Below the pieces are notes generated by a model. It searched no databases and was not told the DNA's origin. It saw nothing but the letters and a program-made list of their open reading frames with translations. From a virus, in IMG/VR virus record IMGVR_UViG_3300048872_000016, positions 1 to 38,068 of that record: a stretch of 38,068 bases of DNA. The stretch is one strand, 5' to 3'. The position numbers and the translations under genes are program-made. Positions 1 through 38,068 of this stretch are shown here, in pieces (the first letter of the stretch is position 1; the number at the start of each line of letters is the position of its first letter).

Positions 1-42
1 CCCGGGGCGCAAACCCCCGGACCCCCCCCCCTACTCCCCTAC
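1..42. other. C-rich non-coding edge of the window
   Basis: This stretch holds a run of about ten C residues and a short inverted GGGG/CCCC pairing. It lies just past the last leftward gene and is much richer in C than its surroundings. It may be next to a genome end or cohesive-end region. That is inference from its position and composition; no overhang or packaging site can be recognised. Confidence 0.3.
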
Positions 43-225
43 TCAGCTAGAGCAGTCATTCGGACCGTGGCAGAGAGTGCCCTTCCAGGCCTCGCCTTCT
101 TCCCGCAGTGAGACATTCCCGTGCTCGCTGACTCGCGACTGAGGCTGAGCAGTCGTGATCCTCCATTCAAGTCCGTCACTGTGCTTGCTGACTGGACGAT
201 TGAGCCATGCCTTGATTCGGTTCAT
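43..225 (-). CDS. hypothetical protein, 60 aa
   Basis: Small soluble protein starting MNRIKAWLNR and ending in GPNDCSS, with no recognised domain. Its ATG overlaps the TGA of the FAD monooxygenase gene upstream (TGATG), so it is probably translated by coupling. It is the last gene of the leftward left-arm operon. Coding is supported by the tight overlap and the collinear strand; the function is unknown. Confidence 0.55.
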   Translation of the reverse strand: MNRIKAWLNRPVSKHSDGLEWRITTAQPQSRVSEHGNVSLREEGEAWKGTLCHGPNDCSS

Positions 226-1355
226 CAGATGACCCTTACCTTTCCCAGGTTGTTGCGCTCTGCGCGGCCTTGTCCGAGTTCCACGAACTCATGAATCTTT
301 GGAAGCACATCCGACTCCCACTCACTGAGTGCCACGTACGGGTCTGAGTAGCCCGAGAGAGCCCGGACTAGCGCAGTGGCTTGCTCGATACCGTTGTTTA
401 CTCCCCTGCCACTGTGAGGCCGTACAGGCTCCAATGCGTCCCCCACGATTGCGGCATAGCCATGACCCGTAGGCCAGAATGCCTTAGTCGGGTACTCGAC
501 ATCGTTCATGGGCACTGCCATGATGGCGCGCGTGTTCTGGACTGACTTAGCCGCCCACTCCGGAAGGAATCGACGCGCCACACTGCACATGATGTAGTGC
601 GCGTAAGGCGTCATGTTGCCTGGAAGCATGAACGCCAGTTCTTCCGGTCCCTTACCGTCATTCATTGCCACGTACTCATCACGCGACAGTGTGTGGTAGA
701 GAGTCCAGTCGGAGTTACCCGCGTGCAATCCCTGGGTGATCCGCTCTGTGGCGGAGTAGAGAATGCCGTTCGTGTCGTCTCGGTACCTCTCGAATCCCAA
801 GACGTCATGACCCGCATTGAGTCGCTCTGTCGGGTAAAGGCCGCGCCACACGAGATAGCCCGCATATTCCAGCGTGCGACTCGGAGCGAACTGAGTGCGT
901 CCCGTTGACTTACGGCCATCTGCGAAGATGACCAAGTCGAATTCGGCCGTTCCCCCATTCGCGAAGTGGAGCGCGTTGCCGATGACCTTAGTCACCTTGT
1001 GCCCGTAGATGACGGGGGTACGACTCGTCACTGCCTGGTGGAAGATGTCCCATGCAGTGGACTCCCCCGGATACATCGTGTGATCGCGCTCGCCAGTGAC
1101 AACTGTGTCATTCACGTCGTAAGTGAAGACGTCCTTTGCCGAGTAGGCCACCACTTCGGAAGTCGGAATGCCCTCTGCATTGAGAACGTCAAGGTTCCAT
1201 TCCCGGATGCCGATGACTCCGCCGGACTGCGGACGCGTGGCCTTAGCAGCCTCAAAGACATTGACGTTACGGAAGCCCGCGTTACGGAGCATTACCGCAG
1301 TGAGGGGGCCAATGAGGCTTCCCCCGACGATTGCGATTCGGGCATTGCGGTTCAT
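225..1355 (-). CDS. FAD-dependent monooxygenase (group A flavoprotein hydroxylase-like)
   Basis: 376 aa, full length for the p-hydroxybenzoate hydroxylase / dihydroxypyridine hydroxylase type of single-component flavin monooxygenase. Residues 7-17 form the dinucleotide fold with GGSLIG, followed by the acidic end of the second strand (VFE, residue 35). ADGRKS at 145-150 matches the DG motif that contacts FAD and NAD(P)H. VGDALEPVRPHSGRGVN (304-320) matches the GD motif binding the FAD ribityl chain and pyrophosphate. The expected role is hydroxylation of an aromatic or similar small molecule in the cytoplasm; the substrate cannot be deduced. The ATG follows a GAAAGGCGAACTC leader. All three flavin motifs are intact, so the enzyme is likely active. 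It sits in an accessory operon of unrelated small genes and may modify a host metabolite or an antibiotic. Confidence 0.85.
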   Translation of the reverse strand: MNRNARIAIVGGSLIGPLTAVMLRNAGFRNVNVFEAAKATRPQSGGVIGIREWNLDVLNAEGIPTSEVVAYSAKDVFTYDVNDTVVTGERDHTMYPGESTAWDIFHQAVTSRTPVIYGHKVTKVIGNALHFANGGTAEFDLVIFADGRKSTGRTQFAPSRTLEYAGYLVWRGLYPTERLNAGHDVLGFERYRDDTNGILYSATERITQGLHAGNSDWTLYHTLSRDEYVAMNDGKGPEELAFMLPGNMTPYAHYIMCSVARRFLPEWAAKSVQNTRAIMAVPMNDVEYPTKAFWPTGHGYAAIVGDALEPVRPHSGRGVNNGIEQATALVRALSGYSDPYVALSEWESDVLPKIHEFVELGQGRAERNNLGKVRVI

Positions 1356-1388
1356 GAGTTCGCCTTTCGATTGGTAAAGCAGGGGGAG

Positions 1389-1679
1389 TTACCGAGTGGT
1401 GTGGTAGTACGTGAAACGCTGGGCACTGTCGTACGACTGGTGACGGCGCATCATCACAACCGTCCGAGTCAGGTTCTCCGTCTGAGTGGTAACGGTCCAC
1501 CAGGAGTTAACCCAGAATCGAACGCGAGTGATGCAGTCCACAGGGAACGGGATAACGTAGCCATCCCACATTCCGGCATCTATTTCGTCAAGAAGTTGCT
1601 GCCACCGTGCGAGGCTTCCGCAACCCTCAACCCATTCCGAGTAGAGAGCGGAGCGGATGGCTTTCCTTGTCATGTCCAT
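1389..1679 (-). CDS. hypothetical protein, 96 aa
   Basis: Starts MDMTRKAIRS; rich in Trp, Arg and Thr, with no recognised fold. The frame stays open 17 codons further upstream, but the ATG at 1679 is preferred because it lies directly behind GAAAGGCGAACTC, the same leader used by the FAD monooxygenase and other genes of this operon. Short gaps and a common strand argue for one leftward transcript. Function unknown. Confidence 0.6.
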   Translation of the reverse strand: MDMTRKAIRSALYSEWVEGCGSLARWQQLLDEIDAGMWDGYVIPFPVDCITRVRFWVNSWWTVTTQTENLTRTVVMMRRHQSYDSAQRFTYYHTTR

Positions 1680-1762
1680 GAGTTCGCCTTTCGAGTAGGA
1701 CATTGGCCGTACTGACCGAAAGCCGCTCACTCACTCCCCCGAGATGAATGAGCGGCAAACCG

Positions 1763-1885
1763 CTAGAACGGAATGCGTCCAGTGCGCCGGTAGTAGGCCG
1801 CGCGGTCACGTCCTTCTCGCCACTTGGCGATTGAGTAGGCCAGACTCCCGACCATGAGGGGAGTGAGCAGGATTGCGAGGATCAC
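1763..1885 (-). CDS. small membrane protein, 40 aa
   Basis: GTG start behind the shared AAAGGCGAATCCC leader. The first 20 residues (MILAILLTPLMVGSLAYSIA) form one hydrophobic membrane segment, followed by a basic tail of about 20 residues rich in Arg and Tyr. The predicted topology is N-out/C-in by the positive-inside rule. The leader identical to its neighbours and the clean hydrophobic/basic partition support coding. Function unknown. Confidence 0.6.
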   Translation of the reverse strand: MILAILLTPLMVGSLAYSIAKWREGRDRAAYYRRTGRIPF

Positions 1886-1910
1886 GGGATTCGCCTTTCG
1901 TTGTGATCGA

Positions 1911-2261
1911 TTAGAACGGACCGTGCAAAGGACGGTCGTTGTACTGCGTCTTGGGACTGGTGAACGTGTCCAGGTGGGGAAGGGAGTCAGACGCGTCCCT
2001 GTCTTCCTGCCAGTCGGAGTAGTCCGCGCGGTTCTCGTCATCGATAGCGTCTTGAAGTGCCTTGCGCTCTTTGCCGATGGACTCCACATCCATCTGGACG
2101 AGCTTGTTCCACAGTTCCTCAGCACGCTCCGCCTCACTCGCGAAGTAGTGACCGGTGTCCGGGTCATCCTTGAATTGGATGGCGTTGGAGCGCATGGCTT
2201 CCATGTAGGTACGCGTGGCGACTCGGAGAGTCATCATTTCATCGGGAGTGAAGTCACTCAT
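1911..2261 (-). CDS. hypothetical protein, 116 aa, acidic, helical
   Basis: Starts MSDFTPDEMMTLRV. Charged and largely helical up to about residue 85, then a low-complexity acidic/polar tail. No recognised domain. The ATG is preceded by GAAAGGATC. It shares strand and spacing with the other left-arm accessory genes. It could be a small host-interacting protein, but nothing in the sequence shows this. Confidence 0.65.
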   Translation of the reverse strand: MSDFTPDEMMTLRVATRTYMEAMRSNAIQFKDDPDTGHYFASEAERAEELWNKLVQMDVESIGKERKALQDAIDDENRADYSDWQEDRDASDSLPHLDTFTSPKTQYNDRPLHGPF

Positions 2262-2340
2262 TGGGGGATCCTTTCATTGGAGCGGAGTTGGCCGAATAGC
2301 CACAAGGTGAGCCCCGTAGGGCCCCCTTGAAGTGATTCGA

Positions 2341-2475
2341 TCAGGATGCCGCAACCCACATGGCGTAGATCGTTCTCTCGTCAGTGCTCCACTGACTCAT
2401 GAGGGCATCTGCCTCTTGAATGGTGCGGGTACTGACTGTGGTGACTTGCTCTAGCCACGCCTTGAGGGGATCCAT
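2341..2475 (-). CDS. hypothetical protein, 44 aa
   Basis: Starts MDPLKAWLEQ and ends IYAMWVAAS; amphipathic and probably helical. The ATG lies about nine bases after AAAGGCG and overlaps the end of the SWIM zinc-finger gene by 25 bases, which suggests coupled translation. An ATG seven bases further upstream opens a different frame and is less well spaced from the ribosome-binding site. Confidence 0.5.
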   Translation of the reverse strand: MDPLKAWLEQVTTVSTRTIQEADALMSQWSTDERTIYAMWVAAS

Positions 2476-2747
2476 GAGACATCCGCCTTTCTATCTAGGT
2501 CTACGAGCATTTCAGCCGCCACCAGGTGGTAGCAGCGTCCGAAGTTGAGATAGCCCTTACAGGTACAGGACCGTTCGTCTGTGTCCACCATGTAAGTGTT
2601 CGTGCCATCGGATGACACGATAAGGAAGATGCCGGAGCGACTACCGGCGACGATCGCCTGTGTCTCGATAAGCTCGAATGCCTTTGTAACGATTGCCGGG
2701 CGCTTGTCACTGGCGAACAAGTCCAGTGTCGGAGTGGGGGAACTCAT
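2451..2747 (-). CDS. SWIM zinc-finger protein, 98 aa
   Basis: Residues from about 60 read CTCKGYLNFGRCYHLVAAE, the CxCx(n)CxH signature of the SWIM zinc finger, a small DNA- or protein-binding fold. The preceding beta hairpin (FLIVSSDGTNTYMVD) is typical of the short stand-alone SWIM proteins found in actinophages. It is the first gene of the leftward left-arm operon. Its ATG is preceded by GAAAGGCGAATC. The partner is unknown; it could be a regulator or a recombination accessory. Confidence 0.8.
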   Translation of the reverse strand: MSSPTPTLDLFASDKRPAIVTKAFELIETQAIVAGSRSGIFLIVSSDGTNTYMVDTDERSCTCKGYLNFGRCYHLVAAEMLVDLDRKADVSWIPSRRG

Positions 2748-3410
2748 GATTCGCCTTTCGTTGTAGTTGCCTTACTAGTGAGAGTGACGAGACTTGCACT
2801 CACTGACTGACTACGTTCCCTACTCAGTGGCCGTGATGGCTTGTTGCTAGGGATAACGACTCAGTCACTCTCATCCACTGAGTACTACTCAGTTCAACCG
2901 ATGCCCTTGAGTAGGGAGGGATGAGTTAGTCCCTTACTCGGTTGTCTTGCCGTCTCTAGTGTCTGGTTCTCAAGCTTGCCGGGTTTGGAGGACTATGCGG
3001 ATCTTACGATCCCTACGTACCGGGGCGGAGTGACTAGAGCCCGTATGAAGTTGTCTATTGCCAAGTTCCCTTAGTGGGAGTGACGAGTCAAGGACTCCCG
3101 TTACTATCGTTATCAAGCCGTGACCTGATCAGTTACTCACTGCGGTCGGTCTCCCCTGGGTAAGAGTAAGGCCGCTTGAGTAGGAGTAGTCCTAGAAAGT
3201 GCCTCTGAGCATGGGAAACCCCGCGCAGATCGCGCTAGAGTGGTTGTACCTGGGAAGCCCTTGAGGCCCTTAGGGACGATCTGAGGGCCTTCCAGCTACA
3301 TCTACGGACAGTGACCAAAGTCGTGAGACTCACCCAGGGAATAATGTGACAACGACAATCGTTCTCGGGTACAGTCCCCAGGACAGACCAAGAACAAGAG
3401 GAGTACGACA
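2748..3410. promoter_or_regulatory. divergent intergenic region, rich in short inverted repeats
   Basis: This 663-base non-coding stretch separates the leftward left arm from the rightward early arm, so it should hold promoters for both. No ORF of note is present. Around 2858-2901, 7-bp ACTCAGT/ACTGAGT inverted repeats are stacked. GTGAGAGTGACGAG near 2780 recurs as GTGGGAGTGACGAG near 3077, and each sits inside a 6-bp stem. A GAGGCCCT/AGGGCCT hairpin lies at about 3262-3290. Two copies of the dispersed palindrome lie at 3154 and 3331, the second just before AATAAT (3340-3345), which could be a -10 element. I see no convincing -35 boxes. Confidence 0.5.
3330..3342. repeat. dispersed palindrome copy, intergenic, left half perfect
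   Basis: TCACCCAGGGAAT: ten of 13 match TCACCCWGGGTGA. It lies 69 bases before the Lsr2-like gene and directly next to AATAAT, so it could be an operator over that promoter. Confidence 0.5.
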
Positions 3411-4043
3411 GTGACTGAGACAGTCGAAACCCCCGTTACGCCCGTTATCGATCTTGACGCGTTCGCCAGTGCTGGCAGTGACCAGTTCGTCACCACTGTT
3501 TGGCCGCAGATCAAAGCACAGCTTGATCAGATGACTACGGCAGTGGATGACCTCAAGCGCTTCACACCCCCCGGCATTGCCGAGGTCTACGCGTTCATGA
3601 AGACAGAGGCAGGGGCGGCTGATCCGACGATCAAGGCCGCCACTGACCACATCGAAGAGATGGAAGCTACGTTGCTCGCACTCCGAGAGAAGAGGAATGC
3701 GCGCGCGGTCGAACTCATGGCACCTGAGACTCTCCCTGCCGAGAAGCTCACTGAGATGAGGAATGCATTCCAGACTCAGAAGACTTCCGTCACTGGGCAG
3801 ATCGATGCGGCTAAGACCTATGCCGGGATCATGGGCAAGACCGAACTACTCGCTGCGTTTGAAGCGATCAAGGTCCCTGGCTTTGTCCGGGGTCTGGGTG
3901 CCACTACTCCGACTGGTGGCAATCCCGAGAATGCCGCTATCCGCGAGTGGGCTGCAAAGCAGGTTCCCGTGATCGTCGTCGGTACTAAGGGAAAGATTCC
4001 TGAGGATGTAGTCGCCAAGTACCGCGCGGCGCACACTTCCTAA
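3411..4043 (+). CDS. DNA-binding protein with Lsr2-type C-terminal domain
   Basis: 210 aa. The N-terminal two thirds are acidic and mostly helical, with a probable coiled coil around residues 60-130. The last 36 residues (from AAIREWAAKQ to KYRAAHTS) match the C-terminal DNA-binding domain of actinobacterial Lsr2: IREWA, then a turn, then KGKIPEDVV.KYRAAH, with KGK in place of the usual RGR minor-groove loop. The Lsr2 N-terminal dimerisation domain is absent, so oligomerisation would have to use the coiled coil. Such proteins could act as phage nucleoid proteins, silencers or antagonists of host Lsr2. Start is GTG behind AGAGGAG. It is the first gene of the rightward arm, followed by a strong hairpin, so it is probably transcribed early as its own unit. 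Confidence 0.75.
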   Translation: MTETVETPVTPVIDLDAFASAGSDQFVTTVWPQIKAQLDQMTTAVDDLKRFTPPGIAEVYAFMKTEAGAADPTIKAATDHIEEMEATLLALREKRNARAVELMAPETLPAEKLTEMRNAFQTQKTSVTGQIDAAKTYAGIMGKTELLAAFEAIKVPGFVRGLGATTPTGGNPENAAIREWAAKQVPVIVVGTKGKIPEDVVAKYRAAHTS

Positions 4044-4050
4044 GGACACT

Positions 4051-4084
4051 AAGGGGGAGTGACTCGTCTGAGTCACTCCCCCTT
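4051..4084 (+). terminator. hairpin terminator after the Lsr2-like gene
   Basis: A perfect 15-bp stem, AAGGGGGAGTGACTC pairing with GAGTCACTCCCCCTT, with a 4-base loop, begins seven bases after the stop codon. It lacks a long U tract on the rightward strand, so it may terminate only partly or act as a processing or stability element. Confidence 0.65.
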
Positions 4085-4111
4085 ATTCGCATCCCCTAAA
4101 GGAGTAGACAC

Positions 4112-4252
4112 ATGAAACTAACAATGAAGCTCCCAGAAGGTTGGCATGACTTGTCTCTTGAAGACAGGTTGAAGTCACTACTCGAAACAGTTGGGCTACC
4201 GATAAGCGACGAACAAGCCAAGCGCGCTATTGAGGGAATGGAAGACACATGA
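4112..4252 (+). CDS. hypothetical protein, 46 aa
   Basis: Starts MKLTMKLPEGWHDLSL; short, acidic and probably helical. A ribosome-binding site (AAAGGAG) lies eight bases upstream of the ATG. Its TGA overlaps the ATG of the next gene (ATGA), the first of a chain of three such overlaps. The sequence is unrecognised. Confidence 0.6.
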   Translation: MKLTMKLPEGWHDLSLEDRLKSLLETVGLPISDEQAKRAIEGMEDT

Positions 4253-4419
4253 AACTAGCGGAACGCATTCGGCTACTCGGACTAGTAATAGACGAACTCA
4301 ATAGCTATCTAAGAGAACTACAGGAGTACGACGCTAAGTCTTTCCCGGAAGGTGTCACCCGTACTGATGACGCGCTACTAGTCGATTTCGGTTACTACCT
4401 GATAAGGCCGGAAAAGTGA
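4249..4419 (+). CDS. hypothetical protein, 56 aa
   Basis: Starts MKLAERIRLLGLVIDELN and ends YYLIRPEK; helical N-terminus. Coupled to both neighbours: ATGA with the preceding gene and GTGA with the following one. The operon-like 4-base overlaps are the main coding evidence. Function unknown. Confidence 0.6.
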   Translation: MKLAERIRLLGLVIDELNSYLRELQEYDAKSFPEGVTRTDDALLVDFGYYLIRPEK

Positions 4420-4574
4420 AGTCATTTAAGATCACTGCGTATGTCACCATGAATGACTACCAGACTAAAGAACGTGTCAGGGATGCCGCAGTAAAGGGAT
4501 TGCGGGGATCCGTATCCAGTGACATCAGCTATCTCAGTGTGGATGTCGAACTACTAGAAGAGGGAAGTTCATGA
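4416..4574 (+). CDS. hypothetical protein, 52 aa
   Basis: GTG start inside the GTGA overlap with the preceding gene. The pattern MKSFKITAYVTMNDYQTKER..VRDAAVKGLRG..SSDISYLSVDVELLEEG suggests a beta-alpha-beta fold of ferredoxin type, which is inference from the alternation of strand-like and helix-like stretches. Its stop overlaps the next ATG. Function unknown. Confidence 0.6.
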   Translation: MKSFKITAYVTMNDYQTKERVRDAAVKGLRGSVSSDISYLSVDVELLEEGSS

Positions 4575-4753
4575 AGATTAAGCAACTGATTGAACTGGCT
4601 AAGACTTTCCCGCCTGAAATGGACATTGCTTTCTGGGATGTCTATGGGAAAGAAAGCGGCTACTCACTAGACAAGACACTCAACATGGAAGTGCACGAGT
4701 ACCCGAATGGCTTCACTGAAGTAAGGGCCTCAGTAGAAGAGGACTACACATAG
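4571..4753 (+). CDS. hypothetical protein, 60 aa
   Basis: Starts MKIKQLIELAKTFPPEMDIAFWD and ends SVEEDYT. The first 25 residues resemble the start of many short phage proteins of the form K-x-L-x-L-x-x-x-P-x-D-x-x-V. It overlaps the preceding gene by four bases and ends the small-gene cluster 4112-4753. Function unknown. Confidence 0.6.
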   Translation: MKIKQLIELAKTFPPEMDIAFWDVYGKESGYSLDKTLNMEVHEYPNGFTEVRASVEEDYT

Positions 4754-4763
4754 TGACGATCAG

Positions 4764-4776
4764 CTACCCTGGGTGA
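4764..4776. repeat. dispersed palindrome copy, intergenic
   Basis: CTACCCTGGGTGA, two mismatches to the consensus. Located between the four-gene small cluster and the candidate promoter at 4809. Confidence 0.55.
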
Positions 4777-4808
4777 GATCATGCCTCTGACCTGCGGAAA
4801 CGTCGGGG

Positions 4809-4837
4809 TTGACAGATGCTAGATGATCTGCTCTCAT
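4809..4837 (+). promoter_or_regulatory. possible sigma70-type promoter
   Basis: A perfect TTGACA at 4809-4814, a 17-base spacer, then TCTCAT (4 of 6 matches to TATAAT) at 4832-4837. It lies 52 bases upstream of the GTG start of the basic protein gene and 35 bases downstream of a copy of the dispersed palindrome (4764-4776). It is a candidate only. Confidence 0.35.
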
Positions 4838-4888
4838 CAGAATATGAAAACCGTTTCCAAACGGCTAGTAGGAAAGGCGAGTAAGTAA

Positions 4889-5392
4889 GTGGCTGGTAAC
4901 AGTGGTAAGGGCAGTGGCAAGATTCCCGCTAGGGCGCACAACCCTAAGCGCATTGCCAATAGGGCGGCATCCTACAAGCGTGGCCAAGAGCGTAAGGCCG
5001 AAAGGCGGCTAGCTCAGAGCAAGCGAGAGCGCGCCAACAAAGCTCTACAGCTAGAGGGGAAGCTCACTAAGTGGGAGTCCATCACAGCCACTCAGCATGA
5101 CCTGCGGAACAAGCTCTACAACGTGGGCACTGCGAGCTATGTCATGAGTGCGCCGGTAGTTAAGCTCGCTAAGGGGCAGATGAATCCGGGACGCTCTGTC
5201 AGTATCAGCACTACTCGCGACAATAAGAGGAACGTCACGGGTTGGGCGTACACATGTCACAACTGCCGTACGCACAAGATGTATCTCGACAAGCACTTTC
5301 ATGACTCCTATGGAAGTGCTGTTACAGAAGGCGAAAGGCATATGTGCGCACCTCAGTCTTGGACTAGTCCTTACAAGGAACTAGTTCACTAA
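4889..5392 (+). CDS. basic hypothetical protein with Cys/His motif, 167 aa
   Basis: The first 60 residues are very basic and helical (KAERRLAQSKRERANKAL), the middle is mixed, and the C-terminal half carries YTCHNCRTHKMYLDKH and later HMCAPQSW, a plausible CxxC...H..C zinc site. The basic N-terminus suggests nucleic acid binding. Start GTG lies behind GGAAAGGCGA, the same leader type used by the left-arm genes. It is followed by a hairpin. No family is recognised. Confidence 0.65.
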   Translation: MAGNSGKGSGKIPARAHNPKRIANRAASYKRGQERKAERRLAQSKRERANKALQLEGKLTKWESITATQHDLRNKLYNVGTASYVMSAPVVKLAKGQMNPGRSVSISTTRDNKRNVTGWAYTCHNCRTHKMYLDKHFHDSYGSAVTEGERHMCAPQSWTSPYKELVH

Positions 5393-5438
5393 AGCTCTGC
5401 GCGTGACTTGGTCGGGGGGCTAGTCACAAGCGGAGATC

Positions 5439-5476
5439 GGGAGCCCCTAGTCAATCAACGGGGGCTAGGGGCTCCC
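5439..5476 (+). terminator. hairpin after the basic protein gene
   Basis: A perfect 12-bp stem, GGGAGCCCCTAG pairing with CTAGGGGCTCCC, with a 14-base loop. It starts 46 bases after the stop. No U tract follows, so it may be a partial terminator. The surrounding 170 bases are notably rich in CTAG. Confidence 0.5.
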
Positions 5477-5735
5477 CTAGGAGCGGCTAGGTGCTTTGTG
5501 GATAAGGTCATAAAGAAAATCTCCATGTGTGGTATCTCGCTAGTAACACTGTAGTAAAAGGGCTCTCTCCAGGGTCCTTTGGCACACTCCACAAATAAGG
5601 TTCAACTCCTTACGTTCCACTTGAGGCACGGGCATTTAGAGACGACAAAAGGACTGACCTCCTACAAATCGTCTGCCAATCAGTAAGTGCTTTACGTGGT
5701 TACCGGCCTTATCCGGATAGGGAACTACGGTACAC
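5477..5735. other. non-coding stretch without a recognised gene
   Basis: No convincing ORF in any frame. It contains TAAGG-TTCAACT-CCTTA (5594-5610), which looks like a tRNA T-arm, but no acceptor, D or anticodon arm fits around it. The 12-bp palindrome TACACATGTGTA lies at the right end (5731-5742). Confidence 0.35.
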
Positions 5736-5804
5736 ATGTGTAGTACTACAGGTCTACTGACTGGAAAGCGCTTATGCGCCCCGTGCTTCATGAACTTCCG
5801 ATAG
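5736..5804 (+). CDS. possible 22-aa Cys-containing miniprotein
   Basis: ATG to TAG encodes MCSTTGLLTGKRLCAPCFMN plus two residues. The Cys spacing C-x12-C-x2-C resembles half a zinc ribbon and fits the many Cys-rich miniproteins of this arm. No good ribosome-binding site is visible, so this is a weak call. Confidence 0.25.
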   Translation: MCSTTGLLTGKRLCAPCFMNFR

Positions 5805-5835
5805 CCAATCGGAATGCAGTAAGCACCAATGCAAT

Positions 5836-5934
5836 GCAGTGACTCGGTATCTCAGGTGGGTTATCAGTGGGAACCTTGCTTGACCTTGGAAGTCATACAC
5901 GTCCCGATGGCGCGTATGGGTACCGAGTCACTGC
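5836..5934 (+). ncRNA. structured RNA candidate closed by a 14-bp stem
   Basis: GCAGTGACTCGGTA (5836-5849) pairs perfectly with TACCGAGTCACTGC (5921-5934). The 71-base interior can form smaller arms: GGTT/AACC, TGAC/GTCA with a 7-base loop, and CCC/GGG, giving a multi-branched, cloverleaf-like shape that is not a tRNA. It ends 35 bases before the next ATG, so it could be a leader element of the helicase operon or a stand-alone RNA. Confidence 0.45.
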
Positions 5935-5969
5935 GTCGTATCCCCCGGATCGAAAGGCGAATAGATCTA

Positions 5970-6239
5970 ATGGCGCTTAAGAAATGCCCGTACTGCGGAC
6001 ATGAAGAGGATGACGGTAAGGTGTTCCGGCTAGCGATCTATGTAGGTGACGTTCGACTCGCAATCATTCCAGCGGGCACGGCCACCTTTGCAGAGATCAA
6101 AGCCATAGTAAAAGCTACCCCCGGTAGTTACCTCATGGAAGAGGTCTTGAATGCGAACGGACGGATCTCGCATTCAAGACAAGTAGCAGAATCACTCATG
6201 GTCTATACAACTGACGGAAAGCTGAAAGAGAGAATCTAA
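5970..6239 (+). CDS. zinc-ribbon hypothetical protein, 89 aa
   Basis: Starts MALKKCPYCGHEEDDGKVF, with one CxxC knuckle followed by a mixed alpha/beta body. The frame is open upstream, but this ATG is chosen because it lies nine bases after GAAAGGCGA. The upstream part of that frame would run through the structured RNA. The TAATG overlap with the helicase gene indicates coupled translation. Function unknown. Confidence 0.6.
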   Translation: MALKKCPYCGHEEDDGKVFRLAIYVGDVRLAIIPAGTATFAEIKAIVKATPGSYLMEEVLNANGRISHSRQVAESLMVYTTDGKLKERI

Positions 6240-8026
6240 TGGTACGCGACATAGAGCAAGTCAGGATGGAACGTGATGCTGCTCTAGTCGCTGCTGAGTC
6301 CCTAAACGAAACACGACAAATTGCAATTACTGAACATCGGGCTTCTGACGATTCAGTCAGTGGCTACGAGTCGCGTAAACGTCTTGAGAGAATTTGGGAG
6401 CTCAGGCGTCTAGCAAAGGAGCAGTCAGAGCTAGCGCATGACCTAGATGAAGAACTCCGTCGAATCACCCAGGGTGTTAAGGCCAGAGCGATACTCGATG
6501 CAGAGGGGGAGATGCTTGACGTCATTACCCGTAATGCACCGTGGCGACAGTTCGCGTTTCCTCATCAGATTGAGGGGGCTAAGCAATTGGCTATTGCAAA
6601 GCGTGGCATCCTGGGTGATAAGCGCGGACTAGGTAAAACGCTTACTTCCATCATCTGGCTAGACATGTTGCGGGTTAAGAAGACGATCATCTTTACCAGC
6701 AAAGAAGCCAGTACAGCATTCCGTAAGCAGATGCCTCGCTGGGCACCTCATAGGCCACTATTCGATCTGACGTCTAAGGGTAGTGCCGAGCGTAACGCCG
6801 TGCTTCAAGCGCTCCATTTTGTAGATGAGTGGACGATCTTGATTAACTTTGAGGCATGGCGACACGATTGGACCCTCATACAGAAGCTTGTGAGCCTCTC
6901 TGCGCAGGCTGTCATCATTGATGAGGCGCACGGTATCAAGGAACCTAAGACAAGCGCTTACAGGGGCGTACAGAGCGTTGTGTACCCATCTGACATACCG
7001 GCGCTCTGCTCTGTGAAGCACGTGCTACCGATGTCCGGAACTCTGTTCCTCAACTACCCGGATGAACTGTGGCCACTGATTCATCTAGTAGATAGGAATG
7101 ATCTGTCTTGGTACTCCATTAAGGCATTTCGGGCAGAGTACCTAGTACAGGGGCGTAGTAGCCGCTGGGTATTCGATAAGCAAAGGGATAGCAAAGCGAA
7201 GTTGCTTGACACCCTGGGTATTCGATTCGTTCAAAGGGACAGATCTGATACCGGGGTAGAGATCCCTCCGCAGGAAATCGTTACTCATGACATTGAGTTC
7301 GACGCCGATAGCTACTCAAGGCAATACAAGGCTTATCGAGATCTAGAGACTAAGTCAGCAATGCTGATGTCTGGCATGACTGACTCACAGGTAATGGGTG
7401 TTGAGGGTCTAGCCCTTCTCACTCGTCTCCGTCAAATGATCACGTGGCCTCAAGGTATTGAACTCAAAGATCCGGAAACAAGACAGACGCTCTTTAAGTG
7501 TGACATCAATGAGTCAGTGAAAATCGATTTTGCAGAGACACTCATTAAGCGCATTGTGAATCAAGAGGGTGACAGAGTTGTCCTATTCAGCCAGTTCAGA
7601 GCCCCCCTCAGAGAGCTTCAAACACGTCTACAACGGAGTGGAATTCAGGCTGTTGTATTGGACGGTAGTACGGGACCTGAGACACGGGAGGCAATCAAGC
7701 GGGACTTTGACGGAGCAGTCACCGCTAGAGGTAATGGGCGTTGGTCAGTTGTCCTCGCTAATTATAAGGTGGCTGGACAGTCATTGGACTTCACAGCCGC
7801 TCAGCAGATGGTCATTCTTGACAGAGAATGGAATCCGGGCAGACATGACCAAGCTTACGGCCGAATTGACCGTATCGGACAAACATCAAACACAACAGTT
7901 CACATTCTCAATACGCCCGGAACAGTAGATGACACTATGACAGAGATCAATGACGCAAAGGCAGACGAGTACGGGCTATTTGAAGGTGCCATTAAGTCAG
8001 CATCCGATTATTTGAAAGGCAAGTAA
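6239..8026 (+). CDS. SNF2-family DNA helicase / translocase
   Basis: 595 aa. The first 95 residues are charged and probably coiled coil. The two RecA-like lobes follow: Q-type PHQIEGAKQL, Walker A GDKRGLGKT (126-134), Walker B DEAH (228-231), motif III MSGT, and in lobe 2 VVLFSQF, VVLDGST, AGQSLDF and the arginine-finger motif GRIDRIGQT. All ATPase motifs are intact. Phage SNF2-like helicases of this size are typical of actinophage replication arms and presumably remodel or unwind DNA during replication or recombination. Expressed with the zinc-ribbon gene upstream (TAATG) and the small gene downstream (TAATG). Confidence 0.93.
   Translation: MVRDIEQVRMERDAALVAAESLNETRQIAITEHRASDDSVSGYESRKRLERIWELRRLAKEQSELAHDLDEELRRITQGVKARAILDAEGEMLDVITRNAPWRQFAFPHQIEGAKQLAIAKRGILGDKRGLGKTLTSIIWLDMLRVKKTIIFTSKEASTAFRKQMPRWAPHRPLFDLTSKGSAERNAVLQALHFVDEWTILINFEAWRHDWTLIQKLVSLSAQAVIIDEAHGIKEPKTSAYRGVQSVVYPSDIPALCSVKHVLPMSGTLFLNYPDELWPLIHLVDRNDLSWYSIKAFRAEYLVQGRSSRWVFDKQRDSKAKLLDTLGIRFVQRDRSDTGVEIPPQEIVTHDIEFDADSYSRQYKAYRDLETKSAMLMSGMTDSQVMGVEGLALLTRLRQMITWPQGIELKDPETRQTLFKCDINESVKIDFAETLIKRIVNQEGDRVVLFSQFRAPLRELQTRLQRSGIQAVVLDGSTGPETREAIKRDFDGAVTARGNGRWSVVLANYKVAGQSLDFTAAQQMVILDREWNPGRHDQAYGRIDRIGQTSNTTVHILNTPGTVDDTMTEINDAKADEYGLFEGAIKSASDYLKGK
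6465..6477. repeat. dispersed palindrome copy in the SNF2-like gene
   Basis: TCACCCAGGGTGT, one mismatch. Read as T-Q-G-V in the helicase. Confidence 0.55.
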
Positions 8027-8241
8027 TGCCTTGGCACATTGGACCACAAAGGGAAAGGCTTCCGGCTACAGGAGACGCACTAGCGCTTAAGTGGCATAGC
8101 ATTGTAAAAGCAGAAGCAGCGGACTCGCAGACTAGATGGCGACTCGATGCGTACATTACAAGTGTGAATGCGCCTGTGACTATTGCTGACACCTTTATTG
8201 ATGAATGGCTACAGGGGCTATGGCAAGTTCACGGGACATAG
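8026..8241 (+). CDS. hypothetical protein, 71 aa
   Basis: Starts MPWHIGPQRERLPATGDALAL, with ATG overlapping the helicase stop (TAATG). The C-terminal half looks helical (TIADTFIDEWLQGLWQVHGT). No recognised domain. It may be a helicase partner, judged only from tight coupling. Confidence 0.6.
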   Translation: MPWHIGPQRERLPATGDALALKWHSIVKAEAADSQTRWRLDAYITSVNAPVTIADTFIDEWLQGLWQVHGT

Positions 8242-8486
8242 ATACTGCCAGTACATACGATGAAAGAATGAAGCAAAAGCCAATAGGCGAGACACACGCT
8301 GTTGACGGCATTTACATTCAATACGCAAAGGATACTGAAAGAATTGACGATCAACGGCGGGCAACCCTGGAAGTACTCAAGTACTACCGGAATACTCTCC
8401 TAGTCCCTACTAACCGGCGACTCATCCCCAATGCAAAAGATCTTAAGATGCTCATTGAAGCACTCGGATTGGAAGACATTGACTAA
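8220..8486 (+). CDS. hypothetical protein, about 88 aa
   Basis: Reads MASSRDIDTASTYDERMKQ and continues with a helical region ending ALGLEDID. The frame is also open from an ATG at 8205; the 8220 ATG is preferred for its nearer AGGGG, but the choice is uncertain. It overlaps the previous gene by 22 bases. Function unknown. Confidence 0.5.
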   Translation: MASSRDIDTASTYDERMKQKPIGETHAVDGIYIQYAKDTERIDDQRRATLEVLKYYRNTLLVPTNRRLIPNAKDLKMLIEALGLEDID

Positions 8487-8574
8487 AGAAGAATTCGAGT
8501 GTCTTCTAAATGAGGTCCTACTAGAAGTGAGAGAAGAAATGCTAGAGCATTGGAGCAAGTGCCATGCCAGATAA
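8479..8574 (+). CDS. hypothetical miniprotein, 31 aa
   Basis: TTG start behind GGAAG; reads MTKEEFECLLNEVLLEVREE and then ends in WSKCHAR. It forms one amphipathic helix. It overlaps the neighbouring genes at both ends by 8 and 11 bases, typical of coupled phage genes, which is the main support. Function unknown. Confidence 0.45.
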   Translation: MTKEEFECLLNEVLLEVREEMLEHWSKCHAR

Positions 8575-8830
8575 CGTGAGCTATCTAGTAGAGAACGGCA
8601 TCATTGCCAACGACAAGCCACTAAGGGCGCTTAAAGCGGGTATGCACTTCTGGGTAATCAAGGGAATGTGGCATTCGGAAGACCCTGAAAGCGTCATCAC
8701 CCAGGGTGCCATCGTTCTCAATGATGAGACGGTAGTGCGCATTGATGGTCCTGCCTGTCTCTTCTGTGATCTGGACTACGACAGAGACGTTGTGAGGCTA
8801 CTAGGCCAGTGTCCGGGAGTTCAGCCCTAG
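8564..8830 (+). CDS. hypothetical protein, 88 aa
   Basis: Starts MPDNVSYLVENGIIANDKPL; beta-rich, with a CLFCDLD motif near the middle of the C-terminal half and a final CPGVQP. It contains a near-perfect copy of the dispersed palindrome, read as I-T-Q-G. Its TAG overlaps the GTG of the next gene. Function unknown. Confidence 0.6.
   Translation: MPDNVSYLVENGIIANDKPLRALKAGMHFWVIKGMWHSEDPESVITQGAIVLNDETVVRIDGPACLFCDLDYDRDVVRLLGQCPGVQP
8697..8709. repeat. dispersed palindrome copy in the 88-aa gene
   Basis: TCACCCAGGGTGC, one mismatch. Read as T-Q-G-A. Confidence 0.55.
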
Positions 8831-8988
8831 TGAAGTGGACAGGAAATGAAACCCCTGAACCCGAATGCTGTGATTTTCCCATGCAAGTGCAAGAGTATGA
8901 CAAAGATTCAGATACATATCTGTACCTCTGTCAAGTAACACCTTCCCATTATGCCCACTACAAAGATGATGAGGAGGTCTGGAAATGA
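8830..8988 (+). CDS. hypothetical protein, 52 aa
   Basis: GTG start sharing a base with the preceding TAG. Contains PECCDFP, then LYLCQVTPSHYAHYKDDEE, so C-C...C...H..H is possible metal binding. It ends inside the ATGATG start of the following gene. Function unknown. Confidence 0.5.
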   Translation: MKWTGNETPEPECCDFPMQVQEYDKDSDTYLYLCQVTPSHYAHYKDDEEVWK

Positions 8989-9071
8989 TGTGTCCATTCT
9001 GTAATCCTCCAGCCGAAGTAGCAGACGGCTCATACGCAATTCACCTCAAGTACGCACACCCGAATAGATAA
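8985..9071 (+). CDS. zinc-finger-like miniprotein, 28 aa
   Basis: Reads MMCPFCNPPAEVADGSYAIH followed by LKYAHPNR. CPFC and the two His residues spaced by five give a C2H2-like pattern. A strong AGGAGG lies seven bases upstream of the ATG. Overlaps the preceding gene by four bases. Confidence 0.5.
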   Translation: MMCPFCNPPAEVADGSYAIHLKYAHPNR

Positions 9072-9081
9072 GGAGTTCGTC

Positions 9082-9252
9082 ATGGGTACAAAGGTTCAGG
9101 AGTACGCAAAGGGAATCGTCGGGAGTATCGGCGCGGTAGCCGTCACTCTTCTCTCCCTGGGTGATCAGTTCTGCGGGACCGTATGGCCTGCCGTTACCGG
9201 TGTCCTCACTGCCATTCTCGTTGTGTCAGTGCCGAACAAGCCTAAGGCGTAA
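9082..9252 (+). CDS. small membrane protein, holin-like, 56 aa
   Basis: Starts MGTKVQEYAKGIVGSIGAVA; hydrophobic segments at about 11-27 and 34-51 separated by SLGDQFCGT, and a short basic tail. Two closely spaced membrane segments in a 56-aa protein resemble short actinophage holins. However, it lies in the early arm far from the endolysin, so the role could be different. Ribosome-binding site AAGGAG. The dispersed palindrome (9152-9164) is read here as S-L-G-D. Confidence 0.55.
   Translation: MGTKVQEYAKGIVGSIGAVAVTLLSLGDQFCGTVWPAVTGVLTAILVVSVPNKPKA
9152..9164. repeat. dispersed palindrome copy in the holin-like gene
   Basis: TCTCCCTGGGTGA, one mismatch. Read as S-L-G-D, a different frame from the copies at 6465 and 8697. 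Confidence 0.55.
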
Positions 9253-9256
9253 TCGT

Positions 9257-9346
9257 ATGTGTCATGGTAAAGCTCCGTCTGCGTGTCCTAATCAGTGTCC
9301 TCATGGTGTTCCTTGCCATGCCCCTTGCAGTAGCTGTAACTGCTAA
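9257..9346 (+). CDS. cysteine-rich miniprotein, 29 aa
   Basis: Seven to eight of 29 residues are Cys, spaced as CHG...C...C.HG..C...C..C.C. The two C-x-HG units (CHGKAPSAC and CPHGVPC) look like an internal duplication. It may bind two zinc ions or form disulfides. Its TAA overlaps the next ATG (TAATG). Confidence 0.5.
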   Translation: MCHGKAPSACPNQCPHGVPCHAPCSSCNC

Positions 9347-9471
9347 TGGTCGTTGTTAGTTGCGACGATTGTACTGTCGGTAGATGCAGGCACAGAATTT
9401 GCTGCAAATACGCCAATACGTGTCAGGATTGTAAGAAGCATGGCACCTGGAAGAAAGAGGAAAAGAAGTAG
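9346..9471 (+). CDS. Cys/His-rich miniprotein, 41 aa
   Basis: Starts MVVVSCDDCTVGRCRHRICC and continues KYANTCQDCKKHGTW with a Lys/Glu tail. Paired CxxC units with an intervening C.H..CC are consistent with a small treble-clef or knuckle. Coupled upstream by TAATG and downstream by TAGTG. No family recognised. Confidence 0.5.
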   Translation: MVVVSCDDCTVGRCRHRICCKYANTCQDCKKHGTWKKEEKK

Positions 9472-9584
9472 TGGGTAATGGCAATGGGCAAAGCAAGTGT
9501 GGCACTTGTGGAGCGGACATCAGTTCAGGTAATGAATGCGATGACTGCCGTAAGGCGAGAGAGAGATTGGAAAGGGACCTCTAA
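9471..9584 (+). CDS. zinc-ribbon miniprotein, 37 aa
   Basis: GTG start overlapping the preceding TAG by one base. Reads CGTCGADISSGNECDDC: CxxC-x9-CxxC, a classical minimal zinc ribbon, followed by a charged helix (RKARERLERDL). This is the most conventional zinc-ribbon pattern in the train. Role unknown. Confidence 0.55.
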   Translation: MGNGNGQSKCGTCGADISSGNECDDCRKARERLERDL

Positions 9585-9682
9585 TGGCATGTAGTGACCA
9601 CATGGGACTGAATGGCGCTCACTGTGCCCTATGTGCTAAGGACTATTGTCTCAACTGTCAGGCATCGGAGCACAATCACTAA
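9584..9682 (+). CDS. Cys/His-rich miniprotein, 32 aa
   Basis: Reads MACSDHMGLNGAHCALCAKD then YCLNCQASEHNH. C-x2-H...H-C-x2-C...C-x2-C...H-x-H could coordinate two metals. Flanked by TAATG overlaps on both sides. Function unknown. Confidence 0.5.
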   Translation: MACSDHMGLNGAHCALCAKDYCLNCQASEHNH

Positions 9683-9759
9683 TGTCTACAGCCATCATTA
9701 CGCTAGCAATCTTTATTGTCGGTTGGTTTATTGGTGGCTGGCTATTTAATAACAAGTAA
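9682..9759 (+). CDS. single-span membrane miniprotein, 25 aa
   Basis: A continuous hydrophobic stretch (ITLAIFIVGWFIGGWLF) after MSTAI, then NNK. It is translated from the ATG overlapping the preceding TAA. The GxxxGG-like face (VGWFIGGW) could support helix packing. It closes the overlapping miniprotein train. Confidence 0.45.
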   Translation: MSTAIITLAIFIVGWFIGGWLFNNK

Positions 9760-9789
9760 CACAAACCCGGCAAACAAAGGGAAATGCAC

Positions 9790-10734
9790 GTGATCGAACA
9801 CGGCAACTCAGTAGCAACCAACAAAGATGGAACGATCAAAGCATCGTTCATTATCGTTGGCCCTGCTCTAGCCGAACAAGTACTAGGCACGTACCGAGAG
9901 AACTACCGGAAGTTCCGTCCCTCTTATGCAGAGGGACTAGCGCGCGACATGCGTAATGGCTTCTGGCTTCCGGGATCGAAGATCTCTTTCATTAAGAATG
10001 ATGAGGGAGAGGATGAGATCGCAGATGGACAGCACAGATTTGCTTCTCTCATTGAGAGCGGAACTGAGCAAGAGTTTCTTGTTGTCACTGGCCTACCCAA
10101 GGAGTCATACAATGTGGAAGATACCAACCTTCCCCGTAACTATGGCGACCTGCTTAGGCACAGAGGCTATTCGGGCAACATCCGTCCTGCTCTAGTGAAG
10201 CTCATTCACAAGGTAGAAAATGGTCCGGGAATCGACACGACAAAGCGATTCACGAACAATGAGCTAGACATCACGCATGACAAGTACGTAGACACAATCA
10301 GCCGCGCCGTGTCTATGGCAGCAACCTCTAAGCGTAAGTGGCTTACAGAAACTCTGACTGCTTATGCTTGGTGGTCTCTGTCGGAAATCGACAGGGAAAG
10401 GGCCTACACATTCCTGATTTCAGTATTTGAAGGTGAGAACCTTCGGCAGGGAATGCCCGCTTACAGCTTGCGTGAACGTCTGCAAGCGGAGTGGGAAGGG
10501 AAGAATGTTCTTCCACGCATCGAGTATATGAACTTGATTTACGATGCTTGGAATTACTACGTCCTAGGCCACTACGTGAGTAAGCGTCTGCGCGCGTACG
10601 TCACTCTCAAAGAGGACAACGTCGCTGGGCTCAGAACTCCCCTCAAGTTTGCGGAGACTACCCCTGTAGATCCCAATGACTATGTGGAAAAAGTGCTAGA
10701 TGAGATCACAGGTATGGAAAGGAAAGGCGAATAA
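9790..10734 (+). CDS. ParB/sulfiredoxin-fold-like protein (DGQHR motif)
   Basis: About 314 aa from the GTG, which lies nine bases after AAAGG; an ATG six bases upstream is possible but too close to that site. The N-terminal 140 residues contain NYRKFRPSYAEGLARDMRNG, then DGQHRFASLIESG, then FLVVTGLP and D..LPRNYGDLLR. This is the pattern of phage ParB-like proteins, where the DGQHR segment corresponds to the ParB box II / nucleotide-binding region. The C-terminal half is helical and unassigned. Such proteins are common in actinophage replication arms; nuclease, CTPase or regulatory roles are possible. Coupled to the next gene (TAATG). Confidence 0.65.
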   Translation: MIEHGNSVATNKDGTIKASFIIVGPALAEQVLGTYRENYRKFRPSYAEGLARDMRNGFWLPGSKISFIKNDEGEDEIADGQHRFASLIESGTEQEFLVVTGLPKESYNVEDTNLPRNYGDLLRHRGYSGNIRPALVKLIHKVENGPGIDTTKRFTNNELDITHDKYVDTISRAVSMAATSKRKWLTETLTAYAWWSLSEIDRERAYTFLISVFEGENLRQGMPAYSLRERLQAEWEGKNVLPRIEYMNLIYDAWNYYVLGHYVSKRLRAYVTLKEDNVAGLRTPLKFAETTPVDPNDYVEKVLDEITGMERKGE

Positions 10735-11111
10735 TGGCTATCGGTATGCCGGTACGTATCGATCACTGCCCCATTACACCGGAGTGCAGTAAGAGGCTTG
10801 TCTACATTAACGTTCCTCTTGAGGATGTTACGGCAGAGAATGTCTTCGCGATCAATGCACACCTAGAGCTTGTCCCGCATGTGTGCACCGTCATGAATGC
10901 ATCGGACAAGCCTGAGTATGTCTACCTCGGAGAGTGGAAGAACAGCCGCACTAAGAGGACTCGCTATATGGGTCCTTTCAGGACACGTGCGCAAGCTGAG
11001 AAGCCTCCGAAGGATGACAAGCTTGATCCCACTCGTAGAGGCTCCTTTACGACTGAGTGGACACTAGTCAAGACTCACGTGTGCAAGCCCGTATGGAAGC
11101 CCGCACCGTAA
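10734..11111 (+). CDS. hypothetical protein, 125 aa
   Basis: Starts MAIGMPVRIDHCPITPECSK, contains a central YVYLGEWKNSRTKRTRYMGPF segment, and ends HVCKPVWKPAP. Four Cys in two distant pairs could bind metal. ATG overlaps the preceding stop after GGAAAGGCGA. Followed by a hairpin and a tRNA-like element. No family recognised. Confidence 0.6.
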   Translation: MAIGMPVRIDHCPITPECSKRLVYINVPLEDVTAENVFAINAHLELVPHVCTVMNASDKPEYVYLGEWKNSRTKRTRYMGPFRTRAQAEKPPKDDKLDPTRRGSFTTEWTLVKTHVCKPVWKPAP

Positions 11112-11120
11112 GCCATAGTA

Positions 11121-11153
11121 CCCTCTGTGCGTGTCTTGGCGGCGCACAGAGGG
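11121..11153 (+). terminator. hairpin after the 125-aa gene
   Basis: CCCTCTGTGCG pairs perfectly with CGCACAGAGGG around an 11-base loop, 9 bases after the stop codon. No U tract follows. It sits immediately 5' of the tRNA-like element, so it could also be a processing signal. Confidence 0.5.
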
Positions 11154-11156
11154 CCT

Positions 11157-11228
11157 CGCACTGTGTCAGTGGGACAGACTACCCGGTTGCGCATCGGGAG
11201 TCTCTAGTTCGATCCTAGGGAGTGCGGC
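11157..11228 (+). tRNA. tRNA-like element, possibly tRNA-Arg(GCG) or degenerate
   Basis: The T-arm (TCTAG-TTCGATC-CTAGG), anticodon arm (CCCGG-TTGCGCA-TCGGG, anticodon GCG) and a short D-arm (GTC/GAC) enclosing a GG-containing loop can be drawn. The acceptor CGCACT pairs with AGTGCG but the seventh pair is mismatched. Position 37 would be C, which is unusual, and the D-stem is only three pairs. It may be a decayed tRNA. The nuclease gene's GTG starts one base after it, and its ribosome-binding site AGGGAG lies inside the T-arm/acceptor. Confidence 0.4.
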
Positions 11229-12101
11229 GTGATCATCAGTAACAGTGAGGTAGAGACATTCCAGAAGTGCCAACGGAAGCATTGGTACGCATACGGATTG
11301 AATCTCGCACCAAGGGAGAAATCACTACCTTTGAGATCTGGCATTCTTGGTCACTCGGTATTGGAAAAGTATTACAGAGCCAAGAGAGCGGAACTCACTC
11401 ATGACGAATGTATCCAGGAGGGAATGTCTGTACTAGCCGCTTACATGCTGCATCCTGATATTGAGGTATACAGCATTGTCCTTACTCGCTTCCTTGAGTA
11501 TGCAGAATTCTATAAGCACGAACCATTCCGGGTACTAGATGTTGAAGGTACGTATTCGACTCCGCTAGACAACGGGATTGAGTACGCGCTTACGCTAGAC
11601 CTACTCGTTGAGTACATAGACGGAACTTATAAAGGGCAGCAAGTACTGATCGATCACAAGTGGACTTCTGATTTCTGGTCTGCGAATGCTATTGACATGC
11701 TGCCTCAAATTCCTAAGTATCTACACACACTAAGGAGACTAGGAAGCACAGCTGAATTCGGAATCATCAATCAGGTCCGCTATCGGAAAATGAAAGAGCC
11801 GACACCAGACAAGATCTTTCGACGTTCACGTGTGACACCTACTAAAGCGCGCGTCGCTAACATCGTGCGCATTCAAGAGAAGGTGACACACATAATCCGG
11901 CAACGGAAACTATTCCCGGATCTCTGGGAGTCGGAAGCAGTACAGACGATCTATCGGCAGCAATGCGATAACTGTTTCTTCCAAGTGCCTTGCCAGATTG
12001 AACTAGACGGAAGAGACCCTAAGCCAACACTAGACGCGATGTTTGAACAGAACACCTACGGCTATGACGAGAACAGACTAAGGCGAGACATTGGCGACTA
12101 A
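11229..12101 (+). CDS. Cas4/RecB-type PD-(D/E)XK exonuclease with Fe-S cysteines
   Basis: 290 aa, full length for phage RecB/Cas4-like nucleases. The N-terminus SEVETFQKCQRKHWYAYG has the S-x5-C-x-RKxWY motif and first cysteine; GHSVLEKYY supplies the active-site His. YALTLDLLVEY (first Asp), IDHKW (the usual E-x-K appears as D-H-K) and QIPKYLHTL (Q-x3-Y) form the catalytic core. CDNCFFQVPC near the C-terminus supplies the remaining three cysteines of a 4Fe-4S cluster. Expected activity is DNA end resection during phage recombination or replication, with the Sak4-like ATPase two genes on. GTG start; its ribosome-binding site is inside the tRNA-like element. Confidence 0.88.
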   Translation: MIISNSEVETFQKCQRKHWYAYGLNLAPREKSLPLRSGILGHSVLEKYYRAKRAELTHDECIQEGMSVLAAYMLHPDIEVYSIVLTRFLEYAEFYKHEPFRVLDVEGTYSTPLDNGIEYALTLDLLVEYIDGTYKGQQVLIDHKWTSDFWSANAIDMLPQIPKYLHTLRRLGSTAEFGIINQVRYRKMKEPTPDKIFRRSRVTPTKARVANIVRIQEKVTHIIRQRKLFPDLWESEAVQTIYRQQCDNCFFQVPCQIELDGRDPKPTLDAMFEQNTYGYDENRLRRDIGD

Positions 12102-12318
12102 GAAAGAATGCGACCGATGCGGTAAGCAATGGGACATGGAGGCCATTTACGAAACATGCTCTGTTTCAGTAGTGCTACCTCAATGGAAGAACGCCCCATA
12201 TAACCTGGAATGGGACGAAAAGACTAGACTTGAAAAGGCCTACGAATTGTGTCAAGACTGTGCAAGAACTGTAGTAGTCCTACTTGTGTCTAAGGACAAC
12301 ATTGTCAAGTCCACTTGA
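12091..12318 (+). CDS. zinc-ribbon hypothetical protein, 75 aa
   Basis: TTG start close behind AAGGCGA and overlapping the nuclease gene by 11 bases. Reads KKECDRCGKQW at the N-terminus and ELCQDCARTVV near the C-terminus, so CxxC...CxxC forms a zinc ribbon with a long beta insert. It lies between nuclease and recombinase-like ATPase genes and may be a recombination accessory; this is inference from position. Confidence 0.6.
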   Translation: MATKKECDRCGKQWDMEAIYETCSVSVVLPQWKNAPYNLEWDEKTRLEKAYELCQDCARTVVVLLVSKDNIVKST

Positions 12319-13093
12319 GGAAACGCTAGCTAAGTACGGAAGTCCCGCATCTGTCCGAGATAGGTCGCCATGGTGGAAAGCTCTCTACTACGGTGATTAC
12401 AAGGTCGGAAAGACGGTAACCGTAGCTCACTGCGCAAAGCGTCCTTTGCTCTTTGCCATTGACAACGGCTGGACTTCCCTTAAGGACTGGCCAGACCTAG
12501 GGCATGTAGAGGTAATTGAGTGTCAGGGCCTCAAGCATTACGACACATTCGTTACCGCACTAGTGAGAGATCTGCCCCTTTATCGGGAATTCGATCACGT
12601 CCTACTAGATCCATGGTCAAAGCTAGTAGACACATACATCGATCACCTACAGGACAATGCAGTCCCAAGCACAGCAGACGCAAGAATCCAATGGAGTAGG
12701 AAACCCGGCGCGCCCGACCCTGACTTTTCACCGTTCACTACTGCCGGTATGGGCGACTATATGGCAGTACGTGATCACTTCCGTAAGACCATCTATCCAC
12801 TAATGCGAGTCCAAAAGCATGTGTCGCTTATTGCACATCTTAGGGAACCTAGCTTTCTGGATAAGGTAAAGACTCTCCGAAGTTCCGTCCCTGGTAAGAC
12901 GCATGAAATGGTCGCTAGGGAAGTAGACTTCATTGGCCTTGTGGAAGCAGAGGGAGACAATAGAACGGTTTCATTTCAAGCGAATTCGAAACAAGACGCA
13001 GGATCACGATTCCGAGAAATACACGGAAAAACAATCAAAGCAGAAGACTTGCCTAAGCTATACACGCGATGGGCACCCAGGGAGAATGCATAA
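12302..13093 (+). CDS. Sak4-type RecA-like ATPase (recombinase)
   Basis: 263 aa from a TTG five bases after AAGGA; a longer TTG start at 12284 is possible but lacks that spacing. Walker A GDYKVGKT lies at about 31-38, the Walker B-like strand is FDHVLLDPWSKL, and a polar strand VSLIAHL follows. A later VSFQANSKQDAGSRFREI block resembles the L2/C-terminal region of Sak4-like ATPases (single-domain RecA/Rad51 relatives of phages). It is expected to promote single-strand annealing or strand exchange with the downstream binding protein and the Cas4-like nuclease. Coupled to the next gene by TAATG. Confidence 0.8.
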   Translation: MSSPLEETLAKYGSPASVRDRSPWWKALYYGDYKVGKTVTVAHCAKRPLLFAIDNGWTSLKDWPDLGHVEVIECQGLKHYDTFVTALVRDLPLYREFDHVLLDPWSKLVDTYIDHLQDNAVPSTADARIQWSRKPGAPDPDFSPFTTAGMGDYMAVRDHFRKTIYPLMRVQKHVSLIAHLREPSFLDKVKTLRSSVPGKTHEMVAREVDFIGLVEAEGDNRTVSFQANSKQDAGSRFREIHGKTIKAEDLPKLYTRWAPRENA

Positions 13094-13560
13094 TGAGTGA
13101 CGAAGAATTCGACAGCTTTAGCGATGACCTCGGAGACGTAATCCCCGATGCTCTCGTTACGGACACCTACCTCTGTAATCTTGAGGAGGTCAAGCGTATT
13201 GAAGCAAAGGACAAGGTTAAGTACAACGTCTTTGAGTGGGAGGTTATCCAAGAGGGTGTTTATGAAGGCGAGACATTCTCTGAGATGTACCGTCACGCGA
13301 CACTCGCCGAATACTCCATTGCTGACAAGAAAGAGCAGCGTGAAATCAGGGAAGCACGGCGCAAGTTCCAAGCGCGTCTTATCTCCTTGGGTGTTCCTGA
13401 GAATGAGATGGGAACTGTGAAGCCCTCTAGTCTTGTTGGTCTCAAGGCTCATGTCACAGTCAATGTCAAGCCTCGCACTAAGGGACCTGGATTCTCTATC
13501 TGGGTACAGGGTGTAGAGGTTGCGGATCTCTCAAAGGAGACAACAGAACTCACCTTCTAG
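13093..13560 (+). CDS. probable single-strand DNA-binding / recombinase partner protein
   Basis: 155 aa from the ATG overlapping the ATPase stop. Acidic N-terminus (SDEEFDSFSDDLGD) then a beta-rich core: VTDTYLCNLEEVKR, YNVFEWEVIQEGVYEGETF, VGLKAHVTVNVK, FSIWVQGVEVADL. The pattern 'input protein, ligand statement, EGVYEGETF' is like the OB-fold proteins that travel with Sak4 ATPases in phages (DUF669-like). I infer a single-strand-binding or ATPase-partner role from fold pattern and neighbourhood. It is followed by two strong hairpins, so it ends the recombination operon. Confidence 0.6.
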   Translation: MSDEEFDSFSDDLGDVIPDALVTDTYLCNLEEVKRIEAKDKVKYNVFEWEVIQEGVYEGETFSEMYRHATLAEYSIADKKEQREIREARRKFQARLISLGVPENEMGTVKPSSLVGLKAHVTVNVKPRTKGPGFSIWVQGVEVADLSKETTELTF

Positions 13561-13637
13561 AGTTGTGGCACACAGGGGTTGTAGTCGTTTGAGTGAGGAC
13601 AAACAGACTCCCTCTGTACGGCTCTGAGAAGGTGACT

Positions 13638-13680
13638 GAGACTCGCCGGTAATTTCCGGGGGGTAATCCCGGCGAGTCTC
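13638..13680 (+). terminator. hairpin 1 after the recombination operon
   Basis: GAGACTCGCCGG pairs perfectly with CCGGCGAGTCTC over a 19-base loop. It lies 77 bases past the stop of the single-strand-binding-like gene, and a second strong hairpin follows it within two bases. Confidence 0.55.
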
Positions 13681-13681
13681 T

Positions 13682-13718
13682 CCCCCTGCCTCTGAATCGA
13701 CCCCACAGAGGCAGGGGG
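13682..13718 (+). terminator. hairpin 2 after the recombination operon
   Basis: CCCCCTGCCTCTG pairs perfectly with CAGAGGCAGGGGG over an 11-base loop. There is no U tract on either side. Together with hairpin 1 it insulates the following miniprotein cassette from upstream transcription. Confidence 0.55.
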
Positions 13719-13747
13719 ATACCCCCTAACTAACTAAGGAATAGGCA

Positions 13748-13825
13748 ATGACGCTTGATCTTATTTGTGGTAAATGGGGCGCTCCGACGTTTCAAGGATG
13801 CACTTGTCCTAAAGGAATTGAGTAA
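13748..13825 (+). CDS. Cys-containing miniprotein, 25 aa (CHHC cassette member 1)
   Basis: Reads MTLDLICGKWGAPTFQGCTC then PKGIE. It keeps a CG near the start and C-x-CP near the end like the three following genes, but lacks their two His residues, so it is a diverged relative at best. Its TAA overlaps the next ATG (TAATG). Confidence 0.45.
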   Translation: MTLDLICGKWGAPTFQGCTCPKGIE

Positions 13826-13926
13826 TGCCTGCTAAATACTGCGGTTCTACTCAAACTCATAGTGCGCATTCATTCCTATTCGGTAATGGAACATACAACT
13901 GTCCCGGTTATACGTCAGGAGAATAA
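13825..13926 (+). CDS. CHHC miniprotein, 33 aa (cassette member 2)
   Basis: Contains YCGSTQTHSAH, a ten-residue spacer, then CPGYTSGE: C-x5-H-x2-H-x10-C-P-G. This is the fullest form of the signature shared with members 3 and 4. It likely binds one zinc. Coupled on both sides by TAATG. No family recognised. Confidence 0.55.
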   Translation: MPAKYCGSTQTHSAHSFLFGNGTYNCPGYTSGE

Positions 13927-14000
13927 TGATCGGATACTGCGGAGCTATCTATTTCCATGGGCCACATGATGACTGCCCCGGATATATGGCGGAAGGCTAA
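13926..14000 (+). CDS. CHHC miniprotein, 24 aa (cassette member 3)
   Basis: Reads MIGYCGAIYFHGPHDDCPGY then MAEG: C-x5-H-x2-H-x2-C-P-G. This is the same signature as member 2 with the inner spacer shortened from ten to two residues. TAATG overlaps at both ends. Confidence 0.55.
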   Translation: MIGYCGAIYFHGPHDDCPGYMAEG

Positions 14001-14107
14001 TGGCAGAGTCTAAGTATTGTGGCAACAGCTATAGCCACGGTGCACATACGTATCTGCTAGGCGGGGTCTATTACGATTGCCCCGGATCAGCAGAAGGCGC
14101 TAACTAG
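14000..14107 (+). CDS. CHHC miniprotein, 35 aa (cassette member 4)
   Basis: Contains KYCGNSYSHGAH, a ten-residue spacer, then CPGSAEGAN: C-x5-H-x2-H-x10-C-P-G, aligned without gaps to member 2. Last gene of the coupled cassette, which then runs into two strong hairpins. It probably arose by tandem duplication with member 2. Confidence 0.55.
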   Translation: MAESKYCGNSYSHGAHTYLLGGVYYDCPGSAEGAN

Positions 14108-14111
14108 AGCT

Positions 14112-14152
14112 GACCTACAGAATGACACCGCCAGAAAGACATTCTGTAGGTC
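14112..14152 (+). terminator. hairpin 1 after the miniprotein cassette
   Basis: GACCTACAGAATG pairs perfectly with CATTCTGTAGGTC over a 15-base loop, starting five bases after the cassette's last stop codon. A second hairpin follows six bases later. Confidence 0.55.
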
Positions 14153-14157
14153 TTAGT

Positions 14158-14205
14158 GGGGACCGGTTCTCACTTCCCCGTGCCCGGAACCGGTCCCCTC
14201 TTTTC
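14158..14205 (+). terminator. rho-independent terminator after the miniprotein cassette
   Basis: GGGGACCGGTTC pairs perfectly with GAACCGGTCCCC (14187-14198) over a 17-base loop and is followed by TCTTTTC, a short U-rich tail in the rightward direction. This is the best candidate for a true intrinsic terminator in the rightward arm. Confidence 0.65.
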
Positions 14206-14223
14206 ACGATAAGGATTAACAGA

Positions 14224-14319
14224 ATGGCTAAGCACACTCATAACACACAGGGACATTGTTCGTGCGGCGCGACTTACTGTACTGATTGTGGACATAGCTG
14301 TGATGTGAGCGGACGCTAA
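14224..14319 (+). CDS. Cys/His-rich miniprotein, 31 aa
   Basis: Reads MAKHTHNTQGHCSCGATYCT then DCGHSCDVSGR. C-x-C....C-x2-C..C with flanking His residues suggests a zinc knuckle, but it does not share the CHHC signature of the cassette upstream. It is preceded by TAAGGATTAACAGA, a weak ribosome-binding site. Confidence 0.45.
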   Translation: MAKHTHNTQGHCSCGATYCTDCGHSCDVSGR

Positions 14320-14325
14320 TGAGTT

Positions 14326-14422
14326 CCTACCCTGGGTGAATAGCAGAGTACGTGAACGCTCTTTAGGAGTTAATCGCCTTTCGCCTAAAGCAGCGAACCG
14401 AAAACTGTTCACCCAGGGTAGG
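14326..14422 (+). ncRNA. structured RNA candidate closed by a 15-bp stem made of two dispersed-palindrome copies
   Basis: CCTACCCTGGGTGAA (14326-14340) is the exact reverse complement of TTCACCCAGGGTAGG (14408-14422). The 67-base interior holds a further arm, CGCT-C-TTTAGG against CCTAAA-GC-AGCG. Each outer arm contains one copy of the palindrome found across the genome. The region is non-coding and lies between a miniprotein and tRNA-Met. It could be a folded RNA, a pair of operators able to loop DNA, or both. Confidence 0.45.
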
Positions 14423-14428
14423 TCAAAT

Positions 14429-14508
14429 CAGCTTACAGAAGCATGGTGATACAGGAGATCTGTATACAGCGATAGCAACTGGCGCGCATGAAACACTTCT
14501 GTAAGCTG
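14429..14508 (+). ncRNA. structured leader immediately 5' of tRNA-Met
   Basis: CAGCTTACAGAAG (14429-14441) pairs perfectly with CTTCTGTAAGCTG (14496-14508), only three bases before the tRNA. Inside, ATACAG/CTGTAT forms a second hairpin. The position suggests a processing or stability element for the tRNA transcript; it does not itself fold as a tRNA. Confidence 0.45.
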
Positions 14509-14511
14509 CAA

Positions 14512-14583
14512 TGCGGGATAGTTTAACGGTAGAACACAAGCCTCATTCGCTTGAAGATGTCAGTTCGAATCTGACTCCCGCCA
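14512..14583 (+). tRNA. tRNA-Met (anticodon CAT)
   Basis: All arms can be drawn: D-stem GTTT/GAAC with part wobble and loop AACGGTA; anticodon stem CAAGC/GCTTG with loop CTCATTC (anticodon CAT); T-arm GTCAG-TTCGAAT-CTGAC; discriminator A. Acceptor pairs 2-7 are perfect but the terminal 1-72 pair would be T-C, a mismatch. The CCA end is not encoded. A CAT anticodon could also serve Ile after lysidine modification, which the sequence cannot settle. Confidence 0.85.
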
Positions 14584-14615
14584 CTAATCCCTACTCTTTC
14601 AAGGGAGAAAGAGCT

Positions 14616-14810
14616 ATGTACGATCTGTACTACCTAGGCACTCTGCTACATCACTTCTCAGAGAAAGATTTCCCTTCCTATTACAGGGAGATTGAGCACC
14701 TATTTACTGATGCTCACTGGGAAGAACTGTTTAATGTGTTCGTAAGCCAAGAATTCGTGTTCATCAGGGACATTGACCACAAAGTTCTATTCACTCTAAT
14801 TAAGGACTGA
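14616..14810 (+). CDS. hypothetical protein, 64 aa
   Basis: Starts MYDLYYLGTLLHHFSEKDFP and ends LFTLIKD; acidic, aromatic-rich and likely helical. The ATG follows AAGGGAGAAAGAGCT. The frame is open upstream through the tRNA, which is coincidental. Function unknown. Confidence 0.6.
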   Translation: MYDLYYLGTLLHHFSEKDFPSYYREIEHLFTDAHWEELFNVFVSQEFVFIRDIDHKVLFTLIKD

Positions 14811-14812
14811 CA

Positions 14813-14893
14813 GTGTGTGTTCCGGCCGATAGCAAATGTAAGAAGTGCGGGACTACATGGTGTTCTAAGCACGAAACTCATAGCTGCGCTTAA
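14813..14893 (+). CDS. zinc-binding-like miniprotein, 26 aa
   Basis: GTG start, reads MCVPADSKCKKCGTTWCSKH then ETHSCA. C-x2-C...C-x2-H...H-x-C gives a knuckle-like pattern. It follows the previous stop by two bases. Weak ribosome-binding site, supported mainly by context and composition. Confidence 0.4.
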   Translation: MCVPADSKCKKCGTTWCSKHETHSCA

Positions 14894-14901
14894 GGAGATC
14901 G

Positions 14902-15024
14902 ATGCTAACTAGAGTAGTTATGGTCTACATAAAAAATGAGAGACTACAGACAACTATCCGTATGATTAACACTACTGATCTTCCTGAATTGGAAGAATTC
15001 TTTGAAGATCTAGCAGCTATTTAG
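14902..15024 (+). CDS. hypothetical protein, 40 aa
   Basis: Starts MLTRVVMVYIKNERLQTTIR and ends FFEDLAAI: two beta-strand-like segments then an acidic helix. Ribosome-binding site AAGGAGATCG precedes the ATG. Function unknown. Confidence 0.5.
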   Translation: MLTRVVMVYIKNERLQTTIRMINTTDLPELEEFFEDLAAI

Positions 15025-15032
15025 GGGAAGTA

Positions 15033-15095
15033 ATGGGAGACCTTTGCCCGCACGGTATTCCTTGGACCTATGACTGTGATGACTGTGGGAGATAG
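15033..15095 (+). CDS. Cys-containing miniprotein, 20 aa
   Basis: The whole product is MGDLCPHGIPWTYDCDDCGR, with C-x-HG and C-x2-C. CPHGIPW resembles the CPHGVPC unit of the miniprotein at 9257. AGGGGAAGTA precedes the ATG, and its TAG overlaps the GTG start of DNA polymerase by one base, so it may be a leader peptide coupled to the polymerase. Confidence 0.45.
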   Translation: MGDLCPHGIPWTYDCDDCGR

Positions 15096-16840
15096 TGAAA
15101 ACAGAGTCTGAATATCTCGCAGACATTGGCAACATGCGACACGCCTATAAAGGTGCCGTAGTACTGGACATTGAAGGAAACACAAAAGATGTCAGAGCAG
15201 ACCCCGAATCACGGACACTCGGACTTTCCTATTCCTACAGACTTGATTCCTCAGATGGACCTAAGACTAGTGGTTATCTCCCCTTCCATCACGCGTACGG
15301 AAATCTGCCAATCTCTTTTCTGGACATCCTTCGGGACATCCTACAGCGCTACCGACTTCACACGATTTATCACAACGCAAAGTATGACCTAGTAGGACTT
15401 AAGAACAATCTCGGAATTGATCTACTCGGTACGGAGTTCTATTGCACCCTACTTATGGGGCATTTCGTCAATGAGAACATGATTGATAAATCTCTTGACG
15501 CTATGTCCCGTAGGTACGGGGGTAAGCCTAAGAATAAGACAGAGGCTTTCAGTAAGATTGCTAAGGCATTCGGTTATGAGTTCATCCCAACCGACATGAT
15601 GTCTGAGTACTCCACTAACGACTCTGAGATTACTGATGACTTGTTCTGGAAGCTACTACCCGACTTCAACTCACAAGGCTTTCAAGAACTGTGGGAAGTT
15701 GAGCGCGACTGGATACGCTTTCTAATACAGATTGAAGCGGCCGGTATCAGTATTGATGAGGAACTCTGCGAGTCAGAGATCAAAGTCGGTACAGAGGAAA
15801 TGGAAAAAGTCTCTGAGGAAATTGGAGGCAATCCGGCATCGCCTAAGTTCCTAGAGCAACTGCTTACCTCCCTGGGTATTCCGGTTAAGAAGACTGCAAA
15901 AGGTAATCCCTCTTTTAACAAAGAGGCGATGAAAGAATACGAGATCGCGCTAGAGGCTCAACAGAATCCTCTAGCTCAGCTAGTCCTTAAGTTCAGGGGT
16001 TGGCAGAAGACAGTCAGCACGAATTACAAGGCGTACCTAAGACTGCTTAGCCCTGATAGAAGACTCCGACCGAACTACAAAATTCACGGGACAGTTACTA
16101 GCCGTCTCTCTTGTGAAGATCCGAACCTACAGAACATTCCTCGCATCAGTCTTCACCGTTGGAACGGGCGTCTCAAGAAAGCATTCATTGCACGTCGCGG
16201 ATACACACTCTGGGAGTTCGACTATTCCAACTTGGAACTACGTATTGCAGCCGTTTACTCAGGTGATGAGACGCTGCTTACTACGTTCCTACTAGGGCTT
16301 AAGCCGTTTGACGTTATGGCACAGAAACTAGGGTGGCCTAGACATGACTGCAAAACATTCACCTATACAGTCTTGTATGGTGGCGGTAATGACAGAGTGG
16401 CTACGGTGTTTCGAACCGGTATCAGCAGAGCTAAGCAGATGCGCGCGGAATTCTTCGCTGCTTATCCTGGCCTACAAAGATTCAGCAGAGAGGCAGCAAA
16501 CAGAGCAGAGACGCGCGGATACGTAAAGCTCTGGACCGGACGCAAGCGACATTTCGAATGGCCAGAGTCCGAAGGATACAAGGCGATGAATAGTATCTTT
16601 CAAGGTGGCGGTGCCGAGATCGTCAAGCGTAAGGGAATTGAAATCGGCAAAGCTATCGACTGGGATGAGTGCAAGGTCCTTCTACAGGTTCACGACTCGT
16701 ATGTCTTTGAGATTAAGGATGGTACAGAGTCTCATTGGCATCCGATCATCCAAGACATTATGGAATCAGTAGGGGACTTGTCTCCGTTCTTCCGTAAGAT
16801 CCCATTCCCTGTAGGCATTAAGAAGTGGGGAGAGGAATGA
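15095..16840 (+). CDS. family A DNA polymerase with 3'-5' exonuclease
   Basis: 581 aa. The exonuclease domain carries all three motifs: LDIEGN (D25, E27), HNAKYD (93-98) and YSTND (172-176), so proofreading should be active. The polymerase domain has DPNLQNIPR (342-350), motif A DYSNLELR (D376), motif B RHDCK...YGG (K420, Y428) and motif C VHD (532-534). There is no 5'-3' exonuclease domain, as is usual for phage Pol I relatives. This is the replicative polymerase. GTG start overlapping the preceding miniprotein stop. The ATGA overlap at the 3' end couples the next gene. Confidence 0.96.
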   Translation: MKTESEYLADIGNMRHAYKGAVVLDIEGNTKDVRADPESRTLGLSYSYRLDSSDGPKTSGYLPFHHAYGNLPISFLDILRDILQRYRLHTIYHNAKYDLVGLKNNLGIDLLGTEFYCTLLMGHFVNENMIDKSLDAMSRRYGGKPKNKTEAFSKIAKAFGYEFIPTDMMSEYSTNDSEITDDLFWKLLPDFNSQGFQELWEVERDWIRFLIQIEAAGISIDEELCESEIKVGTEEMEKVSEEIGGNPASPKFLEQLLTSLGIPVKKTAKGNPSFNKEAMKEYEIALEAQQNPLAQLVLKFRGWQKTVSTNYKAYLRLLSPDRRLRPNYKIHGTVTSRLSCEDPNLQNIPRISLHRWNGRLKKAFIARRGYTLWEFDYSNLELRIAAVYSGDETLLTTFLLGLKPFDVMAQKLGWPRHDCKTFTYTVLYGGGNDRVATVFRTGISRAKQMRAEFFAAYPGLQRFSREAANRAETRGYVKLWTGRKRHFEWPESEGYKAMNSIFQGGGAEIVKRKGIEIGKAIDWDECKVLLQVHDSYVFEIKDGTESHWHPIIQDIMESVGDLSPFFRKIPFPVGIKKWGEE

Positions 16841-17001
16841 TTATTACAGGTAAAGGTGGCGGTATATTCGGTAAAGGTATGCATAAGTTCATTCTAGATG
16901 ACCTAGAGCTAGGTGAACGCGTGGCTATGTACCTTGATCATGAGCAATGTTGGGGTTCTGTTATCGCCCTAGACTTTCTTACAATGGAGATTCCAGAATG
17001 A
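16837..17001 (+). CDS. hypothetical protein, 54 aa
   Basis: Starts MIITGKGGGIFGKGMHKFIL and ends DFLTMEIPE. Gly/Lys-rich N-terminus then a beta-rich acidic part. Overlaps the polymerase gene (ATGA) and the next gene (ATGA), so it is firmly in the operon. Function unknown. Confidence 0.6.
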   Translation: MIITGKGGGIFGKGMHKFILDDLELGERVAMYLDHEQCWGSVIALDFLTMEIPE

Positions 17002-17354
17002 CAACAGCACTAAAGGCCATCACTACTGAGACCGATCTATTCGCCTCTAGTACGGGTAAGAAGCTCTATACCGTCAACATCTACAATACGGATGATGCAC
17101 TCACCCAGGGAAAATGGGCAGAGTTTCAGAAGGATGTACGGATCATTGTCTGTAATGAAGAGACGACTTTGATTCATGGGAATTGGTATACGTCCGGGGC
17201 ATTGAACTACCAATCAATGTCTATCAGCTTCAATCTCACTGGTGAATTCCCCGAGATGGCCGTTCGTCTTATCAAGGGCTGTCTCACTGGACTCTCAGAA
17301 GAATATGAGGGCTGCACAATCCAGTGGACAGAAGCAGAAGTAAGTTACCTCTGA
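16998..17354 (+). CDS. hypothetical protein, 118 aa
   Basis: Starts MTTALKAITTETDLFASSTG; alternating strands and helices (YTVNIYNTDDALTQGKWAEF, VRIIVCNEETTLIHGNWYTS). The frame is open upstream, but this ATG fits the 4-base overlap with the preceding gene. It contains a copy of the dispersed palindrome with a mutated right half. No family recognised. Confidence 0.6.
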   Translation: MTTALKAITTETDLFASSTGKKLYTVNIYNTDDALTQGKWAEFQKDVRIIVCNEETTLIHGNWYTSGALNYQSMSISFNLTGEFPEMAVRLIKGCLTGLSEEYEGCTIQWTEAEVSYL

Positions 17355-17367
17355 ACATCGGAGCGTT

Positions 17368-17802
17368 ATGTATGGAGCAACGAAAGCGCTTAACCATTAC
17401 TGGACACTCTATGAGCACCATTGCAAGCGTCATACTTGCGTGATGTGTGAGTGGGACAGTTTCGCTAACCCGACGTTCTTCATGTGCGCATACGGTAAGA
17501 CACTAGTACAGCTATACAACAAGACTCTAGACAAGGTATGGAATGAGCGAACCTACTACACATCAGGGGCATACCCGCTGGGTGACTTCTGGGCATCGGA
17601 CTCCGACGGATCAGAATTGGCATATGAGTTTCGATCCTGGCGAGAGCACGGGATGGGCCTCTTTCGATCAATCGGGAAAGCTTACCGGGTCTGGCATCCT
17701 CAAAGATGGGCTATATGGAGTAAGCGACTTTCTCTGTGGCCTGGTAAATCCGCCAAGAGTGATGATCGTAGAAACCTACCGGATCAAGAACTTTCAGCAT
17801 GA
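17368..17802 (+). CDS. Cys/His-containing protein overlapping the RuvC-like gene
   Basis: 144 codons. The first 60 residues look genuine: HHCKRHTCVMCEWDSF and FFMCAYGK give a His/Cys cluster that could bind zinc. The rest overlaps the RuvC-like gene in a different frame by 179-260 bases, depending on the resolvase start. The tail, rich in Trp and Arg, looks less like an evolved protein. Either the overlap is real, or a single-base indel or programmed shift would fuse this zinc-finger segment to the resolvase. Confidence 0.45.
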   Translation: MYGATKALNHYWTLYEHHCKRHTCVMCEWDSFANPTFFMCAYGKTLVQLYNKTLDKVWNERTYYTSGAYPLGDFWASDSDGSELAYEFRSWREHGMGLFRSIGKAYRVWHPQRWAIWSKRLSLWPGKSAKSDDRRNLPDQELSA

Positions 17803-18028
17803 ACACAACATGTCAAAAGTTCCCACCATCCGAGTAATCGGAGTGCTTGAGAACTACGCCTATATGAATACAGTCACATGGCATGAGCAGGAGTCGAATG
17901 CTAAGGACTCCGGTATTAAGTGGGCAGGATTCGAGAAGCCTAAGGGGCATATGCCGGATGACTATTCCGCTATTGGTCACGGAGTCTACTGGCTTCACAA
18001 GCACGGACTATGGAAAATTGAACTATGA
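17543..18028 (+). CDS. RuvC-like Holliday junction resolvase
   Basis: Up to 161 aa. The RNase H-fold motifs are visible: SFDPGESTGWASFD (first catalytic Asp), VMIVETYRI (catalytic Glu) and PDDYSAIGHGVYWL (C-terminal Asp pair and helix). The ATG at 17543 has AAGG at good spacing, but the 28 residues before MSFDPG are unlike family members, so the ATG at 17624 may be the true start. The expected role is to resolve branched DNA before packaging or during recombination, together with the Sak4-like system. It is usual in actinophage replication arms. Confidence 0.82.
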   Translation: MSEPTTHQGHTRWVTSGHRTPTDQNWHMSFDPGESTGWASFDQSGKLTGSGILKDGLYGVSDFLCGLVNPPRVMIVETYRIKNFQHEHNMSKVPTIRVIGVLENYAYMNTVTWHEQESNAKDSGIKWAGFEKPKGHMPDDYSAIGHGVYWLHKHGLWKIEL

Positions 18029-18059
18029 TCCGCACAACTGGCGTAAGCCTTAAAGAATA

Positions 18060-18557
18060 GTGAGTCTCGTCTTAATGTCTTCACCCTGGGTGATAGAAGA
18101 ACTGCGTGCACATCCTAATAGAATCATCGGATTGCAAGTGCTAGGTCTACTATCTTTTACACTTACTTTTGTCCTGAACATGCCTGCTAGTAGCTATACG
18201 ACGTTCGTCTATCCTTCTGCATCACCCAGGGTGACCTCATTTACGCCTAACAAGTCAGTCGGGAGTAGGCAAGTTGGAGTGAGTAAGCGAGTTATGGGGA
18301 AGCTCTCAGAGGCAGCAGGAGGGACGGCACCCGTCCCCCTTCCTAGGAGACCCGTCCCGTCTGCGAGCCCCGTAGCGTCCCCCTCAGGGCCGTCTGAGAC
18401 GCCTGCTGCCCCGAGCGTCGCGCCGTCTGAGCCCCCAGCGCCGTCCCAGACCCCTAGCGATCTTGGTCCCCCGAGTAATGAGCCTCACTCTAGCGGTGAA
18501 CCTGTTCCTACTACTTCTAAGCCCGCTATGTCAGTTGTTCCTATACCTACTAAATAG
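18060..18557 (+). CDS. membrane-anchored Pro/Ser-rich protein, 165 aa
   Basis: GTG start. Residues 24-42 (IGLQVLGLLSFTLTFVLNM) form one membrane span; the rest, from about 90 on, is low-complexity Pro/Ser/Ala with repeated PSxxP and SEPPAPS units, as in wall-spanning or surface stalks. The stalk is probably outside the membrane. The Pro-rich segment (18300-18470) is distinctly G+C-rich. Two perfect copies of the dispersed palindrome fall in the coding region and are read as S-P-W-V and S-P-R-V. An 11-codon ORF (18025-18060) precedes it. It may have a host-envelope or lysis-related role; this is inference. Confidence 0.6.
   Translation: MSLVLMSSPWVIEELRAHPNRIIGLQVLGLLSFTLTFVLNMPASSYTTFVYPSASPRVTSFTPNKSVGSRQVGVSKRVMGKLSEAAGGTAPVPLPRRPVPSASPVASPSGPSETPAAPSVAPSEPPAPSQTPSDLGPPSNEPHSSGEPVPTTSKPAMSVVPIPTK
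18081..18093. repeat. dispersed palindrome, perfect copy
   Basis: TCACCCTGGGTGA, a perfect palindrome about the central T. Read as S-P-W-V-I, a third reading frame. Confidence 0.65.
18232..18244. repeat. dispersed palindrome, perfect copy
   Basis: TCACCCAGGGTGA, perfect, 151 bases from the previous perfect copy with the opposite central base. Read as S-P-R-V-T. Confidence 0.65.
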
Positions 18558-18567
18558 GTGAGTCGCT

Positions 18568-18915
18568 ATGCCTAGTGAGGGTTCAAAGCAAAGAACCAAG
18601 TATGCATCTGAGCAATCAGAGGATACGGAATGGATGCTCAGGGCCGCCTGTAGGGGGACGCCTATGGTAGACGGCCATTCAATCTTCTTTCCAAAGATTG
18701 TGAAGTCACCAGGTAGACCACGAGAAGGAAACCATGATGAAGCGCCGAATGCGATTTATTATCAGGAAGCTATTGCTTTGTGCAGTAGATGTGCTGTCAT
18801 TTATGACTGCAAAAAGGAGTATACACGTGAGCCTATTCCACGGGATGGTATGTACTTCGGTAAGACACCAACACAACGGGTACGACTCCAATCAAAAATA
18901 CGGAAATCAGATTGA
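18568..18915 (+). CDS. WhiB-like (Wbl) iron-sulfur regulator
   Basis: 115 aa. WMLRAACRG supplies the first cysteine, followed by the FFP motif. CSRCAVIYDC supplies the other three in the CxxC-x5-C arrangement. Near the end, DGMYFGKTPTQRVRL corresponds to the G-[VI]-W-G-G turn and basic tail, with W replaced by Y-F. A 4Fe-4S cluster protein of this kind binds primary sigma factor and changes promoter choice in actinobacteria. Phage Wbl proteins can alter host septation and superinfection, as shown for WhiBTM4. Coupled to the following endonuclease gene. Confidence 0.85.
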   Translation: MPSEGSKQRTKYASEQSEDTEWMLRAACRGTPMVDGHSIFFPKIVKSPGRPREGNHDEAPNAIYYQEAIALCSRCAVIYDCKKEYTREPIPRDGMYFGKTPTQRVRLQSKIRKSD

Positions 18916-19412
18916 ATAAGCCGTTTGACTACTCGAAATATGAAGTGATCCCCACTACTTACAATAAAATTGAATTCAGAAGTCGTCTTGAGGCACGATG
19001 GGCGCTGTTCTTTAACAGCATTGACTACGAATACCGCTATGAATTCAAGACTTTTAAAGGCCCTGACTTCCCTTACACGCCTGATTTCTGGCTAAAGATA
19101 AATGACAAGTTTCTCATCATTGAAATTAAGCCGTCTGGCTATGTCAGTACAGAAGAAGACAGGACTAAATGGCGATGGATGCACGACAAACTACAAGAAA
19201 ATGCAGCCACGGAAGGCGAATTTGTCGTCATTTATGGGATGCCTTACCTGGGTAGAAGTTACGGTTACTGGGGAAAGACGCGAATCCTTAATCATATCAC
19301 TAAAAAATTCGCTTTTAACTGGTGGCGTCAAGCAATGCCAGAAGAACTAGCCGTAACTAAGTGGCGAGAAGAATACAGAAAGGCAGCAAAACATGTTTTC
19401 AAAGACGATTAA
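18912..19412 (+). CDS. PD-(D/E)XK endonuclease
   Basis: 166 aa, TTG start overlapping the WhiB-like stop. FRSRLEARWALFFN gives the conserved E/R helix, YTPDFWL the catalytic Asp, and LIIEIKPSG the E-x-K core, the arrangement seen in a family of small phage nucleases of this size. The Trp-rich C-terminal half is unassigned. It may trim or nick DNA during replication or degrade host DNA. All catalytic residues are present. Confidence 0.82.
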   Translation: MNKPFDYSKYEVIPTTYNKIEFRSRLEARWALFFNSIDYEYRYEFKTFKGPDFPYTPDFWLKINDKFLIIEIKPSGYVSTEEDRTKWRWMHDKLQENAATEGEFVVIYGMPYLGRSYGYWGKTRILNHITKKFAFNWWRQAMPEELAVTKWREEYRKAAKHVFKDD

Positions 19413-19533
19413 GACTGGCCTAGTGCTATGCATGGCACTTCTGCATCTACACTCACCTATTTCACCAGCGCATCTAGCACAGCTAAAAGCCGAACTGCGT
19501 TTGGGGGAAGCTCTTGCACTGGTCAAGAAATGA
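19393..19533 (+). CDS. small secreted or anchored protein, 46 aa
   Basis: Starts MFSKTIKTGLVLCMALLHLH: basic n-region then a hydrophobic core with a possible lipobox-like LVLC, giving a signal peptide or anchor; then a helical LKAELRLGEALALVKK. Overlaps the nuclease gene by 20 bases in another frame. Size and layout recall Rz1-type or other accessory lysis proteins, but this is not established. Confidence 0.4.
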   Translation: MFSKTIKTGLVLCMALLHLHSPISPAHLAQLKAELRLGEALALVKK

Positions 19534-19630
19534 TATCGTCAGAGCAACTATCATCCTTACTCTTCTCATCATTGCCGGATCAGTTGTCATCGCCGGTATT
19601 TCCCTGCTACTGATAGGTAGTATTGCCTAA
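19514..19630 (+). CDS. small membrane protein, 38 aa
   Basis: TTG start behind GGGGGAAG. Reads MHWSRNDIVRATIILTLLII followed by AGSVVIAGISLLLIGSIA: one long or two short membrane segments after a basic N-terminus. Overlaps the 46-aa gene by 20 bases and the next gene by TAATG. Confidence 0.45.
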   Translation: MHWSRNDIVRATIILTLLIIAGSVVIAGISLLLIGSIA

Positions 19631-19737
19631 TGGCTCCAAAGCTGAAAGCCTGCCCTAGTTGTGGGCACTTCACCTGCACTTTTAGAGATTGTGGTTGTAC
19701 TAATTGTAAGACTGCTAGCCAGGTAGAAGACGTTTAG
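19630..19737 (+). CDS. zinc-ribbon-like miniprotein, 35 aa
   Basis: Reads MAPKLKACPSCGHFTCTFRD then CGCTNCKTASQVEDV. CPSC-GH-x2-C...C-x-C-x2-C could bind zinc. It is the last gene of the rightward arm, ending seven bases before the bidirectional terminator. Confidence 0.5.
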   Translation: MAPKLKACPSCGHFTCTFRDCGCTNCKTASQVEDV

Positions 19738-19743
19738 ACATAG

Positions 19744-19778
19744 AAAAAGCCCCGTACCAATTAGGTACGGGGCTTTTT
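19744..19778. terminator. bidirectional rho-independent terminator
   Basis: AAAAAGCCCCGTACC and GGTACGGGGCTTTTT form a perfect 15-bp stem with a 5-base loop. The U tract is present on both strands, matching its position between convergent arms. This is the clearest intrinsic terminator in the window. Confidence 0.95.
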
Positions 19779-19785
19779 GCTGTCC

Positions 19786-20532
19786 TTACTTAGGACTGGG
19801 AAGAGCTAGCTGTAGATCAGAAACTTTCTTCTCTAGCTCAGTAACGCGCTTATACATCTCCCTAAGCGCGTTCTCAGGAATCCAGGTCGGGTTAGTCCCT
19901 GACGGATTGTCATCTAGAGCCCGCAGCCTGTCTTGCTTCCACACAGCATCAAACAATTCCTCTTTAGTCATGTCCAGTCCTCCATCTAGCCGGTTAGCAA
20001 TTTCCGGAATGATTTCGTTCTTATACTGAGAGAGCCGTACACTACCGGGGCAATCATGATCATTTAGATTCCAGGCGTGAAACTGTGCATGGTATCCGAA
20101 TCCGTGACCATCAATTGAAGTAATAAGTTTTGCCGGATTGCCGGTTTGCTTACACCACCAGACGCCCAACTGAATGATGGCCTCTACTTGCTTAGAGGAC
20201 CAGGGCACGCCATCTTTAGCGCCGTCTGAGGTTTCTACAGAAGTCGCATAGGCATTACCGGCAAACTGAGCATCCGCTTGACGATCGATTGACTGCCATT
20301 GAAGCACTGCGCCGTCTAGGTCAGGACGATCAAAGTTACCGCCGATACCGAAATGCGACTCGGTACCTCCGTAGCCATTCACGCGGAACGTGGCATCAGT
20401 GCCCATGAGGTAGCCGGACATTGTGTGGATAATAAATACCCTGGGTGTCCCGATAGAGGGTTCATCATTCGTAGCACCCAGGGGTCTCCATGCCGCTTTA
20501 CTGTAACGAGTTTCCATGGTAGTGACCGCCAT
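19786..20532 (-). CDS. endolysin, N-acetylmuramoyl-L-alanine amidase
   Basis: 248 aa. Amidase_2/PGRP fold: IIHTMSG (H36), ESHFGIG (H60), DGHGFGYHAQF and NDHDCPG (H159, C161) give the expected zinc ligands and substrate loop, so the enzyme cleaves the bond between muramic acid and the peptide stem. After about residue 185 comes TKEELFDAVWKQDRLRA and a coiled C-terminal helix (ELEKKVSDLQLAL), a tail found on many Streptomyces phage amidases, possibly for oligomerisation. The ATG overlaps the holin candidate by 35 bases; METRYS at codon 6 is an alternative start. Confidence 0.93.
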   Translation of the reverse strand: MAVTTMETRYSKAAWRPLGATNDEPSIGTPRVFIIHTMSGYLMGTDATFRVNGYGGTESHFGIGGNFDRPDLDGAVLQWQSIDRQADAQFAGNAYATSVETSDGAKDGVPWSSKQVEAIIQLGVWWCKQTGNPAKLITSIDGHGFGYHAQFHAWNLNDHDCPGSVRLSQYKNEIIPEIANRLDGGLDMTKEELFDAVWKQDRLRALDDNPSGTNPTWIPENALREMYKRVTELEKKVSDLQLALPSPK

Positions 20533-20740
20533 TAGCTATGTGATCATCGAGCTTACTTGTATTTTCTTGGATGCTGTGATTGATATCTACCAAGTTTGAC
20601 ACGATTTCATTTTGCAGGAATTTCTTAATAGGCTTCACCAATGCGAAATGAAAGAAGGCAAAGATAGACAATAGAGAACCACAGAATACCGCCACAATTT
20701 GAACGCCATTTACTAGCTGTTGTACTGTAATGGCATCCAT
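20498..20740 (-). CDS. holin candidate, 80 aa
   Basis: One strong membrane span (VQIVAVFCGSLLSIFAFFHFAL, about residues 13-34), then a charged helical region with a coiled-coil look and a His-rich end (HIANGGHYHG). It is directly upstream of and overlaps the amidase gene, the usual holin position. The single span and long charged tail would make it a class III-like or pinholin-type protein, or another lysis partner. Confidence 0.6.
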   Translation of the reverse strand: MDAITVQQLVNGVQIVAVFCGSLLSIFAFFHFALVKPIKKFLQNEIVSNLVDINHSIQENTSKLDDHIANGGHYHGNSLQ

Positions 20741-21249
20741 TAAGCTATCCGCTGGTAATAGATAGTGCTATCCGCTTGAAGTGTAGCCGTTCCTGCCGCT
20801 ACAGCAGCAAATTGGAGTTGCACGTTACCGGCAGTACTACCTACATCCAAATCAATAAATTCCTGATGCAAAGAAAATGCGCTAGCTACAGCATTAGGGC
20901 CGCCGGACTGAATATCAGTAGCCAAGCTCCGTCTAAGGATCTGAACATTAGTGTCAATGTTCGTTGTAGTTCCTAGAGCCTGAGAGATTGCATTTCGTCC
21001 CATTGTCGCGCCCGCTGGACATGACCAGTTGAATTTAGCATCTGTGGCTGTAGGTGCGTCGTAAGCAATAAAAGCCATGATGATATAAGACGCATTAGCT
21101 TCTACAGGGAATACAAGGCTCGTAGCAAGTGCCAACGTAGTCGTAGCGTTAGTCTGTGATCCGCCTGAGTTAGTTACAAATTCCATCTTCCCTGCATTGA
21201 GCAGAGCAGCAGTAACTCTCTGTCCAGCCAAGAATGTCGGATATGGCAA
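20740..21249 (-). CDS. minor tail / fibre protein, 169 aa
   Basis: Starts MPYPTFLAGQRVTAALLNAG, the hallmark N-terminus of a widespread actinophage tail-tip protein, followed by a beta-rich domain (ATTTLALATSLVFPVEANAS, VQLQFAAVAAGTATLQADST) like the small knob-like tail fibre proteins. Probably forms part of the receptor-binding tip. ATG overlaps nothing upstream; its stop overlaps the holin candidate start. Confidence 0.8.
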   Translation of the reverse strand: MPYPTFLAGQRVTAALLNAGKMEFVTNSGGSQTNATTTLALATSLVFPVEANASYIIMAFIAYDAPTATDAKFNWSCPAGATMGRNAISQALGTTTNIDTNVQILRRSLATDIQSGGPNAVASAFSLHQEFIDLDVGSTAGNVQLQFAAVAAGTATLQADSTIYYQRIA

Positions 21250-21258
21250 GTTCCCTCC

Positions 21259-23928
21259 TTACAGAGAAAGAATCATTGGCTGTGATAGACGAACGTCTGT
21301 CCCTGCCGTTTGGGCTTTGACTACGCCATTCACTGATCTAGTTACAGTGAATGTCTGTCCCTCCCACGGGGTAAACGAAATGCTGTCATAGAAGACTGCG
21401 GTTCCGGCAGGAGGATTGCTACCCAGGGTAGGGCCGAATATTGCGAGAGCCGCGCCTGCGGGAGCAGTGGCAGTAAATGTGCGCTGTAGCCATACAGAAA
21501 CGCCAGTAGTTGAGCCCGCTCCTGCTGATGTCGTGATGTAAGAGCCATCTGCTGTTAGCCAGTCAATAGCAATGTTGGCATCTGCATACCCTGCTACACA
21601 GAAAGACCAGAATTGTAGTGTGTAGCTATTTCCAGGCGTTACGAATGCCTGGGTGACATTTCTAAAGAATGCCTGAGCAGGAGCACCCGTTACTGTCATA
21701 AGGCCAGAGAAGTTACCAATGCGTCTCTGAGCACTGCTCTGTGCAATTGTGCAGCTGCTACCTGACCAACCAGTTCCGGTAAGTTCGAAGTCGCCATCTG
21801 ATTCTGCAATAGAGGCAACCGTCATCACTTCCCCACCAACAAGGATATCGAAAGGGAATTCAGCAGGATCAGGAGTCCAGCGCGGACCTGACGTAATAGA
21901 CACGACTACAGTCGTATTAGTAGAGCTTAGTGGTGACCTAAGAACTGAGCCTGATGTGTCAGCGCGTCCAAGTGTCGTGCTATTAAGCAATCCGACATGG
22001 TAAGGAGACTCCGGAGCACCATTGAAACTAAGCTGATGTTCGAATTGATCGATAGCCTCTGTGTACGCCTGAGCTATCACATTAATGTCAGTACCACCCT
22101 CATGAACAGGCTGACCAGTAATGAGAATTCGGTCACCAATACCCAGGGTGAGAGCAGCCGCAGTAAGATCGTAGCTATTAACAAACGTATTTCTTTGCAG
22201 ATGAATGTCAATAGCAGGGTAACGCGGTTCGTCTACGGTCCCTAGGCGAAGTCTCCATGCGACTTGGTCGGCTAGCTGAGAATCAGTATTAATGTTGATT
22301 GTGTCGGAGATATCGTATAGCCCTACACCACTGGGTGGGGGAAGTACTGACAAGGTACCTGTAGTCTGAATTATCCTTGCTGATGCACCATTAAGACGGT
22401 GCATTTCAATGTCATTTTTAGTCTGCTGATCGTCGTCTACAGGGGTAGCCGGACTAAGAAGATCATTAGTCGTGTATGACATTGTGAGCTTAGGACTCTG
22501 ATTATAGAGGCTAGGTAGCGTTCTATAGCCAATTCCCAGTTGGTCTCTAGTCTCAAAGAGCAACCCCATGTCTGCCTTAGCGCAGTCATTAAGAAGGTTA
22601 ATTAGAGTGTCAATATTCTGAACTCCGAGAGTTGTGTTGTTACCCCCCGGATCAGTTCCCGCGAAGCTAATACTCTCTTCATTGCAGAGTCTAGAAATTC
22701 TAGTGAATGCCGATTCACCCTTATGCCCATCTAGCAAGGATTGCAGACCTAGATCCGGTACAAAGTCAGTCTGAAACCAAACATGCCCAACTGAGATGCC
22801 AGAACAATTAGAATCCGGAGTCACAGAAACGGTCTTAACTCGCCCTACATGCGCACCTGAGATAATGGAAAGCGTATTTGTAGTGGCAGTTCCGTCATCA
22901 TAAAAGACTTCAAGACCAGAGATCAGATCTGTAATAGCATTGTCTCGCATAATTACAGAGACAATGACGTCTTTACCATTAAGAGCGGAGGTAGTGAGGT
23001 CTGTAGGCACGTCAATCTGGACACCTGCTGTGTCGTAAGCCACTAGACGCAAAGATCCGGCCGACGTAGTGAGATAAATAACGTCAATCCTAGACGTTGA
23101 TCCTGTAGTAGCCATTCTAAAGAGAACTGCGCCGTTAGTTGTACCACCAGAAGGCACATTGAGAAGGAATCTAGCCCTGATAAAAGGGCCAATGCCATTT
23201 ACATCAGCCGCATCTAGGGTATAGGTAGGGACTATACCTGTAAAAGCCCCAACACCCAGGGTAGGAATAGAGTCCGATGCTGCAAATCCGCTATAAGAGG
23301 CAGGGCTCACACTGCCCGTAATGACCATTGGGAGTCCGCCAGAGATGGCAGAACCGAATGACGTAGCTCCGCTAGCGTCCTCACAAGGCCAGTAAGCCTT
23401 AATATGGTCGATAGTTTCGCGTGTAATAGTGCGATACATGCTAGATCTAAGCGGTTTTGCACCCTGGTTAAGACGCCTGAGAACACCAGACGCCTCTACT
23501 GGCACCCATACATCAGTATCCGACGTGTCCCATTGAACAGGCCACGCTACGATCTCACCATAAATTCGATACCGAGTAGTGCCCACTTGCTCAACACTGA
23601 CTCTACACAGAGTATTGCGACCAATCTTTCCGTAAAATGGAGAGGCAGGGTTACGGGGTGAGTACTTGCCATCTCGGTTATTCAAAGAGAATTTGCAAGT
23701 ACTTCTTTGAAGCTGTGAGGCTTCATCACTACGGCCACCAGTAATTGCTACACGGGAGGCGTAACGAACGTCGGGACTAATATTCACCCAGGATTCATTA
23801 ACAAAGATCTCTACCTTAAGTCCCGTACTAGTCGTTGACGTAGGGGCAGAACCACTCTGATAACCGTAAAATCCGCCGTACTTGCCAGATCTTTTTTGCC
23901 ATGCGTCAACTCTAGCCGCAATCCCCAT
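21259..23928 (-). CDS. large minor tail protein with carbohydrate-binding-like domains
   Basis: 889 aa. The N-terminal 150 residues match tail-tip baseplate proteins of actinophages (VEIFVNESWVNISPDVRYAS, SLNNRDGKYSPRNPASPFYG). Residues about 175-385 (IKAYWPCEDASGATSFGSAI onward) look like a concanavalin A/laminin G-like sandwich. About 720-860, with aromatic and Gly-rich strands, looks like a CBM4/9-type carbohydrate-binding module. A role in host surface binding is likely. Three dispersed-palindrome copies fall inside and are read as T-L-G. Confidence 0.82.
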   Translation of the reverse strand: MGIAARVDAWQKRSGKYGGFYGYQSGSAPTSTTSTGLKVEIFVNESWVNISPDVRYASRVAITGGRSDEASQLQRSTCKFSLNNRDGKYSPRNPASPFYGKIGRNTLCRVSVEQVGTTRYRIYGEIVAWPVQWDTSDTDVWVPVEASGVLRRLNQGAKPLRSSMYRTITRETIDHIKAYWPCEDASGATSFGSAISGGLPMVITGSVSPASYSGFAASDSIPTLGVGAFTGIVPTYTLDAADVNGIGPFIRARFLLNVPSGGTTNGAVLFRMATTGSTSRIDVIYLTTSAGSLRLVAYDTAGVQIDVPTDLTTSALNGKDVIVSVIMRDNAITDLISGLEVFYDDGTATTNTLSIISGAHVGRVKTVSVTPDSNCSGISVGHVWFQTDFVPDLGLQSLLDGHKGESAFTRISRLCNEESISFAGTDPGGNNTTLGVQNIDTLINLLNDCAKADMGLLFETRDQLGIGYRTLPSLYNQSPKLTMSYTTNDLLSPATPVDDDQQTKNDIEMHRLNGASARIIQTTGTLSVLPPPSGVGLYDISDTININTDSQLADQVAWRLRLGTVDEPRYPAIDIHLQRNTFVNSYDLTAAALTLGIGDRILITGQPVHEGGTDINVIAQAYTEAIDQFEHQLSFNGAPESPYHVGLLNSTTLGRADTSGSVLRSPLSSTNTTVVVSITSGPRWTPDPAEFPFDILVGGEVMTVASIAESDGDFELTGTGWSGSSCTIAQSSAQRRIGNFSGLMTVTGAPAQAFFRNVTQAFVTPGNSYTLQFWSFCVAGYADANIAIDWLTADGSYITTSAGAGSTTGVSVWLQRTFTATAPAGAALAIFGPTLGSNPPAGTAVFYDSISFTPWEGQTFTVTRSVNGVVKAQTAGTDVRLSQPMILSL
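21419..21431. repeat. dispersed palindrome variant, itself perfectly symmetric
   Basis: CTACCCAGGGTAG: the outer two bases of each half differ from the main form but symmetry is kept, which suggests selection on the palindrome rather than on the encoded residues. Confidence 0.5.
22139..22151. repeat. dispersed palindrome copy in the large tail gene
   Basis: ATACCCAGGGTGA, two mismatches. Confidence 0.5.
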
Positions 23929-23946
23929 AACCCCTACCCCCCTTAC

Positions 23947-24453
23947 TTATTCGTCCCAACAAATCCAGCAACGCATGTCTACGCCACCAGTGGGAGTAGT
24001 TGCGCGAATCCTGAGAAACTTAGACACAGCCAGAATAGGGCGTTCATCCGGCATGAACTGATATGTATATGTCAGAGGCGACTCGCCAGACACAGAGCTG
24101 AGGGACACAGCATCAAAAACTCTAGATGCAGCTGTAGTGCCCTCAGCTGTCCCTGTGAAGCCTGTGTTAGCCACACCTAGGGTGAGTAGCGAGGCAGGGG
24201 CGTTAGGGTCTAGGGACTGCACTCCGGCCGCTACGTGAGCCGTCACGGTCGCGGCTACGTCTGTCTGTAGGAGTTCAATAACGGAGTCACCACCAGGCGG
24301 ATCGTCAAGAGTGAATCCCCACGAAATGACCTGCAATTCGCGCGTGCTCGGAGTGCTCAATTGGAGCATTGTCTTAATCGTTGTGCCAGTGTTCACAGAG
24401 CCTAGAGCCGCTGTCGTTGGCATTACTGCGTTGTAACTCTTATAGCGATGCAA
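23947..24453 (-). CDS. minor tail protein, 168 aa
   Basis: TTG start six bases after AAGGAGTAG; reads MHRYKSYNAVMPTTAALGSV and then a beta-rich domain ending RATTPTGGVDMRCWICWDE. It lies between tape measure and the large tail protein, where siphoviruses encode distal tail proteins, but it is shorter than classical Dit proteins. Function assigned by position only. Confidence 0.6.
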   Translation of the reverse strand: MHRYKSYNAVMPTTAALGSVNTGTTIKTMLQLSTPSTRELQVISWGFTLDDPPGGDSVIELLQTDVAATVTAHVAAGVQSLDPNAPASLLTLGVANTGFTGTAEGTTAASRVFDAVSLSSVSGESPLTYTYQFMPDERPILAVSKFLRIRATTPTGGVDMRCWICWDE

Positions 24454-24462
24454 AACTACTCC

Positions 24463-27400
24463 TTAACTCAGTGCCGCTTGCACACTATTGGGTCCGCCAC
24501 CGGCAACCGAGCGAATTACGCCTCTTAGAGGGTCGAACATAGCCGAAGCAAGCGTTTTGCCATCTACGATCAGATTCACTTGAATTGGCTGATTACTGCC
24601 ACCTGAGCTAGACGCCCTACGGCGAGAGTCCCCAGCACTCATGACAGAGCTTCCATACGGCAGATTAAGCAATTCAGGGCCTTGTTCCCCTACCCAGGTC
24701 ATCCCACCGGCAATACCGCCAGAAGCCTTACCCTTGTGCTTAGAGAGGTTACTGAGAGCCTTGGCAATTTTCTCAGCGAACTTATCAGCCGCTTTATCCA
24801 TCGCTCGCTGGAAACCGGCCTCTTGCTTCTCTAGCCCCTTAACTCCGAATAGAGCCTCTGATGTATTGGTGCCAACCTGTCCAGCCGCCTTATTAATCTG
24901 GCTCTGAATAGAGTTGACGCTCTTAAGCATCTGAGGATCCATTGTCATAAAGTCTTGGGCTAGTTGAAGTCCCGCTTCCGGTCCTGCCTCTGCAATCTGC
25001 TGAATAAGATTCTTTGACAAACCTCTTCTAGCAAGAGACTTAAGTGCAGATGCAAAGGCTCTAAGACTCGCAAGCCTTCCTTCAAGATTAATCTTGATAC
25101 CTACTGCGGTATTTGCACCACCCAGGTTAGTAAGTGATGCCCAATCAGTAGCCGTTTTAGCGATTCCCTGAGCAAAAGCTTTAGCATCAGCTATCTTTTT
25201 GGCGACTGCGTCCCTCTTAGCAGCCAACTTTTCTAGCGCTGCGAGGTTCTTTTTAGCATATGCGACCAAAGAATCTTCTTCTGCACCATTAAATTTCTGC
25301 TTAATGATCGAAATAACCGCATTAAACTTAGTTTTAATGTGCGAAATCTGCTCATCAATTGAGTCTATGAATTGCTTGAGAGCAACCGCTGCGACTTTTC
25401 CGTAGTAGGCAGGAGGGGGCTTAGGCTTCTTATGACTAAGTGCAGAGATTCTTTGTGAATCACCGGCACTATGCACCGTTGATCCGGGTGCCAGATTGAC
25501 TAGTTCTGGGCCTTGTTCCCCTACCCAGGTCATGCCGTTACGCGGTCCGCCTTCTGACGCATGTCCGACGATACCGCCAGAAGCCTTTGTAGCCATCGCA
25601 GCGTCGGCCGTACCGTGAACTACGCTCACAGTGATGGTCTTGTCGTGAAGAGCCGCTAGAGCCGCTCTCACAGACCAGATACCCGACATAGCCTGTTGAG
25701 TGTAAGACGAAACGTGAATATCCTTCTTACCGGGTACTGCATTTACTGCGTGAGCGAGTAGGCCATACTGATCAGCCAATGCTGCTGCTGCTGCTCTACT
25801 CCTACCAGCACCTACAGCGGCATTAATAAAGGCTGCCCTAGCCCTATTCATAGCCACACTAGAGTCTTGACCAGCCGCTGTCATCTTATCGCCCATTCTT
25901 AGGGCAGAAGATGCAATGTTATTAAGGGCCGTTGCGTTAGCTCTACCAGCCGCAGTATGGATATCAAGAGTCTTACCATTATGCTTAATAGCAGCGCTAG
26001 CAGCATCAATTGCTGTTTCAAAGCTGATTTGCGTTCCACTAAGCTCTAGAGCAGCGTTAGCGGCCTCTTTAAGCTTATCTGTAAATTCGCCAACCTTTGT
26101 AGAAGCAAAATCAGCCCCAGTGGCAAAGTCACCCATTGACGCAGATGCTGCATCCGTTGCTCCTGTCATATTGGGCATAAGGCCGCCCAAATTATCTATC
26201 CATTTAACGACATTAAGAGCAGCGCCACCTACACCTTCCGCTGTGTTAATGAGCTTGTCAGTAGCACTCTGAGCACCATCACCCATACGCCCAAATGAGG
26301 CATCCAACATGTCATTAGCATTACCTGTAGCAATAAGAGCACCAATTAGAGCGCCCAATGCAATTACTACCGCACCAATTGGCGTTACATTAATCAGGGC
26401 AATAGAACCAGCCGTAAATGCCGAAGCTACACCAAATGCACGCATAGCTACTGCTGCGCCTGCCAATGTAGGCACTAGCCAATCTAGAGCGCCCTGGGGA
26501 ATAGCAGCAACCATCCCAGCAAGTGCCTCTACCACAGTAAGCGCTATAGCAGAGAACGGAGCGAAAGCACTCCCTAGTTTCATTGCTGTTTGAGCTAGAT
26601 CCTCTAGCATGCCAACGACACCAGGAATTTTGTCTTCAACACTCGCCATCCAAGTGTTGAAACCAGTACTTCCCTTAAGACTTTGTCCCCAGTCTTTAAA
26701 CTTAGCGGTAATACTTTCTAGCCCACCTGTTAGCTGCACTGAAAAGGGGGCAAAAGCTTGAAGAATGCCAGCAAGTCCCCCACCAATGTTACCCAGGGAA
26801 TGAAGGAAGTCAGGAAGCGTCCTTTGAGCCGCTACATTCATATCAAGCATGAATGATTTGAAGCCGTTACCCTTAACACCCTTGCCGAGACTGTCCATCA
26901 TGCTAGTAAATGCGCCAGATGCGGTCTGTACTAGGGGTGTAAGGGCAGGAAGTAGCCCTCTAATTGTGTTAAGACCCTTAGTAAAGATAGGCATTGTCGT
27001 TGGGGCTAGAGAATTAGACCACTTCTGAAAGGAGTCCTTTAGCTTGGCAAAGGCTACGGCAGTATCAGCAGTAGCCTTTGGCATGTGTCCTAGGGACTGA
27101 TTATAAGCGTCCTGAGCGTCTTTAGCAGCGAAATTGGCGCTTTTAGCCTTACTCAGAGCAGCTGTGTACTCCTTACCGCCCTTAGCTGCCAGTGCATGGG
27201 CGTCCGCATTCATGCGAGCGGCTTTATCCTGAGCTGTGAGAACCTTTGTGTATGCCTCTGACGCCTTCTTGACTGAAGTAAGTTGAGGCATAGCTGCCGC
27301 ACCGAATGCCGCAGTAGCAAGACCAGCACTAGCAAATGCTGCCGCAGTAGCACCCGCACCCGCAATAATGGGACCGAATAGCTGAGGGGCAGCTGCTATC

Positions 27401-27510
27401 GCCATTTGCCCCATGTTTTTAAGAGCTTTACCGAGACTCTCATTCATCTCTTTAAAAGCTTTATCCGCCTCATTCCTAGCACGGACAGTAATATCAACGG
27501 TATTAGGCAT
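24463..27510 (-). CDS. tape measure protein, 1015 aa
   Basis: Starts MPNTVDITVRARNEADKAFK. Long alpha-helical and Ala-rich with a hydrophobic central region (about 325-400) that may enter the membrane during DNA injection. The motif MTWVGEQGPEL(V/L)NL occurs twice, near residue 665 and near residue 955, each followed by HSAGDS or MSAGDS; it is common in phage tape measures. The length sets tail length; at about 0.15 nm per residue this would give a tail near 150 nm. The ATG overlaps the stop of the frameshifted chaperone (TAATG). Confidence 0.95.
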   Translation of the reverse strand: MPNTVDITVRARNEADKAFKEMNESLGKALKNMGQMAIAAAPQLFGPIIAGAGATAAAFASAGLATAAFGAAAMPQLTSVKKASEAYTKVLTAQDKAARMNADAHALAAKGGKEYTAALSKAKSANFAAKDAQDAYNQSLGHMPKATADTAVAFAKLKDSFQKWSNSLAPTTMPIFTKGLNTIRGLLPALTPLVQTASGAFTSMMDSLGKGVKGNGFKSFMLDMNVAAQRTLPDFLHSLGNIGGGLAGILQAFAPFSVQLTGGLESITAKFKDWGQSLKGSTGFNTWMASVEDKIPGVVGMLEDLAQTAMKLGSAFAPFSAIALTVVEALAGMVAAIPQGALDWLVPTLAGAAVAMRAFGVASAFTAGSIALINVTPIGAVVIALGALIGALIATGNANDMLDASFGRMGDGAQSATDKLINTAEGVGGAALNVVKWIDNLGGLMPNMTGATDAASASMGDFATGADFASTKVGEFTDKLKEAANAALELSGTQISFETAIDAASAAIKHNGKTLDIHTAAGRANATALNNIASSALRMGDKMTAAGQDSSVAMNRARAAFINAAVGAGRSRAAAAALADQYGLLAHAVNAVPGKKDIHVSSYTQQAMSGIWSVRAALAALHDKTITVSVVHGTADAAMATKASGGIVGHASEGGPRNGMTWVGEQGPELVNLAPGSTVHSAGDSQRISALSHKKPKPPPAYYGKVAAVALKQFIDSIDEQISHIKTKFNAVISIIKQKFNGAEEDSLVAYAKKNLAALEKLAAKRDAVAKKIADAKAFAQGIAKTATDWASLTNLGGANTAVGIKINLEGRLASLRAFASALKSLARRGLSKNLIQQIAEAGPEAGLQLAQDFMTMDPQMLKSVNSIQSQINKAAGQVGTNTSEALFGVKGLEKQEAGFQRAMDKAADKFAEKIAKALSNLSKHKGKASGGIAGGMTWVGEQGPELLNLPYGSSVMSAGDSRRRASSSGGSNQPIQVNLIVDGKTLASAMFDPLRGVIRSVAGGGPNSVQAALS

Positions 27511-28045
27511 TAGTACACCTCCCCCTCATCTATTGGCGAACCAAGCTTAATGATTTCCAGATAGCGCAAAAGCTCTGAATCTTCCGCTTTTATCTCACTG
27601 GGTAGCTTATGGAATCGCTCACAGAGGCCGATGATGAATTCGGCCTCTGTGAGCGCCCATGGCTTAGTTACAGGACTTCCATCGGGATCGATACCTCCTG
27701 GGACGGCCCCCCAGAGGGCGAGTCTTTTCCCAATTCCTTGTCAACTCCCGTTACTGCCGTAACCCATGCGTCGATAAGTTCCTGCACAAACGGAAGATCT
27801 AGGGACTCGATACCTTCTACAGTAGTCGGTACCTTTACCCCATCCTCATCTTCCAAATTCCACTCAATGAGTGAATTGGCGAACGTAATGATCATGTATT
27901 TAGTGGCTTCAACATCAGATTTAGCTCTGTTCTCAAAGAGACTTAGAGTTTCGCCTGTATTTTGACCTCTAATACTGACCACAAGTCCGTCAAAATCAGG
28001 AAATGTGAGGTTAAAAACTGTTCGCTGTCGCCGGTAACCAGCCAT
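27510..28045 (-). CDS. tail assembly chaperone, long frameshift product (gpG-T-like)
   Basis: Made by a -1 shift at G-GGA-AAA (27731-27725). The first 107 codons are shared with the short form; 71 residues follow in the new frame, from RLALWGAVPGGIDPDGSPVT to LGSPIDEGEVY, ending at the TAATG overlap with tape measure. The added domain (ALTEAEFIIGLCERFHKL...LLRYLEIIKLGSP) matches the T part of actinophage chaperones. Together the two forms coat the tape measure and recruit tail-tube subunits. Confidence 0.88.
27668..28045 (-). CDS. tail assembly chaperone, short form (gpG-like)
   Basis: 125 aa, MAGYRRQRTVFNLTFPDFDG onward, with an alpha-rich second half (FVQELIDAWVTAVTGVDKEL). It ends at a TAA 57 bases after the slippery site if no frameshift occurs. 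Position directly before the tape measure gene and the -1 extension identify it. The N-terminus probably binds tape measure; the family is recognised by context and layout rather than strong motifs. Confidence 0.88.
   Translation of the reverse strand: MAGYRRQRTVFNLTFPDFDGLVVSIRGQNTGETLSLFENRAKSDVEATKYMIITFANSLIEWNLEDEDGVKVPTTVEGIESLDLPFVQELIDAWVTAVTGVDKELGKDSPSGGPSQEVSIPMEVL
27725..27731 (-). promoter_or_regulatory. programmed -1 frameshift site GGGAAAA
   Basis: Read leftward the sequence is TTG GGA AAA, giving the canonical heptamer G-GGA-AAA in the zero frame of the chaperone gene. A -1 shift here opens a 71-codon frame that runs exactly to the tape measure start. No pseudoknot was worked out downstream. 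Confidence 0.88.
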
Positions 28046-28054
28046 TACTAATCC

Positions 28055-28474
28055 TTAAGCCCACGTAGGGACAACGCCATTCTGGAGAACACCAGGGGCA
28101 GACCATACAAGCGAACCATCTGTAGCTCGGTTGAGTGAATAATCAGTGTAGAGCACCTCAGGAGCAAGCGTGTTAGCTCCGACAGTACCCGTGATGGTGA
28201 TAGTGGTAGTGCGGTTTACTGACGTTGACGGAACTGTCTTGAATACTGCGTGAGCCTGTGATGCAGAGTCGTTGAAGACACCGTTAAGCGTGATAGAGAA
28301 GTCGGCCAGAAGTAGAAGCCTCTCCATTGCCGACTTGTCAACGCCGGTAACGTCCTGGACTCCCCTGGGTGTGGAAAACTGCCAGTTAGTAATGTCATTA
28401 CGGATATCCTTGACGGTACCGGCGGAATCGTCCACTGATAGAGCCGTCTGCGCCATTCCAGTAGTCTTTGCCAT
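28055..28474 (-). CDS. tail tube protein, 139 aa
   Basis: Starts MAKTTGMAQTALSVDDSAGT; the block VQDVTGVDKSAMERLLLLAD and FSITLNGVFNDSASQAHAVF is characteristic of actinophage tail-tube proteins. Compact single domain expected to form hexameric tube rings. It sits immediately upstream of the chaperone genes, the usual place for the major tail protein. A second tube-like protein is encoded two genes upstream. Confidence 0.8.
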   Translation of the reverse strand: MAKTTGMAQTALSVDDSAGTVKDIRNDITNWQFSTPRGVQDVTGVDKSAMERLLLLADFSITLNGVFNDSASQAHAVFKTVPSTSVNRTTTITITGTVGANTLAPEVLYTDYSLNRATDGSLVWSAPGVLQNGVVPTWA

Positions 28475-28477
28475 GAC

Positions 28478-28930
28478 TTAGCCCCTTTCTAGGGTAGTTT
28501 TGACCTTATCCTGATGTTCTTGGAAGTCCTCAACCCAGAACTCAGGCTTAGTATGAGTGACTGGTGGAGTCTTCAAAGGATCACCCCTAAAGTCACCACC
28601 CTGCACTCTAAAGATAGCGGGTAGCTCATTACGATAAACGTGCTGAGCAAAACACGTCTGACCAGGCTTAAAGATAAATTCAGTAAGTCCGGCCGGTGTT
28701 TTTGACTCGGTAAAGCTGCGTCCTGAGCTTCTACGAATGTAATGAGCTTGCTTCTGACCTAGTGCAGTAGTCTCATCAATAAGAGACGACCAACCTTTAG
28801 CATAAGCCCCACATTCAACGTCTTCACATGAGGCAGGCCCGAAATGAGTTGAATGCGGAGAGATGATTCGATACGTCTTATACGCATGTGCAGGCATATT
28901 AGGCGTAAGCCTAAAGGACTGTTGTGTCAT
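28478..28930 (-). CDS. hypothetical tail-region protein, 150 aa
   Basis: Starts MTQQSFRLTPNMPAHAYKTY. Contains DVECGAYAKGWSS, HYIRRSSGRSF and FIFKPGQTCF..HVYRNELP, i.e. several Cys and His residues. A protein of this type commonly lies among tail genes of Streptomyces phages, but its role is not known. ATG overlaps the preceding stop of the 245-aa gene. Confidence 0.65.
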   Translation of the reverse strand: MTQQSFRLTPNMPAHAYKTYRIISPHSTHFGPASCEDVECGAYAKGWSSLIDETTALGQKQAHYIRRSSGRSFTESKTPAGLTEFIFKPGQTCFAQHVYRNELPAIFRVQGGDFRGDPLKTPPVTHTKPEFWVEDFQEHQDKVKTTLERG

Positions 28931-29667
28931 TAGAAGGCCGTCACTGCCTCATTTTTCACGAACATTACTGCGAATGTACATTGAGAGAAGGTACCCGTAG
29001 TAATTGCTCGGACATATTGACGCACAGTGCTACCGGCCGCACCTTGCAGTCTCTGAGTAGTACGTCCAGTAGCCGCAGTGAATGCCGAACCTGTGAAGCC
29101 CGCAAAGATAGCATTATCTGCGGAATCCTGTAGCGTCACAGTGCAAGAAGTGCCCGTGAATGAGAAGACCTGTAGATAAGCCTGCCATCCGAATACAGAA
29201 GAGGCTAGGAAGTCGACACCAGTCGCAGGGCTAGTAGCTGTAGTGTCCGAACGCTTTCCTGCTGTGAGCTGAGTGCCCCATTCCAAGCCGAATTGATTGC
29301 CTACGGCCTGTACTTGGAAAGTGAGCATTGTGTCAGTCGCACGAGTAGGGTCATAGTTCGCCTGCTTAGCATTCAAACAGGCGGCCTGATTACCAATGGT
29401 AGTTCCGCGCGCGTAGTAGAGAACTGTATCCGCTGTAGGCAGAAGCTTTAGTACAGCCGTAGCATGACCTACAGAGTCATTCATATACGAGACGAATTCC
29501 ATTGCTCCGTCTTTGAGGCCGCCAGTTCGCTCAAATGCGGACTCTGTAATATCCGTCATATCAAGCGGAGCGGGACCCCCACCAATACGCGACAGAGAAT
29601 TGATGTCTCCGGACAGATCAAATCCGTCTACATAGAAGTTGTCACCCATACCACCGGACTTAGACAT
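28930..29667 (-). CDS. second tail-tube-like protein, 245 aa
   Basis: Starts MSKSGGMGDNFYVDGFDLSG; the N-terminal half (PLDMTDITESAFERTGGLKD, FVSYMNDSVGHATAVLKLLP) has the tail-tube pattern seen in the 139-aa protein. The C-terminal 100 residues form a beta-sandwich-like extension rich in Thr, Gly and Ala (TGTSCTVTLQDSADNAIFAG), as in decorated tail proteins. Either this or the 139-aa protein may be the main tube subunit; both may assemble together. Confidence 0.7.
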   Translation of the reverse strand: MSKSGGMGDNFYVDGFDLSGDINSLSRIGGGPAPLDMTDITESAFERTGGLKDGAMEFVSYMNDSVGHATAVLKLLPTADTVLYYARGTTIGNQAACLNAKQANYDPTRATDTMLTFQVQAVGNQFGLEWGTQLTAGKRSDTTATSPATGVDFLASSVFGWQAYLQVFSFTGTSCTVTLQDSADNAIFAGFTGSAFTAATGRTTQRLQGAAGSTVRQYVRAITTGTFSQCTFAVMFVKNEAVTAF

Positions 29668-29687
29668 GTGCCACCCCCTTACCTACT

Positions 29688-29858
29688 TTAGAAATCTCCG
29701 CCACCTACGCCACTATCAAGAGTATGGATAATGGTGTCTATCATCATGTAAAACCATACATCGAATACGATGATGTGCAATACGATAACCACCAGACAGA
29801 ATGCAATTAGCCATCCCTGGAATCTAATTGCGTCAACATCTGATTCTAGCTTTGTCAC
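29688..29858 (-). CDS. small membrane protein, 56 aa
   Basis: GTG start in a GTGA overlap with the tail-terminator-like gene; a TTG at 29873 is an alternative. Contains QGWLIAFCLVVIVLHIIVFD, a strong membrane span, then a second hydrophobic patch and a Gly-rich end. A membrane protein among tail genes is unusual; it may be a superinfection-exclusion or envelope factor. Confidence 0.55.
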   Translation of the reverse strand: MTKLESDVDAIRFQGWLIAFCLVVIVLHIIVFDVWFYMMIDTIIHTLDSGVGGGDF

Positions 29859-30307
29859 GGGGCCTGAGTCCAAGCGTCATTAACGATAAGAGGGATAGTA
29901 AGGGTGACAACGCGGAACATCGTATTGTCCTGATTGATGTAACCGGCTTGTGCCATGAGATGAGTACCCGATTCCCCTAGCAAATCGACATTACGAATCT
30001 TGTCACCTAGGGTGAAGTCACCTGAATACTTATTCATCAAAACATCAACCGCAGAGGTCATGTTCGGATCAATGGCATCTTGTGGGTACTGCGTCATCTT
30101 GGTAAAGAGGCGTGCATTAAAGATGAGCAAAGCGCTTGTGGCAGTGAGGCCAGATGCGAGCGCATAAGGCTCTACTCGATCTAGCCAAATAGCCATTGTG
30201 AGGCCACTACGGGGCGCGCTTTTAGGCTCATGCGTATTGATCTGATCGAATAGACCAGTTGTTTCCGCATCGCTCACAAGCTCATTGAGAATACCTGTGA
30301 TGTTCAT
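29855..30307 (-). CDS. tail terminator-like protein, 150 aa
   Basis: Starts MNITGILNELVSDAETTGLF; residues about 25-70 read PKSAPRSGLTMAIWLDRVEP, then YALASGLTATSALLIFNARL, typical of the minor tail/tail-terminator proteins encoded before tail tube genes in actinophages. It should cap the tail tube and join it to the head. Its ATG overlaps the end of the gp10-like gene. Confidence 0.7.
   Translation of the reverse strand: MNITGILNELVSDAETTGLFDQINTHEPKSAPRSGLTMAIWLDRVEPYALASGLTATSALLIFNARLFTKMTQYPQDAIDPNMTSAVDVLMNKYSGDFTLGDKIRNVDLLGESGTHLMAQAGYINQDNTMFRVVTLTIPLIVNDAWTQAP
30003..30015. repeat. dispersed palindrome copy in the tail-terminator-like gene
   Basis: TCACCTAGGGTGA, one mismatch at the core edge (CCCA to CCTA). 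Confidence 0.5.
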
Positions 30308-30690
30308 TAGCGCATCCTGGGTAGATATTTCTGTAGAACCCTCTCCGCAATTCTCGGAGTCGCTCTATCAAGCTTGTTTCTTGCCTTGCGCATCTCGTGA
30401 TATCCCTTAAAGCGAGTCACAGGAGAGTTACGTGATCCTGTTCCTTCAAGCCATGGCCCATAGACAATGCCACCATCATGCACAATATTAAGATCACCTT
30501 GTCTAGTGATCTTAATATTCGATACGTAGTACCCCGTGTTTACTTTGATAGATCTATCTAGTCCGGCAACCCACATCTGTTGCCCCTGCTGAGCAATCTC
30601 TAGTGAGACATCCCTAGTGAAGTCCTTAGCAGCTTGCCTAGCCATTCCGTTGAATACAGGACCGGATCTAGAGACTCGGATAAGGAACAT
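30307..30690 (-). CDS. HK97 gp10-like head-tail completion protein, 127 aa
   Basis: Pattern KVNTGYYVSNIKI, then YGPWLEGTGSRNSPVTRFKG near the centre is the characteristic Y-x-x-x-x-E-x-G core of HK97 gp10-like tail-completion proteins. Helical N- and C-termini. Position between connector and terminator genes agrees. Start ATG overlaps the preceding TAA. Confidence 0.82.
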   Translation of the reverse strand: MFLIRVSRSGPVFNGMARQAAKDFTRDVSLEIAQQGQQMWVAGLDRSIKVNTGYYVSNIKITRQGDLNIVHDGGIVYGPWLEGTGSRNSPVTRFKGYHEMRKARNKLDRATPRIAERVLQKYLPRMR

Positions 30691-31745
30691 TAGATTGCAC
30701 TGATCCTTGCCTGGCGACCATAAGCCGACTCTGCATCGCTCTGGATAGCAGCAATACCCCTACCCGTGAACTCCTGAGCATTATCACCTTGACCGGACAT
30801 ACGCGCATAGCCACTACTACGTTGCAATAGCGTATTGAGTGCGAGTGCCACAGTGAACTCTGTGATCAGGGCGGGCACCTCATGGCGCGTCACGGTCGCA
30901 GCGTCCGCGTGAGAGGCTCCCGACGTCCCCAGGGCCGCACGTGAGACCGTCAACGTGCGGGGCGCGAAGATGTCGGCGTTCGCAGCGTGCGAGGCCAGGA
31001 CAGAGCCGTCTGAGGCTCGCTGGACCGTGATGATCAAGCCCGCCACATCCACTACTAGCATTCTCTCGGAGTCAATCAGAATAGTCTCTCCGACTAGAGG
31101 AATGCTTGTAAGCGTGCTCGCAGTAATCGAGACATCGGCCATAGAGGCAGTAAGGGAGTCCGCAGCATCAATATTGACACCGGTATCCTTCATTGCTTTA
31201 TCAGTGACTAGCATTCTCTCGGAGTCAATCTTAATGATACTACCGACACCAATAATGCCCGAATCCGAAACGGCAATACTCGTAACAGAAGCATTAATTG
31301 CACCTACCAAAACTCCAGCCGGTAGATCATTGACTGGGCATCCAATGAATACGCCTGTTACTGCGACGTCCCTTTGATGCGTACTACCCTTACCAAAGGA
31401 CTCACTCTTATCAAGACGCAACTCAATACGCGTATAAGGAGGGCCATCATTAATCGGCTCTAGATAGTAGTTAGAAGCCGCAATAGCTACGCCACCACTA
31501 GTAATTGAAGTAACCGATGCGACTTCATTTTGTTCTAGGTAAAGCCTCCATGAACGCGCGTACTGGTAATTAGGCCAATCAAAGTAGCGCGTAGCATTCA
31601 CGGGATAGAAGATACGATTTAGGCAACTCTCGACATTGCGTGATGCCGAATCAATAGCACTGTCTACTTCTGCGTTCTTACGGGCAGTCTCCCTAATATC
31701 AAGAGCGGCCTTAACGTTCTCACGTGTCGCGTAGAATACGCCCAT
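30690..31745 (-). CDS. head-tail connector protein with inserted beta repeats, 351 aa
   Basis: The N-terminal 130 residues (VKAALDIRETARKNAEVDSA, SCLNRIFYPVNATRYFDWPN) and the C-terminal ending (GYARMSGQGDNAQEFTGRGI) match gp6-like connectors of actinophages. Between them lie repeated units containing IDSERMLV (twice) and a G+C-rich block with SVLASHAANADIFAPRTLTV, so the protein is much longer than the usual 110-200 residues. The insert may be exposed on the capsid-tail joint. Its start is near tRNA-Trp. Confidence 0.75.
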   Translation of the reverse strand: MGVFYATRENVKAALDIRETARKNAEVDSAIDSASRNVESCLNRIFYPVNATRYFDWPNYQYARSWRLYLEQNEVASVTSITSGGVAIAASNYYLEPINDGPPYTRIELRLDKSESFGKGSTHQRDVAVTGVFIGCPVNDLPAGVLVGAINASVTSIAVSDSGIIGVGSIIKIDSERMLVTDKAMKDTGVNIDAADSLTASMADVSITASTLTSIPLVGETILIDSERMLVVDVAGLIITVQRASDGSVLASHAANADIFAPRTLTVSRAALGTSGASHADAATVTRHEVPALITEFTVALALNTLLQRSSGYARMSGQGDNAQEFTGRGIAAIQSDAESAYGRQARISAI

Positions 31746-31759
31746 TGTTCACCCCCTAG

Positions 31760-31832
31760 CATTGCGGGAGGGATTCGAACCCTCACCTTTCGGTTTTGGA
31801 GACCGACGCTCTACCAATTAAGCTACCGCAAA
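31760..31832 (-). tRNA. tRNA-Trp (anticodon CCA)
   Basis: Anticodon stem TCGGT/ACCGA with loop CTCCAAA (anticodon CCA), D-arm GCTT/AGAGC-type with TTGG loop, T-arm GAGGG-TTCGAAT-CCCTC and discriminator G, as expected for Trp. Acceptor pairs 2-7 are intact but position 1-72 would be T-T. CCA end not encoded. It lies inside the leftward structural transcript. Confidence 0.93.
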
Positions 31833-31839
31833 CACGACA

Positions 31840-31877
31840 AAAGGCCGTGTTCCCCCCGGCAGAGGAACACGGCCTTT
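31840..31877 (-). terminator. strong hairpin upstream of tRNA-Trp
   Basis: AAAGGCCGTGTTCC pairs perfectly with GGAACACGGCCTTT (14 bp, 10-base loop). Read leftward it is followed by TTTTGTC, so it may terminate or attenuate transcription before the tRNA, or aid tRNA processing. Confidence 0.55.
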
Positions 31878-31879
31878 CG

Positions 31880-31940
31880 GAATGCAAGACAGAATCCACC
31901 ACTGTCTTAACGACGTGTCCCGCATTCTTGTCTCGCATTC
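31880..31940. other. second inverted-repeat structure in the tRNA-Trp leader
   Basis: AAGACAG (31886-31892) pairs with CTGTCTT (about 31902-31908), and GAATGCAAGACA with TGTCTCGCATTC (one mismatch) as alternatives. The two pairings exclude each other. Non-coding. Confidence 0.4.
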
Positions 31941-31981
31941 TGACCTAGCCCCATATAGGGACGAATTACGGGTCTATTCAG

Positions 31982-32170
31982 TTATGTAATGCCATTGCCA
32001 TCACGCGGATATTGCCAGCCATCATAAGGACAGAAGAGAATACCTTTACCCTCAGGTCCAGTTAGTAGCGGCTCACCATCGTTAGGGCAACTTACTGGGG
32101 GACGATCCCTAGTATTTCTTCGATCGTCTGCGTCGGCTTGGAAGATTTCGACAAGCTGTCTCCAACTGAT
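31982..32170 (-). CDS. conserved head-region protein with CPNDG and CPYDGW motifs, 62 aa, apparent ATC start
   Basis: Reads (M)SWRQLVEIFQADADDRRNTR, then RPPVSCPNDGEPL, GILFCPYDGWQYPRDG. The C-P-N-D-G and C-P-Y-D-G-W units form a zinc-ribbon-like pair and match a small conserved protein encoded among actinophage head genes, usually beginning M-S-W. Here the codon before SW is ATC, preceded by AAAGGAGG at ideal distance, and no ATG, GTG or TTG is available in frame nearby. Overlaps the 58-aa gene by 79 bases. Function unknown. Confidence 0.7.
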   Translation of the reverse strand: MSWRQLVEIFQADADDRRNTRDRPPVSCPNDGEPLLTGPEGKGILFCPYDGWQYPRDGNGIT

Positions 32171-32268
32171 GTCTCTACCTCCTTTACTTCCGGTTCACCC
32201 AGGGAATCTAGAAAGGCTTCCGTATTTGAGTAAACAGTCGGGCCACCGTGCTTAGTAATCTTCGGCAT
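32092..32268 (-). CDS. hypothetical protein, 58 aa
   Basis: Starts MPKITKHGGPTVYSNTEAFL and ends IEEILGIVPQ. The pattern 'pKITrHGGpT' at the start is common in small actinophage head-region proteins. ATG overlaps the preceding stop (TAATG). Contains a dispersed-palindrome copy read as S-L-G-E. Function unknown. Confidence 0.65.
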   Translation of the reverse strand: MPKITKHGGPTVYSNTEAFLDSLGEPEVKEVETSVGDSLSKSSKPTQTIEEILGIVPQ

Positions 32269-32765
32269 TAGGGGCTAGGCTCCACAATCATCCACGCGAA
32301 TGTTGACGTATCAGAAGCAGCCGACTTAACGCCAAATGACGTAGCCGCAATGCGAGAACTCACAAAGATTGTTCCACTGGGTGTACCGGCAGGGGCCTGG
32401 ATAGTCAGAAAGATACGGCTATTGGCAGTAACAGCAGTCGTGGAAATGGTGACTTCTGTTGCGCCGTTAAGCGTACCCGTACCCATCTTGGCATTAGTGC
32501 CCTCTTTGACTGAGAGGCCTTTACCGGCATTCGCATATACAATGTTGCCAGTGATAGTCACATCACCATTGTTGGCTACTGCGAATCTCACTGCATCGGA
32601 TGCTGTATTCAGTGAGATAAGCGGTCCCGCAGCCGACACAACGATAGCCGCAATGTTGGTATTTGCTGACTGCACGACAAGCACAGGAGCGGAACCCGTT
32701 TTAGCAGAGTGGATGAGATTTAGTGCAGCTTCATCCACTCTGCTATTTCTAAATAGTTCGCCCAT
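32268..32765 (-). CDS. head fibre / decoration-like protein, 165 aa
   Basis: N-terminus with helical segment (RVDEAALNLIHSAKTG), then a beta-helix-like stretch and C-terminal GTGTLNGATEVTISTTAV, FLTIQAPAGTPSGTIFVSSR, STFAWMIVEPSP, a trimeric knob-like domain found on phage head fibres and tail fibres. Located just downstream of capsid genes, it probably decorates the head. Confidence 0.65.
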   Translation of the reverse strand: MGELFRNSRVDEAALNLIHSAKTGSAPVLVVQSANTNIAAIVVSAAGPLISLNTASDAVRFAVANNGDVTITGNIVYANAGKGLSVKEGTNAKMGTGTLNGATEVTISTTAVTANSRIFLTIQAPAGTPSGTIFVSSRIAATSFGVKSAASDTSTFAWMIVEPSP

Positions 32766-33226
32766 TAGGCCGCAATCAGAGTAGCGCCGTCAGTCAGAGG
32801 TACCCAGGTAGCGAACCACGAAATCACACCGTCAGTACCGGCAGATACCGACTCAACGATTCCCGTAGTAACTACGGCGTTCATAAGAGGGTTGCCATAG
32901 CCGATGCTCAGAAGCTTCGGAGGTAGCGTGTTAGAACCCTGTGCGAACGTCAGAAGGGTACCGGCAACGGTGTCCGTAGTACCGATGTCAGTGGCTACAC
33001 ATAGGTCCTGAGTAGCGCCCGTGGTCGGGTGAAGCTGTAGCTTATAGGAGTTAGCGACCGTTACAGAAGTGGTCACCTTTCCCCATAGAGCCGTAATGAG
33101 GACGTCCCCACCCGCAATAGTGAATAGGGAAATGGTGGTAGCTGCGAGAGTACCCGTGCTCTTGAATACAGGAGCCGCACCAAGAATAAGGTTACGGGTC
33201 TGTGAACCCTGAATGATAACTGACAT
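32765..33226 (-). CDS. head-region protein, decoration-like, 153 aa
   Basis: Starts MSVIIQGSQTRNLILGAAPV; beta-rich and low in charge, with segments such as TISLFTIAGGDVLITALWGK, suggesting a jelly-roll or beta-sandwich surface protein. Overlaps the next gene by TAATG-type arrangement. No firm family; assigned by position. Confidence 0.6.
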   Translation of the reverse strand: MSVIIQGSQTRNLILGAAPVFKSTGTLAATTISLFTIAGGDVLITALWGKVTTSVTVANSYKLQLHPTTGATQDLCVATDIGTTDTVAGTLLTFAQGSNTLPPKLLSIGYGNPLMNAVVTTGIVESVSAGTDGVISWFATWVPLTDGATLIAA

Positions 33227-33228
33227 GA

Positions 33229-33741
33229 TTACACCGCCAGTCCAGCAAGGTTTTCGGGCTTACGCTGCACCTTAAGATCAGAAAGAATGGCGATAATGCC
33301 ACCAATCTTTGCCTGAGTAGCGGCACCCATGTTCAGAGAAAGGTACTTGAAGCCATCGCTAAGCTGAGTAGCGAGAACTTCAAGAACGTAAATCTCCTGA
33401 GTAGCCGCAGCAGTGTCAGTAACGGTAACGGTAGCCGCTGCGCTCTGAGAGACGCGAGTCCAAGTCTCAGCACCCGTAAGAGTGGCCGCTTCCTTCTTAA
33501 ACCAGTCAGTGACAATCGCAAGGTTCTGCGACGTGCCACCAGAGAGCTTGTCACTCTCCTGTAGCGTAAACAGAAGGTCGGCACCCGCAGTACCGGCCTT
33601 TGCAACAAACACAAAAGTGCAAACTTCTGCGTTCTTCATGTTGACCAGTAGGCCAGTGTTGGCACCGCCATTGAGGTCAACAATGGAAAGAGCATTCGTA
33701 ATATCGAATGTCTTTCCTAGTGCACGTGCATCGGTAGGCAT
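33229..33741 (-). CDS. head-region protein, 170 aa
   Basis: Starts MPTDARALGKTFDITNALSI; Ala/Thr-rich beta pattern (WTRVSQSAAATVTVTDTAAA) and a C-terminal LKVQRKPENLAGLAV tail. It lies directly downstream of major capsid protein, separated by a hairpin, so a decoration or stabilisation role is plausible. Ribosome-binding site GGAAAGGAAT. Confidence 0.6.
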   Translation of the reverse strand: MPTDARALGKTFDITNALSIVDLNGGANTGLLVNMKNAEVCTFVFVAKAGTAGADLLFTLQESDKLSGGTSQNLAIVTDWFKKEAATLTGAETWTRVSQSAAATVTVTDTAAATQEIYVLEVLATQLSDGFKYLSLNMGAATQAKIGGIIAILSDLKVQRKPENLAGLAV

Positions 33742-33782
33742 ACATATTCCTTTCCAGGCAGGGTTTCAATGCTGTCTGAATA

Positions 33783-33818
33783 AGACCAGGCTAGGGGTTT
33801 GAATGCCTAGCCTGGTCT
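33783..33818 (-). terminator. hairpin after the major capsid gene
   Basis: AGACCAGGCTAGG pairs perfectly with CCTAGCCTGGTCT over a 10-base loop, seven bases past the capsid stop. It could lower expression of downstream genes relative to capsid, or protect the capsid mRNA 3' end. Confidence 0.65.
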
Positions 33819-33824
33819 GGCACA

Positions 33825-35171
33825 TTAGCGTGCTTCGATCTGGACGAACGGAGAAAGCGTGGGGCCATTGTTGTGCGGAGTAATAGCGGAGTTAATCCAC
33901 GGACGACCGTCAACCCGCTCAATGACCCGGAACGCAGTCAGGTCATTCTTAAACTGGAAGTGCTCAGAGCTGGAAGTCTCTAGTGACTGCCTGTCACCAA
34001 TGAAGTAGTAGCTAAGGTCAACAAAGCTGATATCACCGGCCGCACCAAGTACGCCAGTCTTCTCTGTGAAGATGACAGGACGTCCTAGAATGGTCATAGG
34101 CGGACCTTCAGAGCCGTTGTTAAGCCAAATAGCCGAACCACCAACACCAACGGCTAGAGCCATCGTAGCGAGCTGAGGGAACGTATCGATGCTAGCAACC
34201 CAGACTGCATTACCCAGGGAGGTAGGCAGCATCCGAGAGTACATCTTGACAATGTTCTCCCAGACAATGGTAGATGCAAGCTGTCCGGCTTCTTTAGTTA
34301 CCGAGAGAACGGCAGAGCCATTCCGATAACCGAGAGGCTGTCCAACGCCATTGCCATTGATGAATGCGTCATCCTCAAACCAAGCCATTGCCTGAGGAAA
34401 CGTCTGCGAGAAATAGGCATCTGCTGCCATAGTGTCTCGCATAAGCTCATTCGGCATTTCGCAGTAGCCGGTAAGCTTGTGTGCTTCCAGCTTAATGCGC
34501 TGGAATTTAGCCTGAGCAGCAGTAAGCGTGCCACCTTCTTCTGTCCAGTAGCACACAATGCCACCAAAGACAGACGAGACATTCGACGTGCTGTCAATCG
34601 CAGGCAGTGACAGAGTCAGAGTGCTCATAGGAATGACACGCGCACGTGAACGGACTAGCGTTCCCTCAAGTGCGATCGACAGAAGCTCAGCACGGAACTC
34701 CTCAGGGATAAGGAAGCCACCATCTGAGGGAGTGGTAGAGCTGTAGGCATTCCAGAATGCGGCGGCCTTATCGCGCTTAGTGGCAAGGTCGGCACGGTTA
34801 CCGAGAGAGTCACCCTTAAACCAAGTGGCCTGCATGAACTCACCAACATCTTCAAAGATGCCGTCTAGAGCCACACCAGGGGCGCGCTTGTTGTAGCCAG
34901 TGCCCTTGTTCTTACTGACAGGAGTAAAGGGATTCATCTTAAGGTCAAGGCGCTTAGGATTAAGACCCTGCTCCTTAATCCAGTCATTGAGAACGATGTC
35001 CGTCTCAGCCTTGACCTGCCTACCAAACTCCTCATGCTTAGCCTTAAAGGTCTCAGCATAGTTGTTGATAAGCTTATTGAAATCGCCCTGCTCAAATACG
35101 GCCTTAAGCTTAGCGGTATCAGCTAGCATTTCTGCAAGCTCTGCGGGCTCTGTAGGAATCGCGATAGGCAT
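33825..35171 (-). CDS. major capsid protein, HK97 fold
   Basis: 448 aa. The first about 125 residues are charged and helical (AELAEMLADTAKLKAVFEQG), like the scaffolding delta domain. The rest contains TTPSDGGFLIPEEFRAELLS and SRARVIPMSTLTLSLPAIDS, the start of the HK97-fold body. KLTGYCEMPNELMRDT, MAWFEDDAFINGNGVGQPLG and ENIVKMYSRMLP are typical of this family. Self-assembles into the icosahedral head. The neighbouring protease probably removes the delta domain. Confidence 0.95.
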   Translation of the reverse strand: MPIAIPTEPAELAEMLADTAKLKAVFEQGDFNKLINNYAETFKAKHEEFGRQVKAETDIVLNDWIKEQGLNPKRLDLKMNPFTPVSKNKGTGYNKRAPGVALDGIFEDVGEFMQATWFKGDSLGNRADLATKRDKAAAFWNAYSSTTPSDGGFLIPEEFRAELLSIALEGTLVRSRARVIPMSTLTLSLPAIDSTSNVSSVFGGIVCYWTEEGGTLTAAQAKFQRIKLEAHKLTGYCEMPNELMRDTMAADAYFSQTFPQAMAWFEDDAFINGNGVGQPLGYRNGSAVLSVTKEAGQLASTIVWENIVKMYSRMLPTSLGNAVWVASIDTFPQLATMALAVGVGGSAIWLNNGSEGPPMTILGRPVIFTEKTGVLGAAGDISFVDLSYYFIGDRQSLETSSSEHFQFKNDLTAFRVIERVDGRPWINSAITPHNNGPTLSPFVQIEAR

Positions 35172-35878
35172 TACTCAAACACTCCCTTCATTGACTGTGC
35201 GACATTATCCCAATCAATGGGAGTGTCTTTCTGGATTGTGGGATCAGGCGCATAAAACCGTCCTGAATAGTTATACATACTCAGATCAAATGCGTCTGTA
35301 GTTGCGTCGGATTGGCCTTGGACTTCATCAGCCAATCCGACTCGCACAGCTTCATCTGCATTGAACCAAGTTTCGGCGCGCATATACTCACGCCATTTGT
35401 CGCTAGTACCACCCGCCTTATCGGCGTAGATACTAGCGATATTCGCAGAGGCATTATCTAGCTGCATTGCCTTGTGCTGCATTTCAGCAGCGTTACCAGC
35501 AACGACACTATGGCCTTCATGAATCATAAGGGTCGCGTTCTTTGCCATGATTACCTTATTACCAGCCATGGCAATAACCGAACCAATAGAAGCCGCTAGT
35601 GCATCGATGACTACTGTCACATTACCAGCATGATTCTTAAGTGCCTGGTAAATGGCAATGCCATCGAATACCTCACCACCTGGCGTATTCATGTGAACCG
35701 TAAGATCAGCACCACCCAGGGAGGCAAGATCTTTGACAAGACTTGAGGCAGTGATTCCCCAATAGCCAATCTCGTCATAGATATGCAGTGTCTGCATTCC
35801 CCCAATTTCAGCGAGGTTATACCACTTCTTATCCGCGCTATCCGCACGAACCTGGGGAATTGACCTAGCAAATCGCAT
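35171..35878 (-). CDS. ClpP-like prohead protease (S14 family)
   Basis: 235 aa. MNTPGGEVFDGIAIYQALK is the oxyanion-forming and handle region; LAASIGSVIAMAG holds the catalytic Ser97; MIHEGHSVVAG holds His120; the Asp follows near NIASIYADKAG. This is the phage version of ClpP used for capsid maturation. Overlaps the capsid gene by one base. Its product should cleave the capsid delta domain and portal-associated scaffold. Confidence 0.92.
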   Translation of the reverse strand: MRFARSIPQVRADSADKKWYNLAEIGGMQTLHIYDEIGYWGITASSLVKDLASLGGADLTVHMNTPGGEVFDGIAIYQALKNHAGNVTVVIDALAASIGSVIAMAGNKVIMAKNATLMIHEGHSVVAGNAAEMQHKAMQLDNASANIASIYADKAGGTSDKWREYMRAETWFNADEAVRVGLADEVQGQSDATTDAFDLSMYNYSGRFYAPDPTIQKDTPIDWDNVAQSMKGVFE

Positions 35879-35884
35879 TGTTAC

Positions 35885-37432
35885 TCACCTCCTTCTAGGC
35901 TTAGGACGCTTCACAATGTGGCACCTACAGTTAGGAGGCCACGCGCACTCTTTGTAATGTTCACCATCGGGATAGTCTTCATAGGCATCGGCCTTAGTGA
36001 AGTAGAGTTTCCCGTCATTGTCTTTACAGGCTTGACAAGAACCTTCATCCACAATGGCTACGGCTTTCCAAAGCTTAAGCCGGTCAGGAATGTCATCCCA
36101 TAGAAGCTCAGCGAGTAGCGCCATTGCCTCATCAGGTACCGGCACTTCTTGTCCCGGAGACTGACCAGGATTCAACTGACTCGGATCCTGTCCAGGCGGT
36201 AGCTGTCCTGGGGCCTGTACAGGAGCGGGAGGGGGAGTAGCCGCTACTGCTATATCGGGTAGGCCGACAGCTTCCAGCACCTCTGTCTTGTCGTAGCCCG
36301 CCGCTACAAGCTGTTGAGCCGCAGTAGCTCTAGCAGTCAACTCAGTAGAAGCTAGTGCTCTGTCTTCCGGCACATGGTCGTGGTAATCGAATTCAAGATT
36401 GGCAGCAGATGCGCCGAACATCGGAAGATAGTAACAGTTAAGCGCTTGCTTAATGCGCTCTAGTCTCGGAGTGATAAGCCAACGTGCAAAGGTGACCTCT
36501 GCTGCGTCTGCGTTCGCCCTGTTAACCGAGTCACTAAGACCTAGCATGTGCGAATGGATACCGAATGCTTCTCGAATTACCTCACGCGATACATTGCGCA
36601 ATTCAGCGAATTGCATATCCCGCATTGAGAAGGTTCGATTAACCCACTTGCCGCGCTCAATGACTGCAACTCTATGAGCGTTCGCTACTCCCTGATGTTG
36701 CTCTCTCCAACGGCCGGTGAATTCCTGCCACTCCGGATCACCTAGCTTTGTATCAAGCTCAATGATTCCACCAGGCTCAGCACTATTCAGAAAGAAGTTA
36801 CGATTCCATTCTGCGGAATAGCGAATAGCGTCCAGGTCTGTCAGAAGTGATTGAACCGGTCCCATTCCACGATAAGGGTCTAGCGGATTGGGCATCTTAA
36901 GTGCAATAACTTCATTGATTCCCAGATCAATACGTTCGCCATCGGGAGAAAGGTACACATAACCGGCTAGGTAATTCTCTGCATCGGGTACCGGCACAAT
37001 GCGATCAGGTCTAATTGGCCAGATCTCAGAAGGCGGACCATTCTTAGTCAGCCGACTGAGCAACCAATAGGACTCGCCAGTCAGATCTACATGCTGCTGA
37101 CTCGCCTCTACCAATGCTTGACGAGTGAAGAACGGATTAGGCTTATCCCATACTTGCAATGCAAGATGCCTGGTGACCTCGGTACGGTCCTCGTCATCGC
37201 CGCTCTTTGACTTAACAAAGAGCTTCCAATCAACCTGAGCAGTGGCATTCGATGTACGATTCACAATGCTAAAGAGGGTACCGACAGCACCCATCTGACG
37301 CATCTGTGTTTCCATATTGCCGGTGGCGTGCGTCCTACCGAATGTCCACTTGTTAGCCCATGGCGGAGCAAAAGGGACTGGCGTCTTATTACTAAGAACG
37401 GTGCCAGCAATTACCTTAGCAAGTGACTTCAT
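35885..37432 (-). CDS. portal protein, HK97 type, with C-terminal Cys-rich extension
   Basis: 515 aa. The body matches the HK97-type portal: WTFGRTHATGNMETQMRQMG, GESYWLLSRLTKNGPPSEIW, VIALKMPNPLDPYRGMGPVQ, WNRNFFLNSAEPGGIIELD. After a Pro/Gln linker at about 398-430, the last 60 residues read GSCQACKDNDGKLYFTKADA...ECAWPPNCRCHIV, the Mu F-like minor-head Cys motif fused to the portal as in many Streptomyces phages. Forms the dodecameric packaging channel. Confidence 0.92.
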   Translation of the reverse strand: MKSLAKVIAGTVLSNKTPVPFAPPWANKWTFGRTHATGNMETQMRQMGAVGTLFSIVNRTSNATAQVDWKLFVKSKSGDDEDRTEVTRHLALQVWDKPNPFFTRQALVEASQQHVDLTGESYWLLSRLTKNGPPSEIWPIRPDRIVPVPDAENYLAGYVYLSPDGERIDLGINEVIALKMPNPLDPYRGMGPVQSLLTDLDAIRYSAEWNRNFFLNSAEPGGIIELDTKLGDPEWQEFTGRWREQHQGVANAHRVAVIERGKWVNRTFSMRDMQFAELRNVSREVIREAFGIHSHMLGLSDSVNRANADAAEVTFARWLITPRLERIKQALNCYYLPMFGASAANLEFDYHDHVPEDRALASTELTARATAAQQLVAAGYDKTEVLEAVGLPDIAVAATPPPAPVQAPGQLPPGQDPSQLNPGQSPGQEVPVPDEAMALLAELLWDDIPDRLKLWKAVAIVDEGSCQACKDNDGKLYFTKADAYEDYPDGEHYKECAWPPNCRCHIVKRPKPRRR

Positions 37433-37866
37433 TACTCACCGCCCCAAGTAACGCCAATAAGCACCCTACTAATAGACGATTGGCTAACGCCAATTACCTT
37501 AGCAATACTCATCTGAGACATCCCAAGAGAACGCATCTCAAAAATACGAGGAATGTCGTTCTTAGTAAGTCTAGCATTACGGTTATTTCTACTCTGTTGA
37601 TTACCGTTAGCCCATTGACAATTCTCGGGGCTATAAGGACCATCATTGTCAATACGGTCAAGAGTCATTCCGTCAGGGCGTTCACCCATATCGTAGATAA
37701 GATTACTAAGACCCTCACGCCAATCCCCGTTATACCAGCGACTACATACCTTAATTCCGCGTCCGCCATAATGCCTATACTCAGGGACACTAGGTACATA
37801 ACACCTATTAATCATATTGGCATAGGTAGAGTAAAGATAATGGCTCTTAATATTTATAGGCAGCAT
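37432..37866 (-). CDS. HNH homing endonuclease with C-terminal helix-turn-helix
   Basis: 144 aa. YRHYGGRGIKVCSRW, MGERPDGMTLDRIDNDGPYS and PENCQWA are the hallmark of a phage HNH family. The last 45 residues (NDIPRIFEMRSLGMSQMSIA, then VIGVSQSSISRVLIG) form a helix-turn-helix that probably recognises the target. It sits just upstream of the portal gene, where free-standing homing genes often insert, and is more A+T-rich than its neighbours. TAATG overlap with portal. Confidence 0.9.
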   Translation of the reverse strand: MLPINIKSHYLYSTYANMINRCYVPSVPEYRHYGGRGIKVCSRWYNGDWREGLSNLIYDMGERPDGMTLDRIDNDGPYSPENCQWANGNQQSRNNRNARLTKNDIPRIFEMRSLGMSQMSIAKVIGVSQSSISRVLIGVTWGGE

Positions 37867-37869
37867 CTA

Positions 37870-38052
37870 TTACTCACCTGTGAGAGCTTCAATAATGAAT
37901 AGGCTGACACCTACGGCTAGAACACCCAGGGTAGTGCTGAGACGATATGCCGAGTAGTCCACAAGCCCGATGCCGGATAGCTGTAGTACGACTGTACGGA
38001 CCTGAGACAGCTCAGGAAGCCTTCTCGCTGCGAGCCTAGCTAGCCGTAGCAC
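37870..38052 (-). CDS. small membrane protein, 60 aa
   Basis: GTG start preceded by GAGAG; basic helical N-terminus (LRLARLAARRLPEL), then a C-terminal membrane span (LGVLAVGVSLFIIEAL). A dispersed-palindrome copy is read here as T-L-G-V. The gene starts close to the window edge, so a longer N-terminus cannot be excluded, although a stop upstream was not checked beyond 38068. Confidence 0.5.
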   Translation of the reverse strand: MLRLARLAARRLPELSQVRTVVLQLSGIGLVDYSAYRLSTTLGVLAVGVSLFIIEALTGE

Positions 38053-38068
38053 TAGTGACTCTCTAGGC

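Follow-up and report, generated by a model that had tools for sequence, protein, structure and literature searches.

Overlapping miniprotein genes with a CHHC signature upstream of a phage DNA polymerase I gene, and a matching uncatalogued module in other actinophages

Described small modules and the setting of the cassette

The retroviral-type zinc knuckle has the ligand order CCHC (C-x2-C-x4-H-x4-C). The CHHC finger of U11-48K, TRM13-type tRNA methyltransferases and GTSF1 has the pattern CPX4HX9HX3C and is confined to eukaryotes (PMC9539491). Among phages, the host-takeover module of SPO1 is a cluster of small genes (PMC6873191), and small phage proteins that act by binding are documented (PMC11323111).

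The locus described here is a cassette of four consecutive miniprotein genes (members 1-4) in the virus record IMGVR_UViG_3300048872_000016, whose full 38,068 bases are the window of this analysis. Like the U11-48K/TRM13/GTSF1 finger, members 2-4 have the ligand order C-H-H-C with C-x5-H and are small independent units of a kind often found in tandem, but their spacings are x5, x2 and x10 (x2 in member 3). Neither this finger nor the CCHC knuckle was matched in Pfam by members 2-4. An earlier reading made from the sequence alone (the sequence-only reading) had suggested a single-zinc knuckle made by tandem duplication; "knuckle" is the wrong family name because in the retroviral knuckle the ligands are CCHC and differently spaced, whereas members 2-4 carry a single Cys before the first His, and the duplication part fits the comparisons given below. 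The likeness to the SPO1 module and to other small phage proteins lies in a cluster of small genes of unknown or binding function and is an analogy of role only.

The window encodes portal, capsid and tape-measure proteins, a helicase, a RecB-like exonuclease, a Sak4-like ATPase and DNA polymerase I. The polymerase is nearest to those of Arthrobacter phages of Jasminevirus (37-38%), and the host is therefore likely an Arthrobacter-like soil bacterium. The cassette is flanked by DNA polymerase I and the gene of a 154-residue protein, which is called SSB-like on position alone and matched no PHROGs profile. The surroundings of the cassette yielded no sigma-70-like promoter. Further strong inverted repeats occur in the early region of the window (4050-4085, 5439-5476, 5834-5936 and 6144-6180).

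The cassette and its counterpart in a related phage

The four ORFs have the lengths, coordinates and overlaps that the sequence-only reading had given them (Table 1); TAATG joins them at 13823, 13924 and 13998, and a purine-rich Shine-Dalgarno-like stretch lies 5' of every start (4/4 members). Members 2, 3 and 4, with two Cys each, share CG-x4-H-x2-H-x(10/2/10)-CPG, in that order; as had also been claimed, members 2 and 4 have cores that can be aligned gap-free, and eight residues of the stretch from the second His to the last Cys are missing in member 3. The pattern CG-x4-H-x2-H-x(2-12)-CPG occurs 3 times in the six frames of the window, versus 0 occurrences in 300 dinucleotide-preserving shuffles. 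The cassette itself is unstructured as RNA (z -0.67), which rules out conserved RNA structure within it as the cause of its conservation.

Table 1. Features around the cassette in the window and their counterparts in the related phage (locus L006); pN/pS compares synonymous and nonsynonymous differences over the aligned codons of the two phages, with sites treated as independent.
Feature	Window position	Strand	Product or fold	Position in L006	pN/pS
154-residue protein gene	13096-13560
Two abutting RNA hairpins, directly 5' of cassette	13638-13680, 13681-13719	+	13571-13720 folds at z -4.8	57-99 (hairpin 13638-13680)
Member 1	13748..13825	+	25 aa, MTLDLICGKWGAPTFQGCTCPKGIE; distinct small Cys protein outside the CHHC module; open frame, TAATG into member 2	171-248	0.16 (p=1.4e-6)
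Member 2	13825..13926	+	33 aa, CGSTQTHSAHSFLFGNGTYNCPG; CHHC module	379-492, GTG start, CGASYMHDPHPHTVNGVSYICNG	0.54 (p=0.005)
Member 3	13926..14000	+	24 aa, CGAIYFHGPHDDCPG; CHHC module, predicted to lack the hairpin	476-568	0.18 (p=1.3e-6)
Member 4	14000..14107	+	35 aa, CGNSYSHGAHTYLLGGVYYDCPG; CHHC module	568-675	0.66 (p 0.2, not significant by itself)
Two RNA hairpins, directly 3' of cassette	14112-14152, 14158-14198	+	within 14108-14205; region z -7.7
31-aa Cys/His miniprotein	14224..14319	+	MAKHTHNTQGHCSCGATYCTDCGHSCDVSGR; other type	950-1045	0.25
Long RNA element	14326-14422		z -6.1; conserved outer stem CCTACCCTGGGTG	about 1046-1155
Strong hairpin	14429-14508		z -4.4; directly before tRNA-Met gene
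tRNA-Met gene	14512-14584
26-aa Cys/His miniprotein	14813..14893	+		1230-1310, identical after the start codon except at one residue
20-aa Cys miniprotein	15033..15095	+	MGDLCPHGIPWTYDCDDCGR; just before DNA polymerase I	from 1452	0.15

A search for related loci with the cassette alignment returned a single relative, IMGVR_UViG_3300037483_000151, a contig with overlapping ends that carries the cassette at its start. Identity to the window is 72-86% in matching segments around the cassette and about 78% in the flanks. Frames broken beside conserved flanks, which the sequence-only reading had named as refuting evidence, are not what the relative has; it keeps members 1-4 in frame. Member 1 is conserved in its own right (LICGKWGAPTFQGCTCPK in the window, LVCGTCGAPSFQGCPCPK in the relative), the counterpart of member 3 retains the x10 spacing (CGANYFHGSHNYYNGGSYDYCPG), and that of member 4 is 69% identical and likewise TAATG-coupled. 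Pooled over members 1-4, pN/pS is 0.38 (Fisher p 1e-9), which is purifying selection. Given this, the in-frame retention and the 0/300 shuffles, members 1-4 are almost certainly genes. The relative also carries two Cys-rich miniproteins that the window lacks, at L006 248-286 (MCQLCSEGPCNN) and 301-375 (MLDKCLCPDPMCPLHTYGGGQSEG), a turnover of cassette content that we count in support of the preferred explanation below.

Member 3 is identical to its counterpart at 15/21 aligned residues (~70%), and members 3 and 4 are 42-50% identical to their cassette neighbours, below the ~70% to their positional counterparts. Since each is nearest to its positional counterpart, the duplications are older than the split of the two phages, and the sequence comparisons support members 2-4 as paralogues. 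Because the relative's member 3 retains ten residues from His to Cys, the eight-residue loss appears, on the evidence of two genomes, specific to the window lineage. AlphaFold2 models (12-sequence alignments, low pTM of 0.47-0.48, metal-free) predict a beta-hairpin at residues 15-19/22-26 of member 2 (pLDDT 87) and 16-20/23-27 of member 4 (pLDDT 82), and concur in starting it at the second His and ending it at the last Cys; the deletion in member 3 would thus remove most of the hairpin, and on these models it puts the ligands side by side. Foldseek found no similar solved structure.

The stretch from the cassette to DNA polymerase I also encodes three conserved Cys/His miniproteins of other types (31, 26 and 20 aa). 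The 26-aa protein weakly resembles Pfam zf-AN1 (E=0.0097, 16.4 bits, below the cut-off of 27.9).

The segments with hairpins around the cassette fold at z -4.4 to -7.7. Compared with the relative, hairpin 13638-13680 has 4 two-sided compensatory changes and an invariant loop (TAATTTCCGGGGGGTAAT), and in hairpin 14158-14198 both partners differ in 7/12 pairs, pairing is preserved in every one, and the loop CACTTCCCCGnGCCCG is kept; this stem covariation is drawn from two sequences, the window and the relative. The G-run of one flanking loop and the C-run of the other could pair. The long element 14326-14422 holds an inner motif, CTTTAGGAGTTAwTCGCCTTTCGCCTAAAG, that is conserved in both phages. 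In the relative a tRNA lies elsewhere, 5' of a hairpin at L006:872-918. A search of Rfam returned tRNAs and no family that fits the hairpins; two sub-threshold Thr_leader matches fell on a terminator-like repeat and were rejected.

The CHHC module in other actinophages

Members 1-4 matched nothing in Pfam or NCBIfam and members 2 and 4 nothing in PADLOC; the best PHROGs match, for member 2, had E=0.13, and the PDB gave no significant sequence or fold match for the module. Literature searches of open-licence papers found no paper on it. The actinophage CHHC module is absent from Pfam, PHROGs, NCBIfam and the PDB, and in that sense is uncatalogued. The signature had been described as new-looking, and the libraries searched bear this out in having no entry for it; it is not new to the window phage, because the module recurs in other actinophage protein contexts.

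A fixed-spacing DNA pattern search of IMG/VR gave 51 stretches, whose frames were read and divided by eye into chance matches and plausible proteins. When IMG/VR was searched with C-G-x4-H-x2-H-x10-C-P-G, and 84,980 genomes with a variant that has P after the first His, many matches arose by chance from the reading frames of other genes; what stood out was limited to actinophage proteins and two Streptomyces loci. Loci L003, L004 and L005 were set aside as chance matches; L035 was also rejected, its match lying close to the start of a RecB-like nuclease and its CPG being probably coincidental. Matches of member 4 to mycobacteriophage holins (tblastn in phages, E=4) were likewise chance. A nucleotide search of isolated phages with the cassette region gave zero matches, as did tblastn in isolated phages with the four-module region of locus L037.

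A profile built from 16 actinophage modules, with the cassette sequences left out, was run on 36,097 ORFs of the fetched loci. Beyond the training set and close copies, its best match was the relative's member 4 (E=3.8e-7), followed by window members 4 (E=1.4e-6) and 2 (E=2.8e-6), with the next of all ORFs at 0.0013. Since the fetched loci were partly gathered by the same signature, the fair control is shuffles with the signature (C,G,H,H,C,P,G) held fixed, and these reached the real score in 1/500 (member 2) and 2/500 (member 4) cases. Both members therefore show similarity beyond the signature, and both outscore all 24 chance pattern matches. Member 3 scores 3.7 bits on a very short sequence. 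Members 2, 3 and 4 contain C-x5-H-x2-H-x(n)-C-x-G and member 1 does not; member 1 had been taken for a looser relative of the others, with which it has small size, Cys content and coupling in common, and its negative score with a module profile (-1.5 bits; -3.6 bits for the relative's member 1) rules it out of the module. In an alignment of 23 modules drawn from many phages, the C, H, H and C ligands and the final G never vary, an invariance that is partly a selection effect because most modules were found by the signature. By sequence comparison, members 2 and 4 are assigned to a wider actinophage module, C-x5-H-x2-H-x(2-16)-C-x-G.

In Streptomyces-phage-like proteins the module stands at or near the end; it forms the tail of gp207 of Streptomyces phage Annadreamy (CSFSKGHPEHVWMQARRPFQCPG), and L037 has four tandem modules in one protein, ahead of another domain. 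These copies share with the cassette the C,H,H,C,G spacing, mostly a P before the final G, a profile match and, in most copies, aromatics following the second His and preceding the last Cys. They sit inside longer proteins (hypothetical where annotated), whereas in the cassette the module is the whole protein.

Locus L097 has two overlapping module genes, and one of its ORFs led to 49 Arthrobacter phage records. In Gordonvirus phages two adjacent genes, each with the signature, lie directly 5' of the DNA helicase gene, the second often unannotated. Cultured Arthrobacter phages with consecutive overlapping module genes before the helicase are Tokki (gp81/gp82), Gordon (gp68 and an unannotated ORF) and GantcherGoblin, whose three module genes have the order gp72-TAATG-gp73-unannotated ORF (L153:2827-2985)-TAATG-helicase; Argan, Uzumaki, Zeina and Lewando have versions of the GantcherGoblin region. 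These genes resemble the cassette in being consecutive and overlapping, with TAATG in GantcherGoblin, and in carrying the CHHC signature, there near the N terminus. They differ in that the proteins are longer (46-147 aa), the modules often end in C-[TKN]-G rather than CPG, and the genes adjoin a helicase gene, not DNA polymerase I and the 154-residue protein gene as in the window. In signature-fixed shuffles the real score was reached in 1/500 each for Tokki gp82 and Gordon gp68, 10/500 for L097 and, a weaker similarity, 19/500 for GantcherGoblin gp73. GantcherGoblin gp72, its unannotated ORF and Qui gp229 showed no similarity beyond the signature in this control, so the claim for these extends to a shared signature and not to homology. 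Its recurrence in cultured Arthrobacter phages and other actinobacterial phages makes the module real and testable.

In line with the earlier expectation, such ORFs are often missed by gene callers: the second module ORF has no annotated feature in Gordon, Makai and Teacup. In GenBank, unannotated module ORFs closely precede or overlap the annotated helicase start in Gordon (L146), Makai (L144), Teacup (L148) and GantcherGoblin (L153), and in some of these records the helicase start may be placed too early.

Candidate roles of the miniproteins

The explanation that we prefer, and hold to be somewhat better than an even bet as a whole, is that the cassette encodes free-standing CHHC miniproteins, stabilised by zinc, with accessory or host-takeover binding roles and no enzymatic activity. 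One mRNA from the replication region would carry the cassette, and coupled re-initiation at TAATG would yield several diverged copies at comparable levels. In each unit the two His and the Cys on either side of them probably hold one zinc, with which the conserved ligands and the predicted hairpin are consistent. The hairpin between the second His and last Cys could serve as a variable recognition face, and member 3 would be the copy that lost it. The copies would then be small binding proteins, each with its own partner; for members 2-4 a binding or accessory role is moderately favoured. The chances that the targets are in the host rather than the phage are about even, and the helicase neighbour in Arthrobacter phages, with the position among replication genes in the window, makes a partner linked to replication and a host target equally plausible.

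A rival reading has the miniproteins as disulfide or redox peptides, or as units holding another metal or cofactor; in its favour, the motif is common to no solved structure. Each unit has only two Cys, and the two His at fixed x2, kept family-wide, would be needless in a disulfide peptide; there is no apparent secretion signal and the cytoplasm is reducing. A role without structural zinc is accordingly unlikely, at perhaps one chance in several.

Slightly less probable still is a role of the miniproteins as RNA-binding zinc modules, acting on the surrounding structured RNA or tRNA and controlling decay or translation of the region. The flanking hairpins keep their loops while the stems covary, as recognised loops should, and structured RNA is the target of a different CHHC finger type, that of U11-48K and GTSF1 (PMC9539491). 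The covariation comes from two sequences only, however, members 2 and 4 are not basic as judged from sequence, and the module occurs in many other phages, yet the loop of hairpin 13638-13680 and the inner motif of 14326-14422 were found in no IMG/VR contig besides the two phages. A bolder form, in which the cassette is a split zinc-finger array whose CHHC units, translated separately and kept in fixed ratio by TAATG coupling, assemble or act jointly on the phage RNAs with the two kept loops, is improbable; if true, it would be a phage RNA-protein regulatory system without a described counterpart.

That the ORFs are a translational relay, in which translation and coupling count and the peptides do not, has very little probability: TAATG chains exist, and that of GantcherGoblin reaches the helicase start, but the protein is conserved beyond the DNA, the ligands are retained across contexts, and the window chain stops at hairpins and does not lead into a downstream gene. 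Both fused and split forms occur and member 3 appears to have lost its hairpin, yet a functionless, decaying split form of a multi-module protein such as that of L037 is the least credible reading, with frames, starts, Shine-Dalgarno-like sites and ligands intact under purifying selection in two phages whose flanking DNA is about 78% alike.

On the preferred explanation, zinc-stabilised binding miniproteins, this uncatalogued CHHC module of 15-30 residues would rank with the shortest candidates for a metal-stabilised domain, and it comes in many natural variants, one of them apparently hairpin-less. Its ORFs are a real gene class skipped by annotation, even in curated phage genomes. Relatives of the module occur in cultured phages of Arthrobacter sp. 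ATCC 21022 and A. globiformis B-2979, which opens zinc binding, essentiality and partners to direct testing.
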